Source: Halanaerobium praevalens DSM 2228 (lineage in GTDB: Bacteria; Bacillota; Halanaerobiia; Halanaerobiales; Halanaerobiaceae). From it: a stretch of DNA of 64,000 nt. This document shows, piece by piece, positions 1-64,000 of the stretch; the first letter of the stretch is position 1; every line of letters begins with the position of its first letter. The stretch spans positions 1,674,001 to 1,738,000 of the forward strand of contig NC_017455.1 of NCBI RefSeq assembly GCF_000165465.1. Direction: 5' to 3'. The notes below the pieces were generated by a model. It ran no database searches. It was given only the letters and a program-made list of their open reading frames with translations, and was not told where the DNA came from. The translations under genes were made by a program, and so were the position numbers.

Positions 1-87
1 ATCATTAATAAAAGTTTTAAATTCCTCATTACTTGGTTTTCTTTTACTTCCATGACTAACTACAACTAAAACTTTTTTATTTTTCAT
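1..87 (-). CDS. CbiX/SirB-type sirohydrochlorin chelatase, 5' fragment
   Basis: Only the first 29 codons are in the window; the gene runs off the left edge. The N-terminus carries the VVVSHGSKRKPSNEEF stretch typical of small CbiX/SirB chelatases, which begin with a hydrophobic strand, a catalytic His in SHGS, and an NEEF segment. These enzymes insert Co2+ (or Fe2+) into sirohydrochlorin. Its ATG overlaps the TAA of hemL (TAATG), so it is probably translationally coupled and the last known gene of the B12 operon here. A CbiK domain is also encoded at 19.1 kb, so this could be a second cobalt chelatase or an iron chelatase for siroheme. The family call rests on about 20 residues. Confidence 0.6.
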   Translation of the reverse strand, partial: MKNKKVLVVVSHGSKRKPSNEEFKTFIND

Positions 88-1385
88 TATAATTCAGCCT
101 TCAACTTATTTAGAGCCTTATAATTAGCAGTAATAGTTTTATCTAGATCTGAATCAGTTAAAGCAAGTGAAATGAAATTTGCCTCAAACTGAGATGGAGG
201 CAAATAAATGCCCTGATTAATCATTTCTTTAAAGTAAGCTGCAAAAAGATCTAAATCACATTCTTTAACATCCTGATAATTTTGAACTTCTTTATCAGTA
301 AAAAACAAGGTAAACATTGAACCAACTCGATTAAAGTAAGCTGGAAAATTAAGTTCTTCAATATTTTTTTTAATTCCTGCTTCTAATTTTTGTCCTTTCT
401 TTTCTAATTCAAGATAAACATCTTCTTTTTTTAAGGCTTTTAAAGTAGTTAAACCAGCCTGCATAGCCATTGGATTACCAGAAAGAGTACCTGCTTGATA
501 AACAGGACCTAAGGGTGCTACATAATCCATAATTTCTTTTTTACCTGCATATGCACCAACTGGCATTCCACCACCAATTATTTTACCAAAAGTACTTAAA
601 TCAGGCTCAATAGCATAAAGTTCTTGAGCACCACCCCGGGACAAGCGGAATCCAGTCATTACTTCATCAAAAATTAAAAGACTGCCATTTTTATAAGTTA
701 TTTCCCGTAGAAATTCTAAATAACCTCTTTGAGGAGCAATCACTCCCATATTACCAGTAACAGGCTCTAAAATAATTCCTGCAATTTCACTGCCATATTT
801 ATTGAATATTTCTGCTACAGCCTTTTGATCATTATAAGGTGCCACAATAGTTTCACGTGCAGTATTTTCTGTAACACCAGGACTTCCTTTAATACCTAAA
901 GTTGCAAGCCCAGAGCCAGCATCTACTAAAAGACTATCTCCATGTCCATGATAGCAACCTTCTAACTTAACAATTTTATCACGACCAGTATAACCTCGGG
1001 CCAGCCTAATTGCACTCATTGTAGCTTCAGTCCCCGAATTAACCATCCTAACTTTATCAACTGCAGGATAAAATTCTGTTATTAATTCTGCTATTTCTGT
1101 TTCTACCTCTGTTGGAGCTCCGAAACTTGTTCCTAATTGCAGCTGTTTTTCTAATTCTTCAATCACCTGAGGTGGATTATAGCCTAAGATCATTGGTCCC
1201 CAAGAATTAACATATTCTAGATATTGATTACCATCAATATCATAAAGATAAGCTCCTTCTCCTTTTTCAATAAAAATTGGATCCATCTCTACTGCCGAAA
1301 AAGCTCGGGCAGGACTATTTACTCCACCTGGAATAAATTTATTAGCTTTTTTAAATGCTGTAGTTGATTTTTTTCGCTTACTCAT
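87..1385 (-). CDS. hemL: Glutamate-1-semialdehyde 2,1-aminomutase
   Basis: This cytoplasmic PLP enzyme converts glutamate-1-semialdehyde to 5-aminolevulinate, the second step of the C5 tetrapyrrole route. The 432-residue length is normal for the family. Visible motifs are [10 protein letters not shown] at residues 20-29, the NSGTEA loop near 116-121, DEVMTGFR near 240-247 and the Schiff-base lysine in STFGKIIGG (K268). ATG at 1385 follows a GGAGGG ribosome site. The gene lies near the end of the long B12/tetrapyrrole operon, while hemA, which makes its substrate, is about 29 kb upstream in a different transcription unit. Confidence 0.97.
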
Positions 1386-1436
1386 AATTGACCCTCCTTG
1401 ATTACTAAATTTAAACTACCAATCAAATCTTTAATC

Positions 1437-2075
1437 TTATTCTTCATTAACTTCCATTATCTTTTTTATCTCTTCTTTTAAAGTTCTAAATTTTTCTTTA
1501 CGATCTTTCTTTTCTACTGTAAAAGTTTTATTTGCGCTAATAGTTATTTTATTAAAAGGTAAAGGTATTTTTAGTTGATCCCATCTATTTTTTAAACTAA
1601 AGCTATACTTTATTTTAATCGTTAAGGGTAAAATTCTGCGTTTGGAAAAAAGAGGCATGATCATAGCGAAGTCTTTAATCTCATGCAAAGGACCTAAAGG
1701 GCCATCAACTGAAAGCACAAGATTAGCCTTATTATTTTGATTTATTTTTTTACGTAATTGAAAAATATAATTACCACCTGCAGCTAAATCTGGCAGCCTC
1801 ATTACATCATAACCAAAATGCTTACTAATCCTGCTAACTACACCACCTCTTTTATTTTGAGTAGTAACTATATTTAATTTTTTACCTTTTAAATAAGGAT
1901 AATAAGCATAACTATCACCATGCCAAATAAAAACAACAAATTTTTCGGGGTATTCATTTTCTAAAAATTTAAAATTACCCTTTTGCTCTACCTTACTTGT
2001 TTTATAAACAAAATCAATATAATAATATAAACAAGCACTAATTAACTTTTCCTTTAGTTTGGCTAAAATCCCCAT
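1437..2075 (-). CDS. DUF374-family lysophospholipid acyltransferase-like protein
   Basis: The 212-residue protein resembles the DUF374 branch of membrane-associated glycerolipid acyltransferases. It has a hydrophobic N-terminus, a WHGDSYAYYP block near residues 51-60 in place of the HX4D-type motif, and SVDGPLGPLHE near 123-133, matching the family's DGPRGP-like box. Enzymes of this group transfer acyl chains to lipid or lipid A-like acceptors, but the acceptor here cannot be read from the sequence. It lies between hemL and hemB in the same direction with short gaps, an unexpected neighbour for tetrapyrrole genes. Start ATG with an AAGGAG site. Confidence 0.75.
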   Translation of the reverse strand: MGILAKLKEKLISACLYYYIDFVYKTSKVEQKGNFKFLENEYPEKFVVFIWHGDSYAYYPYLKGKKLNIVTTQNKRGGVVSRISKHFGYDVMRLPDLAAGGNYIFQLRKKINQNNKANLVLSVDGPLGPLHEIKDFAMIMPLFSKRRILPLTIKIKYSFSLKNRWDQLKIPLPFNKITISANKTFTVEKKDRKEKFRTLKEEIKKIMEVNEE

Positions 2076-2133
2076 AAAAACTCCTTTTAATAAATTATTA
2101 AATTTAAATTACAAACTCAAATTAAGCTTATAA

Positions 2134-3105
2134 TTATTCTTTTAACCACTCTGCAGCTTGATCAGCCCAATAAGTAATAATAATATTAGCACCTGCTCTT
2201 TTAATTGAAGTTAAAATTTCTAAAGCAACTTTCTTTTCATCAATCCAACCTTTTTCAGCTGCAGCTTTAACCATCGCATATTCACCACTAACATTATAAG
2301 CAGCAAGAGGTAGCTCATAATTATCAGCAGCCCGCTGGATAATATCTAAATAAGAAAGAGCAGGCTTGACCATAATTATATCAGCCCCTTCTTCAATATC
2401 CAAGTCTATTTCTCTTAAAGCTTCATCAGAATTAGCTGGATCCATCTGATAAGTACTACGATCTCCTTGACCAGGGGCTGAATGAGCTGCATCTCTAAAA
2501 GGTCCATAAAAAGCAGACTGGTATTTAGCTGAATAAGCCATAATTGAAATTTCTTTGAAATCATTTTGATCTAAAGTATTTCTAATCTTAGCAATTCTAC
2601 CATCCATCATATCTGAGGGAGCAATCATATCTGCTCCTGCCTCAGCATGGGAAAGAGCTATTTTAGCTAAATTAGTTAGAGTTTCATCATTTTTTATTTT
2701 TCCCTCTTTTAAAACTCCACAGTGGCCGTGATCAGTGTACTGACACAGACATAAGTCAGTAATTAAAAGCAAATCTGGAAATTTTTCTTTTAATAAATGC
2801 AAAGCTTGTTGGACAATACCATCTTCTTGCCAAGCACTAGAACCCTCAGCATCTTTAGTCTTTGGCAGTCCAAATAACATAATTGCTTTAATCCCAACAG
2901 CCATTAAGCTTTTAACTTCTTTTTCTAACTCGTCTAAGGAGAGATGATAATTACCTGGCATTGAGGGAATTTCTTCTCTAATATTTTCGCCGTTAACTAC
3001 AAATAAGGGTTTAACAAAGTCTGAAGCTGAAAGCTTTGTTTCTTTCACTAACTCTCTTAGGCTTTGAGAAGTCCTTAAACGGCGTGGTCTTTTTATTAAA
3101 TTCAT
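2134..3105 (-). CDS. hemB: Porphobilinogen synthase (5-aminolevulinate dehydratase)
   Basis: The enzyme condenses two 5-aminolevulinate molecules to porphobilinogen. At 323 residues it has normal length. The zinc-type metal site is visible: C119, C121 and C129 in the LCLCQYTDHGHCG stretch. The two active-site lysines lie in AYSAKYQSAFYGPF and in VKPALSYLD. The presence of the cysteines argues for a zinc-dependent rather than magnesium-only active site. Gene order hemC, cobA-hemD, hemB, hemL in transcription direction covers most of the route to uroporphyrinogen III. Confidence 0.97.
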   Translation of the reverse strand: MNLIKRPRRLRTSQSLRELVKETKLSASDFVKPLFVVNGENIREEIPSMPGNYHLSLDELEKEVKSLMAVGIKAIMLFGLPKTKDAEGSSAWQEDGIVQQALHLLKEKFPDLLLITDLCLCQYTDHGHCGVLKEGKIKNDETLTNLAKIALSHAEAGADMIAPSDMMDGRIAKIRNTLDQNDFKEISIMAYSAKYQSAFYGPFRDAAHSAPGQGDRSTYQMDPANSDEALREIDLDIEEGADIIMVKPALSYLDIIQRAADNYELPLAAYNVSGEYAMVKAAAEKGWIDEKKVALEILTSIKRAGANIIITYWADQAAEWLKE

Positions 3106-3129
3106 ATTAATTCCTCCTGATAAATTACA

Positions 3130-4722
3130 TTAATTTAATTCAGCATAATAATTTAAAACAGCATCCATTAGTCCTTTAATCGTATATTCTGCTGCTACAA
3201 TCTGTACATTTAAATTATATTCTTTAGCTTTAGCTGCAGTAACTGGACCAATACAAGCAGCAGGTATTTCTTTTAATTTAGCTAATAAATCCGCTTCTGT
3301 TTTTTGATCTAAATTAAGCTGACTTTTAACTAATTCATTTTTAGTTAAATTTTTAATTCCACTAATCAAATTTTCTACAGTTGAAGAACTGCTAAAAGTT
3401 AAAAGATCAAGCTCATTATTTAATAATAGATCTATTATTTCTGCTTGAAGTGCAACAGCTTCAGTTCTATAGGCTATAATATTATCAACTTTAGCTCCTA
3501 ATTCTCTCAACCCTTTTTGTAAATTTTTAGGAGCAATATTAGAACGGGGAAGCAAAAATGAACTAGTTTTTAAATTCATTTCACCCTTAGCTTCTAAGCT
3601 TTCTAAATATTTTAAAATACCAGCTGTAGAATAATCTTCAGGCATTAAATCAGCTCTAATTCCATTTTGATTAAGTTCTGCTGCTGTTTTAGAACCAATT
3701 GTAATAATCTTAATGCCAGCTAATTCTCTTAAATCTAATTTTTCAGCTTTTAACATCTTCACAAAATATCTGACTCCATTAACTGAAGTAAAAATAAGGT
3801 GAGTATATTGATCTAAATTTCTAACTGCTTTTTGCAGTTGTTCTTTGTTTTCACTCTCTTTAATGGCAATTGTTGGTGATAAAATAGGATTGCCTGCTTC
3901 TTTTTCAATCATTTCTAAAATAGAACCTGCCTGTGCTGCTGGTCTGGTCACTAAAATATTTTTAGCTAACAATTTTTTATCCTCAAACCAACTTAGTTTT
4001 TCTCTAAGTCCAACAACTTCTCCGATCACTGTTACTGCTGGTGGCTTAAAATTAGCTTCTTTAACTTTGGCAGCTATATTAGTTAAATTACCAGTTATAG
4101 TTTCTTGTTTAGAACGACTACCCCACCTAATTAAAGCAACTGGTGTTTCAGGACTTCTACCTGCTGCTAAAACTCTTGCTGTAATTTGAGCTAAATTTCC
4201 AACCCCCATTAAAACTACTAGAGTATCTACAGCTGCTGCAATTTTTTCAATTTCAATTGTACTTTCTTCTTTTTCGGCTGCTTCATGGCCAGTAATTACT
4301 GCAAAAGATGAAGCCATATGTCTTTGAGTTAAAGGAATACCTGCATAAAGTGGTACTGCCATCGAAGAACTAATACCAGGTATGATTTCAAAATCAATGC
4401 CTGCTTCTTTTAACTTTAATGCTTCTTCTCCTCCTCTACCATAAATAAAGGGATCTCCACCTTTAAGCCTACAAACTGTTTTACCTGCCTTAGCCTTTTT
4501 AATTATCAAATCCTCAATTTCAGTTTGAGTATAATGATGATCTTTAGCTTTTTTACCAACATAAATTTTTTCTACTTCTTGATCAGCATATTCTAAAAAA
4601 CGATTATTAGCTAATCTATCATACAATACAACATCTGCTTCTTGAATAGCTCTTTTTGCTTTTAAAGTTAATAAGGATGGATCACCTGGTCCTGCTCCTG
4701 TTAAATAAACTTTTGCTGTCAT
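3130..4722 (-). CDS. cobA-hemD: Fused uroporphyrinogen-III C-methyltransferase / uroporphyrinogen-III synthase
   Basis: Two domains are fused in 530 residues. Residues 1 to about 245 are a SUMT-type methyltransferase (GAGPGDPSLLTLKA at 10-23, GGDPFIYGRGGEE near 88-100) that makes precorrin-2. Residues from about 255 onward form a low-conservation HemD domain that cyclises hydroxymethylbilane to uroporphyrinogen III. This fusion is well known in clostridia and commits the pathway toward corrinoid and siroheme. It sits between hemC and hemB. The symbol cobA here means the SUMT and not the adenosyltransferase at 24403-24915. Confidence 0.95.
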   Translation of the reverse strand: MTAKVYLTGAGPGDPSLLTLKAKRAIQEADVVLYDRLANNRFLEYADQEVEKIYVGKKAKDHHYTQTEIEDLIIKKAKAGKTVCRLKGGDPFIYGRGGEEALKLKEAGIDFEIIPGISSSMAVPLYAGIPLTQRHMASSFAVITGHEAAEKEESTIEIEKIAAAVDTLVVLMGVGNLAQITARVLAAGRSPETPVALIRWGSRSKQETITGNLTNIAAKVKEANFKPPAVTVIGEVVGLREKLSWFEDKKLLAKNILVTRPAAQAGSILEMIEKEAGNPILSPTIAIKESENKEQLQKAVRNLDQYTHLIFTSVNGVRYFVKMLKAEKLDLRELAGIKIITIGSKTAAELNQNGIRADLMPEDYSTAGILKYLESLEAKGEMNLKTSSFLLPRSNIAPKNLQKGLRELGAKVDNIIAYRTEAVALQAEIIDLLLNNELDLLTFSSSSTVENLISGIKNLTKNELVKSQLNLDQKTEADLLAKLKEIPAACIGPVTAAKAKEYNLNVQIVAAEYTIKGLMDAVLNYYAELN

Positions 4723-4751
4723 TTTTTTATGCTCCTTTATAATTATATTAT

Positions 4752-5693
4752 TTAATTACTTTTTAAATTTTTTATTATTTCTGCAGCGCCTGCCTGCTTA
4801 ACTTTTACTGCTAATTTTTGAGCTAAACTGCGAACTGAATCTAAATCAAGTTTTTTAGTTTTAGCTACTTTTTTTATTATTCTACTACCATCAATTTCTC
4901 CTACAGCAGCTGTTAAAGTTAAAGTTTTATTTTCAATTATAGCCTCAGCTGCAACTGGTGCGTGACAACCAGCTTCCATTTCTGCTAAAAAGGAATGTTC
5001 AGTCCAGACTTCTAAGTTGTTTTTTTCAGTTTCAATTGTTTTTAAGATTTCTTTTAACTTGCTATCTTCTTTTCTAATTTCTACTGCAACTGCTCCCTGT
5101 CTAGCTGCAGGTAAACAAATCTCAGGAGCTAGATATTCAGTTATCTGCTCTTTATAACCCAAACGCTCTAAACCAGCAGCAGCTAAAATAACTCCATCTA
5201 AATTGTGAGTTTTTATCTTTTTTAATCTAGTTTCTATATTACCTCTAATTGGAACAATTTCTAAATCCGGTCGATAAGCTAATAACTGTGATTTACGCCT
5301 TAAACTTCCAGTTCCTAATCTTGCTCCTTTTGCTAGTTCAGCTAATTTGTTTTCAGCTCCAGCTAGCACATCATAGCGGTTAGCTCTATCTACAACTGCA
5401 GCTACTTCCAATTCAGCTGGCAATTTAGTTGGTAAATCTTTAAAACTATGAACTGCAAGGTCTATTTCTTCTGCTAATAAAGCATATTCAATTTCTCTAA
5501 TAAAAATACCTTCAACATTTATTTCACTAAATTTCTTATCTCGCTCACGGTCACCTGTTGTTGAAATCTCTTTTATTTTAAATTCTAATTCAGGAAACTT
5601 AGAACTTAATTTTGCTTTTAAAATTTCACACTGCTTTAAAGCTAAACTACTGTTACGAGTTCCTATAATATATTCTTTTTTCACTTTTACCAT
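4752..5693 (-). CDS. hemC: Hydroxymethylbilane synthase (porphobilinogen deaminase)
   Basis: It polymerises four porphobilinogens into hydroxymethylbilane using a dipyrromethane cofactor. The cofactor cysteine is C243 in GCHAPVAAE, and the substrate-binding segments HSFKDLPT near 82-89 and LGTGSLRRKSQL near 126-137 are present. The length of about 310 residues is normal. The ATG at 5693 directly abuts an AGGG site, so the GTG at 5684, which is better spaced, may be the actual start; this changes only three residues. The protein feeds the HemD domain encoded just downstream. Confidence 0.96.
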   Translation of the reverse strand: MVKVKKEYIIGTRNSSLALKQCEILKAKLSSKFPELEFKIKEISTTGDRERDKKFSEINVEGIFIREIEYALLAEEIDLAVHSFKDLPTKLPAELEVAAVVDRANRYDVLAGAENKLAELAKGARLGTGSLRRKSQLLAYRPDLEIVPIRGNIETRLKKIKTHNLDGVILAAAGLERLGYKEQITEYLAPEICLPAARQGAVAVEIRKEDSKLKEILKTIETEKNNLEVWTEHSFLAEMEAGCHAPVAAEAIIENKTLTLTAAVGEIDGSRIIKKVAKTKKLDLDSVRSLAQKLAVKVKQAGAAEIIKNLKSN

Positions 5694-5736
5694 CCCTGTT
5701 TTAATATTTTTAAAAAAACCAATTTAAAACTGCAAA

Positions 5737-6489
5737 CTATTTAAATTTAGCAATTTCTGTAATTGGAAGTTCTATTTCTGATTTTAATTTTGCTAAATAT
5801 TTCTGATCTAAACTGAGTAATAAAACTGTTGCTGGGCCAGCTGATTTTTCTAAATCTAATTCAAATTTATGTTTGGACTTTTTTAATTTAAAATCTAAAT
5901 TATTTTCAGCAGCTAAAATATTTAATTCATGTAAAATACCTTTTGAGCCAACTGGTAAAATTTGATCTAAATAGTTCAACTTTTTCAACTGCAAAAACTT
6001 TTTAAAATCAACTGCCTTAGATTTAGCAGCTAATAATTTTTCTCCAACTAAGGGCAGACCAGCTGCTACAATTATATTATTTAAATTTGAGCTTTGATAC
6101 TGTTTTAATTTTGCTAATTTAACTTTAGCAATAACAGTAACTCCCAAAGCAGTTTGCAGAGTTTTTACATTTTCTTCAGTACTGCCATTTAATAATTCAG
6201 TTTTTCCTAAAAGCTTTAAGTTCTTTTTAATTCCAGTAATAATTTCTCTGCCTGTAGGCTCATATTCAACCCCCAGATTATCAATCACTGATATTACCTC
6301 TGCTCCAACTGACATCACTTCCATTAGAGGTACCTTAACTGTATATTGACCGACAATTTGATTAGAAACTTTAATTTGATCATAAGTTTTTTGACCTATT
6401 CCACCAGCTGAATCACAGGCAATAACTAATATTTCTTCTTTATTTAACTGCAGTAGAGAAATATCACGTGGAGTTTTTAAGCTACCCAT
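5737..6489 (-). CDS. cblS: Alpha-ribazole kinase CblS-like (PurM/AIR-synthase fold)
   Basis: The 250-residue protein has the ACDSAGGIG motif at residues 24-32 and PLMEVMSVGAEV near 54-65, the ATP/Mg-binding features of the PurM-like superfamily. Knowledge of the family: in some Firmicutes the CblT transporter and CblS kinase take up and phosphorylate alpha-ribazole, bypassing CobT. The call rests on this fold plus its position two bases downstream of an ECF-type S component and beside cobS and cobU. Its product, alpha-ribazole phosphate, is the co-substrate of CobS. A thiamine-phosphate kinase-like role is less likely in this context. Confidence 0.75.
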   Translation of the reverse strand: MGSLKTPRDISLLQLNKEEILVIACDSAGGIGQKTYDQIKVSNQIVGQYTVKVPLMEVMSVGAEVISVIDNLGVEYEPTGREIITGIKKNLKLLGKTELLNGSTEENVKTLQTALGVTVIAKVKLAKLKQYQSSNLNNIIVAAGLPLVGEKLLAAKSKAVDFKKFLQLKKLNYLDQILPVGSKGILHELNILAAENNLDFKLKKSKHKFELDLEKSAGPATVLLLSLDQKYLAKLKSEIELPITEIAKFK

Positions 6490-6491
6490 TT

Positions 6492-6989
6492 CTAAAATGT
6501 CACCTTATCTTTTATTAACTTAGAAATAACTACTGCTAAAATAATATTTGCTAAAGAAGCTACTGTTAAAACAGGAGCTGTGGAATAAAAAAATGGTATC
6601 CCAAAAAAAGGAATTAATAAAGCAGCAGAAACAGCACCATTAACAAAGGTTGTGATAGCTACTGCAAGATAAATATTTTTTTGCATTAAATAGGAAAATA
6701 TAAAACCACAGCTCCCCATAATAAATGCTATTAAAATGTGGATTGGACCTAAAGGAAAACCAGAGTTTAAAGCAGAAAGAAAATGTCCTAAAACTAAAAT
6801 TAAAGCTCCACCTTTACCTCCAAGCAAAACTGCACCTAAAAAACCTGGTAAAGAATCAAGAGCTATACTACCGACTGGCCCTGGAAATTTAAGATAAGAA
6901 CCAATTACAGATAAAGCAGTTAAAAGTGCTACTTTAACTAAAAATGAAGTATTTAAAATTGATTGACTTTTAGAATTTGACTTTTGCAT
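6492..6989 (-). CDS. cblT: ECF transporter S component, CblT-like alpha-ribazole importer
   Basis: A small, very hydrophobic protein of 165 residues with five or six predicted membrane segments and ECF S-component character, including glycine-rich GGKGGALILVLGH and a LDSLPGFLGAVLLGG block. CblT proteins supply exogenous alpha-ribazole to CblS. The ATG at 6989 is preferred over the GTG at 6998 because the GTG lies inside the AAGGTGG ribosome site. It ends two bases before cblS and follows cobS. Whether it uses the ECF energising genes elsewhere in the genome or works alone is not visible. Confidence 0.75.
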   Translation of the reverse strand: MQKSNSKSQSILNTSFLVKVALLTALSVIGSYLKFPGPVGSIALDSLPGFLGAVLLGGKGGALILVLGHFLSALNSGFPLGPIHILIAFIMGSCGFIFSYLMQKNIYLAVAITTFVNGAVSAALLIPFFGIPFFYSTAPVLTVASLANIILAVVISKLIKDKVTF

Positions 6990-7012
6990 AATAACCACCT
7001 TTTTAACTAAAT

Positions 7013-7765
7013 TTATAAATAAATTGTTAATGCTAATAAGAATAAAATTTCACCTAACTCAATAATAGTTCCATAAATATCTCCTGTTATTCCACCCAGT
7101 TTTTTTTGACTCCAATTAAGCAAAAATAGAATTAAAGCTAAAATTAAAACTAAAGCTAATAAGATTGGATAAACAAAATTTAATCCATAAAAATAAATAT
7201 AGACTCCTAATATAATAAATGTTATTAAATTACAATAAAATAAATCAGTTTTTTTAGCATTGGCTTTTAAAGCTTCTGCCATTACACTTAATTTAGAAAC
7301 ATTTGCAAACATAATAACTTGAGCCAGAGAAAAACGAGCAATTACAGCCATGATAATTAGAGCTTCAATATGATCTGCAAATAATAGTTCTTTAAAAAGT
7401 AAATATTTTAAAATTAAAACTAAAATTAAAGCAACTAAAGCGAAAATTCCAGAATTAGAATCATGCATAATAGCAGCTGTTTTTTCTTGATCACGACCTG
7501 CAAAAAAACCATCACAAAAATCACCGAGTCCATCCAGGTGTAGAGCTCCACTTAAATAAATATATAGCATTAATAAAAGTAATGCTCTAATTTCAACTGT
7601 AAAAAAATTCATCAACAAATATTCAGCTGCTATTATTATAAAAGCCATTAATAAACCAACTAATGGTAAATAATTAATTTTTAAAATAGAATGATTTTTA
7701 ATTTTAACTGGAATCCTCGTCAGGAAAACTAAAGCGTTTAAAAAATTATTAATTATGTTTTTCAA
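7013..7765 (-). CDS. cobS: Adenosylcobinamide-GDP ribazoletransferase (cobalamin synthase)
   Basis: This integral membrane enzyme joins adenosylcobinamide-GDP to alpha-ribazole (phosphate), assembling the nucleotide loop. The 250 residues contain the family block SGALHLDGLGDFCDGFFAG near 70-88, followed by RDQEK..MHDSNSG, and several hydrophobic helices. The start is a TTG overlapping the TGA of cobU (TTGA) with an AGGAGG site ten bases upstream. Together with cobU and cblST it forms the lower-ligand block of the operon. Confidence 0.95.
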   Translation of the reverse strand: MKNIINNFLNALVFLTRIPVKIKNHSILKINYLPLVGLLMAFIIIAAEYLLMNFFTVEIRALLLLMLYIYLSGALHLDGLGDFCDGFFAGRDQEKTAAIMHDSNSGIFALVALILVLILKYLLFKELLFADHIEALIIMAVIARFSLAQVIMFANVSKLSVMAEALKANAKKTDLFYCNLITFIILGVYIYFYGLNFVYPILLALVLILALILFLLNWSQKKLGGITGDIYGTIIELGEILFLLALTIYL

Positions 7766-8355
7766 AGTACTTTAACCTCCTGGTCTTCAGCTGTATATTT
7801 TGCTATGTTTTTAAGCCCCTCTGTTTTAATTGCTAAAGGTAATCCCGCCTGAACTAAATAAACCTCAGCTGCAGCTTGAGCAGTAATTCTAGCGGCTCTA
7901 CCAGAAATATCCCTAAATTCTCTCCCTAATTTTGAAGCAGGAACTACCCCTTTGCCAGCTTCATTATGCACAATAATTAAGTTTAATTCTTTTTTCTGAG
8001 CAATAGCTAAAATCTTTTCGATCTCAGTCAGAATTTCATTTTCTATTTGAGGAAATTCTAATCCTTCTTTTTTAAACATTAAATTACTAATATAAGTTGT
8101 TAAACAATCAAATAAAATTGTTTTTTTGGCTTCAACTTGATTCAAATATGTACTAATAGCATAAGCTTCTTCTTTTGTTTTCCAAGCTGCAGGACGCTGT
8201 GCTTGATGTTTTTTTATTCTTGCTTTCATTTCAGAGTCAGTAGCAACTCCGCTGGCTAAATAAATTACGTCCATCCCACCGATTTTCTCAGCCATCATTT
8301 CACCAAAAGTACTTTTGCCACTCCGAGCTCCACCCTGAATTAAGATAATACTCAT
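7762..8355 (-). CDS. cobU: Adenosylcobinamide kinase / adenosylcobinamide-phosphate guanylyltransferase
   Basis: CobU phosphorylates adenosylcobinamide and then transfers GMP to it. The P-loop GGARSGKS is at residues 8-15, and H50 in KKHQAQRP fits the guanylylated histidine. The length of 197 residues is slightly longer than Salmonella CobU. It overlaps cobS by four bases and follows cobD, so activation of the corrin and loop attachment are made together. Confidence 0.96.
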   Translation of the reverse strand: MSIILIQGGARSGKSTFGEMMAEKIGGMDVIYLASGVATDSEMKARIKKHQAQRPAAWKTKEEAYAISTYLNQVEAKKTILFDCLTTYISNLMFKKEGLEFPQIENEILTEIEKILAIAQKKELNLIIVHNEAGKGVVPASKLGREFRDISGRAARITAQAAAEVYLVQAGLPLAIKTEGLKNIAKYTAEDQEVKVL

Positions 8356-8372
8356 TTATTCCACTTCCTTTT

Positions 8373-9473
8373 TTAGTTAAACAATTTATTTAATTTAGCT
8401 AATAAAATATTATTTTCTTTTCTACTTTTAACAGCAACTCGGATATAGTTTTCATTTAAACCATGATAACTATCACAATTACGAATTAATAAGGCTGATT
8501 TAGCTAACTTCTGTCGTAATTTAGCTGCTTGATATTTACTAGCTGACAAATCAATAAAAATATAATTAGTTGTTGGTTGATATACTTTTAAATCTTTAAT
8601 CTGCTGCAGTTTTTGATAGAGATATTTTCTTTCCCTAGCAATTTTTTGCTTGCTCTTTTTAATATATTTTTCAATTTCTTTATTTTCTTTAAAGATAATT
8701 TCTCCTGCTAATTGAGCAAAATAATTAACAGACCAAGGATCTCTATTATTTTCTAATTTATGGCCCAATTCTCTATTTGTTAAAGCATAACCAAGCCTTA
8801 AAGCAGGTATAGCAAATAATTTTGTCATTGATTTTAAAACTATTAAATTATCATATTTTGCCAAAAAATTAACTACTGAATAAATTTTTGGTTGAGCTAA
8901 AAAATCAATAAAGGCTTCATCAATCACAACTGTAATCTCTTTTTGAGCAGCTTTTTTGATTAAATTTTCTAGTTTAGCAGCCTTAATTAATTGAGCTGTT
9001 GGATTATTTGGATTACAGAGAAATAATAAATCAAGCTCTTTATTTAAACTAGCTTCTAATTCTTTTAGATCAAGTTTAAAATCAGACTCAGCTTTTAAGT
9101 GAAAATATTCTATTTGCGCTCCAACTGATTTAGCAGCTAGTTCATATTCAGAAAAAGTAGGTGCCATAACCATCACTTTGTTGGGATTTAATACTTTTGC
9201 TAACTGATAAATCATCTCTGCTGCCCCATTAGCAACTACAACCTCTTCTGGCTCTAACTGATGTTTTTGAGCAATTAATTTTTTTAACCCCTTAGAATTA
9301 ATCTCTGGATAATTTTTTATTTGCTTTAAATTATTAGCTATTGCTTCAGTAATTGCAGCTGGAGGACCTAAAAAATTTATATTAGCGCTAAAATCAATAA
9401 TAGCTTCTGTTTTTAAATTATTTTGAGCTGCTATTTCTAGCAATTTTCCTCCATGTTGATGTAGATCTTCCAT
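8373..9473 (-). CDS. cobD: Threonine-phosphate decarboxylase
   Basis: A fold-type I PLP enzyme that decarboxylates L-threonine-O-3-phosphate to (R)-1-aminopropan-2-ol O-2-phosphate, the linker used by CbiB. The N-terminal HGGK and DFSANINFLGPP blocks are characteristic of the family. The PLP lysine is K218 in SMTKLFAIP, and CNPNNPT is present near residue 153. Its ATG lies 56 bases inside the end of pduX, in another frame; the conserved HGG motif at residues 7-9 supports this start. Distinguished from histidinol-phosphate aminotransferase by the DFSANIN block and context. Confidence 0.93.
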   Translation of the reverse strand: MEDLHQHGGKLLEIAAQNNLKTEAIIDFSANINFLGPPAAITEAIANNLKQIKNYPEINSKGLKKLIAQKHQLEPEEVVVANGAAEMIYQLAKVLNPNKVMVMAPTFSEYELAAKSVGAQIEYFHLKAESDFKLDLKELEASLNKELDLLFLCNPNNPTAQLIKAAKLENLIKKAAQKEITVVIDEAFIDFLAQPKIYSVVNFLAKYDNLIVLKSMTKLFAIPALRLGYALTNRELGHKLENNRDPWSVNYFAQLAGEIIFKENKEIEKYIKKSKQKIARERKYLYQKLQQIKDLKVYQPTTNYIFIDLSASKYQAAKLRQKLAKSALLIRNCDSYHGLNENYIRVAVKSRKENNILLAKLNKLFN

Positions 9474-10356
9474 TAAAAATCTTCCTTTCTAGACCACCAG
9501 AAATCATTTGAACCCGATTCAGATATTCTAGTTCAGTATTTTTTTTTATTCTCTCTACTAAATTTTTAGCTTTAAAATTTTTAGCAATTAAAACTCCAAT
9601 TAAAGTTCCACTATGAGCAATATTAAGCCCATAGACTTCTTTTTTATTTTGAATAAGTTTTAATACTTTATCTAAATTTTTTTTAAATAATATATTTTGA
9701 TGGGCTAAACTACTGATTGTAGCACCTTTAGCTAACAACTGCTTATCGTTAGTCTTTAAACCCTGAATAACAAACTCTAGTGCTTTTTTTACTTCTAAAC
9801 TTTTTAAATCATTTAAAGCTTCTAATTTTTGGGTTTGATTAAAATTTATAGAATCAACAATTCCTTTTTCTTTAAAAATCAAAATATCAAGTTCTGGTGC
9901 TTCAGCCAGTAGAAAATCTTTTTTTCCCTGTCTGTGATCAAAAAACCTAATTCCCTCTAAAAAAACACTATCAGTTGGTTCTAAACTTAAACAAATATTT
10001 TTAAGCAGATCAAAATTAATTTCCCCTTTTACTAAAAGCATTACTGCAGCAGTAGCTGCACTTATATCTGCTGTAGAAGAAGCCATCCCAATCCCAGCTT
10101 TTAATTCTGAATCTATTTCTAGTTCAACTTTAGACTTAAAATTATAAAGCTGAAGAAGTTTTTTGACTGCTGCTTTTGTTTTGGGAGCTTTTTGATTAAT
10201 TAAGACCTTATTTTCTCCTAACTTATAATCTACTAACTTAGCTTTAACTTTAGTATATAAATTTATGGGACAAGAAATTAAAAAATCCTGACCGTTAATT
10301 GTACCCTGAACAAGCTCACCACAGCTACCTGGAACTCGCAGTATAACTTCCTGCAA
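9418..10356 (-). CDS. pduX: L-threonine kinase, GHMP family (PduX)
   Basis: PduX phosphorylates L-threonine for CobD. The 312-residue protein shows the family N-terminus VPGSCGELVQG at residues 8-18 and the GHMP ATP-binding motif GIGMASSTAD near 88-97. The start is TTG at 10356 with a GGAG site eight bases upstream; no usable ATG precedes the conserved motif. The last 18 or so residues overlap the start of cobD, which probably couples their translation. Adjacency of pduX and cobD supports de novo aminopropanol-phosphate synthesis. Confidence 0.92.
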   Translation of the reverse strand: MQEVILRVPGSCGELVQGTINGQDFLISCPINLYTKVKAKLVDYKLGENKVLINQKAPKTKAAVKKLLQLYNFKSKVELEIDSELKAGIGMASSTADISAATAAVMLLVKGEINFDLLKNICLSLEPTDSVFLEGIRFFDHRQGKKDFLLAEAPELDILIFKEKGIVDSINFNQTQKLEALNDLKSLEVKKALEFVIQGLKTNDKQLLAKGATISSLAHQNILFKKNLDKVLKLIQNKKEVYGLNIAHSGTLIGVLIAKNFKAKNLVERIKKNTELEYLNRVQMISGGLERKIFNGRSTSTWRKIARNSSSK

Positions 10357-10406
10357 AAGTATTACTCCTTTCCTTTTTAAACTTAAATAAAGACTTTAAT
10401 TAAACT

Positions 10407-11360
10407 TTAAACTATAAGTAAGCTAATTATAAATGCTATTGTTAAAAATAAAAATGATGTTAAATAAATTATTTTATTTAATCGTAAAATATCATTTTTC
10501 TTAAAATCATTTTTTGCTTCTCCAATATAAGCTCTAAAACTTTTTTGACCATGATAATAATTATAACCACCAAAACGAAGTCCTAAAGCACCAGCTGCAG
10601 CTGACTCAGGATAGCCGGCATTTGGACTCGGGTGTTTAGCTGCATCTCTAAAAATAAAAGTAAAGGCTGCTTTAAAATCATACTGCAGTAAAAAAGTGGC
10701 AATTACCATTAGCAAAGCTGTAATCCGAGCTGGAATATAATTAAAAATGTCATCAGTTTTAGCAGCAAAATAACCAAAATGTAAATACTTATCATTTTTA
10801 TAAGCTAACATAGAATCCATAGTGTTTACTGCCTTATAGGTTACAGCTAAAGGAACTCCACCAATTAAATAATAAAAAGCAGGTGCTAAGATACCATCTG
10901 ATGTATTTTCAGCTAATGTTTCTAAAACCGCTCTAATAACATCTGCTTCATTATTTTGACTGCAGTCTCGACCCACTATCATATTTACTCGACTGCGGGC
11001 TAAATCTAAATCTTCTGCTGCTAAGGCTTTATAAACATTCAGCCCAGCTTCAATTAATCCTTTAAGAGCCAAACACAAACTTAAAAGCAGCAGCTTAAAT
11101 AAATAAGCAAAATAATAATTTAGACCAGCAGCAAAATCAATTAATAATTTAGAACTCAAAAAACTAAGTCCTAAAATAATAAAAACTAAAATTCCACCTT
11201 TTATTTTTTGGAGTTGAGGGCTATTTTTAGACTTTCTTAATTTTTTCTCTAAAAAGCTAATAGTATTGCCCATCATTACAACTGGATGTGGAATCCAGCT
11301 GGGGTCTGAAATAACTAAATCTAAAATAAAAGCCATAATTAAAATATAAATAAAATCCAA
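10407..11360 (-). CDS. cbiB: Adenosylcobinamide-phosphate synthase (cobinamide synthase)
   Basis: CbiB is a membrane protein that attaches aminopropanol phosphate to adenosylcobyric acid. The ISDPSWIPHPVVMMG block close to the N-terminus, ETLAENTSDGILAPAFYYLIGG in the middle and the SPNAGYPESAAAGALG block are all diagnostic. Several hydrophobic helices flank them. I prefer a TTG start at 11360, six bases from an AGAGGTG site; the GTG at 11369 lies inside that site and would add three residues. It follows cbiA, whose TAA is at 11362. Confidence 0.94.
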   Translation of the reverse strand: MDFIYILIMAFILDLVISDPSWIPHPVVMMGNTISFLEKKLRKSKNSPQLQKIKGGILVFIILGLSFLSSKLLIDFAAGLNYYFAYLFKLLLLSLCLALKGLIEAGLNVYKALAAEDLDLARSRVNMIVGRDCSQNNEADVIRAVLETLAENTSDGILAPAFYYLIGGVPLAVTYKAVNTMDSMLAYKNDKYLHFGYFAAKTDDIFNYIPARITALLMVIATFLLQYDFKAAFTFIFRDAAKHPSPNAGYPESAAAGALGLRFGGYNYYHGQKSFRAYIGEAKNDFKKNDILRLNKIIYLTSFLFLTIAFIISLLIV

Positions 11361-11361
11361 A

Positions 11362-12768
11362 TTAAGCACCTCTATTTTTTTGATAACTTAAAGCTCTTGT
11401 TAAAAAGTTCTCGACAATTTTTGGATTAGACCAAAAATGAAGATGGACATAAGAAGCTAATATATTATCACTACTGCTATAACCTTCTAACTTATCTCTG
11501 TATTCATATTTTTGCTTAAGCTCAGCTGCAATATTTGTTATTTGAGAATAATGAAAAACATGACCTCTGGCTTGATCACCTTTAGCTAATAAAAGATTAT
11601 CACTCAGAGCAGTAATTTCACGGTAACCCATTTCTTGTAATTTAGATGTCATTTTTATTTGAGCCGGAATTAAAGCTGCTAAATTATATTTAGCTCCATT
11701 TAAATCTTCAATTGAATTACAAAGATACATTAAACCACCACATTCAGCATAAATTGGGAGACCAGCTTTAGCTTTTGCTTTTAAACTTGCTTGAAAGCTT
11801 TTGTTAGCCTCCAGTTCTGCTAAAAAACTTTCTGGAAAACCTCCTCCTAGATAAAAGGCATCAACTTCAGGTAATTGAACATCATTGAGTGGACTCACCT
11901 CAATAATTTCTACTCCTAATTCTTGCAATAAATCAAGGTTAGCTTGATAATAAAAATTAAAGGCTTGATCAAAGGCAACAGCAACTTTAATTTTATTTTT
12001 GCTAATATCTTTTTTGAAATCGCTTTTAAATAAATCTACAAAAGGCTTGAATTGAGTTCCAGTTTTAAATTCTGGATTTTTTTCTACTGCAGCTATTTCT
12101 AATAGGGCTTCTAAATCTAAATATTTTTCTATAATTTGAATTAATTTTTCTAAATAATTTTCTAATTCTTTACTTTCAGCTACTGGAACCAGACCTAAGT
12201 GGCGTTCAGGTAATTTTAGTTCTTGATTTTTAGGTAAATAGCCTAAAACTTTTAATTCAGGCATTTTAGCTTTAATAGCATCTCTTAAAAGTTGATAATG
12301 ATGCTGACTGCTTACATTATTAATAATAACAGCTTTTAGCTTTAAGTCTGGATCATAATGTTTGTAACCATAAACTTCTGCTGCTGCACTTTGAGCTATT
12401 TTTCGAGCATCAATAATTAAAACAACTGGTGCTTTAACTGTTTTAGCTATTTCAGCTGAACTGCTGACTGAATCCTTACCTTTACCATCAAATAAGCCCA
12501 TAACCCCTTCAATAATTGAAATATCAGCTTGAGCACTAAGTTTTGAAAATATTTGCTGGACTCCAGCAGTACCCAAAAAATAGCTATCTAAATTATAAGA
12601 ATTCTGACTACAAATTAAAGTATGAAAACCTGGATCTATATAATCAGGCCCAACTTTAAAAGGCTGGACTTGCAGTCCTCTCTTTTTAAGAGCAGCCATT
12701 AGGCCTAAAGCTATTGTAGTTTTGCCAACACCACTTCTAGTACCAGCAATAAGTAATTTTTTATTCAC
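11362..12768 (-). CDS. cbiA: Cobyrinate a,c-diamide synthase
   Basis: CbiA amidates the a and c side chains of cobyrinate using glutamine and ATP. The N-terminal synthetase domain has GTRSGVGKTT and VGPDYIDPGFH; the C-terminal class I-like glutaminase domain has its cysteine in YAECGGLMYL (C343 counted from the GTG start). GTG at 12768 is preferred over TTG at 12774 because AGGAGG lies nine bases from the GTG. It overlaps the end of cbiG as GTGAATAA, a coupling arrangement also seen at cbiE. Confidence 0.95.
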   Translation of the reverse strand: MNKKLLIAGTRSGVGKTTIALGLMAALKKRGLQVQPFKVGPDYIDPGFHTLICSQNSYNLDSYFLGTAGVQQIFSKLSAQADISIIEGVMGLFDGKGKDSVSSSAEIAKTVKAPVVLIIDARKIAQSAAAEVYGYKHYDPDLKLKAVIINNVSSQHHYQLLRDAIKAKMPELKVLGYLPKNQELKLPERHLGLVPVAESKELENYLEKLIQIIEKYLDLEALLEIAAVEKNPEFKTGTQFKPFVDLFKSDFKKDISKNKIKVAVAFDQAFNFYYQANLDLLQELGVEIIEVSPLNDVQLPEVDAFYLGGGFPESFLAELEANKSFQASLKAKAKAGLPIYAECGGLMYLCNSIEDLNGAKYNLAALIPAQIKMTSKLQEMGYREITALSDNLLLAKGDQARGHVFHYSQITNIAAELKQKYEYRDKLEGYSSSDNILASYVHLHFWSNPKIVENFLTRALSYQKNRGA

Positions 12769-13831
12769 TTTCAATTTCCTCCTCTACAGCTGCCAGAGTA
12801 ATACCTGAGTATTTTGTTTTATCGATTATTAATTGGCCAGATTTAGAAGCTAAAATAGCCGCTGGCGCTGCAGCAGCTGAGACTCCAATTGTTTTTTTAA
12901 CAAAATCTGATTTTGCTATTTCTAAATCTGCTTCTATCTTTTTAATTTCAGATCGCTCAATTATTTTTAATGGCCAATTATATTTAGCAGCTAATTTTAC
13001 AATTCCTCTTTCATCTTTTTTTAAATCAATAGTAGCTAGACCTTTAATACTAGCTTGAGCTAAATTATTTTGGGCTAAAAATTGCTTTAATGCTTGCTCA
13101 AGTTTTTTGAAAGGAGTATTTTTTCTACAGCCAAGACCAATAATCAAATTTTTAGGAAAAAGTTGAATCTGGTTTGCTCCTAATTTAAATTTTTGATTAG
13201 CAACCACTACCTTAAAAACATTGGCTTCAGCTGAATTATCAAATTCTGACATAGGATATTTTTTTAGATTATCATCTGCTGGTAACTTGAATTTATAATT
13301 ACTAAAAATATGAAGCTCTTGTTTAAATAATAAAGCAGAATTTGCTTTTTTCAAACGTTTAAAAGGCTTTATTTCACAATTTAAACGCTGAGCTAAAAGA
13401 TCAATAGCTAGCTTGTTATTACAATCTGTAGCTGTTGTAATCACTGGCCTAGCTCCTAAAATTTTGGCAATTTCTAGTGTAAGCTCGTTTGCTCTACCCA
13501 AATGTCCTGATAAAGTACTAATTACATTTTGACCCTGATCATCAATAGTGATAATCGCAGGATCAGTCTTTTTACTTTCTAAAAGCTCAGCTATAATACG
13601 AATTACAATACCTAAGGCCATTATAAAAATTAAAGCATCATAGTCTTTAAAAATCTTAGTCACTATTTTTCTTAAAGAGCTAAAAGTTTTAAATTGATTC
13701 TTAGTTTTAGCTCCAACTAATCTTTCTGAGCAAAACAAATCTAAATTTGGATTTTCCTGTTTTAACTTTAAAGCATTTTTTTTGGCTGCTGGTGTTAAGA
13801 CTAAAACTGCTATTTTTGCTTTTTCAAACAC
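12761..13831 (-). CDS. cbiG: Cobalt-precorrin-5A hydrolase
   Basis: CbiG opens the delta-lactone of cobalt-precorrin-5A with loss of acetaldehyde. The 356 residues include the central GHLGRANELT block and TTATDCNNKLAIDLLA, followed by a C-terminal domain with GLGCRKNTPF, all hallmarks of the full-length protein. GTG start at 13831 with a GAGG site. It sits between cbiJ and cbiA, its stop overlapping the latter's start. Confidence 0.94.
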   Translation of the reverse strand: MFEKAKIAVLVLTPAAKKNALKLKQENPNLDLFCSERLVGAKTKNQFKTFSSLRKIVTKIFKDYDALIFIMALGIVIRIIAELLESKKTDPAIITIDDQGQNVISTLSGHLGRANELTLEIAKILGARPVITTATDCNNKLAIDLLAQRLNCEIKPFKRLKKANSALLFKQELHIFSNYKFKLPADDNLKKYPMSEFDNSAEANVFKVVVANQKFKLGANQIQLFPKNLIIGLGCRKNTPFKKLEQALKQFLAQNNLAQASIKGLATIDLKKDERGIVKLAAKYNWPLKIIERSEIKKIEADLEIAKSDFVKKTIGVSAAAAPAAILASKSGQLIIDKTKYSGITLAAVEEEIESE

Positions 13832-13850
13832 TATCTCACCTCAAATCAAA

Positions 13851-14618
13851 TCAATCTATTATATATTCTATCAAATTATCAACAGTATTAAAAACTTTGG
13901 GATAATCAATTTTTGGTCTTTCGATTAAAATAACTGTTAAACCAAGTGCAGCTGCAGCTTCAATTTTAGTTTTTAAACCACCTGTTTTTCCACTTGCCTT
14001 AGTTATAATAACATCTGCTTGGTACTCTTTAAACATTGCCTGGTTAAATTCTTTGCTAAAAGGACCCTTAGCTGCTACCAAATTAGCAGGAGATATACCA
14101 GCAGCTAAAATCTTTTTAATAAAAGCTGGAAAAGCCATTATCCTCAAAAATAGTCGCTGCTTATAATTAGTAATCTCATTTATAAAAATATTTATATTTT
14201 TAGAGCCTGTAGTTAAAAATATCTTTTCAAAATCTTTAGCTTTAAAAGCAGCTTCCTGATAACTAGCCACTCTAATTATTTTAGCTTGGGCAGTTAATTT
14301 AGTGTCTAATTTGAGCTCTTGACGTTCAAAACGAAGATAAGTAATCTCAGTTTGTTGAGCAGCTTTAATAGCATTTTTGCTTATTTTATCTGCAAAAGGA
14401 TGAGTAGCATCAATAATTTGAGTTATTTTTTGACTTTTAATTAAATCAATTAAAGCTTTTGTATCCATTCTTTTTTTAATAACTGGTATTTCAAATTTTT
14501 CCTTAATCAATTCTTGGCCATAATCAGTTGTTACTGATGCTATTATTCTTTTTTGCTTTTCTTTTAAAGCTGAAATTATTTGATAACTATCAGAACTTCC
14601 AGCAATAATTAAAATCAT
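13851..14618 (-). CDS. cbiJ: Cobalt-precorrin-6A reductase
   Basis: A CobK/CbiJ-family reductase of 255 residues that reduces the macrocycle of cobalt-precorrin-6A. The N-terminal LIIAGSSDSYQI segment, DATHPFA near residue 91, FLTTGSKNI and ITKASGKTGGLKTKIEAA near the C-terminus follow the family pattern. Its ATG overlaps the TGA of cbiH (ATGA), so the two are translationally coupled. Confidence 0.92.
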   Translation of the reverse strand: MILIIAGSSDSYQIISALKEKQKRIIASVTTDYGQELIKEKFEIPVIKKRMDTKALIDLIKSQKITQIIDATHPFADKISKNAIKAAQQTEITYLRFERQELKLDTKLTAQAKIIRVASYQEAAFKAKDFEKIFLTTGSKNINIFINEITNYKQRLFLRIMAFPAFIKKILAAGISPANLVAAKGPFSKEFNQAMFKEYQADVIITKASGKTGGLKTKIEAAAALGLTVILIERPKIDYPKVFNTVDNLIEYIID

Positions 14619-15355
14619 ACATTATAACCTCTGGGAGTAATTATTTTATTATTAGCAGCATAACTTTGAGAGTTTCCAATAATTACAGTTGATAGCATAT
14701 CTACTTTAGTTAAGGGTAAATTTTCTAAATCAGTAATCAGAACTTCTTCTCCCTCTCTTGAAATATTTTTTACTATTCCAACAGGAGTTTTAGGATCACG
14801 CTCTTTTAAATAAATTTCTCTTGCTTTTTTTAGCTGCTTTTTTCTTCTACTGCTGCGCGGATTATATAAAACTGTAATTAAATCTGCCGCTGCTGCTGCT
14901 TTTAATCTTTTTAAAATAACTTCCCAGGGAGTTAAAATATCACTTAAACTAATTACTGCATAATCATGCATTAAAGGTGCTCCCAAAACAGCTGCTGCTG
15001 CATTTGCTGCTGTTATTCCTGGTAAAACTTTTATTTTAATTTCAGCTGCTTCTACTTCAGCCATTTCTAAGGCTAAACCAGCCATTCCATAAACACCAGG
15101 GTCACCACTACTAATTAAAGCTACTTTTTTACCAGAATTTGCATATTCAATTGCTTTTTTTACTCTTTCCTTTTCTTTGCTCATTCCACTAACATAAGTT
15201 TCTTGCTCTTTACCAATTATTTCTTCTATACATTTAAGATAAGTTGTATAACCAACTATAATGTCTACAGATTTTAAAGTCTGATAAGCCTCACGGCTCA
15301 TACTAGCTAAATCACCTGGGCCAATTCCAATAACATAAAGATCTTCAGTTAACAA
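14615..15355 (-). CDS. cbiH: Cobalt-factor III / precorrin-3B C17-methyltransferase
   Basis: This SAM-dependent methyltransferase performs ring contraction and C17 methylation. The 246 residues show IGIGPGDLASMS near 9-20, SSGDPGVYGMAGLALE near 82-97, PGITAANAAAAVLGAPLMHD and LYNPRSSRR, the CbiH/CobJ signature. It begins with TTG at 15355 after a GGAAGG site about ten bases away. An 87-base AT-rich spacer separates it from cbiO. Confidence 0.94.
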   Translation of the reverse strand: MLTEDLYVIGIGPGDLASMSREAYQTLKSVDIIVGYTTYLKCIEEIIGKEQETYVSGMSKEKERVKKAIEYANSGKKVALISSGDPGVYGMAGLALEMAEVEAAEIKIKVLPGITAANAAAAVLGAPLMHDYAVISLSDILTPWEVILKRLKAAAAADLITVLYNPRSSRRKKQLKKAREIYLKERDPKTPVGIVKNISREGEEVLITDLENLPLTKVDMLSTVIIGNSQSYAANNKIITPRGYNV

Positions 15356-15442
15356 TTTAAATCAATCCTTCCTTATTTTAAATACTTAATAAATTAAATT
15401 TTAGTATTAATAATATTTATAAACTAATAAATTAGAACTTAA

Positions 15443-16066
15443 TTATTCAATAAAATAACTAATATTAGTCACCTGATCTAACAAAACCTTATTATGTGAT
15501 ACAATAATAAAAGATTGTGGTATTTTATTTAAAATTTTAATCATTCTTTTTACAGATTGCTTATCTAAACTGGCAAATGGTTCATCTAATAATAAAATAT
15601 CAGGTTCCATTGCTAAGACCGCAGCAAAAGCTATTATTTTTTTCTGACCTTGAGATAAATTATAAGTAACCTTTTTTTCAAAACCTTCCATTTTAACTAA
15701 AGCCAATTTTTGAGCAACAATTGCTTTTGCTTCAGCTTTAGATTTCCCCAAATTAATCGGGCCAAAAGCAATATCTTCTTCAACTGTAGGAGAAAAAAGT
15801 TGATTATCTGAATCCTGAAATAAATAACCTATTCTTTCTCTAATTTCAATGAAATCTTCTTCTTTTTCTCTTTTTTGACCAAATATTTTTATTTGCCCAG
15901 CATCAGGCTTTAAAAGGCCCATAATTAATTTAAAAAAAGTTGTTTTACCACAGCCATTATCACCAATCAAGGCTATTCTATCTCCCTTTTTTAAACTAAA
16001 ATTAAAGTCCTCTAAAATACAATCATCCTTTTCATAACTAAAAGCTAAATTTTTTACTTTTATCAT
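15443..16066 (-). CDS. cbiO: ECF cobalt/nickel transporter ATPase (short form)
   Basis: The ATPase of the ECF-type metal importer. Walker A GDNGCGKT is at 35-42, the ABC signature is LSQGQ at 137-141, and Walker B LLLDEP lies near 158-163. At 207 residues it lacks the roughly 60-80 residue C-terminal extension of typical CbiO proteins and stops soon after the switch histidine in VSHNK. It follows cbiQ by two bases. Metal specificity is set by CbiM and accessory subunits. Confidence 0.93.
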   Translation of the reverse strand: MIKVKNLAFSYEKDDCILEDFNFSLKKGDRIALIGDNGCGKTTFFKLIMGLLKPDAGQIKIFGQKREKEEDFIEIRERIGYLFQDSDNQLFSPTVEEDIAFGPINLGKSKAEAKAIVAQKLALVKMEGFEKKVTYNLSQGQKKIIAFAAVLAMEPDILLLDEPFASLDKQSVKRMIKILNKIPQSFIIVSHNKVLLDQVTNISYFIE

Positions 16067-16067
16067 T

Positions 16068-16826
16068 TTAAATCAAGCCTTCCTTAATTACAAATATTAA
16101 ACTCAAACTAACTACTAGAGCAATTGTAAATAAAATATCAATTTTTTTTATTTTAAAATCATCAAAAAATATAAATTTACCTTTAAAGCCTCTACAAATC
16201 ATGGCCTCATAAACTTTTTGAGAGCGCTCATAACTTTTAATTAAAAGCATTGCAATTAAATAGGCATAAGATTTATAAGTATGCAGATTAGTTTTTGCTT
16301 TAAAAGCTCTCATCAACATCGCTTCATTTAAACTATTATATTCTTTTTTTATAATATGCAAATAACGATAAACAAAGAAAAATAAATAAATTAATTTTTC
16401 AGCTACTTTTAATCTATATAAAGCATGAATAAGATTAGACATAGTAGTAGTTGTTAAAAGAGAAATAATTAAGAGCATAATGGCATTAGAACGCAGAGTT
16501 ATTTTTAAAGCATAATAGACACCTTCAATTGTTAAACTAAATTTTCCAAAACTAACTAATATCTCTCCTGGAAAAGTAAATGGGATAAAAATCCAAATAA
16601 TAATTATAAAAAAATTAATCATTAATAATTTTTTAAAAAGGAATTTAATTTCTATTTTACTATTAAAAATTAAGATAATCGCTAAAAATAAAAAATACGT
16701 TAAAGTTACTAAATCTTTTGTTAAAGCAATTATAAAAGCTGTTAAAAAAGCAACTATTATCTTTAAACGGGGATCAAGCTGGTGTACCCAGCTGTCCCCG
16801 TAAGTATTTTTTTGCTCAACTAACAT
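16068..16826 (-). CDS. cbiQ: ECF transporter T component CbiQ
   Basis: The membrane scaffold of the ECF importer, 252 residues with about five hydrophobic segments. The N-terminal LDPRLKIIVAF block and the two cytoplasmic coupling motifs near the C-terminal half, AMLMRAFKA and YEAMICRGFKG, are the Ala-Arg-Gly type motifs that contact the ATPase. Its ATG overlaps the TAA of the preceding nikL gene (TAATG). It links CbiM/NikL to CbiO. Confidence 0.95.
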   Translation of the reverse strand: MLVEQKNTYGDSWVHQLDPRLKIIVAFLTAFIIALTKDLVTLTYFLFLAIILIFNSKIEIKFLFKKLLMINFFIIIIWIFIPFTFPGEILVSFGKFSLTIEGVYYALKITLRSNAIMLLIISLLTTTTMSNLIHALYRLKVAEKLIYLFFFVYRYLHIIKKEYNSLNEAMLMRAFKAKTNLHTYKSYAYLIAMLLIKSYERSQKVYEAMICRGFKGKFIFFDDFKIKKIDILFTIALVVSLSLIFVIKEGLI

Positions 16827-17407
16827 TACTTATTCCCTTTTCTAAAATATAAAGCGACTCCCATCAAACCAAATATATAACCAATTCCACCTATTATTTC
16901 TGTAAAACTAGGGCCAGTATCTTGATTTGCTTGAATAATACTTTTTTTAATTGGAGCTAATTTTTTATCTAATTCTTCTGCAATGATTTTTCTTAGCTGC
17001 TCTTCATTCACAGTCTGAGCTTTTGCTTTCAAATCTGAATTTGTTGCAGATCCCTCTTGACTAAGAGCTGGTAATTCTGATTCAGTTATTGAATATTCAG
17101 CCTGATGACCCATGCCTGCATTCATTTTTAATTCTAAATCTGTTTTAGCTGGAATTTGAATTTCACAAACTCCATTTGCATCTGTTGTTCCCTCAGCCAA
17201 TAATTTGCCTGCTTTATTATGTACTGTAATTTCTGCATTTTTAGCAGGAGATCCATCTCCAAAACCACCTTCTGCTATAATCTTATCACCTTCAACATAA
17301 GCATACAAAATAACTTTATGAGCAAAAGCTGGTAAAGAAAAAGATACAATGATTGCTAATAAGCTCACTAATAAAATTAAGTTTTTAAATCTTTTTTCTA
17401 AAATCAT
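16826..17407 (-). CDS. nikL: NikL/CbiL-type accessory subunit of nickel/cobalt ECF transporter
   Basis: A 193-residue exported and anchored protein. A signal peptide ends at AFA (residue 29), leaving a predicted mature N-terminus of His-Lys-Val. A beta-sandwich domain of the carboxypeptidase-regulatory type follows (GDGSPAKNAEITV, DANGVCEIQIP), then a linker and one C-terminal membrane helix near residues 170-187. This is the architecture of NikL, which replaces CbiN in nickel-type systems. It overlaps cbiM by ATGA. The B12 context favours cobalt, but nickel is possible. It is not the corrin methyltransferase CbiL at 20.6 kb. Confidence 0.85.
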   Translation of the reverse strand: MILEKRFKNLILLVSLLAIIVSFSLPAFAHKVILYAYVEGDKIIAEGGFGDGSPAKNAEITVHNKAGKLLAEGTTDANGVCEIQIPAKTDLELKMNAGMGHQAEYSITESELPALSQEGSATNSDLKAKAQTVNEEQLRKIIAEELDKKLAPIKKSIIQANQDTGPSFTEIIGGIGYIFGLMGVALYFRKGNK

Positions 17408-18015
17408 TTCTTATACAACTCCTCTAAAATAATTGGCTTAATTTTTTTAATTGAAAATATAACAAAAACACTAATAATCCCTTCAATAATCATTACTGGT
17501 ACATGACTGACAATTGTTAATTTAGCAATTTTTAAAAATGAATCATTTGTGAAAAATAAAGATAGGGCTACCATTAGTGCAGTTATAAATACCGATAAAG
17601 CTCCACTAAAAAAGGCAGTAGTCCCTAAGAAAAAACGGGTATTTTTAAAATCATATAACTTAAAAAATTGATGTGCTATAATAGCTGGTAAGGCAACATT
17701 TAGGGTGTTAACCCCTAAAACAGTAATCCCACCAAACTGAAATAAAATACTCTGTAAAAATAAAGCGATTAAAACAGCTGGGAAAACCTGCCAGCCAAGT
17801 ATAATCCCTGAAATACCATTTAAAAGTAGATGGACACTTGTTGGCCCAAGGGGAACATGAATTAAAGAAGCCACAAATAAAGCAGCAGATATAATAGCTG
17901 TTTTAGGTATATCTTTATCTTTCATTGTTTTTAAACCGATAGCAACTCCTGCAGCAGATGCTATTCCACCGCCAATTAAAACAGGGGCTGATAAGACTCC
18001 TTCCGAAATATGCAA
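17404..18015 (-). CDS. cbiM: ECF transporter S component CbiM/NikM
   Basis: The metal-binding membrane subunit, 203 residues. It starts exactly at Met-His-Ile-Ser-Glu-Gly; in this family the N-terminal amine and His2 bind the metal, so the TTG start at 18015 is fixed despite being non-ATG. Further conserved elements are HVPLGPTSVHLLLNG near 54-68 and FGGITVLGVNTLNVALP near 94-110. A GGAG site lies upstream. It is followed by nikL, cbiQ and cbiO. Confidence 0.95.
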   Translation of the reverse strand: MHISEGVLSAPVLIGGGIASAAGVAIGLKTMKDKDIPKTAIISAALFVASLIHVPLGPTSVHLLLNGISGIILGWQVFPAVLIALFLQSILFQFGGITVLGVNTLNVALPAIIAHQFFKLYDFKNTRFFLGTTAFFSGALSVFITALMVALSLFFTNDSFLKIAKLTIVSHVPVMIIEGIISVFVIFSIKKIKPIILEELYKK

Positions 18016-18089
18016 TTAAACTCACTCCTTTCAAAGTGCTAACAAATTAATTGTTATTAAATAATAATTATGATAAAATGACTTTAAGC

Positions 18090-18161
18090 CATGATATGAA
18101 GGGAGAAGGCTCAAAATGAGCCCTCTTTAATTTATTGGGAACTAAATTAATTCATATCATG
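18090..18161. repeat. Nested inverted repeat between nikK and cbiM
   Basis: An exact 11-bp inverted repeat (CATGATATGAA at 18090-18100, its complement at 18151-18161) encloses a second hairpin at about 18105-18125 built on GGCTCA / TGAGCC. The outer right arm overlaps the last codons of nikK. On the minus strand no T-tract follows, so it is not a classic terminator. It may be an RNA processing or attenuation structure that separates nikK from cbiM expression. Confidence 0.6.
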
Positions 18162-18923
18162 TGCTTTTACCCACATTACTGCACCAATTTCATGATCTTT
18201 ACCCTCAATTTTTTCTCCTTCCATCAAAGCTGCAAAACCCCACCAACCTGATTTAGGAATAGAATAAGCAAAAACTCCATTTTTATCTGCTTTAACTACC
18301 TGAGTATAGAAAGAATCAGCAGGAACTTCAACTCCACTATTATTTAAGCCACTAAAAGCTCCCTCATTTAGATATTCAATTTCTACTTCTGCATAAGGAA
18401 CAGCTTTACCATCTTTTTTTACAATTGCTCTAAAACTATTTCCTGTCCATAAACCATAAGGTCTAGCTAAAGGAACTATTTCTGCTTTTTGACCAATTTC
18501 TCGGTCCCAATCACTAGGCATCCCCATTTTATTAACTACAATTTTAGTATATTGAGTTATGTAAGCATCTTCACTTGCTTCATAATAAGGTGCTGGTTCT
18601 AAATAAAATAAATAGTCACCAGGAGCTTTAGTTTTATAATTAGTCTTCCAGGCTTGAGAACCAAAATATTCAAATGATTCTAATTCAGAAGTTAAATCTT
18701 TTTCTCGCCCTTTATTAACTACAGCAAATTTTTCTGGTTTATTCATTTCCATTGTGTGAGAGGCTTCCATTGGATGAGTAAAAATTAACTGTAAACCAAT
18801 TTCTTCTGCTTCCCCATTACTAATTGTCTCATCTGTAGGTAAAATAAGCTGAAAATGAGCAGATACACTCAAAGTTAAAATGAAAATTAAAAGCATTGAA
18901 AATAAAACTGTTTTCTTAAACAT
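18147..18923 (-). CDS. nikK: DUF4198-family NikK-like periplasmic metal protein
   Basis: A 258-residue exported protein. The signal peptide ends at VSA (residue 22), so the predicted mature protein starts with His-Phe-Gln. The rest is a DUF4198-type beta-sandwich: [17 protein letters not shown], a middle [13 protein letters not shown] segment, and [18 protein letters not shown] near the C-terminus. NikK proteins accompany NikM/NikL-type ECF importers and are thought to assist metal capture. Neighbouring hairpins on both sides may set its level apart from the biosynthetic genes. Histidine and methionine residues near 53-63 could bind metal. Confidence 0.82.
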
Positions 18924-19035
18924 TTAAATCACCCTTTTTTTAAATTTTTAGTTTTTGCTTGCTTAAATCTAAATCAAAATATAATTTCCCCTTTAATTAC
19001 TAAACTCACCTCCTTTTTTAATTTTTATAATTAAT

Positions 19036-19072
19036 TATCCAGGCTGAAGCTTAATTAAAATCAGCCCAGATA
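19036..19072 (-). terminator. Hairpin between cbiF-cbiK and nikK
   Basis: Minus-strand RNA can form a 12-bp stem, TATCTGGGCTGA paired with TCAGCCTGGATA through two G-U pairs. It lies 14 bases after the cbiF-cbiK stop. The following sequence is AT-rich but has no uninterrupted T-tract, so it is at best a weak or partial terminator that would lower expression of the transporter genes. Confidence 0.55.
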
Positions 19073-19085
19073 AAATAATTAACTT

Positions 19086-20615
19086 TTAATCAATTAACTT
19101 TGCAACTTTTTTAACATAAGCTTCTCTAACTCCTTGATATTCACCTAAGCCTTGGAGCTGAATCTCTACTTCATAACCAGCTGCTTCTAACTGATTTTTC
19201 CAGCTATCTTCTTCTTGACCAGCCATATCATTTTGGGCATGATCTCCAGCAACTAACATTAATGGTGCCAATTTAACTTTTTGATAAGCTTTATTTTTTA
19301 AGTGTTTAATAACCTGTTCTAACTCAGGATAGCCTTCAACAGTTCCTACATAATAGTTATCCATTCCCTTATCTTTTAAAACATAATCAAAAGTTGCATA
19401 AACAGAATTAGCAGCATGTTCACTTCCATGTCCCATCAACACAACAGCTTCTTTTTCTGGATCAGTTACTTTTACTTCAGCATCTATGGTCTCTGCTAAT
19501 TTAAAATAATCTTTAGTTTTAGTTAAAAGAGCTCTTCCATATTCTAAAATTCTAAATTTGTTTTCATATTTCTTAACTACCCTAACTAAATCATGGAATT
19601 CACTCCCATTAATAATATGTAAAGGCTGCACAATTACCTGTTGATAACCTGCTTGATATAATTTTTCTAAGGCTGTTTCTGGATTATTAATATGAAGATT
19701 ATCCCTTCTTTTTAATTTTTCAATAATCATTCCAGAAGTAAAAGCTCTTTTTAAATCATAATCAGGAAAATTATCACTAATTTCCTTTTCACAAGCTGCA
19801 ATAGTCTTTTTTCTAGTTTCATGATAACTAGTTCCAAAACTAACAACTAAAACTGCTTTTTTCTCTTTTTCTCCTGCTCGATATTCGTGAGCAAAATTTT
19901 TATCATATAGTTTTGATTTCTGATAATCACTATCTAAAAAATCACCAACTAAAATTAAAGCAGTTTTTTTAATTCCAGCTGCTTTTACTTCAGCCGCGAT
20001 TTCACCTAGAGTAGATTTAATAACTTTTTGTTCTGGCCAAGAAGCTTTAGCTACAATAGCAGCCGGAGTAGTTAATGGATATTCTTTACTTAGATTATCT
20101 ACTACTTCTTCTATCATCTGCACACTTAAAAAGATAGCCATTGAAGCTTGATGTTGAGCTAAGCTAGCTAATTTTTCTTTTTCAGGAACTGGAGTTCTAC
20201 CAGCCTGCCTTGTTAAAATTACAGTTTGGGAAACATCAGGTAAAGTATATTCTGCTTCTAAAGCTGCTGCTGCAGCTAAAAATGAACTTACACCTGGTAT
20301 AATCTGATAGTCAATTTCATTTTCTACTAAAATATCTATTTGTTCTTTAATCGCTCCATAAATTGAAGGATCTCCTGTATGAACTCTTGCTACATTCTGA
20401 TCAGCTGCTTTTGCTTCTTTTATTATTTCAATGACCTGGTCTAAACTTAAATTAGCACTATTATAAACTTTAGCATCTTGATTATATTTTAAAACTTCTG
20501 GATTAACTAAAGAACCAGCATAAATAATAATTTCTGAATTTTCTATAGCTTTTTTTCCCTTAATCGTTAATAATTCTGGGTCACCAGCTCCGGCTCCAAT
20601 AAGATATACTTTCAT
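19086..20615 (-). CDS. cbiF-cbiK: Fused cobalt-precorrin-4 C11-methyltransferase / anaerobic cobaltochelatase
   Basis: One 509-residue frame encodes two corrin enzymes. Residues 1 to about 240 are CbiF: GAGAGDPELLTIKG at 7-20, IIYAGSLVNPE, HTGDPSIYGA near 79-88 and PGVSSFLAAAAALEAEYTLP. Residues from about 252 are CbiK: VVSFGTSYHETR, QPLHIINGSEFHDL with H333 and LMGHGSEHAANS with H396, the two histidines expected at the metal site. CbiK inserts Co2+ into sirohydrochlorin, whereas CbiF acts several steps later. The reading frame is continuous and both halves are full length. ATG start at 20615, one base from the cbiL stop. Confidence 0.95.
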   Translation of the reverse strand: MKVYLIGAGAGDPELLTIKGKKAIENSEIIIYAGSLVNPEVLKYNQDAKVYNSANLSLDQVIEIIKEAKAADQNVARVHTGDPSIYGAIKEQIDILVENEIDYQIIPGVSSFLAAAAALEAEYTLPDVSQTVILTRQAGRTPVPEKEKLASLAQHQASMAIFLSVQMIEEVVDNLSKEYPLTTPAAIVAKASWPEQKVIKSTLGEIAAEVKAAGIKKTALILVGDFLDSDYQKSKLYDKNFAHEYRAGEKEKKAVLVVSFGTSYHETRKKTIAACEKEISDNFPDYDLKRAFTSGMIIEKLKRRDNLHINNPETALEKLYQAGYQQVIVQPLHIINGSEFHDLVRVVKKYENKFRILEYGRALLTKTKDYFKLAETIDAEVKVTDPEKEAVVLMGHGSEHAANSVYATFDYVLKDKGMDNYYVGTVEGYPELEQVIKHLKNKAYQKVKLAPLMLVAGDHAQNDMAGQEEDSWKNQLEAAGYEVEIQLQGLGEYQGVREAYVKKVAKLID

Positions 20616-21326
20616 TTAAATCCCCTCTCTTTTAACAATCATCAAAGTTAAATAAGCAATTTTTTCATCTTTAAAATAATCAATATCTTCTGTATAAAAT
20701 TCATCTTCAAAACCACATTTACTAGCAATAACTACATTCTTTTTTAAATCTAACTTATCTAAAACTGGATAAACAGTTTTGTAATTACGACTCAGTTTTA
20801 AAATAATAACTGTTTCAAATAGAGCAAAAACTTTTTCTAAATACTCTTCACTTTTAACATCAGAAATAATAGCTGTATTTTCTTTTCCTTCTGCTAAAGC
20901 TAAATTATATTTAGCTGCACTAGCTGTAATAGAATTAATACCAGGCACAGTTTCTACTTCAATTTCATTATTCCATTTTTTTATTTTTTCTAACATATAA
21001 GAATAAGTACTATAAAGTAAAGGATCACCTATGGTCACAAAAGCAACACTTTTACCTGAATTAAGTAAATCATTTATTTTTTCAGCTGCTTGACAGCGTG
21101 ATTTTTCTAACTCACTTTTTTTCTTGGACATTTTAAATTCTAACCGAATAAATTTTTCTTGATCTGCAATTAAGTTAGATATAATTTCTAAGGCTCGACT
21201 AGAGTCACTATTTGTTGAAACAGGAGTACAGATATAATCAACATTTTTTAAAGTTTCTACAGCTTTTAAAGTCAAAAGACCAGAATCACCTACCCCTACC
21301 CCGACCCCATAAAATTTCTTAGCCAA
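20616..21326 (-). CDS. cbiL: Cobalt-factor II / precorrin-2 C20-methyltransferase
   Basis: This SAM-dependent enzyme methylates C20 of cobalt-factor II. The 236 residues have GVGVGDSGLLTLKAVETL near 8-25, FVTIGDPLLYSTYSY near 135-149 and ETVPGINSITASAA, the CbiL/CobI pattern. The start is TTG at 21326 with a GGAGG site seven bases upstream. It directly precedes the cbiF-cbiK gene in transcription order, so metal insertion and the C20 and C11 methylations are encoded side by side. Confidence 0.94.
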   Translation of the reverse strand: MAKKFYGVGVGVGDSGLLTLKAVETLKNVDYICTPVSTNSDSSRALEIISNLIADQEKFIRLEFKMSKKKSELEKSRCQAAEKINDLLNSGKSVAFVTIGDPLLYSTYSYMLEKIKKWNNEIEVETVPGINSITASAAKYNLALAEGKENTAIISDVKSEEYLEKVFALFETVIILKLSRNYKTVYPVLDKLDLKKNVVIASKCGFEDEFYTEDIDYFKDEKIAYLTLMIVKREGI

Positions 21327-21328
21327 AT

Positions 21329-21919
21329 TTATTCCTCCCTCTGAGCACTAATAACATAAATTGGAGTTAGTGCTTTAAACATTTTATAATTTTTTATATT
21401 TCTAGTTCTAGTTACAGCTACATTAACAATTTCTAATTTATAATTTAAGGCTTCTAATTTTGAAATGCCAGTTATTAAAGTATTTAAAGTTACTGCTGTT
21501 AATACAATTCTTCCTCTTTTTTTGAGTTTCTGGTCAGCTTGTTCAAGAATCTCAGCCAAATGACCGCCACTACCACCAATAAATATTCTATCTGCTTCTG
21601 GCAGAGCATCCATTTTAAGAGGAGCTTCACTTTTTATTAGTTGAATATTATTTAACTTAAAATTTTCAATATTTTTTTTGATTAAATTTAAGGCCTCAGC
21701 CTTTCTTTCTAAAGCATATACCTGACCAGATTTTAAGGCTAAACCCATTTCTACAGAAATACTACCACTTCCTGCTCCAATATCGTAAGCAATTTGTTTA
21801 CTTTTTAATCTTAACTTAGAGATGATTACCGCTCTTAGTTCTGACTTAGTCATTGGAACTTCACCTCTAATAAAATAATCATCTGGAATTCCAGGACTAT
21901 TATATTTCCATTCTGCCAC
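21329..21919 (-). CDS. cbiT: Cobalt-precorrin-6B C15-methyltransferase (decarboxylating)
   Basis: CbiT methylates C15 and decarboxylates C12. The N-terminal SPGIPDDYFIRGEVPMTK and the class I methyltransferase motif AYDIGAGSGSISVEMG are visible, with FIGGSGGHLAE further on. I place the start at GTG 21919, five bases from an AAGGTGA site, giving 196 residues; an earlier GTG at 21928 lies inside that site. It overlaps the end of cbiE by about 20 bases. In many bacteria the two are fused as CobL. Confidence 0.93.
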   Translation of the reverse strand: MAEWKYNSPGIPDDYFIRGEVPMTKSELRAVIISKLRLKSKQIAYDIGAGSGSISVEMGLALKSGQVYALERKAEALNLIKKNIENFKLNNIQLIKSEAPLKMDALPEADRIFIGGSGGHLAEILEQADQKLKKRGRIVLTAVTLNTLITGISKLEALNYKLEIVNVAVTRTRNIKNYKMFKALTPIYVISAQREE

Positions 21920-22583
21920 TAAAATCACCTTCTAAATCTAATTTATAGTCTCTTTCATTTTTAGCTAAAATAATCATTACTGTTAGCTTAGAAAATTTCT
22001 TTTCTTTTATTTCCACAGCAGTACCAGCTGTTATTTTTTCAGATTGATAAGAAAGATTTTCAAAGACAAAGATTTCTTGATCATTAACTCCATTTTCTAA
22101 TAAATATTCTGCAATTTTATTCGGGGGAAATTTATTATCTGTAAAAAAACCAACTTTATTATTTTTCTGCAGTAGTTGTAATAATTTAGCTTTATTATCT
22201 TTGCCGTGTAGACTTGTTATTTGCAAATCATTCCAATTGATTTTAATCTTAGCTGCTGCCAGCTGTAAAGCACTAATCCCAGGAATCACTTCTAAAATTC
22301 TAGCATCTAATTCCCGCCTTAAATAATTCAGTAAGCTATATAGACCAGGGTCTCCAGAAACTAAAACCGCAATTTTTTGTTTCTGATAATTATTCAAGAT
22401 ATAATTTTTAATATCTTTTAAAGGTGTTTTGATCTTTATTTTTTCTACTTCTAAATCAGGAAAAAGATCTAATGCTCGCTGGCCTCCAATTAAAACATCC
22501 ATCTGGTATATTATTTTTTCACTTTTTTTTAATAAATAATCTCCATTTCCCGGACCAATCCCTAAAACATAAACTTTATTCAA
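21900..22583 (-). CDS. cbiE: Cobalt-precorrin-7 C5-methyltransferase
   Basis: CbiE adds the C5 methyl group. Its 227 residues contain VLGIGPGNGDYLL, GGQRALDLF near 38-46, VSGDPGLYSLLNYL near 75-88 and PGISALQLAAAKI. TTG at 22583, nine bases from an AGGAGG site, is favoured over TTG at 22589, which is too close to that site. The start overlaps the stop of cbiD as TTGAATAA. It is co-translated with cbiT, its usual partner. Confidence 0.92.
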   Translation of the reverse strand: MNKVYVLGIGPGNGDYLLKKSEKIIYQMDVLIGGQRALDLFPDLEVEKIKIKTPLKDIKNYILNNYQKQKIAVLVSGDPGLYSLLNYLRRELDARILEVIPGISALQLAAAKIKINWNDLQITSLHGKDNKAKLLQLLQKNNKVGFFTDNKFPPNKIAEYLLENGVNDQEIFVFENLSYQSEKITAGTAVEIKEKKFSKLTVMIILAKNERDYKLDLEGDFSGRMEI

Positions 22584-23706
22584 AATCAAAATCCTCCTTA
22601 GCTCCTTGAGTCAAAGCAATAATCCCTTGCTTTAAACTAAAAATTACAGCTTCTGTTTTAATTTTATTTTCCAATTTTTCTTCTGTTTTTTGAACTACAG
22701 CAGCTGCTAACTGATCTAAAACTGACTGCATATTATTTTCTAATAAATAAGCAGCTATTTCTTCTGCTGTATTTGCAGCAAATATGTCTTTTATATTTTG
22801 CTGTTTAGCCCCAAGTAAAGCTGCGTGAGCAGCAATTATTTCTTTTCTAGCATCTGCTTTTTTACTATGAGTATTAAAAATACCTCCAGCTACTTTAACA
22901 ATTTTACCAATATGACCCAAAATAATAATTTCATCTAAATTAAGATCTTTAGCTTCAACTAACATAAAACCAACAAAATTACTCATTCTAATAATTCTTT
23001 CTTCTTTAAAACCAGCTTTGAGAGCTATTTTTTTGCCATGATTTCCAAAAACAAAAATTAATTTTTTTTGCTTTAAAGCAACTGCTTGCTTTAACTCAAT
23101 CGCTAAAGAATCTTTATAAGCTGATTCGGACATTGGTTCTACTATTCCAGTTGTACCTAAAATTGAAATTCCACCTTTAATTCCTAATTTAGGATTAAAA
23201 GTTTTTTTGGCAATTTCTACTGCAGCTGGGGCTGAAATAGTTAATTCAAATCTATGATTAAGTGGAAAAACAGATTGAACAGCTTTTTTTATCATTTTTC
23301 TGGGCTCAGGATTAACAGCTGCCTGGCCAACATCCATTTTTAAACCAGGTTTTGTTATTTTGCCAATTCCACAACCTGCTTTAATAATTACTTCTGTCTC
23401 TTTTTTACTTATATCTTTTTTTAGTAATTTCAGATCAACAGTAATTTTTAGACCATCTGTCTGATCAGGATCATCACCAGCATCTTTAATAATAGCAGCC
23501 CGAGCTTTATCTGCTGTATAAAAACAATCTAAAACATCCATTTCGACTGCAATTCCAGCTGGAGTATTAATCACTACCTGTTGAATTTTTTTTTGAGCTA
23601 ATAACATTTCAGCAGCAGCCTTAGCTGCTCCAGCAGTAGTGGTCCCAGTTGTATAGCCCAAGCGATATTTTTTACCACCCTTTTCAATATATTGCTCAAA
23701 GCTCAT
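22576..23706 (-). CDS. cbiD: Cobalt-precorrin-5B C1-methyltransferase
   Basis: CbiD methylates C1 of cobalt-precorrin-5B and has its own fold. The 376-residue length and LGYTTGTTTAGAAKAA near 17-32, DAGDDPDQTDG, KAGCGIGKITKPGL, PEPRKMI and GNHGKKIALKAGF segments are diagnostic. ATG start two bases from the cbiC stop. It belongs to the central methyltransferase block of the B12 operon. Confidence 0.96.
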   Translation of the reverse strand: MSFEQYIEKGGKKYRLGYTTGTTTAGAAKAAAEMLLAQKKIQQVVINTPAGIAVEMDVLDCFYTADKARAAIIKDAGDDPDQTDGLKITVDLKLLKKDISKKETEVIIKAGCGIGKITKPGLKMDVGQAAVNPEPRKMIKKAVQSVFPLNHRFELTISAPAAVEIAKKTFNPKLGIKGGISILGTTGIVEPMSESAYKDSLAIELKQAVALKQKKLIFVFGNHGKKIALKAGFKEERIIRMSNFVGFMLVEAKDLNLDEIIILGHIGKIVKVAGGIFNTHSKKADARKEIIAAHAALLGAKQQNIKDIFAANTAEEIAAYLLENNMQSVLDQLAAAVVQKTEEKLENKIKTEAVIFSLKQGIIALTQGAKEDFDFE

Positions 23707-23708
23707 AA

Positions 23709-24326
23709 TTAATCCTCAAGCATATAAAGTACAGAATTAACAACGGAAGCAGCTATTGCACTCCCACCTTTACGTCCTGCCAAAGAAATATGAGGTATCT
23801 TACTTGCTATCAATTCAGCTTTAGATTCTGCAGCTCCTACATAACCTACAGGAGTACCTACAATAAAATCTATTTCTTTTCCAGCTTCAGCTAAATTTAA
23901 TAATTCAAAAAGTGCAGTTGGAGCATTACCAACAGCAAATATTTTTTTGCCTGGTAAGTCTACTGCTTTACGCATAGCCATAATAGATCTAGTTAAAGAA
24001 GTTTTTTTAGCTTTTTCTCTTACATCTTCATCTGAAATAAAGCATTTAACTTCTCCTCCATATTCAGCCAATTTTCTTTTGTTGATACCTGCTTTAAGCA
24101 TTGAAACATCTGTTATAATATCTGCTCCCTCTCTAATTAATTGGCTCATTTTTTCGATAGCAGCTGGTGAAAATTTGACTTTTGTTGCTAATTTAGGTTC
24201 TGCTGAAGCATGAATCACCCTTTTTATTGTTTTTAATTCTGATTCACTACAGTCTAATTTCCCTATTTCTTGATCAATCATTCTCATACTCTTAGCTTCA
24301 ATTTCGTATGGATTAGTATCTTCCAT
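23709..24326 (-). CDS. cbiC: Cobalt-precorrin-8 methylmutase
   Basis: CbiC moves the C11 methyl group to C12, giving cobyrinate. The 205 residues contain RVIHASAEPKLA with the active-site histidine, the DVSMLKAGINKR block, GNAPTALFEL and TPVGYVGAAESK. The family's substrate-binding block near residue 120 (RSIMAMRKA) is present. It is the first of the macrocycle-modifying genes after the adenosyltransferase, from which a 76-base AT-rich gap separates it. Confidence 0.95.
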   Translation of the reverse strand: MEDTNPYEIEAKSMRMIDQEIGKLDCSESELKTIKRVIHASAEPKLATKVKFSPAAIEKMSQLIREGADIITDVSMLKAGINKRKLAEYGGEVKCFISDEDVREKAKKTSLTRSIMAMRKAVDLPGKKIFAVGNAPTALFELLNLAEAGKEIDFIVGTPVGYVGAAESKAELIASKIPHISLAGRKGGSAIAASVVNSVLYMLED

Positions 24327-24402
24327 TTGTTTTCAGCTCCTTATTTTAATAGTTTATTTAAATTAAGATTCAAACCAAGTTTAATTAAATAGTAATTTTT
24401 AA

Positions 24403-24915
24403 CTATTTTTCGATTCCTACTCTAGCTTGAACTCCTTTTTGATAATAATGTTTAATTTCTTTCATTTCAGTTACCAAATCAGCTCTTTCTATGATTTCTG
24501 CTGCTGCATTGCGGCCAGTTATTACAACTTCTACCCCTGAATCACGAGCATCTATAACTTCTATTAACTCTGCTGCTGAAAAGAGATCATAATAAACTGC
24601 AATATTTGCTTCATCTAAAATAACTACTTCATATTCTCCTGATTTTAAAATTTCAGCAACTTCTAATAGCCCAGCTTTAGCTGCATTAATATCATCTTTG
24701 TTTGGCTGACCATTAATAAAACATTTTAAACCATATTGTTTAATCTCTACATTTTTCAGCTGAGAAAAACTATTTAATTCACTATATTTCATTCCTTTAA
24801 CAAACTGGGCGATATAAACTTTTTTGCCAGCTCCTACAGCCCTTAAAGCCAAGCCAAAAGAAGCAGTTGTTTTTCCTTTTCCATTACCAGTATAAACTTG
24901 AACCATACCTTGCAT
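24403..24915 (-). CDS. btuR: Corrinoid adenosyltransferase, CobA/BtuR type
   Basis: A 170-residue ATP:cob(I)alamin adenosyltransferase that attaches the adenosyl group to cobyrinate a,c-diamide. The P-loop GNGKGKTTASFG lies near residues 11-22, with VILDEANIAVYYDL near 98-111 and VEVVITGRNAA as family blocks. It is named btuR here to avoid confusion with the SUMT domain at 3.1 kb. The adenosylated product is the substrate of the CbiP enzymes encoded upstream, and adenosylcobalamin is needed by KamDE. Confidence 0.94.
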   Translation of the reverse strand: MQGMVQVYTGNGKGKTTASFGLALRAVGAGKKVYIAQFVKGMKYSELNSFSQLKNVEIKQYGLKCFINGQPNKDDINAAKAGLLEVAEILKSGEYEVVILDEANIAVYYDLFSAAELIEVIDARDSGVEVVITGRNAAAEIIERADLVTEMKEIKHYYQKGVQARVGIEK

Positions 24916-24936
24916 TTTAAGCCACCTCTTATTAAA

Positions 24937-26457
24937 TTAGTCTGCAAAAATAATTTTATATAATGCTTTTAGATCAATATATTTTTTAAATTCTTCTGCC
25001 AAATAATTATAATTATCTTCTCTAATTTGAGCTGCAGTTTTTAGATTAACTATGCTAGCTTGATAACCCTTTTTTTCTAATAAGTAATTAAGTAGGGCAT
25101 TTCTGAAATTATCATTTATAAATATATTATGAATATAAGTTCCCCAAACATTAGCAGCTTTGTTCACAGCTCCATCATTAATAATTTTGTCTGTTTTATT
25201 TAATTTTTTTCTTTTTAACTTAAAGACTGCTTCTTCAGATTCATTCAAGGTCCTACCCTGATGAATCTCATAACCACTTAAATTTTTAAATTTCTTGTCT
25301 TGTAAAAATTTCAATTCATTTAAAGTTTCAGCTTTAACCTGACGTCTTATTTTCTTTTTTTCTAAAATAGTTGTAGTTTTCAAAAGGGAGAGCCCCTCAA
25401 TTTCATTCTCTTTTCCTTCATAATGATTTGGATCCTTTATTTTTTGACCAAGCATTTGATAACCACCACAAATACCAATAATCATTTTACCTTGAGCTGC
25501 AGCTTCGATTATTTTAGCTGCTAATTTTGATTCATATAAAAATTTTAAATCATTAATTGTAGTTTTAGAGCCAGGAAGTATAATTAAATCTGGATTACCA
25601 AAATCAGCTGCTTTTTTCAAATAACGTAATCTAACTTCTTCTTTATTTTTAAAATAATCAAAATCAGTAAAATTTGACATTTTAGGATAAGCAATAACTG
25701 CAATATCTAGTTTAAAGTTTTTTTGATTATAGCTTTGTTGTTTTATGCTATCTTCTGAAGGTAGATCTAAATCTTTTAAAAAAGGAATAACTCCGAGCAC
25801 TTTTTTTTGAGTATGTTTTTCAATTAATTCTACTCCCGATTCAAAATTAGCAGGATCTCCTCTAAATTTATTTACTATAATCCCTTTAACTCGTCTCCGT
25901 TCAGCTTCTGTTAAAAGATCTAAAGTTCCAACAATAGAAGCAAAAACACCACCTTTATCAATATCAGCCACCAAAATAACAGGTGCCTTAGCAATTTCTG
26001 CTGCCTTCATATTAACAAAATCCTTGTCTCTTAAATTAACTTCTGCTGGATTACCTCCACCTTCTAAAACTAAAATATCATATCTAGATTTTAAATCAGC
26101 TATAGCTTTTTTAATGACATTAATAAATTTTTCTTTTTCAGCAAAATAATCTGCAGCCTGCATATTTTTATATATTTTGCCCTGCAAAATTATCTGAGAC
26201 ATATTATCAGCATTAGGCTTCATTAAAATCGGACTCATATTAACTTCTGGATCTACAAGAGCAGCTTCGGCTTGAACAGCTTGAGCAATAGCAATTTCTT
26301 TTCCTGCTTTAGTTATATAAGAATTTAAAGACATATTTTGTGATTTAAAAGGAGCTACTTTATAGTCAGCCTGAGCCAAAACCCGACATAAAGCTGCAGT
26401 TAAAATACTTTTGCCAGCATCTGAAGCTGTACCCTGAATCATAATTGATTTTGCCAT
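24937..26457 (-). CDS. cbiP: Cobyric acid synthase, copy 1
   Basis: CbiP amidates the b, d, e and g side chains of adenosylcobyrinate diamide. The 506 residues have GTASDAGKS near 9-17, the conserved PFKSQNMSLNS at 36-46, KPNADNMSQ at 80-88, and EGGGNPAEVN. The glutaminase half has C330 in IIGICGGYQML and H443 in GTYIHNIF. This copy keeps the canonical residues around the substrate site. It lies one base from a second cbiP, an unusual duplication. Confidence 0.95.
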   Translation of the reverse strand: MAKSIMIQGTASDAGKSILTAALCRVLAQADYKVAPFKSQNMSLNSYITKAGKEIAIAQAVQAEAALVDPEVNMSPILMKPNADNMSQIILQGKIYKNMQAADYFAEKEKFINVIKKAIADLKSRYDILVLEGGGNPAEVNLRDKDFVNMKAAEIAKAPVILVADIDKGGVFASIVGTLDLLTEAERRRVKGIIVNKFRGDPANFESGVELIEKHTQKKVLGVIPFLKDLDLPSEDSIKQQSYNQKNFKLDIAVIAYPKMSNFTDFDYFKNKEEVRLRYLKKAADFGNPDLIILPGSKTTINDLKFLYESKLAAKIIEAAAQGKMIIGICGGYQMLGQKIKDPNHYEGKENEIEGLSLLKTTTILEKKKIRRQVKAETLNELKFLQDKKFKNLSGYEIHQGRTLNESEEAVFKLKRKKLNKTDKIINDGAVNKAANVWGTYIHNIFINDNFRNALLNYLLEKKGYQASIVNLKTAAQIREDNYNYLAEEFKKYIDLKALYKIIFAD

Positions 26458-26458
26458 C

Positions 26459-28003
26459 TTAATTGCACCTACTTAATTCTAAAAGTTTATCTAAGTCTAA
26501 ATTAGCTTCTACTGTATCTGCTAAGCGGTCAAGATTTTTTTCTATTTCTGCCTGGTAATTATAAGTTTCAATTTGGGATAAATTTTTATTTTTTCTGAGC
26601 AAATTTAAAATTTTACTGCGAAAATTATTATTATCAAAAAGACCATGTAAATAACTACCAAAACAGTTCCCAGCTTTATTTACTGCTCCATCTTTAAGTT
26701 TTACTGTTTGGCCTGACCTCTCTTTTAATTCAAATAGTGCTTCTGTTTCATTTAAATAATTAGTTTGGCCCATGTGAATTTCATAACCGCTAAAATTAGC
26801 CTGAGCAAAATGAGTCTTGATTTTTTGATTATTTAAATTGGGATTAATTCTAACTTCAGCTTGATGAGTTGTTTTGTGAGCTAAAAATTCTGTTTCAATT
26901 GCTAAAAGTCCAAGCCCTTTAAGCTCTTTTTGGCCCCCTTCTGTCTGTTTAGGATCAATTAGTTTTTGACCTAAAATTTGAAAGCCACCACAAATCCCAA
27001 TAATCATTTTTCCTTTTTGATTAGCTTTTTTAATTTCTGCAGCTAAACCACTTTCTTTTAAAAAAACTAAATCTTTGGTAGTGGTTTTAGTTCCAGGAAT
27101 AATTATCAAATCAAATTTACTAAGTTTAGTCTTTTTAGCTATATATTCTAAGTGCAAATCTTTTTCCATTTTCAGTGCATTAAAATCACTAAAATTAGAT
27201 AAGTGAGGAAGCTTAATAATAGCTACTTTTAAGTTATTATCTTGATTATTATCTCTCTGCCATTTTTCTCTTAAAGAAGCGGAATCTTCTTCTGGTAAAT
27301 TAAGTTCTTTGAGATAAGGCAGTACTCCCATTACTTCTTTGCCTGTATAATCTTCTAAAAATTCAAAAGCTGGTTTTAATAAATCAAGGTCACCTCTAAA
27401 TTTATTAATTATTAATCCTTTTATTAATTTTTTGTGTTTTTTTGCTAACAGTTTTAAAGTACCAACTAGAGCAGCAAGTGAACCGCCTTTTTCAATACTG
27501 CTAATTAAAAAGACTGGGCTTTGATAAATTTCAGCTGTGAACATATTAGCAAAATCAGGGGTCTTTCGATTAATTTCAGCTGGGCTACCCGCTCCCTCCA
27601 TAATGATTAAATCATTAGTTGCTCTTAATTTTTTTAAAGAAGATTTAATTGTTTTTTCATAAATTTCTAAATAGTCATGTTGACGTTCTTGATAACTAAT
27701 ATTACCTACAGCTTGACCTCTAATCACCAATTGAGTTTCTCCTGCTCCCATTGCTTTGACCAAAATTGGCTGCATATCTACATTAACTTCTCTAAAAGCT
27801 GCTCTAGCCTGTAGAGCTTGAGCAATACCAACTTCTGCTCCGTTTTTGGTAATATAAGAATTTAAAGACATATTCCAAGCTTTAAAAGGGGCTGTTTTTA
27901 TTCCTCTGCGAGCAAAAGCTCGACAGAGAGCTGTAGTTAAAATACTTTTACCTGAATCAGAAGCTGTACCTTGAATCATTATTGTTCCTGCTTTATTTTG
28001 CAT
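26459..28003 (-). CDS. cbiP: Cobyric acid synthase, divergent copy 2
   Basis: A second full-length CbiP-family protein of 514 residues, the first gene after the riboswitch and terminator. The P-loop region GTASDSGKS, the glutaminase C338 in IIGICGGFQIL and H453 in GSYLHGLF are intact, so it should be an active amidotransferase. Two substrate-side blocks differ from copy 1: SQNM is AWNM at residues 42-45, and KPNADNMSQ is KAMGAGETQ at 83-91. It may share the four amidations with copy 1 or prefer another corrinoid. An AGGAG site precedes its ATG. Confidence 0.9.
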   Translation of the reverse strand: MQNKAGTIMIQGTASDSGKSILTTALCRAFARRGIKTAPFKAWNMSLNSYITKNGAEVGIAQALQARAAFREVNVDMQPILVKAMGAGETQLVIRGQAVGNISYQERQHDYLEIYEKTIKSSLKKLRATNDLIIMEGAGSPAEINRKTPDFANMFTAEIYQSPVFLISSIEKGGSLAALVGTLKLLAKKHKKLIKGLIINKFRGDLDLLKPAFEFLEDYTGKEVMGVLPYLKELNLPEEDSASLREKWQRDNNQDNNLKVAIIKLPHLSNFSDFNALKMEKDLHLEYIAKKTKLSKFDLIIIPGTKTTTKDLVFLKESGLAAEIKKANQKGKMIIGICGGFQILGQKLIDPKQTEGGQKELKGLGLLAIETEFLAHKTTHQAEVRINPNLNNQKIKTHFAQANFSGYEIHMGQTNYLNETEALFELKERSGQTVKLKDGAVNKAGNCFGSYLHGLFDNNNFRSKILNLLRKNKNLSQIETYNYQAEIEKNLDRLADTVEANLDLDKLLELSRCN

Positions 28004-28038
28004 AATTTTAAACTCCTCTTAAAAAAGCTATCTAAATT

Positions 28039-28064
28039 AAAAAATCCCAACCCTTGGGTTGAGA
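28039..28064 (-). terminator. Intrinsic terminator of the cobalamin riboswitch
   Basis: Minus-strand RNA forms a GC-rich stem (28056-28064 with 28045-28053, TCTCAACCC against GGGTTGGGA with one G-U pair) followed by six U at 28039-28044. It lies between the riboswitch and the first cbiP, so it is the likely expression platform: cobalamin binding would favour termination. A separate AT-rich hairpin at 28102-28122 lies between the two and could act in the alternative fold. Confidence 0.85.
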
Positions 28065-28149
28065 ATTAAAGTTGATAATCACTATTAAAACACCTATTTT
28101 AAAATAACAATAATTGCTATTTTAAACTAATGATTATTTAACTACTACC

Positions 28150-28350
28150 TGTTCCCGAGGTTAATTGTAGATTATATATAAATGGCAGGTCTCCTGACTC
28201 CTGAGTTAAAACTTAAAGATCTATAACCTTCCCTATTCTGAGTAAGGTGGTATCATACTAGACTTTAATATCAGTCACAGTGGCGGGCCCGTTCAGGATT
28301 TTAACCTGATTCCCTATTCTCTTTAACAAATTGTTAAAGCACCATTCTAT
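28150..28350 (-). promoter_or_regulatory. Cobalamin (adenosylcobalamin) riboswitch
   Basis: Read on the minus strand, this leader has the ordered landmarks of the cobalamin aptamer: GGTGC near 28340, GGGAA, a small hairpin with an AATCCTGA arm, ACGGGCCCGCCACTGTGAC near 28280-28298, and the B12 box GTCAGGAGACCTGCC at about 28184-28198. A short hairpin, ACCTCGGGAACAGGT, follows at 28147-28161 and could be the kissing-loop partner. It precedes the first of about 33 tetrapyrrole and B12 genes in one direction. Confidence 0.95.
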
Positions 28351-28383
28351 ATAAAATATTTTTTTTTAATCAAGACTGTATTA

Positions 28384-28412
28384 ACTATATCTTATTTTAA
28401 GTCATTTGTAAA
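28384..28412 (-). promoter_or_regulatory. Candidate sigma-A promoter for the B12 operon
   Basis: TTTACA at 28407-28412 and TATAGT at 28384-28389 are separated by 17 bases on the minus strand. The -35 lies inside the end of cobC. Transcription would start about 30 bases before the riboswitch. A second possibility, TTGATT at 28368-28373 with TATAGA, would start too close to the aptamer. Confidence 0.55.
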
Positions 28413-29000
28413 ATTTAATTTACTTAAAATAATACTATCATCATAAATTTTAAGTTCAGTTACTGAGCAGTTATCAATTTGAAACTGCCAAAAATCTGCT
28501 AATTCACTTCCTAAAACAACTGATAGATATAATTTGATTACTCCACCATGAGTAACAACTAAAATTTTATCACCTTTGTTTTTTTCGATTATTTGGTTAA
28601 AGAAGTTAACAATTCTCTTTTTAAAATCAAGCATTTGTTCACCATTTGAAGGAGGATTCTGCAGTGGATCATCTTGCCAAGCTTTTAATTCTTCTTTATA
28701 TTGTTCTTTAATCTGATCAAATTTTAAACCTTCCCAATCACCAAAATTCATTTCTCTAATATTAATATCTTCTTGAACATCTAAATTCTTTTGAGCAGCC
28801 ACAAAAGAAGCGGTCTTCTGAGCTCTTTTTAAGTCACTACTATAAATATGATCAAGCTTAATTTCAGTAAAAATAGTAGCAGCTTTTTTAGCTTCAGCAA
28901 TACCTGTTTCATTTAATTCAATATCTGTTTGGCCTTGAAAAATAGATTGTTTATTCCAATCCGTTTGACCATGTCTTAATAAGTATAATTCAGTTTCCAT
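28392..29000 (-). CDS. cobC: Histidine phosphatase, probable alpha-ribazole phosphatase
   Basis: A 202-residue histidine phosphatase with LRHGQTDWN near 8-16, SSDLKRAQKTA near 54-64, EMNFGDWEG and VTHGGVI near 149-155, giving both catalytic histidines. CobC removes the phosphate from alpha-ribazole-phosphate or adenosylcobalamin-phosphate. The family is broad, so the substrate is inferred from its place between the precorrin-2 dehydrogenase and the riboswitch. It lies upstream of the riboswitch and so should not be controlled by it. Confidence 0.85.
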   Translation of the reverse strand: METELYLLRHGQTDWNKQSIFQGQTDIELNETGIAEAKKAATIFTEIKLDHIYSSDLKRAQKTASFVAAQKNLDVQEDINIREMNFGDWEGLKFDQIKEQYKEELKAWQDDPLQNPPSNGEQMLDFKKRIVNFFNQIIEKNKGDKILVVTHGGVIKLYLSVVLGSELADFWQFQIDNCSVTELKIYDDSIILSKLNFTNDLK

Positions 29001-29012
29001 AAAATCTCCACC

Positions 29013-29729
29013 TTAATAATTATTATCAAACTCTATTTTAATTTCTTTTATCTTTTCTGAGATTAGATTATTAATGTTAGTAATTATTTGCTGATAATCT
29101 TCCTTTTTTAACTCTAATAAATTTGCTTGCTCTTTATCAATTATCTGCCGAATTTCAGTTAGAAAACTAGTAGAAGCTAATTCTCTAAATATTTTTTTTC
29201 TTAATTTAGAATTTTCTATTTCAGAAATAATCATTGATCTTTTTTCTGCCATAATCTCTAACAAAATACTATATTCAATGCCAAATTGATTTTCTAATTT
29301 TTTTCTAATATTTTTAGCTAAAGCAGGTAAATTACCGCCACTAGAAATAGTTAAGTTCAAATCTCCTCTTTTAAACAGAGCTGGTACATTAAAATCTGAT
29401 TTAGCAGAATTATCAGCTACATTTATTAAAGCCTTTTGTTTTTTAGCTAAAAAGGCTATCTCTTTATTTAACTCAGTTTTATTTGTTGCTATAAAAATTA
29501 GATCCTGCTTAATTAAATCTTCTTTTTTAAATTTTCTTTTTAAAAATATATATCTATCTCTATTTTGAGCTAAATATGGATCAAATCCGGGATTGAAATC
29601 TGGACTAACTACTTTAATTTGAGCAGTAGTAGTACTTAAACGTTTAAATTTACGTAGTGCTACTTTACCAGCACCTACAATTAAAACTTTTTTATCCTCT
29701 AGTTTTAAATTAATAGGATAAAAGTTCAA
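29013..29729 (-). CDS. Precorrin-2 dehydrogenase (SirC/CysG N-domain type)
   Basis: This NAD-dependent enzyme oxidises precorrin-2 to sirohydrochlorin, the substrate of CbiK. The Rossmann motif VLIVGAGKVALRKF is near the N-terminus, followed by FIATNKTELN and the conserved NVADNSAKSDFNVPAL and ISSGGNLPALAK blocks. The start is TTG at 29729, six bases from a GGAGG site; an upstream in-frame TTG at 29771 would put that site inside the gene and overlap hemA. The resulting 238-residue protein starts NFYPINLKL, as is usual for the family. Confidence 0.92.
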   Translation of the reverse strand: MNFYPINLKLEDKKVLIVGAGKVALRKFKRLSTTTAQIKVVSPDFNPGFDPYLAQNRDRYIFLKRKFKKEDLIKQDLIFIATNKTELNKEIAFLAKKQKALINVADNSAKSDFNVPALFKRGDLNLTISSGGNLPALAKNIRKKLENQFGIEYSILLEIMAEKRSMIISEIENSKLRKKIFRELASTSFLTEIRQIIDKEQANLLELKKEDYQQIITNINNLISEKIKEIKIEFDNNY

Positions 29730-29754
29730 TTTTTTCCTCCTTTTAAGTCTTTTT

Positions 29755-31047
29755 TTATTCACCAACAGCAAAAATTGTTTTTACCGCTTCTAATTTTGAT
29801 TCTTTAGTTGACTCAGTTTCTACTGCCAACTCTTTTAAGCCTACAGTTGGCTGATGTAATAATTTATTTAAAAGCCTATGGCCAAGTTGTTTAATAATCT
29901 CATCTGTTTTTAACTCTGAATTTTCAAGTAAGTGAAGTGCTCTTTTTACTTCTTCTTCTTTAATAGTCTGAGCATCTTTGCGCATTTCTTTAATTAAAGG
30001 TACACAGCGTCTTTCTCGCAGCCAACGCTGAAAATTATATTTTTCATCTTCAATTATAGCTTCAGCTTTTTCTACTTCATTTTCCCTTAAATCCATATTT
30101 TTATCTATTACTCTTTTTAAATCATCTATGTTATATAAGTGAAGTCCAGCTAATTCTTCTACTGACTGGTCAATATCTCTGGGCATTGCTATATCAATTA
30201 AAAACATTGGCCCATGTTTTTTGGCAACAGCATCTAAAAGATCTTCTTTATGCAAAACAGTATGTGGTGCTCCTGTAGAAGCAATTATAATATCAACTTC
30301 AGCTACTTTTTCTTTAAATTCTTCCCAATGGATAACTTCTCCTCCATATTTAGAAGCTAATTTAAGACCATTACTATAAGTTCGATTTGCAACTAAAATT
30401 CCTTCAACACCATAACTAACTAAATTTTTCAGTGTTAATTCAGCGGTTTTACCTGCTCCTAAAATCATTACTTTTTCGCCATCTAAACTACCAAATATAT
30501 CTCGAGCTAGTTCAACTGCTGCATAACTAACTGAAACTGCTCTTTCATTAATTTTTGTTTTAGTCCGCACAAGTTTTCCAACTTTAATTGCTTCTAAACA
30601 AAGTTGGTTTAAATAAGATGCAGTTAGATTTTCTTCTTTGTAGCTTCTATATTGTTTCTTTATTTGAGCTAAAATCTGATCTTCTCCCCTAACTAAGGAG
30701 TCAAGTCCAGAGGCTACCCGATAAAAATGGTCAACCGCTTTTAAATCATTATATTGATAAAGATAATCACTTAAATTATCAATTTCATATTTAAAATGAC
30801 CTTGTAAAACTTTATTTAATAAATCAAAAATATGCTTTTTTACTTTTGCTCTAGCCCCAGCTTCTTTTTCTGAATACAAATAAATTTCAAAACGATTACA
30901 AGTACTTAAAATGAAAAACTCCTTAAATAAATCTGTTTTTGTTAATTCAATTAAATTTTCTTTAATTTCAGGTGTCTTTTTAGAGAGTTTATCTCTGATA
31001 AAAATAGGGGCTGTACGATGATTAATTCCTGATACTAAAAGTTGCAT
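29755..31047 (-). CDS. hemA: Glutamyl-tRNA reductase
   Basis: HemA reduces glutamyl-tRNA to glutamate-1-semialdehyde, the first committed step. The 430 residues include GINHRTAP near 7-14, the catalytic C50 in STCNRFEIY, SGLDSLVRGEDQI near 113-125 and the NADPH-binding GAGKTAELTLKNL. It is followed by the precorrin-2 dehydrogenase and cobC. It lies outside the riboswitch-controlled run, whereas hemL, hemB and hemC lie inside it. This separation may keep precursor supply constant. Confidence 0.96.
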   Translation of the reverse strand: MQLLVSGINHRTAPIFIRDKLSKKTPEIKENLIELTKTDLFKEFFILSTCNRFEIYLYSEKEAGARAKVKKHIFDLLNKVLQGHFKYEIDNLSDYLYQYNDLKAVDHFYRVASGLDSLVRGEDQILAQIKKQYRSYKEENLTASYLNQLCLEAIKVGKLVRTKTKINERAVSVSYAAVELARDIFGSLDGEKVMILGAGKTAELTLKNLVSYGVEGILVANRTYSNGLKLASKYGGEVIHWEEFKEKVAEVDIIIASTGAPHTVLHKEDLLDAVAKKHGPMFLIDIAMPRDIDQSVEELAGLHLYNIDDLKRVIDKNMDLRENEVEKAEAIIEDEKYNFQRWLRERRCVPLIKEMRKDAQTIKEEEVKRALHLLENSELKTDEIIKQLGHRLLNKLLHQPTVGLKELAVETESTKESKLEAVKTIFAVGE

Positions 31048-31110
31048 CAGAGACCTCCTTTATTATTTTTGAAAATTGACTAGTAAAATAAAACCTAAAT
31101 TATTTAATTA

Positions 31111-32199
31111 CTAATTACTTTTTTTGCGTGCTCTTGAACTACCAATACCTAATGATTTTCTATACTTGGCGACTGTTCTACGATTAATACTAATTTCATG
31201 TTTTGCCTGTAAAACTTCAGCTAATTTACTATCAGTTAAAGGTTTAGCTTTATCTTCTTTAGCAATTTCTTTACTTAAAATAGCTTTAATACTAACTGAA
31301 GAAACATTGTCTATTCCACTATTAAAAAATAATTTTAAATTAAAAACTCCATGTGGTGTCTGCATATACTTTCCAGTAGTAGCTCTACTAACAGTCGATT
31401 CATTCATTTCAATTTCTTTAGCAACATCTTCCATGGTTAGAACTTCTAAGTATTCTAAACCTTTTTCAAAAAATCTTTTTTGTTTTTTTAAAATGGCTTC
31501 TGCTATTTTTTTTATTGTTTCTCTTCTTTTAATAATACTTTTAATTAACCAAATTGCGGAGCGGTGTTTATTTTTTAAATACTCTATGCATTCTGGGTCA
31601 TCAGACTGTTTTAGTAAGTTGTAATAATAATTATTAATTTTTAAAGTTGGGGAAAATTTTTCTTTATAAATAATTTTATAATCATCTAGTTCTTTTTTTA
31701 CTATTATATCAGGTTCAACATAATCAACTTTATTTTCTAAAGGATTTAAATCAGAAAAATCAATATTTAACTTCTTAATTTTTTCTAATATAGTTTCAAC
31801 TTGAGCTAATTCTATTTCAAAAAGATCCGCAATTACTTCTAAAGCCAAAGTAAGTTCTCCTTGATCATTAAAACTACCAACTATAAATTTACCAACTCGT
31901 ATTTCATTATCATTTAAAACTTCAAATAATTGATTTTCTAATGATTCACAAAAACTTGGCTTATAAGATATAAATTTTTCATATTCTATTTTATCTTTAG
32001 TAATTGAGTTATTATAACTATATTTATTATCTTGGAATTTTTCCATCTTTTCTAATAAAGGATTTTCTTGTATCTCTTTATCTATAAATTCACTTAACTC
32101 CAAGCTGCTGTATTGTAATATTTCTATGGCCATTTTTAATTCTGGAGTCAGGATAAGATCTTGTTTCTGCTCTAAGTTAATATTAAAATCTAATTCCAT
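31111..32199 (-). CDS. rpoN: RNA polymerase sigma-54 factor, short form
   Basis: The N-terminal activator-interaction region is recognisable (LEQKQDLILTPELKMAI, LQYSSLEL, EIQENPLL), as is the core-binding part. The DNA-binding region has an HTH segment (TMEDVAKEIEMNESTVSR) and the RpoN box NRRTVAKYR near residue 340. At 362 residues it is shorter than the usual 430-490, mostly in the acidic region II and linker. It directs transcription from -24/-12 promoters, and a near-consensus one lies upstream of kdd at 59.2 kb. hemA follows after 63 bases. Confidence 0.94.
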   Translation of the reverse strand: MELDFNINLEQKQDLILTPELKMAIEILQYSSLELSEFIDKEIQENPLLEKMEKFQDNKYSYNNSITKDKIEYEKFISYKPSFCESLENQLFEVLNDNEIRVGKFIVGSFNDQGELTLALEVIADLFEIELAQVETILEKIKKLNIDFSDLNPLENKVDYVEPDIIVKKELDDYKIIYKEKFSPTLKINNYYYNLLKQSDDPECIEYLKNKHRSAIWLIKSIIKRRETIKKIAEAILKKQKRFFEKGLEYLEVLTMEDVAKEIEMNESTVSRATTGKYMQTPHGVFNLKLFFNSGIDNVSSVSIKAILSKEIAKEDKAKPLTDSKLAEVLQAKHEISINRRTVAKYRKSLGIGSSRARKKSN

Positions 32200-32322
32200 A
32201 TAAATCTCCTTTTAATTACTAAAAATTTTAAAGAATTAAACAAAATCAAAATAATTATTAATCTAAATAACTTTGCAAATTAATTATAATTAAAACAACT
32301 TAATTTTATTGCCTAACTATTA

Positions 32323-32351
32323 TTATACTTTCAAAAAAATTAAATTGCAAA
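32323..32351 (-). promoter_or_regulatory. Candidate sigma-A promoter of rpoN
   Basis: TTGCAA at 32346-32351 and TATAAT at 32323-32328 are separated by 17 bases on the minus strand, a strong match to the vegetative consensus. It lies in the 278-base AT-rich gap between the chemoreceptor gene and rpoN, about 125 bases before the rpoN start. I see nothing else recognisable in that gap. Confidence 0.65.
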
Positions 32352-32477
32352 TTTCATAGTTAAATGATTAAAAATTAAATTTCAATTGTTTAATTCTTTA
32401 TTTTTAGTAACTTATGATAACTATAGCTTTTTAAATTCTATAATTATTTTTTCATCTTAACAATTATTAGTTCTAAG

Positions 32478-34463
32478 TTAAATTTCAAATTTAGCTATTA
32501 ATTCTTCTAAATGTGAAGCTTTTTCAGTTAAATTAGCAGAAATAGAAGATAATTCTTCTACGGAAGCAGTTTGTTCTTCACTAGCAGCAGCAACTTCTTG
32601 AGCTGAAGCAGAAGTATTTTCAGCTATATCAGATATATTCTCTGCATTTTTAGCTATTTCACTACTATACTCAAAATTAGCTTCTATAACACTAGCTGTT
32701 TTTTTCATGCCTGCATTAACTTTAGAGATTTTATCAGTTACTGAATCAAAAGTTAAATTAACAGAATTAACTAAATCTTCTCCATTAGAAATTTCTTTTT
32801 CACTAACTTCCATTTCATCTCCTACTACCTCGGTTTTTTTAGTTACTTTATCAATTAATTTCTTAATTTTATCAGCTGAAGTAGATGATTCTTCTGCTAA
32901 ATCTCTTATTTCATCTGCAACTACTGAGAATCCACGCCCAGCACTTCCAGCTCTTGCAGCTTCTATAGCAGCATTTAAAGCAAGTAAATTAGTTTGTTCT
33001 GCTATACTATCTATAATCTCTATAATACTTCCAATTTCATTTGAGATTCCTTCTAATTCTTCAATGTCTTCACCAACATTTCTGATAGAAAGAATAATAT
33101 TATCCATTTGGGTATTTAATTTTTCCATTTTCTGCTGACCTTCAATAATTACATCATTCATTTCATCTGATAAACCTTCAACCTTATTACTTGTATTTGA
33201 AAGATTATCTAAACCACTACTAAACTTTTTGATTTTATCTGATACTTGATCAACATTTCGAGACTGATCTTCAGCACCATTAGCAACTTCTTGAATCGAA
33301 ATAGCTACTTGTTCTGAAGTTTCTCCTACTTCTTTAGAACTTACTTCTAGATGAGAAGCAGTTTCTAATACTTCCTCTGAAGTACTCATAATATTTGTAA
33401 CTAAATTTCTTAATTGTTTGATCATTTTATTGAAAATAATAGCCATTGTACCAAGCTCATCATTTCTATCAGTTTCGAGAGAAACATTTAAATTCCCATT
33501 AGCAACTAGCTCCATTTTTTCACCATAATATTTAATTGGATTAACTACGTTTTTCTTAATAAAAATAGCTAAAACTATAACTAATAAAATAACAATTATA
33601 AGTGAATATGAAATAATAGTTTTTAAAATAGATTTATTTGCTTGATAGGCTTCTGACATTGGAACTTGAGCAAAAACATAACTATCTAATTGAGGCAGAT
33701 AAGCATAAGATGCAAGATACTCTTCACCTTGATGTTCATATTCTAAAAATGAATTCTTATTATTTGAAATTTGATTAAAATTAAGAACCTGTCCCATATC
33801 ATATTTTTCATCAATTAATTGATGCTGAGGATGAGCTATTACCTGAGCTTGATTATTAATTAAAAAAGAATATCCATTTTGACCTACCTTTTTACCAGCT
33901 ATAAAATCACTAACTGTTTTCAGAGAAATATCTGCAGCAATTACCCCTACTTGCTGACCTTGATCATTTTTAACTCTTTTGGCAGCTGTGATAATTAACT
34001 CTCCGGTACCTAAATCTACATATGTATCAGTCCAAATAACATCGTTTGCTGTTTCTGCTTCTTGATACCAGGGTCTTTCACGTGGATCATAATCATCACC
34101 TAAATCATCTTTTGGTACATCTAACATTGCTCCAGCTTCTGTGCCTAAATAAACACTTCTGATTTCTGGATGTACCTTCAGTACTTCAGCAAAATATGTT
34201 TTTAATTCTTTTTCCCTGATATTTTTAACTGAATCCACATTTGCTGTTACTTTTAATAAATTGGCACTTTCATTTAAAAAACTATTAATTCCTGTTTTTA
34301 AAGTTAAAACAGTTTCATTATTTCGATCGCGAGATAATTTATTAACTTCTTGATGAACATCATTATTAATAAAATAAGCTAAAATACCCATTCCTAGCAC
34401 TAGAAAAACTATTAAAATAACTGTAATTTTAGTATTTAAACTACCTTTAAATATTTCTTTCAA
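32478..34463 (-). CDS. Methyl-accepting chemotaxis protein, Cache type
   Basis: A 661-residue chemoreceptor. One membrane helix lies near 13-31 and a second near 282-303, enclosing an extracellular double-Cache-like sensor ([19 protein letters not shown] near 128-146). HAMP follows, then the signalling domain with the hairpin tip [18 protein letters not shown]. Double-Cache sensors often bind amino acids; the ligand here is not visible. TTG start with a GGAGG site. It follows the amidase by 27 bases and so may sense a substrate or product of the racemase/amidase pair. Confidence 0.93.
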
Positions 34464-34490
34464 TATTTTCTCCTCCTTTTAGCTCTTCTC

Positions 34491-35393
34491 TTAATTGAAT
34501 TTGATTTCAAAGTTCTCAAGTTTATGTTTTGGGACTTTAACTCTTGCAGTTAATTGTGGATCTACTATTTGACAAATTTCTATATCACAAATTAAACCCA
34601 TTAACATTGTTAATTCTGTTGGGTCAATTGCAACTCTTTTTTCTAAAAAAGAAAACATATTATTAGAAGCAATTTTACAGGCTTGATAAATCTTTTTAGC
34701 AGAAGCAATTGTATAAAAATAATCTTTGTCTTCTAAAATCGGATTTTCGATTTTTTTATTTTTAATAACTTCAACTGTTAGTTCTACTTCTCCAGCTACT
34801 TCAATTCCGGTAACCATTTCCCCATCTGCCATGGCAGCATGTAAGTCACCTAAAGCTAACATTGCTCCTTCTACTAAAACTGGCAGATATAAAGTACTTC
34901 CTTCTTTTATAATTTTAGCATCCATATTCCCACCATGAGAATCAGGAGTATCACAAGCAATAGAACCCTTTTTTTTAGCAGGTGCAACTCCAATTACACC
35001 AATCATCGGATTCAATTCTAGTTCTATATTTTGATTAAAAATTGCCTTATTTTCTTTAATTTTAATTATTTTAGCTTTAGCTTCTTTTACTACATCATCA
35101 ACAAAAACCATCTCAGGCTCAGCTAACATAACTCCATAATCATTGAAATTAATTTTTTCAATATTAATTTTTAGAGTATCACCAATTTCAGCTTCTTTGA
35201 TTTTAAGGGGACCTGTAGCAGGATTAATTTGATTCCAGTCGACTTGATCTAAATCCAAATTATCTGGGTTAAGTTGATTTTTAAAACAATCACTTGTCTC
35301 AAATAAAACTTTAGCTCCAGAACTTACTTCAGCTGCTGCTTTATTTTCAGCTGACATATTATAAATATAATTATCTGCAGAAATTTTAATCAA
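34491..35393 (-). CDS. Acetamidase/formamidase-family protein
   Basis: A 300-residue FmdA/AmdA-family hydrolase. Family segments include GPLKIKEAEIGDTLKI near 61-76, MIGVIGVAP, CDTPDSHGGNMDAKII near 145-160 and LGDLHAAMADGE near 179-190. The enzymes release ammonia from formamide, acetamide or related amides. The substrate is not determinable here; its setting between an amino-acid racemase and a chemoreceptor suggests an amino-acid-derived amide. TTG start with an AAGGATG site. Confidence 0.85.
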   Translation of the reverse strand: MIKISADNYIYNMSAENKAAAEVSSGAKVLFETSDCFKNQLNPDNLDLDQVDWNQINPATGPLKIKEAEIGDTLKINIEKINFNDYGVMLAEPEMVFVDDVVKEAKAKIIKIKENKAIFNQNIELELNPMIGVIGVAPAKKKGSIACDTPDSHGGNMDAKIIKEGSTLYLPVLVEGAMLALGDLHAAMADGEMVTGIEVAGEVELTVEVIKNKKIENPILEDKDYFYTIASAKKIYQACKIASNNMFSFLEKRVAIDPTELTMLMGLICDIEICQIVDPQLTARVKVPKHKLENFEIKFN

Positions 35394-35435
35394 TTATAAT
35401 CATCCTTTTTCTTTTTATTATTTTACTATATAAAA

Positions 35436-36518
35436 TTAATTTTCATTTGCAGTCAAATAATTTTTAGCTACATAGGGAGAAGTCATTGCTCTTAATAAAG
35501 CACTATAACCTACTTTAAATTTTAAAACATCTCCATATTTTAAATTTTCTTTACAGTTGCTTAAGTCTAACAATAAATGGTCACTACTACTACCTAAAAT
35601 TTCTATTCCTTTTAATTCAGGATATAATGAGCTATGATCTATATCTTGGCTGCCAATAGCTAAAATAGCTCTTTTAACAATCCCTTTATCTTTAAACTTT
35701 ATTTGGTCACCACTAAAATTACAACCCTGTGAACCTTTGGGTAAACTTGGTTTTTCTTTCAGTTCAACTATTTCTGCTTTAATTGTAAATACATCTTGCT
35801 CTAAATAATCTATTTGCCGTTGATTTGTAACATCATTTGCGAGTAAAATTGCTTCCCCTATTCTTAAGTTATTAATCTCTGCTTCTAATAAACCTGTTCC
35901 AAATAAATTAGTTGTGGCTGTATTACCACCAGAAAGCCGATTAATTTTTATAGCTAATTCTTTTTCTACTTTATTTTTTAAAGCAATTATTCTTTTAGTA
36001 TTTGCTTGATCAGGTATAACACATCCATAACAACCTAGATTAGTTCCTATACCTTCTAAATAAAGTCCTGGTAGTTTTATTATTTTTTGTATAAAATCAG
36101 TTAAATCTTGAGGCATCACGCCTTCTCTCCGATCCCCAATATCTACCATTACTATAACCCCAATTTTTTTATTCTTTTTATTAGCTGCTTTTGCTAACAA
36201 TTTACAACTTTCAAGTTCAGTTACTAAACTATAATCAATATAATCTACTGCCTCATTTATTTCTGTTTTTTTAGGGATTCTAAGTAAAATTATTTCTCCC
36301 TGATAATTTAATTTCCTAATCTTTTTTATATTATCTAAACGTGAATCAGCAATGCTTTTAACTCCTGAATTTATAAAGGTTTCTATAATTTTTTGATCTC
36401 CAGCAATACCTTTAGTTACTACAGTTAAATTTATTTTTTTTTCTAAACATTTGGTATTTAATTTAGTAAAATTAGATTTAAGTTTTGACAAATCGATATC
36501 TATTCTTGGATATTTCAT
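35436..36518 (-). CDS. PLP-dependent amino-acid racemase, ornithine-racemase (Orr) type
   Basis: A 360-residue alanine-racemase-fold enzyme of the ornithine/alanine racemase group. The PLP lysine is K36 in TVVTKGIAGD. Other family blocks are DIGDRREGV, the cysteine-containing GTNLGCYG near 158-165 and LSGGNTATTNL near 195-205. The Orr enzyme of Clostridium interconverts ornithine enantiomers for fermentation. Beside a lysine fermentation cluster, lysine is an alternative substrate, since KamDE can act on D-lysine; that is inference. The gene heads a racemase-amidase-chemoreceptor unit. Confidence 0.82.
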   Translation of the reverse strand: MKYPRIDIDLSKLKSNFTKLNTKCLEKKINLTVVTKGIAGDQKIIETFINSGVKSIADSRLDNIKKIRKLNYQGEIILLRIPKKTEINEAVDYIDYSLVTELESCKLLAKAANKKNKKIGVIVMVDIGDRREGVMPQDLTDFIQKIIKLPGLYLEGIGTNLGCYGCVIPDQANTKRIIALKNKVEKELAIKINRLSGGNTATTNLFGTGLLEAEINNLRIGEAILLANDVTNQRQIDYLEQDVFTIKAEIVELKEKPSLPKGSQGCNFSGDQIKFKDKGIVKRAILAIGSQDIDHSSLYPELKGIEILGSSSDHLLLDLSNCKENLKYGDVLKFKVGYSALLRAMTSPYVAKNYLTANEN

Positions 36519-36620
36519 TGCTTACACCTCTATTCTTATTATAGCTGAAAATAGTTAAGGCTAAAATCTATATCTAAAGCTAATTTATCTAATTTAAAAT
36601 AATACTCTAGATATATAAAT

Positions 36621-36665
36621 AGAATAAGAACCAGTAAAGTTTAATATTTTACTGGCCCTTATTCT
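36621..36665 (-). terminator. Terminator after etfA
   Basis: Two 18-base arms (36621-36638 and 36648-36665) pair completely on the minus strand, with two adjacent G-U pairs, around a nine-base loop. They begin 25 bases after the etfA stop. The sequence that follows is AT-rich without a pure T-tract. It is the likely end of the lysine/butyrate operon. Confidence 0.75.
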
Positions 36666-36690
36666 TAAAAGTTAAATTTATAATTAATAT

Positions 36691-37947
36691 TTACTTAAGT
36701 TCTGCAAAAGCTTTACTAAGTAATGGTACAATTTTTTTCAAGTCTCCAACAAGACCATAGTCACAGATCTCAAAAATTGGAGCATCTTGATCAGTATTAA
36801 TTGCAATAATTAAATTAGAGTTTTCCATTCCTGCTTTATGCTGGATAGCTCCTGAAATACCACAAGCAAAATATACTTTTGGCTTAACTGTCTTACCTGT
36901 TTGTCCAACCTGGTGTGGTTTTTCAATCCAACCTTCATCTACTACTGCGCGAGAAGCTCCTACTTCTCCTCCTAAAACGGTAGCTAATTCTTCTATTAAT
37001 TCGAAGTTTTCTGGACTACCTACACCTCTACCTCCAGAAACAATAATATCAGCATCTTCTAAATTAACACTTGCTTTAGCTTCTTTTACAATTTCTTTAA
37101 TTGTTGTGAAAATATCAATATCTGATAAATCTGATTTAAGGTTAATTATCTTACCACTATCAGTAATCTGAGAATTAACATTTTCAGCATTAATCTCTAC
37201 TTCTATCTCTTCAATTTCACCAGTTTTACTGTGATCTGGCTCAGCTTTTTCCATAACTCCTGGTCTAACTGTAGACATTTGTGGTCTGTGATCAGGACAA
37301 ATAATAGTTGCCATTAAGTTACCACCAAATGCTGGTCTAGTTTGAAGTAAAATATTTCTTTCTTTATCAATTTCAAGTTTTGTACAATCAGCTGTTAAAC
37401 CTGTATCTAAACGAGCAGAAATACGAGGTCCTAAATCTCTACCGTTATGAGTTGCTCCTAAAAGAACTATTTCTGGTTTAAATTCATTAATTAAGTCACA
37501 AATAACAGCTGTATAAGTTTCTGTTCTGTAATCTTTTAGTTCTTCATCTTCCACAATATATACATTATCTGCTTTGTAAGCAAATAATTCTTTTGCTTCT
37601 TCTTTTACATCTGATCCTAATACAATTACAGATAAGCTTGTACCTAATTCATCAGCTAATTTTCTTCCTTCACTACATAGTTCAAAAGAAACATCTAGTA
37701 ATTTATTACCTCTCTGCTCAGCTAATACCCAAACACCTTTGTAACCAGAGATGTCTTGTTTTTCACCTGTTTCTTCTTTATCAATTTCCATTGCATCAAA
37801 ATTACATTTTTTAACACAAATACCACACATAGTACATTTTTCTGTATCAACAACTGCTATATCATTTTCCATTTTTAAAGCATCAAATGGACAGCTAGTT
37901 ACACAAACTCCACACCCGACACACTTATCTTCAAATATATTTAACAT
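36691..37947 (-). CDS. etfA: Electron transfer flavoprotein alpha subunit with N-terminal 2[4Fe-4S] ferredoxin domain
   Basis: The 418-residue protein has two [4Fe-4S] motifs, C9/C12/C15/C19 and C38/C41/C44/C48, before a standard EtfA part. The C-terminal FAD site is seen in GGRGVGSPENFEL, VDEGWI and PKVYFACGISGAIQHKAGM. Ferredoxin-fused EtfA proteins occur in acetogens (for example the caffeyl-CoA reductase complex) and anaerobes with electron-bifurcating dehydrogenases. With EtfB and the acyl-CoA dehydrogenase beside it, the complex probably reduces crotonyl-CoA and ferredoxin with NADH. The bifurcation itself is inferred. Confidence 0.93.
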   Translation of the reverse strand: MLNIFEDKCVGCGVCVTSCPFDALKMENDIAVVDTEKCTMCGICVKKCNFDAMEIDKEETGEKQDISGYKGVWVLAEQRGNKLLDVSFELCSEGRKLADELGTSLSVIVLGSDVKEEAKELFAYKADNVYIVEDEELKDYRTETYTAVICDLINEFKPEIVLLGATHNGRDLGPRISARLDTGLTADCTKLEIDKERNILLQTRPAFGGNLMATIICPDHRPQMSTVRPGVMEKAEPDHSKTGEIEEIEVEINAENVNSQITDSGKIINLKSDLSDIDIFTTIKEIVKEAKASVNLEDADIIVSGGRGVGSPENFELIEELATVLGGEVGASRAVVDEGWIEKPHQVGQTGKTVKPKVYFACGISGAIQHKAGMENSNLIIAINTDQDAPIFEICDYGLVGDLKKIVPLLSKAFAELK

Positions 37948-37966
37948 TCAACTATTCCTCCTATGA

Positions 37967-38755
37967 TTATAATACCTGTTCTAGTTTTAATTTTTCTAGT
38001 AATTTTTCTACTTTTTCTTTTTCATTTCCTTCTAAAAATTCTCCTTTTTTCTCATTTGTTGGCACAAAAGTATCATATACCTGAGTTGGAGAAGCATCAA
38101 GTCCTAGTTTAGACATGTCAACTTCAAAATCATCTGTTGACCATACTTTAATACAATCTTCCTTTTTAAAAGCAGCAACTACTCTTTTAATAGAAGGATA
38201 ACGTGGTTTATTTAAACCATCAATAACTGTTAATAAAACAGGCATTTTTGTTTCTACAACACTATATCCATCCTCTAAAGCTCTTTTAGCTTTAACTTTT
38301 TCACCTTCTACTTCTAAACCACGAACATAAGTGATTTGAGGCATACCAAGATTTTCAGCTATCTGTGGTCCAACTTGCGCTGTATCTCCATCAATTGCCT
38401 GACGACCACAGAAAATAATATCAAATTCACCTGCATTTTTAATTCCTTGAGCTAAAGTATAAGAAGTAGCCCAGGTATCAGAACCAGCAAAAGCTCTATC
38501 TGATACTAAAATACATTCATCTGCTCCCATTGCATATGCTTCTAAAAGAGCTGTTTTTGCCTGAGGTGGTCCCATACTTATTACTGTAACCTTTCCTCCA
38601 TGCTCTTCTTTTAATCTTACTGCTTCTTCTAATGCTATTTTATCTTCTGGATTAATAATACTTGGTACACCATCTCTAATTAATGTTCCATTTTCTTCAT
38701 CAATTCTAACTTCATCTGTATCTGGTACTTGTTTTACACATACTAATATATTCAT
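37967..38755 (-). CDS. etfB: Electron transfer flavoprotein beta subunit
   Basis: A 262-residue EtfB with the N-terminal NILVCVKQVPDTDEVRID block and the family signature DGDTAQVGPQIAENLG followed by VKAKRALEDG. The GRQAIDGDTAQVGP segment is the part that binds the second nucleotide, which is FAD in bifurcating ETFs and AMP in others. It sits between acd and etfA with short gaps, forming the usual dehydrogenase-ETF trio. Confidence 0.95.
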   Translation of the reverse strand: MNILVCVKQVPDTDEVRIDEENGTLIRDGVPSIINPEDKIALEEAVRLKEEHGGKVTVISMGPPQAKTALLEAYAMGADECILVSDRAFAGSDTWATSYTLAQGIKNAGEFDIIFCGRQAIDGDTAQVGPQIAENLGMPQITYVRGLEVEGEKVKAKRALEDGYSVVETKMPVLLTVIDGLNKPRYPSIKRVVAAFKKEDCIKVWSTDDFEVDMSKLGLDASPTQVYDTFVPTNEKKGEFLEGNEKEKVEKLLEKLKLEQVL

Positions 38756-38783
38756 TATTTTACCTCCTGTTAATAAATCCTAA

Positions 38784-39923
38784 TTAATTTAATAAAGAAC
38801 CTGCGATTACCATTTTCTGTACTTCAGTTGTACCCTCATAAATTTCTGTGATTTTAGCATCACGTAATAAGCGTTCAACTGGATATTCTTTAATATAACC
38901 ATAACCACCATGTAATTGGATAGCTTTGTTTGCAACAGCAAATGCTGCTTCTGAAGCATAATATTTAGCCATTGCTGCTTCTTTTGAGTATCTCTGACCT
39001 GAATCTTTAGTTTTAGCAGCTTTATAAACTAATAATCTGGCTGCTTCTACTTTTGTTGCCATTTCTGCAATTTCCCACTGTAAACCCTGGAATTTAGAAA
39101 TAGCACGACCAAACTGCTGTCTTTCTTTTACATATTGTACTGTCTCATCTAAAGCTCTTTGAGCAATACCTAAAGCCTGAGCTGCAACTCCAATTCTTCC
39201 TCCATCTAAAGTTGCCATTGCAATCTTAAAGCCCATACCTTCTTTTCCTAATAAATTTTCTTTTGGTACTCTACAATCTTTAAAAATTAATTCTCTAGTA
39301 TCAGAAGCATTAATTCCTAATTTATTTTCTTTTTTACCAACAGAAAATCCTGGATATTCTCTCTCTACAATAAAGGCACTAATTCCTCTAGTTCCTTTGC
39401 TTTTATCTGTCATAGCAAAAACTATAAATGTATCTGCTTCACCAGCATTAGTAATAAATATCTTAGAACCGTTTAAAATATATTCATCACCATCAAGTTC
39501 TGCTGTTGTTTTTTGAGCTGATGCATCAGTTCCTGCATCTGGTTCTGTTAAACCAAAAGCACCTAATTTGTCTCCTCGTGCTAAAGGCTTTAAATACTTT
39601 TCTTTCTGCTCTTCATTACCAAATTGATAAATAGGGTGAGCACCTAAAGAAGTGTGTGCAGACAAAATAATTCCATGTGTAGCACATGCTTTTGATAATT
39701 CTTCGATTGCTAATACATAACTTAAAGTGTCACCACCTGATCCATCATACTTTTCTGGAAAAGGAATTCCTAACATATCAGCAGCAGCCATCTTTTCTAC
39801 ATTTTCTCTTGGAAATTCGCATGTTTCATCAATCTCTGCAGCTATATCCTTTACTTCATTTTCAGCAAAATCTCTTACAACTTTTTGTATCATTTCTTGA
39901 GTACTTGTTAAATTAAAATCCAT
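38784..39923 (-). CDS. Short-chain acyl-CoA dehydrogenase, probable butyryl-CoA dehydrogenase
   Basis: A 379-residue FAD enzyme with FGLTEPDAGTDASAQ, FITNAGEADTFIVFA and the C-terminal RDAKITEIYEGTTE segment carrying the catalytic glutamate (E363). Length and motifs match clostridial Bcd. In the lysine pathway it reduces crotonyl-CoA made by Kal to butyryl-CoA, with EtfAB as electron partner. A role with 3-aminobutyryl or another short acyl-CoA cannot be excluded. ATG start with a GGAGG site. Confidence 0.92.
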   Translation of the reverse strand: MDFNLTSTQEMIQKVVRDFAENEVKDIAAEIDETCEFPRENVEKMAAADMLGIPFPEKYDGSGGDTLSYVLAIEELSKACATHGIILSAHTSLGAHPIYQFGNEEQKEKYLKPLARGDKLGAFGLTEPDAGTDASAQKTTAELDGDEYILNGSKIFITNAGEADTFIVFAMTDKSKGTRGISAFIVEREYPGFSVGKKENKLGINASDTRELIFKDCRVPKENLLGKEGMGFKIAMATLDGGRIGVAAQALGIAQRALDETVQYVKERQQFGRAISKFQGLQWEIAEMATKVEAARLLVYKAAKTKDSGQRYSKEAAMAKYYASEAAFAVANKAIQLHGGYGYIKEYPVERLLRDAKITEIYEGTTEVQKMVIAGSLLN

Positions 39924-39979
39924 TTTTTTACCTCCAAATTTATACTTTGTTATTTACTATTATCAGGTTCATTTCTTAT

Positions 39980-41569
39980 TTATAAGTTTCCAATTAAATT
40001 ACCATCAATAACAGTAGCATCTACCTTGATCTCTCTTAATTCATCTGGTTTTACATAAAAAGGATTTTTAGATAAAATACTAAAATCAGCTTTATAACCA
40101 GTTTTTATCTTTCCTAATTTGTTTTCAGCTCTAGCATTATAAGCTCCATTTTTTGTATAGATTTCTAATGCAGTTTGAACTGTTACTTTTTGATTAGGAA
40201 GCCAGCCAAAATCGGGTTTCAAATCACTATCTTTTCTTGTTACAAGACAACTAATACCCCAAATTGGATCTGGTCTTTCAATGGGTGAGTCAGAACTACC
40301 AGCAGCATTAATATTTAAATCAACCATATCTTTCCATAAATAACTCTGGTATTCTCTTTGCTTGCCAATTCTCTCTTTTACTATTTTCCAGTCACTTGCT
40401 GTAAATGCAGGTTGAATATCTGTATTAATCCCAGCGGCTTTTATTCTTTTTAATAATTTATAATCTGCAAGTTGAGAGTGAATTATCCGGTGCCTTAAGT
40501 TATAATCAAATTTTTGATTTAACTCTTCTATGATCTCCACAAATTGCTCAATCGTTCTATCACCAATTGCATGGCAGGCAACTGGCATTTTATTTTTATA
40601 GGCTATCTCAACTAATTTTTTCATTTTTTTTCTGCTACATAAAAGTTGCCCTTCATTATCAGCTTGATCACTATAAGCTTTTCTTAAAGCAGCAGTCCTT
40701 GCACCTAAAGAGCCATCAGCCCAAATCTTTAAAGGACCTAAGCTTAAATAATCATTATAATCAGAAATATTATATTTGGCTATAAATTCTTTTAATTCTT
40801 TTTCATTTGTTAATCTTAATTGCAAATTATATCTTAAAGGTAATTTACCACTATCAGCTAATTCAAAATAAGCTTTTAAAGTTTTAGTAAAAGAAATATT
40901 AGAATCAGCCAAGTCATCAGATTGAACAAAAGTTAGTCCATATTCTAAATACTTTGCAGAAGCCTTTAAAATATATTTTTTGATATCAGTAATAGTTGTT
41001 TGAGGTGCAGCAGCTAAAATTAAATTTTGTGCATCTTCACACAATATTCCATTCGGTTTATTATTTTGATCAGTATAAACTCTCTCATTTTTAATTTCTT
41101 TCTGATAAAGTTTAGCTTTTTTTAAAGCAGCACTATTTGCTGTTAAAACATGCCGACACTCTCTTTTAAACACAATTGGAATTTCAGTTGATATTTTATC
41201 TAAATCTTGAGCAGTTGGTAATTTATTTTCTTTAAAATTTTCTTGATTCCAACCCCAGCCAAACATCCATTCATTTGGCTTAAAATCTTTTTGTTTTAGA
41301 TATTTTTGTCCCATTTTTATTAACTGATCAATAGAATTAGCTTTACTTAAATCTAATTTATCCAATTCAGAACCATACATTACAGTATGTAAATGACTAT
41401 CACATAAGCCGGGAATTAATGTTTTTCCTTTAAGATCAACTTTCTGATATTTTTCACTTACTTCAACATTATAACCTATAATTAACCCATCTTCAACCAA
41501 TACATTCTCAATAACTGGATTAGATTTATCCATAGTATAAATATCAGCATTATAAAAGAGTTTTGGCAT
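39980..41569 (-). CDS. YtcJ-type metal-dependent amidohydrolase
   Basis: A 529-residue amidohydrolase-3 family protein. The metal-binding HLHT is near 60-63 in LCDSHLHTVM, with further ligands in ACHAIGDR and HRIIHSQL and the aspartate in AGSSDSPIE. No signal peptide is present, so it acts in the cytoplasm. Members cleave N-acyl or N-formyl amino acids and other amides; the substrate here is unknown. It is embedded between crt and acd, which suggests that it supplies a substrate to the fermentation. Confidence 0.85.
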   Translation of the reverse strand: MPKLFYNADIYTMDKSNPVIENVLVEDGLIIGYNVEVSEKYQKVDLKGKTLIPGLCDSHLHTVMYGSELDKLDLSKANSIDQLIKMGQKYLKQKDFKPNEWMFGWGWNQENFKENKLPTAQDLDKISTEIPIVFKRECRHVLTANSAALKKAKLYQKEIKNERVYTDQNNKPNGILCEDAQNLILAAAPQTTITDIKKYILKASAKYLEYGLTFVQSDDLADSNISFTKTLKAYFELADSGKLPLRYNLQLRLTNEKELKEFIAKYNISDYNDYLSLGPLKIWADGSLGARTAALRKAYSDQADNEGQLLCSRKKMKKLVEIAYKNKMPVACHAIGDRTIEQFVEIIEELNQKFDYNLRHRIIHSQLADYKLLKRIKAAGINTDIQPAFTASDWKIVKERIGKQREYQSYLWKDMVDLNINAAGSSDSPIERPDPIWGISCLVTRKDSDLKPDFGWLPNQKVTVQTALEIYTKNGAYNARAENKLGKIKTGYKADFSILSKNPFYVKPDELREIKVDATVIDGNLIGNL

Positions 41570-41595
41570 AATATTCTCATCCCTTTACAGCTTAT

Positions 41596-42378
41596 TTATT
41601 CATTCTTAAAATCAGCTTTCCTATTATTTAAAAATGCCTGCATACCTTCTTTTTGATCTTTAGTACTAAAACAAGTACTAAATAAATTAGCTTCAAATTT
41701 ACTTCCTTCTGCAGAAGGATGTTCTAAGGCGAAATTTACAGCTTCTTTAGCAGTAGAAATAATAGGAGCAGATTTCTTAGCTATTTTTTCAGCAATCAAT
41801 TTTGCCTTTTCCATAATATCTTCTACTTCTACAATCTGATTAACTAATTTTAAAATTTTAGCTTCTTCAGCATCAATATTATCACCAGTTAAAATCAATT
41901 CTAAGGCTTGGGATTTACCAATAACTTTAGTTAAACGTTGAGTTCCTCCAAAACCAGGAATAATACCTAAATTAATTTCTGGTTGGCCAAACTTTGCTCC
42001 TTTAGCTGCAATTCTAATATCACAAGCTAAAGCAAGTTCACAACCTCCACCTAAAGCATAACCATTAACTGCTGCAATAAATATTTTAGTTGAATTTTCT
42101 ATTTTGTTAAAAACTTGATTACCTAATAAAGAAAAATCTTTAGCTTCTTTTACATTCATGCTTTTCATTTCAGATATATCAGCACCTGCAACAAAAGCCT
42201 TTTTACCTTCTCCACTAATAATAACTGTTTTAATTTTATCGTTTTTATCTAAATCAGTGATAGCTAGGTCTAACTCTTCTAAAGTTTCTTTATTTAAAGC
42301 ATTTAAAGCTTTAGGTCTATTAATTTTTATAATAGCAATTTCATTTTCAAAGTTAAGAATTAAATTATTATAATTCAT
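41596..42378 (-). CDS. crt: Enoyl-CoA hydratase / 3-hydroxybutyryl-CoA dehydratase (crotonase)
   Basis: A 260-residue crotonase-fold enzyme. The oxyanion-hole blocks KAFVAGADISEM near 60-71 and GYALGGGCELALACD near 105-119 are present, with the catalytic glutamates in GGCELA and QPEINLGIIPG. It interconverts 3-hydroxybutyryl-CoA and crotonyl-CoA. With hbd and thl it makes the classical acetyl-CoA to butyrate route next to the lysine genes, so excess reductant can be spent on acetyl-CoA. Confidence 0.93.
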   Translation of the reverse strand: MNYNNLILNFENEIAIIKINRPKALNALNKETLEELDLAITDLDKNDKIKTVIISGEGKKAFVAGADISEMKSMNVKEAKDFSLLGNQVFNKIENSTKIFIAAVNGYALGGGCELALACDIRIAAKGAKFGQPEINLGIIPGFGGTQRLTKVIGKSQALELILTGDNIDAEEAKILKLVNQIVEVEDIMEKAKLIAEKIAKKSAPIISTAKEAVNFALEHPSAEGSKFEANLFSTCFSTKDQKEGMQAFLNNRKADFKNE

Positions 42379-42422
42379 CTTTGCCTCCCTTAATTGACTG
42401 TCTAGTTAAATCTTTTATGAAA

Positions 42423-42454
42423 CAGCTGTCCCAAATATAAATTCGGGGCAGCTG
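42423..42454 (-). terminator. Hairpin between hbd and crt
   Basis: A ten-base-pair stem (42423-42432 with 42445-42454, CAGCTG plus a GC-rich extension and one G-T pair) lies 12 bases after the hbd stop. The downstream minus-strand tract is only TTTC, so this is at most a weak terminator or a 3'-end stabiliser within the operon. Confidence 0.5.
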
Positions 42455-42465
42455 ATATTTAACTT

Positions 42466-43308
42466 TTAGTAATTATAAAAACCTTTTTTAGATTTTCTAC
42501 CTAACTGTTCAGCCCTAACTTTCTTTTTCAGTAAAGGACAGGGACGATATTTATCTTCCCCAAGTTCTGAATGTAGAGTTTCCATAATTGCTAAACAGAC
42601 ATCAAGTCCAATTAAATCAGCTAAAGCTAAAGGTCCTATTGGATGATTTGCACCCAATTTCATAGCTAAATCAATATCTTCAGCAGAAGAAACTCCTTCT
42701 TGTAAAATATAAGCAGCCTCATTAATCATTGGAATTAAAATCCTATTAACAACAAAGCCAGGAGCTTCATTGACTTTAACTGCTTCTTTATTAATTGATT
42801 TTACAAGCTCTTCTACTTTATCATAGCAAGCATCAGAAGTTTCAGCAGCTCTAATAACTTCTACAAGTTTCATCATTGGTACTGGATTAAAAAAGTGAAT
42901 ACCAATAACATTTTCTCTTCTAGCTGTGGCAGCTGCAATTTCAGTAATACTTAAAGCAGATGTATTAGTAGCTAGTATAGCCTCATCCTTAACTATCTGA
43001 TCAAGTTTTTTGAAAATATCTTTCTTGATTTCTAAGTTTTCAATTACTGCTTCTATTACTAAATCTACCTCTGCTAAGGCCTCTAATTTGGAAGCAGTTT
43101 CTATTCGGTCTAAAATTGCTTTCTTTTCGGCTTCAGTTATTCTTTCTTTTTTAACAGAACGACTGAGGCTTTTTTCAATATTTTTATAGCCTTTTTCTAA
43201 ATTTTCTTGATCAATATCTACCATTATCACCTGATATTCATTTTTAGCTATAACATTAGCAATTCCATTTCCCATTGTTCCTGCACCTAAAATACCAATT
43301 TTATTCAT
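42466..43308 (-). CDS. hbd: 3-Hydroxybutyryl-CoA dehydrogenase
   Basis: A 280-residue NAD(P)-dependent dehydrogenase. The Rossmann motif ILGAGTMGNGIA is at residues 4-15. The catalytic His lies in IGIHFFNPVPMMKLVE with a partner Glu, and the C-terminal domain has GANHPIGPLALADLIGLD. It reduces acetoacetyl-CoA to 3-hydroxybutyryl-CoA. It stands between the M20 peptidase and crt in the same direction. Confidence 0.95.
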   Translation of the reverse strand: MNKIGILGAGTMGNGIANVIAKNEYQVIMVDIDQENLEKGYKNIEKSLSRSVKKERITEAEKKAILDRIETASKLEALAEVDLVIEAVIENLEIKKDIFKKLDQIVKDEAILATNTSALSITEIAAATARRENVIGIHFFNPVPMMKLVEVIRAAETSDACYDKVEELVKSINKEAVKVNEAPGFVVNRILIPMINEAAYILQEGVSSAEDIDLAMKLGANHPIGPLALADLIGLDVCLAIMETLHSELGEDKYRPCPLLKKKVRAEQLGRKSKKGFYNY

Positions 43309-43332
43309 AACGCAAACTTCCCCTTTCTGATA

Positions 43333-44541
43333 TTAGTCAACTAATATTTTTAATAGGTAGTTATATATTACTTCAGCAGTTTGAACTACTGAATTCAAAT
43401 CAACATATTCATCGGCACTATGATAATTTTTACCAGCTGGACCGAAGACAAAGGTAGGAACTTTTACTCTTGAACCCAGATAATTAAAATCACCCACACT
43501 AGAAAAATATGCAATTTTTGCTTTTGAATCTGTAACATTAAGTACACTTTCTTTAAAAGTCTGAGTATAAGGATTACTTTCAGAAACAACATAAGGTAAA
43601 AAACCATCACATTTTTTATGAGGAGCTTCTCTAAATTCCAAATTAGCACTACCTTTTATATCTGCTTTAGCTAAAGCTTTTGCAAATTCTTTTCTAATAT
43701 AATTTTTATCTTCTCCTATTGTAACATGTCTAAAGATAGAAAAAGAAGCTTTATCAGGTACAGATAAGGGTGCTCCACCACCTTCAACATCTAAAATACA
43801 AATTGAACCAGGGCCTAATTTTTCATGATCTTTTAACTCTGATTTTTCGATTTCTAGTAGTATTTTAGCAGCTTCACTAATAGCATTTATGCCCTTTTCA
43901 GGATTAGCTCCATGAGCTGATTTCCCTTTAACATTCACCTTATACTTCCAGCCACCTCGGGCACCTAAGCAAAGACAGGGAAATTTTTCTCCAGCAAAAC
44001 CAGAACTTGGTTCAGGTACAATAGCAACATCAACATCTTCAGTATAACCATCAAGAATCAAATTATCTGTTCCTAGTCCAAAAGGACCTTCTTCATCACT
44101 AACTAGAGTATATAAAATTTCTCCATTAAAACTACTTACAGTTTTAGAAAAAGCATTTACAGCTAGCATAATGGCAGCACAACCACTTTTCATATCAAGT
44201 GCTCCTACTCCATACATTTTATCACCAACTATTTCTGCTCCAAGTGGCTTTTTAGTCCAACCTTCACAAATTTCAACTGTATCTAAATGGCCATTTAAGA
44301 GAATTTTAGGTCCTTCATCGTCCCCTTTTAGACTACCAACTACATTACGTCCTTCAAAACCAGTCACTTTCTTTTCTTCAAACTGATGCATACTAACTGG
44401 TAGATTATTATTTTCAAACCAGTTAAAAACATAGTCTATTATTTCATCTTCTCTAAAAAAAGGACTAGGAATCTTTATCAGATCTGCAAGCAAAACTTCA
44501 ACTTGCTTTCGATTAATATACTTACTAATAGCTTGAACCAC
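43333..44541 (-). CDS. M20-family metallopeptidase (YgeY/ArgE-DapE type)
   Basis: A 402-residue dinuclear zinc hydrolase. The metal ligands are seen in LNGHLDTVE and GALDMKSG, the catalytic glutamate in SDEEG, and the dimerisation domain around ARGGWKYKVNVKGKSAHGA. The C-terminal histidine lies in NYHSADEYV. The family removes acyl or carbamoyl groups from amino acids or cleaves dipeptides. GTG start with a GGAGG site. In this place it may release lysine or beta-lysine from an acylated form; that is inference. Confidence 0.85.
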   Translation of the reverse strand: MVQAISKYINRKQVEVLLADLIKIPSPFFREDEIIDYVFNWFENNNLPVSMHQFEEKKVTGFEGRNVVGSLKGDDEGPKILLNGHLDTVEICEGWTKKPLGAEIVGDKMYGVGALDMKSGCAAIMLAVNAFSKTVSSFNGEILYTLVSDEEGPFGLGTDNLILDGYTEDVDVAIVPEPSSGFAGEKFPCLCLGARGGWKYKVNVKGKSAHGANPEKGINAISEAAKILLEIEKSELKDHEKLGPGSICILDVEGGGAPLSVPDKASFSIFRHVTIGEDKNYIRKEFAKALAKADIKGSANLEFREAPHKKCDGFLPYVVSESNPYTQTFKESVLNVTDSKAKIAYFSSVGDFNYLGSRVKVPTFVFGPAGKNYHSADEYVDLNSVVQTAEVIYNYLLKILVD

Positions 44542-44675
44542 TATTCTAGCCTCCTCGAATTCTAATATTCTTTTTTTACCTCTGTTTAATCAGACAACAG
44601 ACTTATACTCATCTACTTTTTATTTAGACCTTATTTGTTAAGTGAATTAAGTAACTAATTGTACTTAACACATAA

Positions 44676-44703
44676 CCTGTACTCTTTTATTCTAGAGCAC
44701 AGG
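44676..44703 (-). terminator. Hairpin between thl and the M20 peptidase gene
   Basis: A ten-base stem, CCTGTGCTCT with AGAGTACAGG (one G-T pair), lies in the 225-base gap downstream of thl. A weaker TTAAGTA/TACTTAA repeat follows at 44648-44669. No strong T-tract is seen. Apart from these the gap is AT-rich with nothing I recognise; it could hold a promoter for the M20-hbd-crt genes. Confidence 0.5.
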
Positions 44704-44766
44704 CCTGTGTTTAAGTTTATAAATAATGAAATATATTTTAAACTTAAATTAAATAACTATATTTCT

Positions 44767-45948
44767 TTATTTACGTTTTACTACAGTTGCAGCTCCTTGA
44801 CCGCCACCAATACATAAAGTAGCTAAGCCTGTTTTAGAATCTCTCTTTTTCATCTCATGTAATAATGTAATTAAGATGCGAGCTCCACTAGCTCCAATTG
44901 GATGACCTAAAGCAATAGAACCACCATTAACATTAACAATATCTGTATTTAAATTAAGTTCTTCAATTACTGCTAATGATTGAGAAGCAAAAGCTTCATT
45001 TGCTTCAATTAAATCAAGATCATCAATTCCAAGCTTGATTTTTGATAAAGCTTTTCTAGTTGCAGGGATAGGTCCTGTTCCCATTATTTTAGGATCTACT
45101 CCAGCAGAAGCATAAGATATAATTTCAGCTAATATTTCTAAGCCTAATTCTTCTGCCTTTTCCTTTGACATTACTATTAATACAGCTGCTCCATCATTAA
45201 TTCCAGAAGCATTTCCTGCAGTTACAGTACCATCTTTTTTGAAAACAGGTCTTAAGTTAGCTAAACTTTCTTTAGTTACTCCCTGACGAGGTCCCTCATC
45301 TTTAGAGAAAATTTCATTTTCACCTCTACGCTGAGGAATTTCTACTGGAACTATCTCGTCTTGGAATCTATCTTCTTTCATTGCTTTTTCTGCTCTTTGC
45401 TGACTGATAGCAGAAAATTCATCTTGTGCCTCTCGGCTCAGATTCCATTTTTCAGCAACATTTTCAGCAGTAATTCCCATATGATATTCATTAAATGCAC
45501 AGAATAGACCATCATTGATCATTGTATCAACCATTTTAAAGTCACCCATTTTAGCTCCCCATCTGTTCTTTTGGTTAACATAAGGTGCCTGGCTCATACT
45601 TTCCATTCCACCAACAACATAAATATCTCCATCACCAGCTTTAATTGCTTGAGCAGCAAGATTTACAGTTTTTAAACCTGAACCACAAACCTTGTTAATA
45701 GTTACTGCAGGTATCTCTTCTGGGATACCTGCTTTAATAGCTGCCTGTCTAGCTGGATTCTGACCGAGTCCTGCTTGTAAAACATTACCGAAAATAACTT
45801 CATTAATTTCTGCTTTAGGAATCTGTGTCTTTTCTAAAGCGGCTTTAATTACTTGTGCACCAAGATCAACAGCAGAAATATTTTTCAATTTACCGCCAAA
45901 TTTACCAATTGGTGTTCTTAAAGCTTCAACAATAACAACTTCTTTCAT
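44767..45948 (-). CDS. thlA: Acetyl-CoA acetyltransferase (thiolase)
   Basis: A 393-residue thiolase. The nucleophile is C88 in [10 protein letters not shown], with the conserved [10 protein letters not shown] histidine and the second cysteine in LCIGGGQG near the C-terminus. In lysine fermentation it cleaves acetoacetyl-CoA, produced by the AtoDA transferase, to two acetyl-CoA. It can also run in the condensing direction for butyrate formation. It follows kamA by 44 bases. Confidence 0.95.
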
Positions 45949-45992
45949 TATATTGCCTCCTCTTACTTACCCTGAACTATAAAACTATTTAT

Positions 45993-47252
45993 TTATCTTT
46001 CTTTTCTTTTCATATCTGTTGGTTCTAGAGACTTAACTTCTTTACCTCTTAATAAATCTGCAACTCCACCATGTTCACGAGCTTTTTCAGATTTATATTT
46101 TGGTCCATCTTCTTCAGTTTCAATATACTGTGGTTCAGTATAAGTTGTAATTACTCCTTCATAATTTCTTAATACAACTTTAGTTGGTGACATACTAATT
46201 AAGTATTGTGGCATTACTGGAGTCTTACCACCACCACCTGGAGCATCAATAACATAAGTAGGTACACAATATCCTGAAGTATGGCCTCTTAATGATTCCA
46301 TAATTTCAAGACCTTTAGAAACTTTTGTTCTAAAGTGCTCAATACCCATTGATAAGTCACACTGATAAATATAGTAAGGACGAACTCTAATCTGTACAAG
46401 TTTTTGTACTAGATCCATCATAACTTCTGAACTATCATTAATTCCACGCATTAATACACTTTGGTTACCTAAAGGAATACCAGCATTAGCAAGTTTTGCA
46501 CAAGCTTCTGCAGCTTCTTTAGTAATTTCTTTTGGATGGTTAAAGTGTGTATTTAACCAGATTGGATGATACTTCTTTAACATATTAACTAAATCATCTG
46601 TAATTCTCTGAGGCATAACAACAGGAGTTCTAGAACCTAATCTAATAACTTCTACGTGATCAATCTCAGATAATTCTTTAATAATATATTCTAATTTGTC
46701 ATCAGAAATTAAGAGACAGTCTCCTCCAGAAAGTAATACGTCTCTAACTTGAGGTGTATTTCTAACATATTCTAAACACTTGTCAATTCTTTCCATAGGT
46801 ACTCCAGAATCATTTTGACCAGCAAATCTTCTGCGAGTACAGTGACGACAGTACATAGAGCACTGATCTGTAATTAAGAATAATACTCTATCTGGGTAAC
46901 GATGAGTTATACCATCAACTGGAGAATCACCATCTTCGTGTAATGGATCTTCCATATCACTACCGCTTAAGTGAGTTTCCATAATATCTGGTACAGCCTG
47001 CATTCTAACAGGACAATTATGGTCATCAGCATCCATTAAAGTTGCATAATAAGGAGTAATTCCCATTCTGAACTTTTCTAATACTTCTTCAATTTCTTCT
47101 TTTTCTCCATCATCTAAATTAATAAGTTTAGCTAATTCTTCAGAATCAGTAACTCTATTTTTTACCTGCCATTTCCAGTCATTCCATTCTTCTTCAGTAC
47201 AATCCCACATTTTGTAAACTTCTTCATTTCCAACAGCTTTTGCATCTAACAT
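45993..47252 (-). CDS. kamA: Lysine 2,3-aminomutase
   Basis: A radical-SAM, PLP enzyme that converts L-lysine to L-beta-lysine. The cluster cysteines C131, C135 and C138 lie in CSMYCRHC, and the PLP lysine is K343 in DAPGGGGKTP. The 419 residues match clostridial KamA, including a C-terminal tail absent from short EpmB-type proteins. An N-terminal block near residues 64-84 contains LMDADDHNCPVRMQ. It acts first in the beta-lysine branch and feeds KamDE, encoded some 6 kb upstream. Confidence 0.97.
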   Translation of the reverse strand: MLDAKAVGNEEVYKMWDCTEEEWNDWKWQVKNRVTDSEELAKLINLDDGEKEEIEEVLEKFRMGITPYYATLMDADDHNCPVRMQAVPDIMETHLSGSDMEDPLHEDGDSPVDGITHRYPDRVLFLITDQCSMYCRHCTRRRFAGQNDSGVPMERIDKCLEYVRNTPQVRDVLLSGGDCLLISDDKLEYIIKELSEIDHVEVIRLGSRTPVVMPQRITDDLVNMLKKYHPIWLNTHFNHPKEITKEAAEACAKLANAGIPLGNQSVLMRGINDSSEVMMDLVQKLVQIRVRPYYIYQCDLSMGIEHFRTKVSKGLEIMESLRGHTSGYCVPTYVIDAPGGGGKTPVMPQYLISMSPTKVVLRNYEGVITTYTEPQYIETEEDGPKYKSEKAREHGGVADLLRGKEVKSLEPTDMKRKER

Positions 47253-47286
47253 TATATAATCTCTCCTTTATCAAATAATTTATAAG

Positions 47287-48705
47287 TTATGCTAATTTTT
47301 GATTTTCATCTTCTGCTACATAATCATCTTCATGCTCAATTGTTATTCCTAGTAAAGCAAATACAATTGAAACAATTGGAGTAATCCAGTTAAAGAAGCA
47401 GAAAGGTAAATAAGCAAGTGTTGCAATGCCTAAAGTTCCAGCTACATAAGCACCATTAGTATTCCAAGGCACTAAAGCACAAGTTTGAGTAGCACCATCT
47501 TCTAAAGCTCTAGATAAGTTTTTAGCTTTTAAACCACGATCTCTATAAGCTTGAGCATAAGTACGACCTGTAATTACAATTGACATATACTCATCAGCAA
47601 GAGTAATATTCATTAAAATACCTGTTAAAACTGTAGCAGCTACTAAAGAATTATCGCTTTTTAGCTTAGTTAAAACACTAGTAACAATTACTTTTAACTG
47701 ATTGGTCTCTTCCATAACTCCACCAAACATCATAGCTAAGAAAATAATTGAAATAGAGTACATCATAGCAGTAACTCCACCATTACTTAGTAGACTATCT
47801 ACAGAATCCATACCTGTATTACTTACATAACCACCATATCCTGCATTTAAAATATCTCCAAAACCAATACCCTGGAAAATAACTCCAAATAATGCTCCTG
47901 CTATAGCACCAATTGCCAAAGCTGGAATTGCAGGTACTTTTTTAACTGCTAATCCAATTACTATTACTGGTGGCAATAATAACATTAAGTTAATATTAAA
48001 AGCTCCTGATAATCCTTTTAATAGAAGATCAACTTGACCCATCTCAGCTGCTCCTCCACCATATTTAAAACCTAAAAAAGTAAAGATTACTAAAGTGATT
48101 CCATAACCAACACTTGTTGTATATAACATATGTTTAATATGATCATAAAGTTTTGCTCCTGCCATTGCTGGGGCTAAGTTAGTTGTATCAGAAAGTGGAG
48201 AAATCTTATCTCCAAACCAAGCACCAGAAATAATAGAACCTGCAACAACAGGTAAAGGAATTCCTAGGCCTTCACCAATAGCCATCATTGCGATACCAAC
48301 AGTACCAACAGTTGTCCAAGAACTACCAGTTCCTAGAGAAGTTATAGAACAAATAAGAGCAGTAGCAACTAAGAAATAAGTTGGATTTAAAACTTTAAGT
48401 CCATAATAGATCATAGTTGGAACTACACCAGCTGAAATCCAAATACCAATAATAATACCAATAATCATCAAAATGATAATTGCTTGAAGAGAATTATTAA
48501 TACCATTTTTCATGCCCTCTTCGATTTCTTTCCACTTGTATCCAGCCTTTAAAGCGACTAATGAAGCAACAATTGTACCAATAAACAGAGCTATATGTGG
48601 TTCTGAACCGAATTTAACAATTGCTAAACTGATAGAAATGATAATTGCTAAGAAAGAAAGTCCCGCTTCCCATAAATATGGATCTCTTTTAGTTTTATTA
48701 GACAT
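47287..48705 (-). CDS. NhaC-family Na+-coupled antiporter (first copy)
   Basis: A 472-residue membrane protein with around 11-12 hydrophobic segments. Blocks such as GTIVASLVALKAGY, ISAGVVPTMIYYGL, GTGSSWTTVGTVGIA, WFGDKISPLSDTTNLAP and ALEDGATQTCALVPWNT define the NhaC/MleN family. Members exchange Na+ or H+, some together with organic acids or amino acids. It lies between kamA and the CoA-transferase genes, so import of lysine or an exchange of product is a plausible role. No direct specificity evidence is visible. Confidence 0.88.
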   Translation of the reverse strand: MSNKTKRDPYLWEAGLSFLAIIISISLAIVKFGSEPHIALFIGTIVASLVALKAGYKWKEIEEGMKNGINNSLQAIIILMIIGIIIGIWISAGVVPTMIYYGLKVLNPTYFLVATALICSITSLGTGSSWTTVGTVGIAMMAIGEGLGIPLPVVAGSIISGAWFGDKISPLSDTTNLAPAMAGAKLYDHIKHMLYTTSVGYGITLVIFTFLGFKYGGGAAEMGQVDLLLKGLSGAFNINLMLLLPPVIVIGLAVKKVPAIPALAIGAIAGALFGVIFQGIGFGDILNAGYGGYVSNTGMDSVDSLLSNGGVTAMMYSISIIFLAMMFGGVMEETNQLKVIVTSVLTKLKSDNSLVAATVLTGILMNITLADEYMSIVITGRTYAQAYRDRGLKAKNLSRALEDGATQTCALVPWNTNGAYVAGTLGIATLAYLPFCFFNWITPIVSIVFALLGITIEHEDDYVAEDENQKLA

Positions 48706-48740
48706 TATTTTACCTCTCCTTAATTTAATTTAGATACTTT

Positions 48741-49403
48741 TTAGATACTCATTTTTTTTAGATTTTCAGATATTATTAATTCAGCATCAGTAGCATTTTT
48801 TACCTCTTCTACTGTATAATCAGGATTAATTTCAGTCAAAATTAATTTACCAGCTTCTAATTTATAAAAGCCCATTTCTGTTACAATATAATCAACCTGT
48901 TTTTTAGCAGTTAAAGGTAAAGTACACTCAGCTAAAATCTTGGAATTACCTTTTTTAGTTGTTTGTAGAGTAGCAATAATAACATCTTTAGCTCCTACTA
49001 CAAGGTCCATTGCTCCACCCATTCCAGGTACAATTTTATTTGGGATCATCCAGTTAGCTAAATTACCTTGAGCGTCAACTTGTAAGGCACCTAGAACTGT
49101 TTTATCAACATGACCACCTCTGATGATAGCAAAGGATTCTGCACTATCGAAAAATACACCCCCTTCTTTAATGGTCACTGGTTGTCCACCAGCATTTGTC
49201 AGATCTTTATCTTCTTTACCTTCTTCAGGCTTAGGTCCTAAGCCCAGAAAACCATTTTCAGACTGTAAAGTAATATCTATATCTTCTGGAACATAGTTTG
49301 CTACTAAAGTAGGCATCCCTATTCCCAGGTTGACAACATCACCATCTTCTAAACTTTGAGCAATTCTTTTAACTATAATTTGTTTTTTCTCTTTAATATC
49401 CAT
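48741..49403 (-). CDS. atoA: Butyrate-acetoacetate CoA-transferase, beta subunit
   Basis: A 220-residue CoA-transferase subunit. The catalytic glutamate is E49 in LQSENGFLGLG, followed by GGQPVTIKEGGVFFDSAESF and GGAMDLVVGAKDVI blocks typical of AtoA/CtfB. With AtoD it moves CoA from butyryl-CoA to acetoacetate, giving butyrate and acetoacetyl-CoA, thereby recycling the acetoacetate released by Kce. It starts two bases after atoD. Confidence 0.94.
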   Translation of the reverse strand: MDIKEKKQIIVKRIAQSLEDGDVVNLGIGMPTLVANYVPEDIDITLQSENGFLGLGPKPEEGKEDKDLTNAGGQPVTIKEGGVFFDSAESFAIIRGGHVDKTVLGALQVDAQGNLANWMIPNKIVPGMGGAMDLVVGAKDVIIATLQTTKKGNSKILAECTLPLTAKKQVDYIVTEMGFYKLEAGKLILTEINPDYTVEEVKNATDAELIISENLKKMSI

Positions 49404-49405
49404 GA

Positions 49406-50059
49406 TTAATTTTCACCCCTAACTATATAATCCACAAAAATTGAAGGAGTCACAACATGATCTGGATCAAGTTCTCCTACTTCTACAATTTCTTCAGCTT
49501 CTACAATAACTGTTTCACATGCTTTAGCTATTAGAGGATTAAAGTTTCTAGCACTTTTTCTATAAACTAAATTACCTTTTTTATCTGCTTTCCAAGCTTT
49601 AACTAAAGCTACATCAGCTTTTAAAGGTAATTCAAGTAAGTATTCTTGACCTTCAGATTCTATAACTTTTTTACCTTCTTCAACTATTGTTCCAACTCCA
49701 GTAGGAGTTAAAAATCCACCCAGTCCGGCCCCTCCAATTCTAATTCTCTCAGCCAGGGTACCTTGTGGTACTAATTCAACTTCCATAGATCCATCATGCA
49801 TCTTTTTACCAGTTTCTGGATTAGTTCCAATATGACTAGCAATAACTTTTTTAACATTTCCAGAAGCTACTAGTTGACCAATACCTTTATCTGGAAAGGA
49901 GGTATCATTAGCAATAATAGTTAAATTATCAACATCGTTTTCTAAAACTTTAGCCAAAATTTCTTCCGGAGAACCACAGGCCAAAAAGCCTCCAACCATT
50001 ACCCGATCTCCAGCCTCAACTTTTGCTGCTGCATCTTCTAAAGAAATAATTTTACTCAT
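49406..50059 (-). CDS. atoD: Butyrate-acetoacetate CoA-transferase, alpha subunit
   Basis: A 217-residue CoA-transferase alpha subunit with VMVGGFLACGSPEEIL near residues 21-36, the glycine-rich GGAGLGGFLTPTGVGT near 109-124, and the AWKADKKGNLVYRKSARNFNP segment. It forms the enzyme with AtoA. Gene order kce-atoD-atoA-nhaC-kamA-thl links acetoacetate formation, CoA transfer and thiolysis. Confidence 0.94.
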   Translation of the reverse strand: MSKIISLEDAAAKVEAGDRVMVGGFLACGSPEEILAKVLENDVDNLTIIANDTSFPDKGIGQLVASGNVKKVIASHIGTNPETGKKMHDGSMEVELVPQGTLAERIRIGGAGLGGFLTPTGVGTIVEEGKKVIESEGQEYLLELPLKADVALVKAWKADKKGNLVYRKSARNFNPLIAKACETVIVEAEEIVEVGELDPDHVVTPSIFVDYIVRGEN

Positions 50060-50082
50060 TCGAAAAACGCCTCCAATATTAA

Positions 50083-50895
50083 TTATTTAATACTTAAAAT
50101 TTTTCTTGCTTCATCAGGTGTTGCAACTTCTCTACCGGCTTCAGCAGCCATTCTTGCAATCCTTTCAACTAATTGAGCATTACTTTTTGCTAACTCACCT
50201 TTTTTATAATAAATATTATCTTCAAAACCTACTCGAACATGACCACCCATTGCAATAGCCATCATTGCTAAAGGAGTTTCATGTCTACCAATACCAGCTA
50301 CTGTCCAAGTTGAACCAGCAGGAATGGTTTCAGCCATATAAACTAAATTTCTAGCTGAAGCAGGCATTGCACCTGGAACACCAAGTACAAAATCAAAATG
50401 AAGTGGTGTATCAATTAAGCCTTTTTTGACTAAATATTGAGCATTAGCAATCATACCAGCTTCAAAAACTTCAATTTCTGGCTTAACACCTTTTTCTTTC
50501 ATTTTTTTAGCGAATTTAATCATATATTCTTGAGTATTCATAAAAACATCTTCACCAAAATTACAAGTTCCAGTACTTAATGTTGCCATTTCAGGAGATA
50601 ATTCAACTGGCTGTAAACGTTCTTCAGCTGTATGCCAAGTAGCTCCTCCAGTAGATGGCTGAAAAATAACAGGACATCTTGCTTCAATTTTTTCTTTAAT
50701 TTCTTGATAAGCTTCTTTAGCTTGAGTTGGAGAACCATCTTCTTCTCTAGCGTGAACATGTACGATTGCAGCTCCAGCTTCATATGCCTTTTCTGCTTCA
50801 ATTGCAATTTCTTCAGCTGTAATTGGTAAATTAGGCTGAATATCTTGAGTAACTTCTGCTCCAGTTAAAGCAGCAGTAATAATTAATTTTTCCAT
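50083..50895 (-). CDS. kce: 3-Keto-5-aminohexanoate cleavage enzyme
   Basis: A 270-residue zinc-dependent beta-keto acid cleavage enzyme. H46 and H48 in VHVHAREEDG match the two zinc histidines of the family, and ATLSTGTCNFG and GGHVRVGFEDNIYY are further family blocks. Kce condenses 3-keto-5-aminohexanoate with acetyl-CoA and releases acetoacetate and 3-aminobutyryl-CoA. Kal, encoded just upstream, deaminates the latter. Neighbours make this assignment safer than the general BKACE label. Confidence 0.95.
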   Translation of the reverse strand: MEKLIITAALTGAEVTQDIQPNLPITAEEIAIEAEKAYEAGAAIVHVHAREEDGSPTQAKEAYQEIKEKIEARCPVIFQPSTGGATWHTAEERLQPVELSPEMATLSTGTCNFGEDVFMNTQEYMIKFAKKMKEKGVKPEIEVFEAGMIANAQYLVKKGLIDTPLHFDFVLGVPGAMPASARNLVYMAETIPAGSTWTVAGIGRHETPLAMMAIAMGGHVRVGFEDNIYYKKGELAKSNAQLVERIARMAAEAGREVATPDEARKILSIK

Positions 50896-50907
50896 TATTA
50901 AAACCTC

Positions 50908-51297
50908 CTAATTTCTTTGCTTATCTTTAGGAACTACACAAATGCCTTTTGCTTTTGCTACTACAATTGGCTCTTCTAAAACGTCTCTTGCTGAATCTGG
51001 TAATCCTTCTGCTTTGGGAGAACTAATAACTTTTCTTGCTTCAAATTCCATTTTTCTAGAACTATTCCCAAGTTCAACAATTTTACCAACTGCTTCTATA
51101 TAATCTCCCTCAAATACTGGTGCTGTAAATTCTACACTATCATATGTAAGAAATAAACCTTCATCACCATCTTGACGAATTAATAATTCTGTTGCAACAT
51201 CACCAAAAAGTTCTAACATTTTGGCTCCATCAACTAAACCTCCACCATAATGTGCATCGGCTGAACTCATTCTCATTCTAATTAGTGCTTCACTCAT
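50908..51297 (-). CDS. kal: 3-Aminobutyryl-CoA ammonia-lyase
   Basis: A 129-residue hot-dog-fold protein. [27 protein letters not shown] forms the N-terminal part (given here as its start and end residues 7-33), and [20 protein letters not shown] the central helix-strand region. Kal eliminates ammonia from 3-aminobutyryl-CoA, giving crotonyl-CoA for the acyl-CoA dehydrogenase. The small size and kce adjacency support the call. A terminator lies upstream of it, so it may start a separate transcript. Confidence 0.93.
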
Positions 51298-51377
51298 TTG
51301 ACATTCTCCTTTAAATAATAATTTTTATTAATTTATAAATAATTACCTTAGTAAATATTACTAAGAATTTTAATAAA

Positions 51378-51422
51378 AGTCAGCAAAATTCATTTTCAAA
51401 AAATAATTTAATTTTACTGACT
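51378..51422. terminator. Terminator between nhaC copy 2 and kal
   Basis: Arms at 51378-51390 and 51410-51422 pair over 13 bases with one G-T pair. The minus strand continues with TTTTATT and the plus strand with TTTTTAATT, so it could work in both directions. A separate seven-base inverted repeat, CTTAGTA/TACTAAG, is at 51347-51365. The position suggests that the kdd-to-nhaC genes and the kal-to-etfA genes are partly separate transcripts. Confidence 0.75.
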
Positions 51423-51452
51423 TTTTAATTATCAATCAACTTTCATAGCTAA

Positions 51453-52907
51453 CTATTTAGCCTTTGTTTCTGAATTATTGTCTATTTTATCTTGATTTTC
51501 ATCTTCATATTCCATTGTAAATCCTGTCATCCCATAAATTGCTGAAATTACAGGAACAAAGAAACACAAAAATGCATAAGGGACATATTCAATAGTAGAA
51601 ATTCCTAAAACACCAGCGGAAAAAGCTCCTGACAAACTCCAAGGAACTAGAGGAGCAAAAACAGTACCACCATCTTCTAGAGCCCGAGATAAGTTTTTGG
51701 TTTTAAGATTCAACCTTTTGTAAGCTGGAGCAAGCATTCTACCTGGAATAATAATTGCCATATACTGACTAGCCATTGAAAAGTTAGTAGCTAAACTACC
51801 AAGTAGTGTAGTTAAGACTAAACTGCCAGTAGTTTTAATTAATGGCTCTATTTTATTTAATATTACTTCTAACATATAAGTTTTTTCTAAAATACCGCCA
51901 AATGAAAGGGCGATAAATCCTAAGGAAACAGTCCACATCATACTCTGCATTCCACCACGACTTAATAATGCATCAACTGATTCAATTCCGGTTTCAGAAA
52001 CAAAACCCCAATTCATTGCTTGAGTAATCTCATGGATTGAAGCTCCTTGAAAAATCAAAGCAAAGACTCCCCCCATTAAAGCTGAGATAATCAGTGAGGC
52101 AAGAGCAGGAACTTTTTTAACTGCCATAATAATTACTGCAACAGGTGGAATTAATAACCATAAACTCAAATTAAAATTTTGGTTCAGACCTGTTAAAGTT
52201 TCATTGATCACTGCCATTTGTTGAGGATCTAAAGTTTCTCCCCCAAAACGAGCCCCTAAAACAGCATAAGCAAGTAAAGATAAGGCTAAACCTGGACCAA
52301 CTGTATAAATCATATGTTTAATATGTTCAAACAAATCAGCCTCAGCTACTGCTGCTGCTAAATTTGTTGAATCAGATAAAGGAGACATTTTATCTCCAAA
52401 ATACGATCCAGAAACTACAGCGCCTGCAGTCATTCCAGCTGGAACTCCCAGACCAGCTCCAATCCCCATTAAAGCAACTCCAATTGTTCCAGAAGTTGTC
52501 CAAGCACTTCCAGTAGCAAGTGAAGTTATAGAACACATTAAAGCCGCTGCTACTAAAAACCACCTGGGACTAATTAACTGTAAACCATAATAAATAATAG
52601 TCTGAATTGTACCAGCAGAAATCCAGGCCCCAATAATAGCTCCAATGATCATCAAAATCAACATTGGCAGCATTGCAATACTACATCCGTGTAAAATAGC
52701 AGCCTGTATTTCTTCCCAAGAATAACCCTGCATCATTGCCACTATAGTAGTTACAATAGCAGCAGAAACTAAAGTAATATGAATTGGTATTTCAAGCCAT
52801 AAGACAGAAATTCCCATTGTAACAATTAAATACAAAAATACAAATATAACACTTGAAAAACTCGGTACTTTCTTCTCCTCTACATTATCAAGCTTAGTTT
52901 TCGACAT
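51453..52907 (-). CDS. NhaC-family Na+-coupled antiporter (second copy)
   Basis: A 484-residue paralogue of the protein at 47.3 kb, with the same blocks: GSAWTTSGTIGVALMG, YFGDKMSPLSDSTNLAA, IWAMNWG-like region and RALEDGGTVFAPLVPWS. It has about 12 hydrophobic segments. ATG at 52907 is chosen over ATG at 52913 because the AGGGGG site would otherwise abut the start. It directly follows kamE in the operon. Two antiporters in one catabolic cluster suggest distinct cargoes, for example lysine uptake and Na+ or product exchange. Confidence 0.87.
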   Translation of the reverse strand: MSKTKLDNVEEKKVPSFSSVIFVFLYLIVTMGISVLWLEIPIHITLVSAAIVTTIVAMMQGYSWEEIQAAILHGCSIAMLPMLILMIIGAIIGAWISAGTIQTIIYYGLQLISPRWFLVAAALMCSITSLATGSAWTTSGTIGVALMGIGAGLGVPAGMTAGAVVSGSYFGDKMSPLSDSTNLAAAVAEADLFEHIKHMIYTVGPGLALSLLAYAVLGARFGGETLDPQQMAVINETLTGLNQNFNLSLWLLIPPVAVIIMAVKKVPALASLIISALMGGVFALIFQGASIHEITQAMNWGFVSETGIESVDALLSRGGMQSMMWTVSLGFIALSFGGILEKTYMLEVILNKIEPLIKTTGSLVLTTLLGSLATNFSMASQYMAIIIPGRMLAPAYKRLNLKTKNLSRALEDGGTVFAPLVPWSLSGAFSAGVLGISTIEYVPYAFLCFFVPVISAIYGMTGFTMEYEDENQDKIDNNSETKAK

Positions 52908-53023
52908 TTGCATCCCCCTAGGATTTTAATATTTAATTTTAACTTATAATCACTAACTTTTTTTAATACTCATTTGCTCGCTAATAATTTAAGCTTTTAC
53001 TTTCTACTATTTCGCCCCCTTTC

Positions 53024-53764
53024 TTATTTATTTCTTTTGGCTATTCTTTTAGCTAAAAATGTTGCTACATCTGGTGGTAAAGATCCTTGACCAAATCCAG
53101 CATCAAATCCTAACTCAGTTGCAAGTTCATGATCAATTCTTGGTCCTCCAGCTGCAATTAACATTTTTTCTCTAATATTTTCAGCTTCAGCTAATTCAAT
53201 TAATTCAGTCATATTTTTAATATGAATATTCTTTTGGGTTACAACTTGAGAAACTAAAATCGCATCAGCATTTAATTCTATAGCTTTAGCAATTAACTCT
53301 TCATTTGGAACTTGACTTCCTAAATTATAAGCATCAATTTTAGGATATCTTTCTAAACCATATTCTCCTGCATAACCTTTCATATTCATTATAGCATCAA
53401 GGCCAACAGTATGAGCATCAGTACCTGTACAAGCACCAACAACTACAATATTTCTACCTATATTTTCTTCAATATAGTCATTAATTTCATAATAAGTCAT
53501 CACTTCTTCATTAACTTTTGGAATATCAATTTCTTCAAAATTTACAGTATGTTCTAAACTACCATAAATTACAAAGAAAGAAAAATCATGAAGATCTTTC
53601 ATATGAGGGACCTCTATATCAGTTAACCCCATTTTTTCTCCTAATCTCTTAGCTGCCTCTTTTGCCTCAGCACTTGCAGGAAGTGGCAGAGTAAAACTCA
53701 TTTGAATTTTCCCATCATTTAGCGTATCACCATAAGGTTTAATCTTTTTCATATCCAGTTCCAC
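53024..53764 (-). CDS. kamE: Lysine 5,6-aminomutase, beta (B12-binding) subunit
   Basis: The 246-residue subunit carries the base-off cobalamin motif DAHTVG (D116, H118, G121), with GSQVPNEE and AAGGPRIDHELA completing the Rossmann-like B12 domain. K142 in RYPKIDAY fits the lysine that forms the PLP aldimine in the open state. With KamD it moves the terminal amino group of L-beta-lysine or D-lysine. GTG start at 53764 with an AGAGGTG site. It is a direct consumer of the adenosylcobalamin made by the neighbouring cluster. Confidence 0.97.
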   Translation of the reverse strand: MELDMKKIKPYGDTLNDGKIQMSFTLPLPASAEAKEAAKRLGEKMGLTDIEVPHMKDLHDFSFFVIYGSLEHTVNFEEIDIPKVNEEVMTYYEINDYIEENIGRNIVVVGACTGTDAHTVGLDAIMNMKGYAGEYGLERYPKIDAYNLGSQVPNEELIAKAIELNADAILVSQVVTQKNIHIKNMTELIELAEAENIREKMLIAAGGPRIDHELATELGFDAGFGQGSLPPDVATFLAKRIAKRNK

Positions 53765-53796
53765 TTATAACACCTCTTTTAATCTAATAATTTATT

Positions 53797-55359
53797 TTAT
53801 TTACTTAGTTCAGCTTTCATCATTTCAAGGAAAGGGTTGTAATAATCATTGCTTTTCTTAATTACTCCATCTGCTCCTTTACCACCATCAATAGGTCTCT
53901 TAACATCAGCAAAATCGCCTTCTTCAATAGCTGTTTTTAAGCCTTTATTATTTACATCTTCAAGCATTTCTACAACTTCATCTAAAACATTTTTAGCTCT
54001 TGTTTGAATAATTCCATCTTCTTTAAATTCTATTTCGTCTCCCAAATCACGGGCATTATTCATTACATATTCCGCATTTTCAAGTGCTAAAGCTCTTTCA
54101 CTTAAAAATGGAGTATGAATTGCTTCAGTTAACATTCCTAAAAGTTGAATACCTTGATCAGTCATCACAGAAGCTAAGTTAAATAAGCCATCTTGTAAGT
54201 GACCTTTAAAAATATCTCCAGTCATATACTTAGTTGGTGGCATGTACTTTAAAGGAGAGTTAGGGAAAATCTGTCTAATCATTTGTGCTTGAGCTAACTC
54301 ATATAAAAATCCATTTGTTATATCAGGATTCATCTCAAAAGCATGACCTAAACCTAATTGTTCTTCTGTTAAACCAGCCTGTAAGCCCATCTGCTCATTA
54401 ATAAAGTCAGAAGCTAATACTGTATGACCCTGTTCAAATGCATCAGCTGTTGTTAAATAATTATCTTCTCCTGTATTAATAATTACTCCAGCAAAAGCAT
54501 TAATCATTCTAGAGAAATATTGATCAACAAAAGTACGATTCATATTAATATCCCTAAATAAAATTCCATACATAGCATCATTTAACATCATATCTAGGCG
54601 TTCAATTGCTCCCATAGCTGCTATTTCTGGCATACATAGCCCAGAACAATAGTTAACTAACTTAATATATCTTCCTACTTCTTCTCCAACTTCATCTAAA
54701 GCTTTTCTCATGATTTTGAAGTTTTCTTGAGTAGCATATGTACCACCAAAACCTTCAGTAGTAGGACCATAAGGAACATAATCTAATAGACTCTGTCCTG
54801 TTGTTCTTATAACTGCTACAATATCAGCACCCTGTCTAGCAGCTGATTTAGCTTGTTCAATATCTTCATAAATATTACCAGTTGCTACAATTACATATTT
54901 TTGAGGAGTAGAACCTTCTCCTAATCTTTCAAGATAATCATCTCTATCTTGACGATTCTTTTTGATTAAATCAATCATTTCTTGAGCTTTCTCATCAATT
55001 AACTCTTTAACTTCTGCTTCAGCTTGAAGTGGAATTTCTGTTAATTTAAAGCTTCCTTTAGCAACTTCTTCCGCTACTTCTTGAGCACTTAATTCATGAT
55101 AAGCCATTGCATTACCTAGCCAAAAAGCTAGACCTCGATTAAGTTCATCTGCTTCATTTAATTGATCAACTAAAACATTAGCTAATGGAATATCTTCAGA
55201 ATTCACCCCATCGATACCAAAAAGTCTGGCCACAGTTCTTTCAACACTAGTAGTAGTATTTAAATCAATTTCTTTCTGAATATTCATAGTAATTTCGTGA
55301 GCTGCATCTCTTGCTTTTTTTATCTTATTTTTATCAAGATTTAACATTTCTTTAGCCAT
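53797..55359 (-). CDS. kamD: Lysine 5,6-aminomutase, alpha subunit
   Basis: The large subunit, 520 residues, provides the TIM-barrel active site for PLP and adenosylcobalamin. Recognisable segments are TTSVERTVARLFGIDG near 40-55, RTTGQSLLDYVPYGPTTEGFGG near 187-208, NYCSGLCMPEIAAMGA and MNPDITNGFLYELAQAQ. ATG at 55359 is chosen since GGAGGG lies about 11 bases upstream; an in-frame TTG at 55377 would be inside that site. It is followed by kamE after 32 bases. Confidence 0.97.
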   Translation of the reverse strand: MAKEMLNLDKNKIKKARDAAHEITMNIQKEIDLNTTTSVERTVARLFGIDGVNSEDIPLANVLVDQLNEADELNRGLAFWLGNAMAYHELSAQEVAEEVAKGSFKLTEIPLQAEAEVKELIDEKAQEMIDLIKKNRQDRDDYLERLGEGSTPQKYVIVATGNIYEDIEQAKSAARQGADIVAVIRTTGQSLLDYVPYGPTTEGFGGTYATQENFKIMRKALDEVGEEVGRYIKLVNYCSGLCMPEIAAMGAIERLDMMLNDAMYGILFRDINMNRTFVDQYFSRMINAFAGVIINTGEDNYLTTADAFEQGHTVLASDFINEQMGLQAGLTEEQLGLGHAFEMNPDITNGFLYELAQAQMIRQIFPNSPLKYMPPTKYMTGDIFKGHLQDGLFNLASVMTDQGIQLLGMLTEAIHTPFLSERALALENAEYVMNNARDLGDEIEFKEDGIIQTRAKNVLDEVVEMLEDVNNKGLKTAIEEGDFADVKRPIDGGKGADGVIKKSNDYYNPFLEMMKAELSK

Positions 55360-55384
55360 TATTTTTAATCCCTCCAATGAATCT

Positions 55385-57007
55385 TTATTTCTTCATAATT
55401 TCTTTTGCTGTTTTTAAAATTTCAGCATCAAAGCCCAATATATCTGCAATTTGAATTGCATCTTGGGGAAAGTCACTCCCTGTCTCAACCTTTTCCAAAT
55501 GATAGTCCATACATTTATTCAAAACATCTATACCATTTTCTTTAATATAGTTGTGATAATGGGACAATAAATCTTTATCAAGACCTTTAACCTGAAAATG
55601 AGTTATTTCAAGTTGGTCTGCTAACCTCTGATAGTGAGTAGTTATTACAGAAATTGATTTCATTTTATCTAATTTATTAATAATTCCATAAGCAATTGCA
55701 TAACCCTCAGCTGGGTTAGTTCCATGTGCAATTTCATCAATTAAAATCAAACCATTATTATCAGCAGATTCAATTACAGTTTTCAAATTGCTAATTTCAG
55801 TTCCAAATTTACTTAAACCAGTCTTTATATTATCTGAAGTCAGACTAAAGTATATATAATTGCGAAGATCAAATTTAAAACTAGTTGCTGGAACAAACAA
55901 AGCATGTTGGGCCATTGCTGTAAGCAAAGCAATTAATTTTAGACTAACTGTTTTACCACCCATATTAGGACCAGTTATCAGAGTTGCCCCTTCCTTAATT
56001 TCTAAATCAATCGGAGTAAAATCCATTCCTTTTTTTGCTAGCTCTTTTTCCATCAAAATATGTCTTCCATCTTTAATAGAAATTGACTTATCAGAATTAA
56101 TTTCTGGTTTAGAAGCTGAAATTTTTAAAGCAAATTCAGCTTTAGCAAGCATAAAATCTAAATAAGCAATTTTATCTAAATTTGCCATTATTCCTAAAGA
56201 TTTTTTGCTTATTTTATTAGTTATTTTTTTTCTTATAATATTTTTTTGGATTTCTTCTTTTCTTTTTATTTCACTAATTTCACTTTTAAGTTGAGAAATT
56301 TTTTCATTTTCTATTAATTTAAAAGTTAGAGCAGCAAAATTTTCACTTACCAAAGAAACTTCTTCAGTTTCTTTTAAATACTTTATTATTTCTGTATCAT
56401 TTTTACTAACACTTATTTCGTTGTCAGTAGAAAATGGTCTTTTAGCTTTTTTTTCTATTTCAGCTGCTAAATCATTTTTTTCTTGTAAAAGTTTTTTTTC
56501 TAATTCTTTTCTTTTTCCTCTAATCAATTCTAATTTATCATCATAATCATCTGCTAGATAAAAACTTTCACTATTACTTTGGCCTAAACTTAGATATTTA
56601 AGCAATTCCGGAAAATATTTTAATTGCTCTTCAAATAAGTCATTTAATTTTAATGCCTTTATAATAGACTTGATTTTTCGGCTTTGAATTATACTTTTTT
56701 TGATTTCAAAAATATCTATATCATCAAGCACTGTTTTTTTACTTCGGCTTTGATTAACAATACCATAAATATTTTTTACACCTTTTAGTAAACTCTTTAA
56801 TTTAAAAAACTCAGATTCTTCTTGCTTCATTATATTAATTAAAAATTCAAGCTTATCTAATTCTAATTTCAATTCTGTTTTTTCTTTAACTAAATAAGGT
56901 TTAAACTTTTTTTTAGCTCTCATTCCTAACTCTGAAACAGGCTCTATTTCTTGCCAAAGCTGTTTGAATCCAATATTTTTGCTAATTTCTTCATTCAAAA
57001 AATCCAA
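55385..57007 (-). CDS. kamC: KamC, MutS-like ATPase of the lysine 5,6-aminomutase cluster
   Basis: A 540-residue protein with a long helical, charged N-terminal region and a C-terminal MutS-type ATPase. Walker A GPNMGGKT is near 346-353, Walker B LILIDEIAHGTNP lies about 75 residues later, and a STHYQ-like segment is present (ITTHYQRL). It lacks mismatch-binding domain I. Such genes (kamC) accompany KamDE and are proposed to form an ATP-dependent reactivase replacing damaged cobalamin. TTG at 57007 suits the GGAG spacing. It overlaps kamB. Confidence 0.85.
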   Translation of the reverse strand: MDFLNEEISKNIGFKQLWQEIEPVSELGMRAKKKFKPYLVKEKTELKLELDKLEFLINIMKQEESEFFKLKSLLKGVKNIYGIVNQSRSKKTVLDDIDIFEIKKSIIQSRKIKSIIKALKLNDLFEEQLKYFPELLKYLSLGQSNSESFYLADDYDDKLELIRGKRKELEKKLLQEKNDLAAEIEKKAKRPFSTDNEISVSKNDTEIIKYLKETEEVSLVSENFAALTFKLIENEKISQLKSEISEIKRKEEIQKNIIRKKITNKISKKSLGIMANLDKIAYLDFMLAKAEFALKISASKPEINSDKSISIKDGRHILMEKELAKKGMDFTPIDLEIKEGATLITGPNMGGKTVSLKLIALLTAMAQHALFVPATSFKFDLRNYIYFSLTSDNIKTGLSKFGTEISNLKTVIESADNNGLILIDEIAHGTNPAEGYAIAYGIINKLDKMKSISVITTHYQRLADQLEITHFQVKGLDKDLLSHYHNYIKENGIDVLNKCMDYHLEKVETGSDFPQDAIQIADILGFDAEILKTAKEIMKK

Positions 57008-58067
57008 TATTTTCAACTCCTTTACCAGAACTCATTTTATTTAAAACTACCTCATAACAAGGTATAGGAGCTACAGCTTTAGAAGTTTTTTCTAACAATT
57101 CTAAAGGATCTAAATAAGTTCCATTTGGTGAAAAGGGATTAATTGTTATACCTAAAAGATTGATTTCATCTTTTACTTTAATTTTCCCATTTTTTGCATT
57201 TAACCTATTAAAAAGCATCGGACTAATAAATATATGGGTAGCATCGTTAACAATAATCTCTATTTGATTAACAAAAGCACATTTTTCTATAAAAGTACTT
57301 ATTGTTTTATTAACTAAAGCTCCATTGAAATAAATAGCCTTTGTTTCAGAATCAATAGAATTAATAACTTCTTCCATATTACTTAAAGCAGTTTTTAGTT
57401 TTAAACTTTTAGTCTGATAATCATTACTTATTATTAAAACTTTAGTTTCTAAACTAAGATTGGAAATTATTTGATTAATTCTTTGATCTTGACTTTGCTT
57501 TAATTTAAATAATTCTGATTGGTAATTCACTTTATTAACAATTGAATTTACACTTTCAGCAGTAACAGCACCTGTAGCTAAAATAGTAGCATCAGTTAAA
57601 GCAGGCGAAGAAAAAGATCTCCTGTCTAAGGCACCGTCTATTAAAATTAAATCAGGTTTGTATTGAGCTAACTTATTCTTAATAATTTGCATTTCATATT
57701 TAGAACTAGGACCACTTAATTTAATAAAACCACTTTCTTTACTTTCAGCAATCACAATCTCTCCTAAAGGAGAATCAATACCAGTTGCAGCAAGTATTTT
57801 AAAGTCAAGTTTACTTTCAATTAATAATTGCTTAGCATTAGCAATTATCATATTTTCTAAAAGAAGTATATTTGGTTTTGGATTATCCAAAACTTTATCT
57901 TTATCTTCTCCATCAAGGCCAATAGTTGTCAAAGCTATTTTTTGCTTTGACAACTCAGCCAATTTCAAAATATGATTAAGAGTAACAGTTTTACCAGTGT
58001 TTTTAGCCATCCCAATTATTGAAACTGATTTAGCTTTTTTATTTTTTATACGCTCTAATAAATTCAT
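56991..58067 (-). CDS. kamB: KamB, P-loop protein of the lysine 5,6-aminomutase cluster
   Basis: A 358-residue protein with an N-terminal P-loop GMAKNTGKT at residues 19-27, LTTIGLDGED, and a DLILIDGALDRR segment near 137-148 as a possible Walker B. The middle of the protein shows alternating strands and helices without other motifs that I recognise. Proteins at this place are called KamB and are thought to work with the MutS-like KamC to reactivate KamDE. The 17-base overlap with kamC implies coupled synthesis. Confidence 0.8.
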   Translation of the reverse strand: MNLLERIKNKKAKSVSIIGMAKNTGKTVTLNHILKLAELSKQKIALTTIGLDGEDKDKVLDNPKPNILLLENMIIANAKQLLIESKLDFKILAATGIDSPLGEIVIAESKESGFIKLSGPSSKYEMQIIKNKLAQYKPDLILIDGALDRRSFSSPALTDATILATGAVTAESVNSIVNKVNYQSELFKLKQSQDQRINQIISNLSLETKVLIISNDYQTKSLKLKTALSNMEEVINSIDSETKAIYFNGALVNKTISTFIEKCAFVNQIEIIVNDATHIFISPMLFNRLNAKNGKIKVKDEINLLGITINPFSPNGTYLDPLELLEKTSKAVAPIPCYEVVLNKMSSGKGVENIGFFE

Positions 58068-58118
58068 ATTTTATCCTCTCAAACTTATCAGCACTTAATC
58101 AATTTTTGATTCTATATT

Positions 58119-59153
58119 TTAGAGATAAATCTTTTCAAAAAGTTCTTTGATATCTTTATTTTCTCTAACTACCTGTAATGCAATTTCAGCATGGTTTTTA
58201 GTATAACCATTACCAATTACCATTTCTGTATCTTTACCAACACCCTCAGCTCCTAAAGCAGCTGCTGTAAAGCTAGTAGCCATACTAAAGAAATAAACTT
58301 TTCCACTATCTTTTGTAGCTAATACACATGATAATTCGGTATTAGGAATGTTAACACAGTTAATAGTAAGATCTACTAACTCACCATCTGTAGCTTCTTC
58401 AATTTTAGTTAAAACTTCAGTTGGCTTAGTTGCATCACCCTGAATTATTTTATCAGCTAAACCTAATTTTCTTACTCTTTCACAGCCTTCTTCACTATAT
58501 TCTAAGGCAATAACTTCTCCAGAAATACCTGCTCTTTTTTGAGCCTCATGTAAACATAATGTTCCTGATTTTCCACCAGCACCAATAATTAGTACACTGT
58601 CACCAGGATTAACTAGCTTAGCAGTTTGGGCAGGAGCACCTGCAACATCAAGAATAGCTAAAGCTAAGTTTCTTGACATATCATCTGGAAGCTTAGCGTA
58701 AATTCCACTTTCAAATAAAATTGCTTTACCTTTAATATCAACTTGATCAGTATCTTCTCTAATTTCTAAAATCTCATCAATTACTAGAGGAGTTAATGAT
58801 AGAGAAACTAAAGTTGCAATCTCATCTCCAACTTCTAAATCAATATCATCAGCAATATCTTCACCAATTTCTTCAACTACACCAACGAGCATTCCACCAG
58901 AACCAGTTACTGGATTATGATGTTTACCTCTATTTTTTACTATTCTTTGCATTATTTCTGCAATTTTTTCTTTATCTCCTTCAGCTTCTTTTTTGATCTG
59001 AGTAAAGCTAGCTGAGTCAATATTAAGAGTTTTAACATCTATTAAGATTTCATTATCATAGATTTCCATGCTATTATCAATTTTTTCTGCTGGTTGTGGT
59101 AAATCTCCTTCATTTTTAATTACTCTGTGAGTTCCATATTTATTGCCTTTCAT
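58119..59153 (-). CDS. kdd: L-erythro-3,5-diaminohexanoate dehydrogenase
   Basis: The 344-residue NAD(P)-dependent enzyme oxidatively deaminates 3,5-diaminohexanoate to 3-keto-5-aminohexanoate. The start GNKYGTHRVIKNEGDLPQPA is characteristic, and the Rossmann motif LIIGAGGKSGTLCLHEAQ lies near 189-206. MDR-type overall shape but no clear zinc-binding cysteines are visible. It is the first gene of the lysine operon after the sigma-54 promoter at 59.2 kb and is followed by kamB. Confidence 0.95.
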   Translation of the reverse strand: MKGNKYGTHRVIKNEGDLPQPAEKIDNSMEIYDNEILIDVKTLNIDSASFTQIKKEAEGDKEKIAEIMQRIVKNRGKHHNPVTGSGGMLVGVVEEIGEDIADDIDLEVGDEIATLVSLSLTPLVIDEILEIREDTDQVDIKGKAILFESGIYAKLPDDMSRNLALAILDVAGAPAQTAKLVNPGDSVLIIGAGGKSGTLCLHEAQKRAGISGEVIALEYSEEGCERVRKLGLADKIIQGDATKPTEVLTKIEEATDGELVDLTINCVNIPNTELSCVLATKDSGKVYFFSMATSFTAAALGAEGVGKDTEMVIGNGYTKNHAEIALQVVRENKDIKELFEKIYL

Positions 59154-59205
59154 ATTTTACACCTTCCCTATTTTAAATTTGTTTTTTGTCTCACTCTTAT
59201 TATAA

Positions 59206-59221
59206 TGCATATTGCGTGCCA
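59206..59221 (-). promoter_or_regulatory. Sigma-54 (-24/-12) promoter of the lysine operon
   Basis: The minus strand reads TGGCACGCAATATGCA, compared with the sigma-54 consensus TGGCACG-N4-TTGCA: only one base differs, and the invariant GG and GC are correctly spaced. Start of transcription is predicted near 59195, about 42 bases before the kdd ATG. The dedicated activator gene ends at 59471 and rpoN is in this window. This is strong evidence that lysine fermentation is sigma-54-dependent. Confidence 0.9.
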
Positions 59222-59369
59222 AAACTCTAAAATAGTTAATTTTTTCTCATATTTGTGAATAGATTTACATAATTAAAGAAAAAAATAACATTTATATATA
59301 TTTTTTTGAAATTATCATTCCACTTTTTCCCATTTCTATTTTTAAGATGCTAAAATTAGCTTAATTTTG

Positions 59370-59480
59370 ATTCATTAATGAATTATTTTTTAATCATCTT
59401 ATCATTTTAGAGTTAAAGCCTGTCAAAACAAGCTTTAACTCTTGATTCATTTTTAAATCAATCGATTCATTTATGAATCG
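59370..59480. promoter_or_regulatory. Three GATTCAT inverted-repeat sites, probable activator-binding sites
   Basis: Site 1 (59370-59383) is ATTCAT-TA-ATGAAT, site 2 (59444-59459) is GATTCAT-TT-TTAAATC, and site 3 (59463-59480) is CGATTCAT-TT-ATGAATCG, with perfect eight-base arms. Their centres are about 170, 245 and 265 bases upstream of the -12 element. Sites 2 and 3 are 20 bases apart, two helical turns, and site 3 overlaps the 3' end of the activator gene. Binding of the activator is inferred. Confidence 0.7.
59409..59442 (-). repeat. Hairpin after the sigma-54 activator gene
   Basis: A perfect 11-base inverted repeat, AGAGTTAAAGC (59409-59419) with GCTTTAACTCT (59432-59442), around a 12-base loop. 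It lies between activator sites 1 and 2. It may end the activator transcript, although no T-tract follows on the minus strand. The 317-base gap between the activator gene and kdd otherwise contains the promoter and the sites listed separately. Confidence 0.6.
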
Positions 59481-61567
59481 CTAACTTGAATATCATATTT
59501 TTTCTTCTTTCTAACAACTGTAGGCTGACTAATATCTAAAACTTCTGCTACTTGATAAGTAGTTTTTAATTCTTTAAAAGCTTTTTCTAACATTGATTTT
59601 TCAACTAGAGATACAGCTTTTTTTAAAGGCATTAATTCATTTGTAAAGTAGTTATTTTTATTTCCTCTTCTATTATATAAACTTTTAGGTAAAAAATTTA
59701 AATCAATAATATCTTTTTCTGAAATAACTACAAATCTTTCAATTAGATTTTTTAATTCTCTAACATTACCTGGCCAATCATAACTTTCTAAAAAGTTAAT
59801 AGTATCTAAATCTATTTTTTTGTTTTTATTATATTTTTTATTAAAATCATCTAGAAATTTAAAAATTAATTGGCTAATATCTTCTTTTCTTTCTCTTAAT
59901 GGTGGAATCTCAATTGGAACTACATTTAATCGATAAAATAAATCTTCTCTAAATTCACCTTCTTTTAACATTTTAGCTAAGTCTCTATTAGTAGCTGCTA
60001 TTATTCTAACATCAATTTTAATTGGCTTTGTGCCTCCAACTCTTATTATTTCTTCTTCTTGTAAAACACGCAATAATTTAACCTGCAGGTTTAATGGTAA
60101 TTCAGCAATTTCATCTAAAAATAAACTACCTCCATCTGCCAATTCAAACATGCCGGGCTTACCACCTTTTTTAGCCCCAGTAAAAGATCCTTCAGCATAA
60201 CCAAATAATTCTGCTTCTAACAAGTTATCAGGAATAGCTCCACAATTAACTTTAATTAAAGAACCAGAAGTTCTTTCACTTGACTGATGGATAGCTTTAG
60301 CTACTACTTCTTTTCCAACTCCAGATTCACCAGTTATAAGTACTGTAGAATCAACTCTGCCCATCTGAATAGCAAGATCCATTACATTTTTCATTTCACC
60401 ACTTTTTACTACAATATCTTCCATTTTAGCCTGTTGTTTTCTTAATTTTTCTAATTCTGAATAATACTTTTCACTTAACTTTTTGGCTTTATTTAATTCT
60501 TCTTTTACATGATTTAATTCTTTTACATCACGAGCAGTAGTTACTACTCTTACAATTTCTCCTTCTTCATTAAAAACAGGATGGCCTGTACTTAAAACTG
60601 TTTGACCAGTTTTGATTTCATGCATAACACTCACTGGAGCTCTTTCTTCAAAAACTTTAAAAGTTACAGACTCAGAAAAAACACCTTTTTCAACAAGTTC
60701 TTCCATATTTTTACCAAGTACTTCTTCACTTTTAATACCAGTTATTTTTTCATAACTACTATTAATTCTAATTGTATCAGCATTTCCATCTGTAATATAA
60801 ATTCCATCAGAAACAGATTCAATAATTGCATCTAATTCTTTATTTAAATTTTTAACATAAGTTAGTTCTTTTGAAACTTCTTCTAATTCAGAAATATCTT
60901 GAAAAACAGAAATTGCTCCATCTAATTCTCCTTCTTTATATAAAGGACTACGGTTAGCTAAAAATGTCTTATCTTTATATCTTACTTTTTGACTTAAACT
61001 TTTAGTTTCTGAATCTAAAACTTTCTGAATATCATTATTTGGAATTACTTTTTTTAATTTTTTACCAACTATATCTTCTGATTTTTCTCCTAACATTTCT
61101 TCTGCTGCTTGATTACAGCTTACTACTTTAGCATCTAAATCAACACTTATAATTCCATTATGTGTAAAATTTAAAATTGTATTATACTGTTCAGCTACTT
61201 TTTTATATTTTTGAAAAAAATTAGTTAAAAGATCAGTTCTGGTTAAAATTCCAATTAATTTATTTTTTTGATTTACAACTGGAAGCCTACCAACTGGAAT
61301 TTGCCAAACCTCTTCCAATTTTTGCTGAGGTCTAATTGTTATAATATCTTTAGTCATTATACTACTAACTTTTTCAGTATTTTTTAAACCTTCAATTGTG
61401 GCTTTCATAATATGACTTTTAGTGAAAATTCCAATTACTTCTCCTGCTGCAGAAATTACTGGTGCACCATCTATTTTATTATTATAAAAAATTTCTGCCG
61501 CTTTTTTTATGCTTGTTTTCTGGCCAAGGGTTATAGGATCTTTAGTCATTGCTTGTTTTACTTTCAA
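59471..61567 (-). CDS. Sigma-54-dependent activator with CBS and PAS domains
   Basis: A 698-residue enhancer-binding protein. Two CBS domains occupy about 6-57 and 65-118, followed by PAS domains near 125-230 and 245-350 and the AAA+ domain. Walker A is GESGVGKE at 413-420, the sigma-54 contact loop reads GSFTGA at 460-465 (usually GAFTGA), and Walker B is SLFLDEI near 481-487. A C-terminal HTH (YQVAEVLDISQPTVV) resembles the TyrR type. CBS-PAS activators such as PrdR control Stickland genes. Its neighbour kdd has a sigma-54 promoter. TTG start with a GGAGG site. Confidence 0.93.
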   Translation of the reverse strand: MKVKQAMTKDPITLGQKTSIKKAAEIFYNNKIDGAPVISAAGEVIGIFTKSHIMKATIEGLKNTEKVSSIMTKDIITIRPQQKLEEVWQIPVGRLPVVNQKNKLIGILTRTDLLTNFFQKYKKVAEQYNTILNFTHNGIISVDLDAKVVSCNQAAEEMLGEKSEDIVGKKLKKVIPNNDIQKVLDSETKSLSQKVRYKDKTFLANRSPLYKEGELDGAISVFQDISELEEVSKELTYVKNLNKELDAIIESVSDGIYITDGNADTIRINSSYEKITGIKSEEVLGKNMEELVEKGVFSESVTFKVFEERAPVSVMHEIKTGQTVLSTGHPVFNEEGEIVRVVTTARDVKELNHVKEELNKAKKLSEKYYSELEKLRKQQAKMEDIVVKSGEMKNVMDLAIQMGRVDSTVLITGESGVGKEVVAKAIHQSSERTSGSLIKVNCGAIPDNLLEAELFGYAEGSFTGAKKGGKPGMFELADGGSLFLDEIAELPLNLQVKLLRVLQEEEIIRVGGTKPIKIDVRIIAATNRDLAKMLKEGEFREDLFYRLNVVPIEIPPLRERKEDISQLIFKFLDDFNKKYNKNKKIDLDTINFLESYDWPGNVRELKNLIERFVVISEKDIIDLNFLPKSLYNRRGNKNNYFTNELMPLKKAVSLVEKSMLEKAFKELKTTYQVAEVLDISQPTVVRKKKKYDIQVSDS

Positions 61568-61622
61568 AATTTAACCTCCTATAAACTCATTTTCTTTTTT
61601 AATTTTAAAACCACCGTTCATA

Positions 61623-61651
61623 ATTATATTATAAACAAAGTTTGACTGCAA
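61623..61651 (-). promoter_or_regulatory. Candidate sigma-A promoter of the activator gene
   Basis: TTGCAG at 61646-61651 and TATAAT at 61623-61628 are separated by 17 bases on the minus strand, and the leader to the TTG start is about 50 bases. The rest of the 245-base divergent region toward folD is AT-rich; a TATAAT at 61769-61774 might serve folD but has no good -35. Confidence 0.6.
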
Positions 61652-61812
61652 AATATATTTGATCATTTGTATCAACTACTAATCTATAATATAATAAAAT
61701 GTATAAAAGTTTTAATAATCATTGTAAATGAATATTAAAATAAAATAATTAAAATGCTGATAATTAATTATAATAAAAATTGAGAAAAAAGAACTAAAAA
61801 GGAGTAAACAAA

Positions 61813-62652
61813 ATGAAAAAACTTGATGGTAAAAAAGTAGCACAAAAAATAAAAAATAATTTGAAGTTAGAATTAAATGAAATAAAAAATCAAACTAATA
61901 AAACTCCTCATTTAATTGTTTTTCAATATGGAAAAGATAAAGCAAGTAAAAAGTATGCTCAAAGGATTAAAAAAAATTGTAAAGAATTTGGAATAGGTTT
62001 TGATTATAAACAAATTATAGCTGAACCAAATAAGTTTAAATTAAGTCTAGAAAAGGCAAATGAAAATGATAATATTTCTTCAATTATGGTCCAGCAGCCT
62101 CTCCCTAAAAATTTAGAACATTATCTAGAATTAATTAATCCTCAAAAAGATATTGAAGGCATAACTTCTAATTCTTTAGGTAAACTACTTTTAGGTTTAG
62201 ATACTTTAATTCCAGCTACAGCAGAAGCATGTCTAGAAATTCTTAATTATTATCAAATAAAACTTAGTGGAAAAAGGGCAGTTGTTCTTGGTAGAAGTAA
62301 TATTGTAGGTAAACCTGTATCTATTCTATTACAACAGGAAAATGCTACTGTAACTATGTGTCATTCTAAAACTAATAATTTAGAGTGGGAATTAAAAAAT
62401 GCAGATATTGTTATAGTAGCTATAGGTCAAGCTGAAATAATTAAAGCTGAAATGTTAAGTGAAAATTCAATAATTATAGATGTCGGAACAAATTTTATTA
62501 ACGGAAAATTATTAGGAGATGTTGATTTCAAGTCTGCAGCAAATAAAGTTAAAATGATTACTCCTGTTCCAGGCGGGGTAGGAACTGTTACTAATCAAGT
62601 TTTAATGCGGAATATAGTAAAATCATTTAAAAAATTAAATAATATTAAATAA
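61813..62652 (+). CDS. folD: FolD-family methylenetetrahydrofolate dehydrogenase, divergent active site
   Basis: The only plus-strand gene. The 279 residues have the FolD layout: VQQPLPKN near 93-100, the Rossmann block VVLGRSNIVGKPVS at 157-170, DVGTNFINGKLLGDV and PVPGGVG. The usual catalytic lysine of YxxxK is isoleucine here (Y48, I52), the usual Asp of KDVDG is E115, and the Pro of GGVGPMT is T257. FolD makes methenyl- and formyl-tetrahydrofolate; the changes suggest impaired cyclohydrolase activity. An AAGGAG site precedes the ATG. Confidence 0.88.
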   Translation: MKKLDGKKVAQKIKNNLKLELNEIKNQTNKTPHLIVFQYGKDKASKKYAQRIKKNCKEFGIGFDYKQIIAEPNKFKLSLEKANENDNISSIMVQQPLPKNLEHYLELINPQKDIEGITSNSLGKLLLGLDTLIPATAEACLEILNYYQIKLSGKRAVVLGRSNIVGKPVSILLQQENATVTMCHSKTNNLEWELKNADIVIVAIGQAEIIKAEMLSENSIIIDVGTNFINGKLLGDVDFKSAANKVKMITPVPGGVGTVTNQVLMRNIVKSFKKLNNIK

Positions 62653-62658
62653 AATTTT

Positions 62659-62685
62659 AATCCTCTCTTTTAATTAGGGAGGATT
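62659..62685 (+). terminator. Terminator of folD
   Basis: A ten-base stem, AATCCTCTCT with AGGGAGGATT (one T-G pair), begins six bases after the folD stop and is followed by TTAAAG and AT-rich sequence. The T-tract is short, so termination may be partial. Confidence 0.65.
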
Positions 62686-62699
62686 TTAAAGTCTATAAT

Positions 62700-62925
62700 T
62701 TAATTAAAAATTACAAATTCCAAAGTTAATTATAATCTTTTTATAAATTTTTTTCAAGTAAAAAACTAAAATGGCTTAATCAGCAACCTAATTTATTTCT
62801 TTCTAATAATAAAAAAATTGCCTTCGAACAATCTGTAATATAGTAAGGTTAAATTTTGTTGATGTCGGAAATTATGGATCTATAAATATTATTCATAACA
62901 AACCATTAGGTATAATTTCCTAGAG
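62700..62925. other. AT-rich intergenic stretch with no recognised gene
   Basis: Between the folD terminator and the terminators that end the UPF0340 gene I see no long open frame, no ribosome site followed by a plausible start and no recognised RNA motif on either strand. A short plus-strand run near 62855-62912 can be read without a stop, but it lacks a start and I could not match it to a family. Confidence 0.5.
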
Positions 62926-62928
62926 ATT

Positions 62929-62953
62929 AAAAAACTCCCCGGGGGAGGGGAGT
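62929..62953 (-). terminator. GC-rich intrinsic terminator
   Basis: ACTCCCC (62934-62940) pairs with GGGGAGT (62947-62953), and the minus strand continues with TTTTTT. It is the most GC-rich element in this AT-rich stretch. It follows another terminator-like hairpin at 62990-63029 and so acts as a second stop for transcripts from the UPF0340 gene. Confidence 0.8.
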
Positions 62954-62989
62954 AAATTTGATTTCATTTATAAATTATACATAATAAAA

Positions 62990-63029
62990 ATAATTCGACC
63001 TTAAGTCATATGACTCATAGTCGAATTAT
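62990..63029 (-). terminator. Hairpin terminator after the UPF0340 gene
   Basis: Ten-base arms ATAATTCGAC and GTCGAATTAT enclose a 12-base palindrome, AGTCATATGACT (63004-63015). On the minus strand TTTTTATT follows the stem. It begins 45 bases after the stop of the UPF0340 gene and is probably its own terminator. Confidence 0.7.
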
Positions 63030-63073
63030 ATAATAAAAAAATTATTTTGTCAATATAATTTAAAGCTTAATTA

Positions 63074-63634
63074 TTATTTGCTATTTTCTGACTTTAAATA
63101 CTTAGCCCTTGCTCCACCTACTAATTTTAATCTTGTAGTAGCTGCAGTTAAATGAGCCGCCCCAATTTCTTTTATTGATAATCGAACAGGAACAGCTATA
63201 TTTTTAAGATGCATTCCAATTAAAGCATCACCAATATCTATTCCCAAATCTGCTTCCATATTTTCCACAGTTACAGGATCTTTAAATTCTTTAAACGCAG
63301 CTGTAGCAAAAGCCCCACCAGCTGCTCGGTGTGGAACTACATTTACCTGCTTAAAATTATATTCTTTTTGTAATTCTTTTTCTATCACCAAGGAGCGATT
63401 AATATGTTCACAACCTTGAACAGCAAGATACAAATCAGATTCAGCTAAAATTATTTTTATTCTCTTAATAATTTGATCACCTAAATCAACATCTGTAGCT
63501 GAACCAATTTTTTCTCCTTGAATCTCACTTGTACTTCCACCTAAAATAAAAATTGATTTTTCTTCAGGTTTAGCAATTTTTATTAGCTCTCTGATAGCTT
63601 TTTCAATATCAGATAATATTTTTTTAGTCTGCAT
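63074..63634 (-). CDS. UPF0340/YwlG family protein (TIGR01440 type)
   Basis: A 186-residue protein of the conserved Firmicute family UPF0340. Family segments include FILGGSTSEIQGEKIG near 29-44, LAVQGCEHINRSLVIEK near 79-95, VVPHRAAGGAFATAAF near 99-114 and ENMEADLGIDIGDALIGMHLK. The molecular function of this family is not established. The compact structure and the conserved Cys-Glu-His in QGCEHINR hint at a catalytic or binding site. ATG start; a 70-base gap separates it from the next gene. Confidence 0.85.
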   Translation of the reverse strand: MQTKKILSDIEKAIRELIKIAKPEEKSIFILGGSTSEIQGEKIGSATDVDLGDQIIKRIKIILAESDLYLAVQGCEHINRSLVIEKELQKEYNFKQVNVVPHRAAGGAFATAAFKEFKDPVTVENMEADLGIDIGDALIGMHLKNIAVPVRLSIKEIGAAHLTAATTRLKLVGGARAKYLKSENSK

Positions 63635-63705
63635 AAAAATCCCCTTTCTAAATCTATATATTTCTATTTTAACTTAAAATTATGCAGATCGCAAATCTCT
63701 ATTTT

Positions 63706-64000
63706 TTAATTAATTAACTTCGATTTTTCTTTTATTTTTGCTTCTAAATCGAAATATTTTGCTTTTGCAGATTCGGATAATTTTTCTAATATTTCTTTTC
63801 TAAATTTAAAAGCAAGTTCTTTTCTATTGTATCTTTGATTATCATTTAAAATTTGAGACCAACTAATTTTATTGTTTTGTTGAAAAAGATCATAATCAAC
63901 AAGTCTTTGTCCTTCATTATTGTATTCAAAAGCAAATAATATTTTTTTGATTTCTAGTGCGGATAAAAAAGTGAAAATTCGAATTTGATAAGCAGTAATT
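63706..64000 (-). CDS. Hypothetical protein, C-terminal fragment
   Basis: An open frame enters from the right edge and ends with TAA at 63706-63708, giving the last 97 residues. The N-terminal part of the fragment is hydrophobic (IFTFLSALEI) and the rest is charged and probably helical: NNKISWSQILNDNQRYNRKE, followed by a lysine-rich tail. I do not recognise the family. The frame is supported by its lack of stops over 98 codons in very AT-rich DNA. Confidence 0.6.
   Translation of the reverse strand, partial: ITAYQIRIFTFLSALEIKKILFAFEYNNEGQRLVDYDLFQQNNKISWSQILNDNQRYNRKELAFKFRKEILEKLSESAKAKYFDLEAKIKEKSKLIN

Follow-up and report, generated by a model that had tools for sequence, protein, structure and literature searches.

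The cobalamin operon of Halanaerobium praevalens

The window, a 64,000-nt stretch of the Halanaerobium praevalens DSM 2228 genome (2.3 Mb, single contig), carries a cobalamin operon on its minus strand that is headed, behind a B12 riboswitch, by two cbiP genes. The riboswitch (RF00174, 28167-28360, 98.2 bits) lies directly upstream of CbiP2 (26459-28003, 514 aa), and CbiP1 (24937-26457, 506 aa) follows one base downstream. The last base of CbiP2 is 26459 and the first of CbiP1 is 26457, with the letters ...TTAAGATGG at the junction reading as TAA-G-ATG. The initial annotation had reported two full-length CbiP genes one base apart, with the second copy nearest to the riboswitch, and both statements were confirmed. 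The two proteins share about 46% identity.

Read along the minus strand, the order is hemA, sirC, cobC, the riboswitch, CbiP2, CbiP1, btuR (corrinoid adenosyltransferase, also cobA; 24403-24915), cbiC, cbiD (22576-23706), cbiE, cbiT and cbiL. These are followed by a cbiF-cbiK fusion, a DUF4198 gene, cbiM, a NikL-like gene, cbiQ, cbiO, cbiH, cbiJ and cbiG, and then by cbiA, cbiB, a pduX-like kinase gene, cobD, cobU, cobS and hem genes. The presence of cbiD was taken as the marker of de novo corrin-ring synthesis. The cbiA gene (cobyrinic acid a,c-diamide synthase, 11362-12774, minus strand) encodes the third GATase_3 amidotransferase of the operon. In the fusion (19086-20615), the methyltransferase cbiF is joined to a CbiK-type cobaltochelatase. 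Adjoining cobS, a conserved protein without a Pfam match (5737-6489) and an ECF transporter S component (6492-6998) form what is possibly an alpha-ribazole salvage pair.

CbiP/CobQ is regarded as a single enzyme with a single task, and it serves as a marker of B12 synthesis. Both copies belong to this family, as CbiP1 and CbiP2 scored 516 and 507 bits on the NCBIfam cobQ model TIGR00313 (cut-off 309.9) and 614 and 575 bits on NF001989 (cut-off 273). Each consists of an N-terminal CbiA/AAA_26 synthetase domain and a C-terminal GATase_3 domain. As noted earlier from the sequence, both retain the glutaminase Cys and His, at C330 and H443 in CbiP1 and at Cys338 (26990-26992, minus strand) and His453 (26645-26647, minus strand) in CbiP2, which also keeps the P-loop and the invariant Lys41. 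CbiP2 thus shares domains, catalytic residues and length with canonical CbiP/CobQ (TIGR00313; Salmonella CbiP), and its identity to Salmonella CbiP is 42%, compared with 45% for CbiP1. CbiA/CobB proteins are of the same superfamily with the same domain order; however, CbiP2 reached only 64.3 bits on TIGR00379, below the cut-off of 261.4, and the true cbiA is separate in the operon.

Residues that set the W-type apart

The strongest differences between the copies lay in the synthetase domain. CbiP1 has the PFK(S/A)QNM block with its Gln (Gln40, as in Salmonella CbiP), whereas CbiP2 has Trp43 at this position (27875-27877, minus strand), so that SQNM becomes AWNM; we refer to the two forms as Q-type and W-type. 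The Gln was present in the block of single-copy CbiPs that had been sampled regardless of motif, although this is an observed conservation and not an official criterion for cobyric acid synthase. Further along, the canonical loop KPxxDxxSQ is replaced in CbiP2 by KAMGAGETQ (residues 83-91; 27731-27757, minus strand). Both block changes, including KPNADNMSQ to KAMGAGETQ relative to CbiP1, had been described in the initial annotation and were seen again here.

Across W-types, the loops at 82-89 and 145-148 were altered, and the strongest differences from Q-types fell at positions 40, 85-86, 101 and 148 (CbiP1 numbering). W-types have Gly at 85, have lost Ala101 (to Tyr, Leu or Val) and carry Ala in place of Val148. 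Because the genome set was collected through the W motif, position 40 is diagnostic by construction, whereas positions 85, 101 and 148 played no part in the selection. The Val-to-Ala hallmark is seen in CbiP2 as D150-F151-A152 (27548-27556, minus strand), corresponding to Salmonella D146-I147-V148. Salmonella Asp146 aligns to D146 of CbiP1 and D150 of CbiP2, and the specificity differences flank it. Mutation of D146 in Salmonella CbiP reportedly randomises the order of amidation in part.

Sequence searches found no solved structure of a CbiP synthetase domain, and the closest solved sequences were those of dethiobiotin synthetase (BioD). The BioD P-loop and the Lys that follows align with CbiP and its Lys38, although BioD lacks a glutaminase domain and acts on another substrate. 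In a profile alignment to this enzyme, the changed Gln/Trp lies two residues past the conserved active-site Lys. Structure models of the two CbiPs had mean pLDDT values of 91.1 and 89.5, and Foldseek matched them only to CTP synthase and GatD-type proteins. Substrate contacts were placed by alignment alone. The changed positions may touch the corrin and might alter the specificity of CbiP2.

Age and distribution of the pair

Among 38 genomes of the order Halanaerobiales, the W-then-Q tandem was found in four families (f1, f3, f4 and f6). In an even sample of 398 genomes across the phylum, CbiP was detected at E ≤ 1e-40 in 221, of which 21 had two CbiPs; 11 of these 21 belong to the class of the window organism, and at least five others of the 21 (G288, G405, G350, G345 and G075) carry W-Q tandems. 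Both the gene arrangement and the motif differences were seen again in many genomes and so are beyond chance. A scan for the W motif in 84,980 species genomes returned 54 DNA stretches, one of which (L082, Nitrosomonas) had no CbiP; as far as this exact pattern goes, the W-type is therefore rare.

With the motif columns left out, a tree of 81 full-length sequences placed the W-types of the class in one clade (17 rows, SH-aLRT 97) and the Q-types of the class in another (7 rows, SH-aLRT 92). Since each forms its own supported group, the duplication is no younger than the class. Neither constraining the W and Q rows of the class to one clade (p-AU 0.31) nor constraining all W-types to a single clade (p-AU 0.30) was rejected. 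A recent, Halanaerobium-specific duplication, of the kind that the initial annotation had named as a possible refutation, was ruled out because the clade of each copy spans families of the class. The two copies were 71.5 and 70.4% identical to their relatives in one genome (G015) and 64.2 and 64.3% in another (G013). They therefore diverge from their orthologues at nearly equal rates, and neither looks like a decaying gene. The earlier suggestion that they had diverged in function was supported by their ancient paralogy, by the diagnostic synthetase-domain changes and by the equal degree to which the two are conserved. Targeted literature searches found no description of two functionally distinct CbiPs; the W-type is a real, ancient CbiP subtype, previously undescribed in the literature searched.

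All 26 W genomes with CbiD also had a Q-type, so that a W-type was the sole CbiP in 0 of 26 ring-making genomes. By contrast, about 22 of the 30 W genomes without CbiD lacked a good Q-type, the W-type being alone or beside a short, degenerate partner (Fisher p about 4e-9, uncorrected for relatedness). These included G001, G008, G033-G037, three Actinomycetota, two FCPU426, two Acidobacteriota and several Bacillota MAGs. Many of the CbiD-negative genomes were incomplete MAGs; CbiA was also missing from many W-alone genomes, including G008 (100% complete), G033 (97%) and G001 (95%). A Q-type partner was present in eight or so CbiD-negative W genomes (e.g. G032, G063 and G070), and some CbiD-negative genomes (G009 and G029) carried a Q-type alone, so the absence of CbiD does not preclude a Q-type.

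In four CbiD-negative W genomes, the partner was short, degenerate and without the active-site Lys. Short, highly diverged synthetase-domain proteins beside a W-type (L062:1535-2392, L094:4228-5049, L105:1935-2744 and L198:542-1342) have Cys or Thr in place of this Lys and are probably non-catalytic.

Corrinoid salvage and the proposed role of CbiP2

Unlike canonical CbiP/CobQ, the CbiP2 lineage was found without corrin-ring synthesis and beside uptake genes. In W-alone genomes of the G008, G033 and G001 type, the gene order was cobU-W-cbiB, accompanied by cobT/cobS/pduX/cobD or by a binding protein for uptake. Of 56 W loci, 22 had BtuF/C/D or TonB-receptor genes no more than 1.5 kb away, compared with about 5 of 66 loci holding a single Q-type (p about 5e-5, with some locus windows clipped and relatedness uncorrected). 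The uptake systems were of unrelated kinds: BtuF-BtuC-BtuD was found in Bacillota, Actinomycetota and FCPU426, and an SbmA/BacA-like transporter near the W-type in FCPU426, whereas in Acidobacteriota a TonB receptor lay 2-3 bp from the W-type. By context, the W-type behaves as a salvage gene, occurring in ring-less genomes and linked to uptake or nucleotide-loop genes, and its association with corrinoid salvage is well supported by genomics.

The window organism has six cobalamin riboswitches in its genome (L242, L239, L243, L240, L241), including one each in front of a TonB receptor with TonB, BtuFCD, cobT and the CbiP2 operon. This organism is a diderm Bacillota. The nearest neighbours of CbiP2 in Halanaerobium are cobC, sirC and hemA, with uptake genes not among them. 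The organism makes the corrin ring and can import corrinoids, which fits its carrying both CbiPs.

Since the W-type is the sole copy beside uptake genes in many non-makers, CbiP2 probably finishes imported B12-like molecules. Our preferred reading, to which we give a probability of roughly 45%, is that CbiP2 is a salvage amidotransferase that completes the amides on imported or leaked part-amidated corrinoids, while CbiP1 performs the four de novo amidations as an ordinary cobyric acid synthase. CbiP2 would use the same ATP- and glutamine-dependent chemistry as CbiP1, with altered corrin-facing loops. Its substrates would be corrinoids that do not come straight from CbiA, that is, imported part-amidated ones or intermediates released by CbiP1, and its product, cobyric acid, would pass to CbiB and on to nucleotide-loop assembly. 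The reaction and the exact substrate are read from genomic context. According to its title, as cited in PMC7242693, Williams 2007 describes Salmonella CbiP as sequential and dissociative; on that description, the enzyme would release part-amidated corrinoids, which could then be shared. The initial annotation had proposed a second copy for another corrinoid, and this came closer to the evidence, although the context points to salvaged corrinoids and not to a different de novo product.

More tentatively, W-types as a whole may represent an unrecognised branch of salvage, in which ring-less bacteria import leaked part-amidated corrinoids and finish their amidation before CbiB, with producers keeping both types; we consider this broader proposal possible but rather doubtful. 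If the W-type is indeed a salvage enzyme, part-amidated corrinoids pass between microbes, some genomes annotated with a cobyric acid synthase are non-producers, and the two types offer a natural pair for studying how CbiP orders its four amidations.

A division of the de novo b, d, e and g amidations between CbiP2 and CbiP1, perhaps in a hetero-oligomer, had also been suggested. The ordered tandem is inherited in all ring-making W genomes, the specificity differences flank Asp146, and the glutaminase has been lost jointly from both copies in several cases, either by excision of the domain (G024/G025, L087) or by Cys-to-Gly replacement (L056, L095, L108). Such a division keeps some probability, given that producers never have the W-type without its partner and that the glutaminase is at times lost from both. 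However, the W-type occurs without the Q-type in about 22 CbiD-negative genomes, which disfavours a split of de novo work, and a lone Q-type is enough for every other single-copy producer in the sample. In one lineage the joint loss of Cys also reaches CbiA (G074, AEDGG), a pattern more in keeping with an ammonia-rich habitat than with a complex. Overall, we regard the split as unlikely. Simple redundancy, in which two ordinary cobyric acid synthases are kept for dosage or back-up and the W changes are tolerated drift, is an improbable explanation as well. Both copies pass the equivalog cut-offs with catalytic residues kept, but the pair has been retained across the class at equal rates with distinct fixed signatures, and interchangeable copies are hard to reconcile with the lack of any CbiD-positive genome in which the W-type stands alone (0 of 26).

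The substrate-side blocks of CbiP2, being unlike those of CbiP1, could also be explained if the enzyme acted on a different corrinoid or tetrapyrrole made by this organism, one that differs in its metal or in its upper or lower ligand. This is very improbable, as no genes for another tetrapyrrole are conserved next to W-types, whose neighbours are standard genes of cobamide synthesis, salvage and uptake. It is still harder to view CbiP2 as a non-catalytic or regulatory paralogue. Although some lineages have lost the glutaminase Cys or the entire domain, the synthetase domain was retained in every such case, and CbiP2 of the window keeps its P-loop, Lys41, Cys338 and His453.

DUF71-B12 and CbiZ resemble the W-type in being linked to uptake genes and cbiB in corrinoid-salvaging genomes, and de Crecy-Lagard et al. 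(PMC3541065) predicted a B12-salvage function for the DUF71-B12 subfamily. They are, however, protein families unrelated to CbiP, and CbiZ is an amidohydrolase whereas CbiP2 is predicted to be an amidotransferase that uses ATP and glutamine. DUF71 was present in 14 of 30 CbiD-negative W genomes and in 1 of 21 CbiD-positive ones, most with the B12 motif ENGE[YF]H. Its co-occurrence with W-type CbiP in salvage-only genomes (L210-L224) is a new association for that uncharacterised family. CbiZ was missing from 58 of the 59 genomes tested. We considered CbiP2 as a replacement for CbiZ and rejected it, since the chemistry is the reverse; moreover, genomes in need of a cobyric-acid-forming hydrolase often have DUF71-B12 instead, and CbiP2 need not be that hydrolase.

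Loss of the glutaminase function was seen more widely, and the synthetase domain was kept wherever it occurred. The GATase domain has been excised, with the C-terminal helical tail of CbiP retained, in several unrelated lineages (L050:6639-8355, L051:5177-6872, L052:5745-6602, L087:4187-5966, L059:515-1420 and L094:3266-4231). Cys-to-Gly replacement affected both tandem CbiPs in others (L056, L095, L108, with L189 and L191, and L245:1533-2885). The absence of Cys from these CbiPs and from the CbiA of G074 suggests that free ammonia is used there. The CbiA of G024 keeps its Cys, although both tandem CbiPs of G024/G025 lack the GATase domain.
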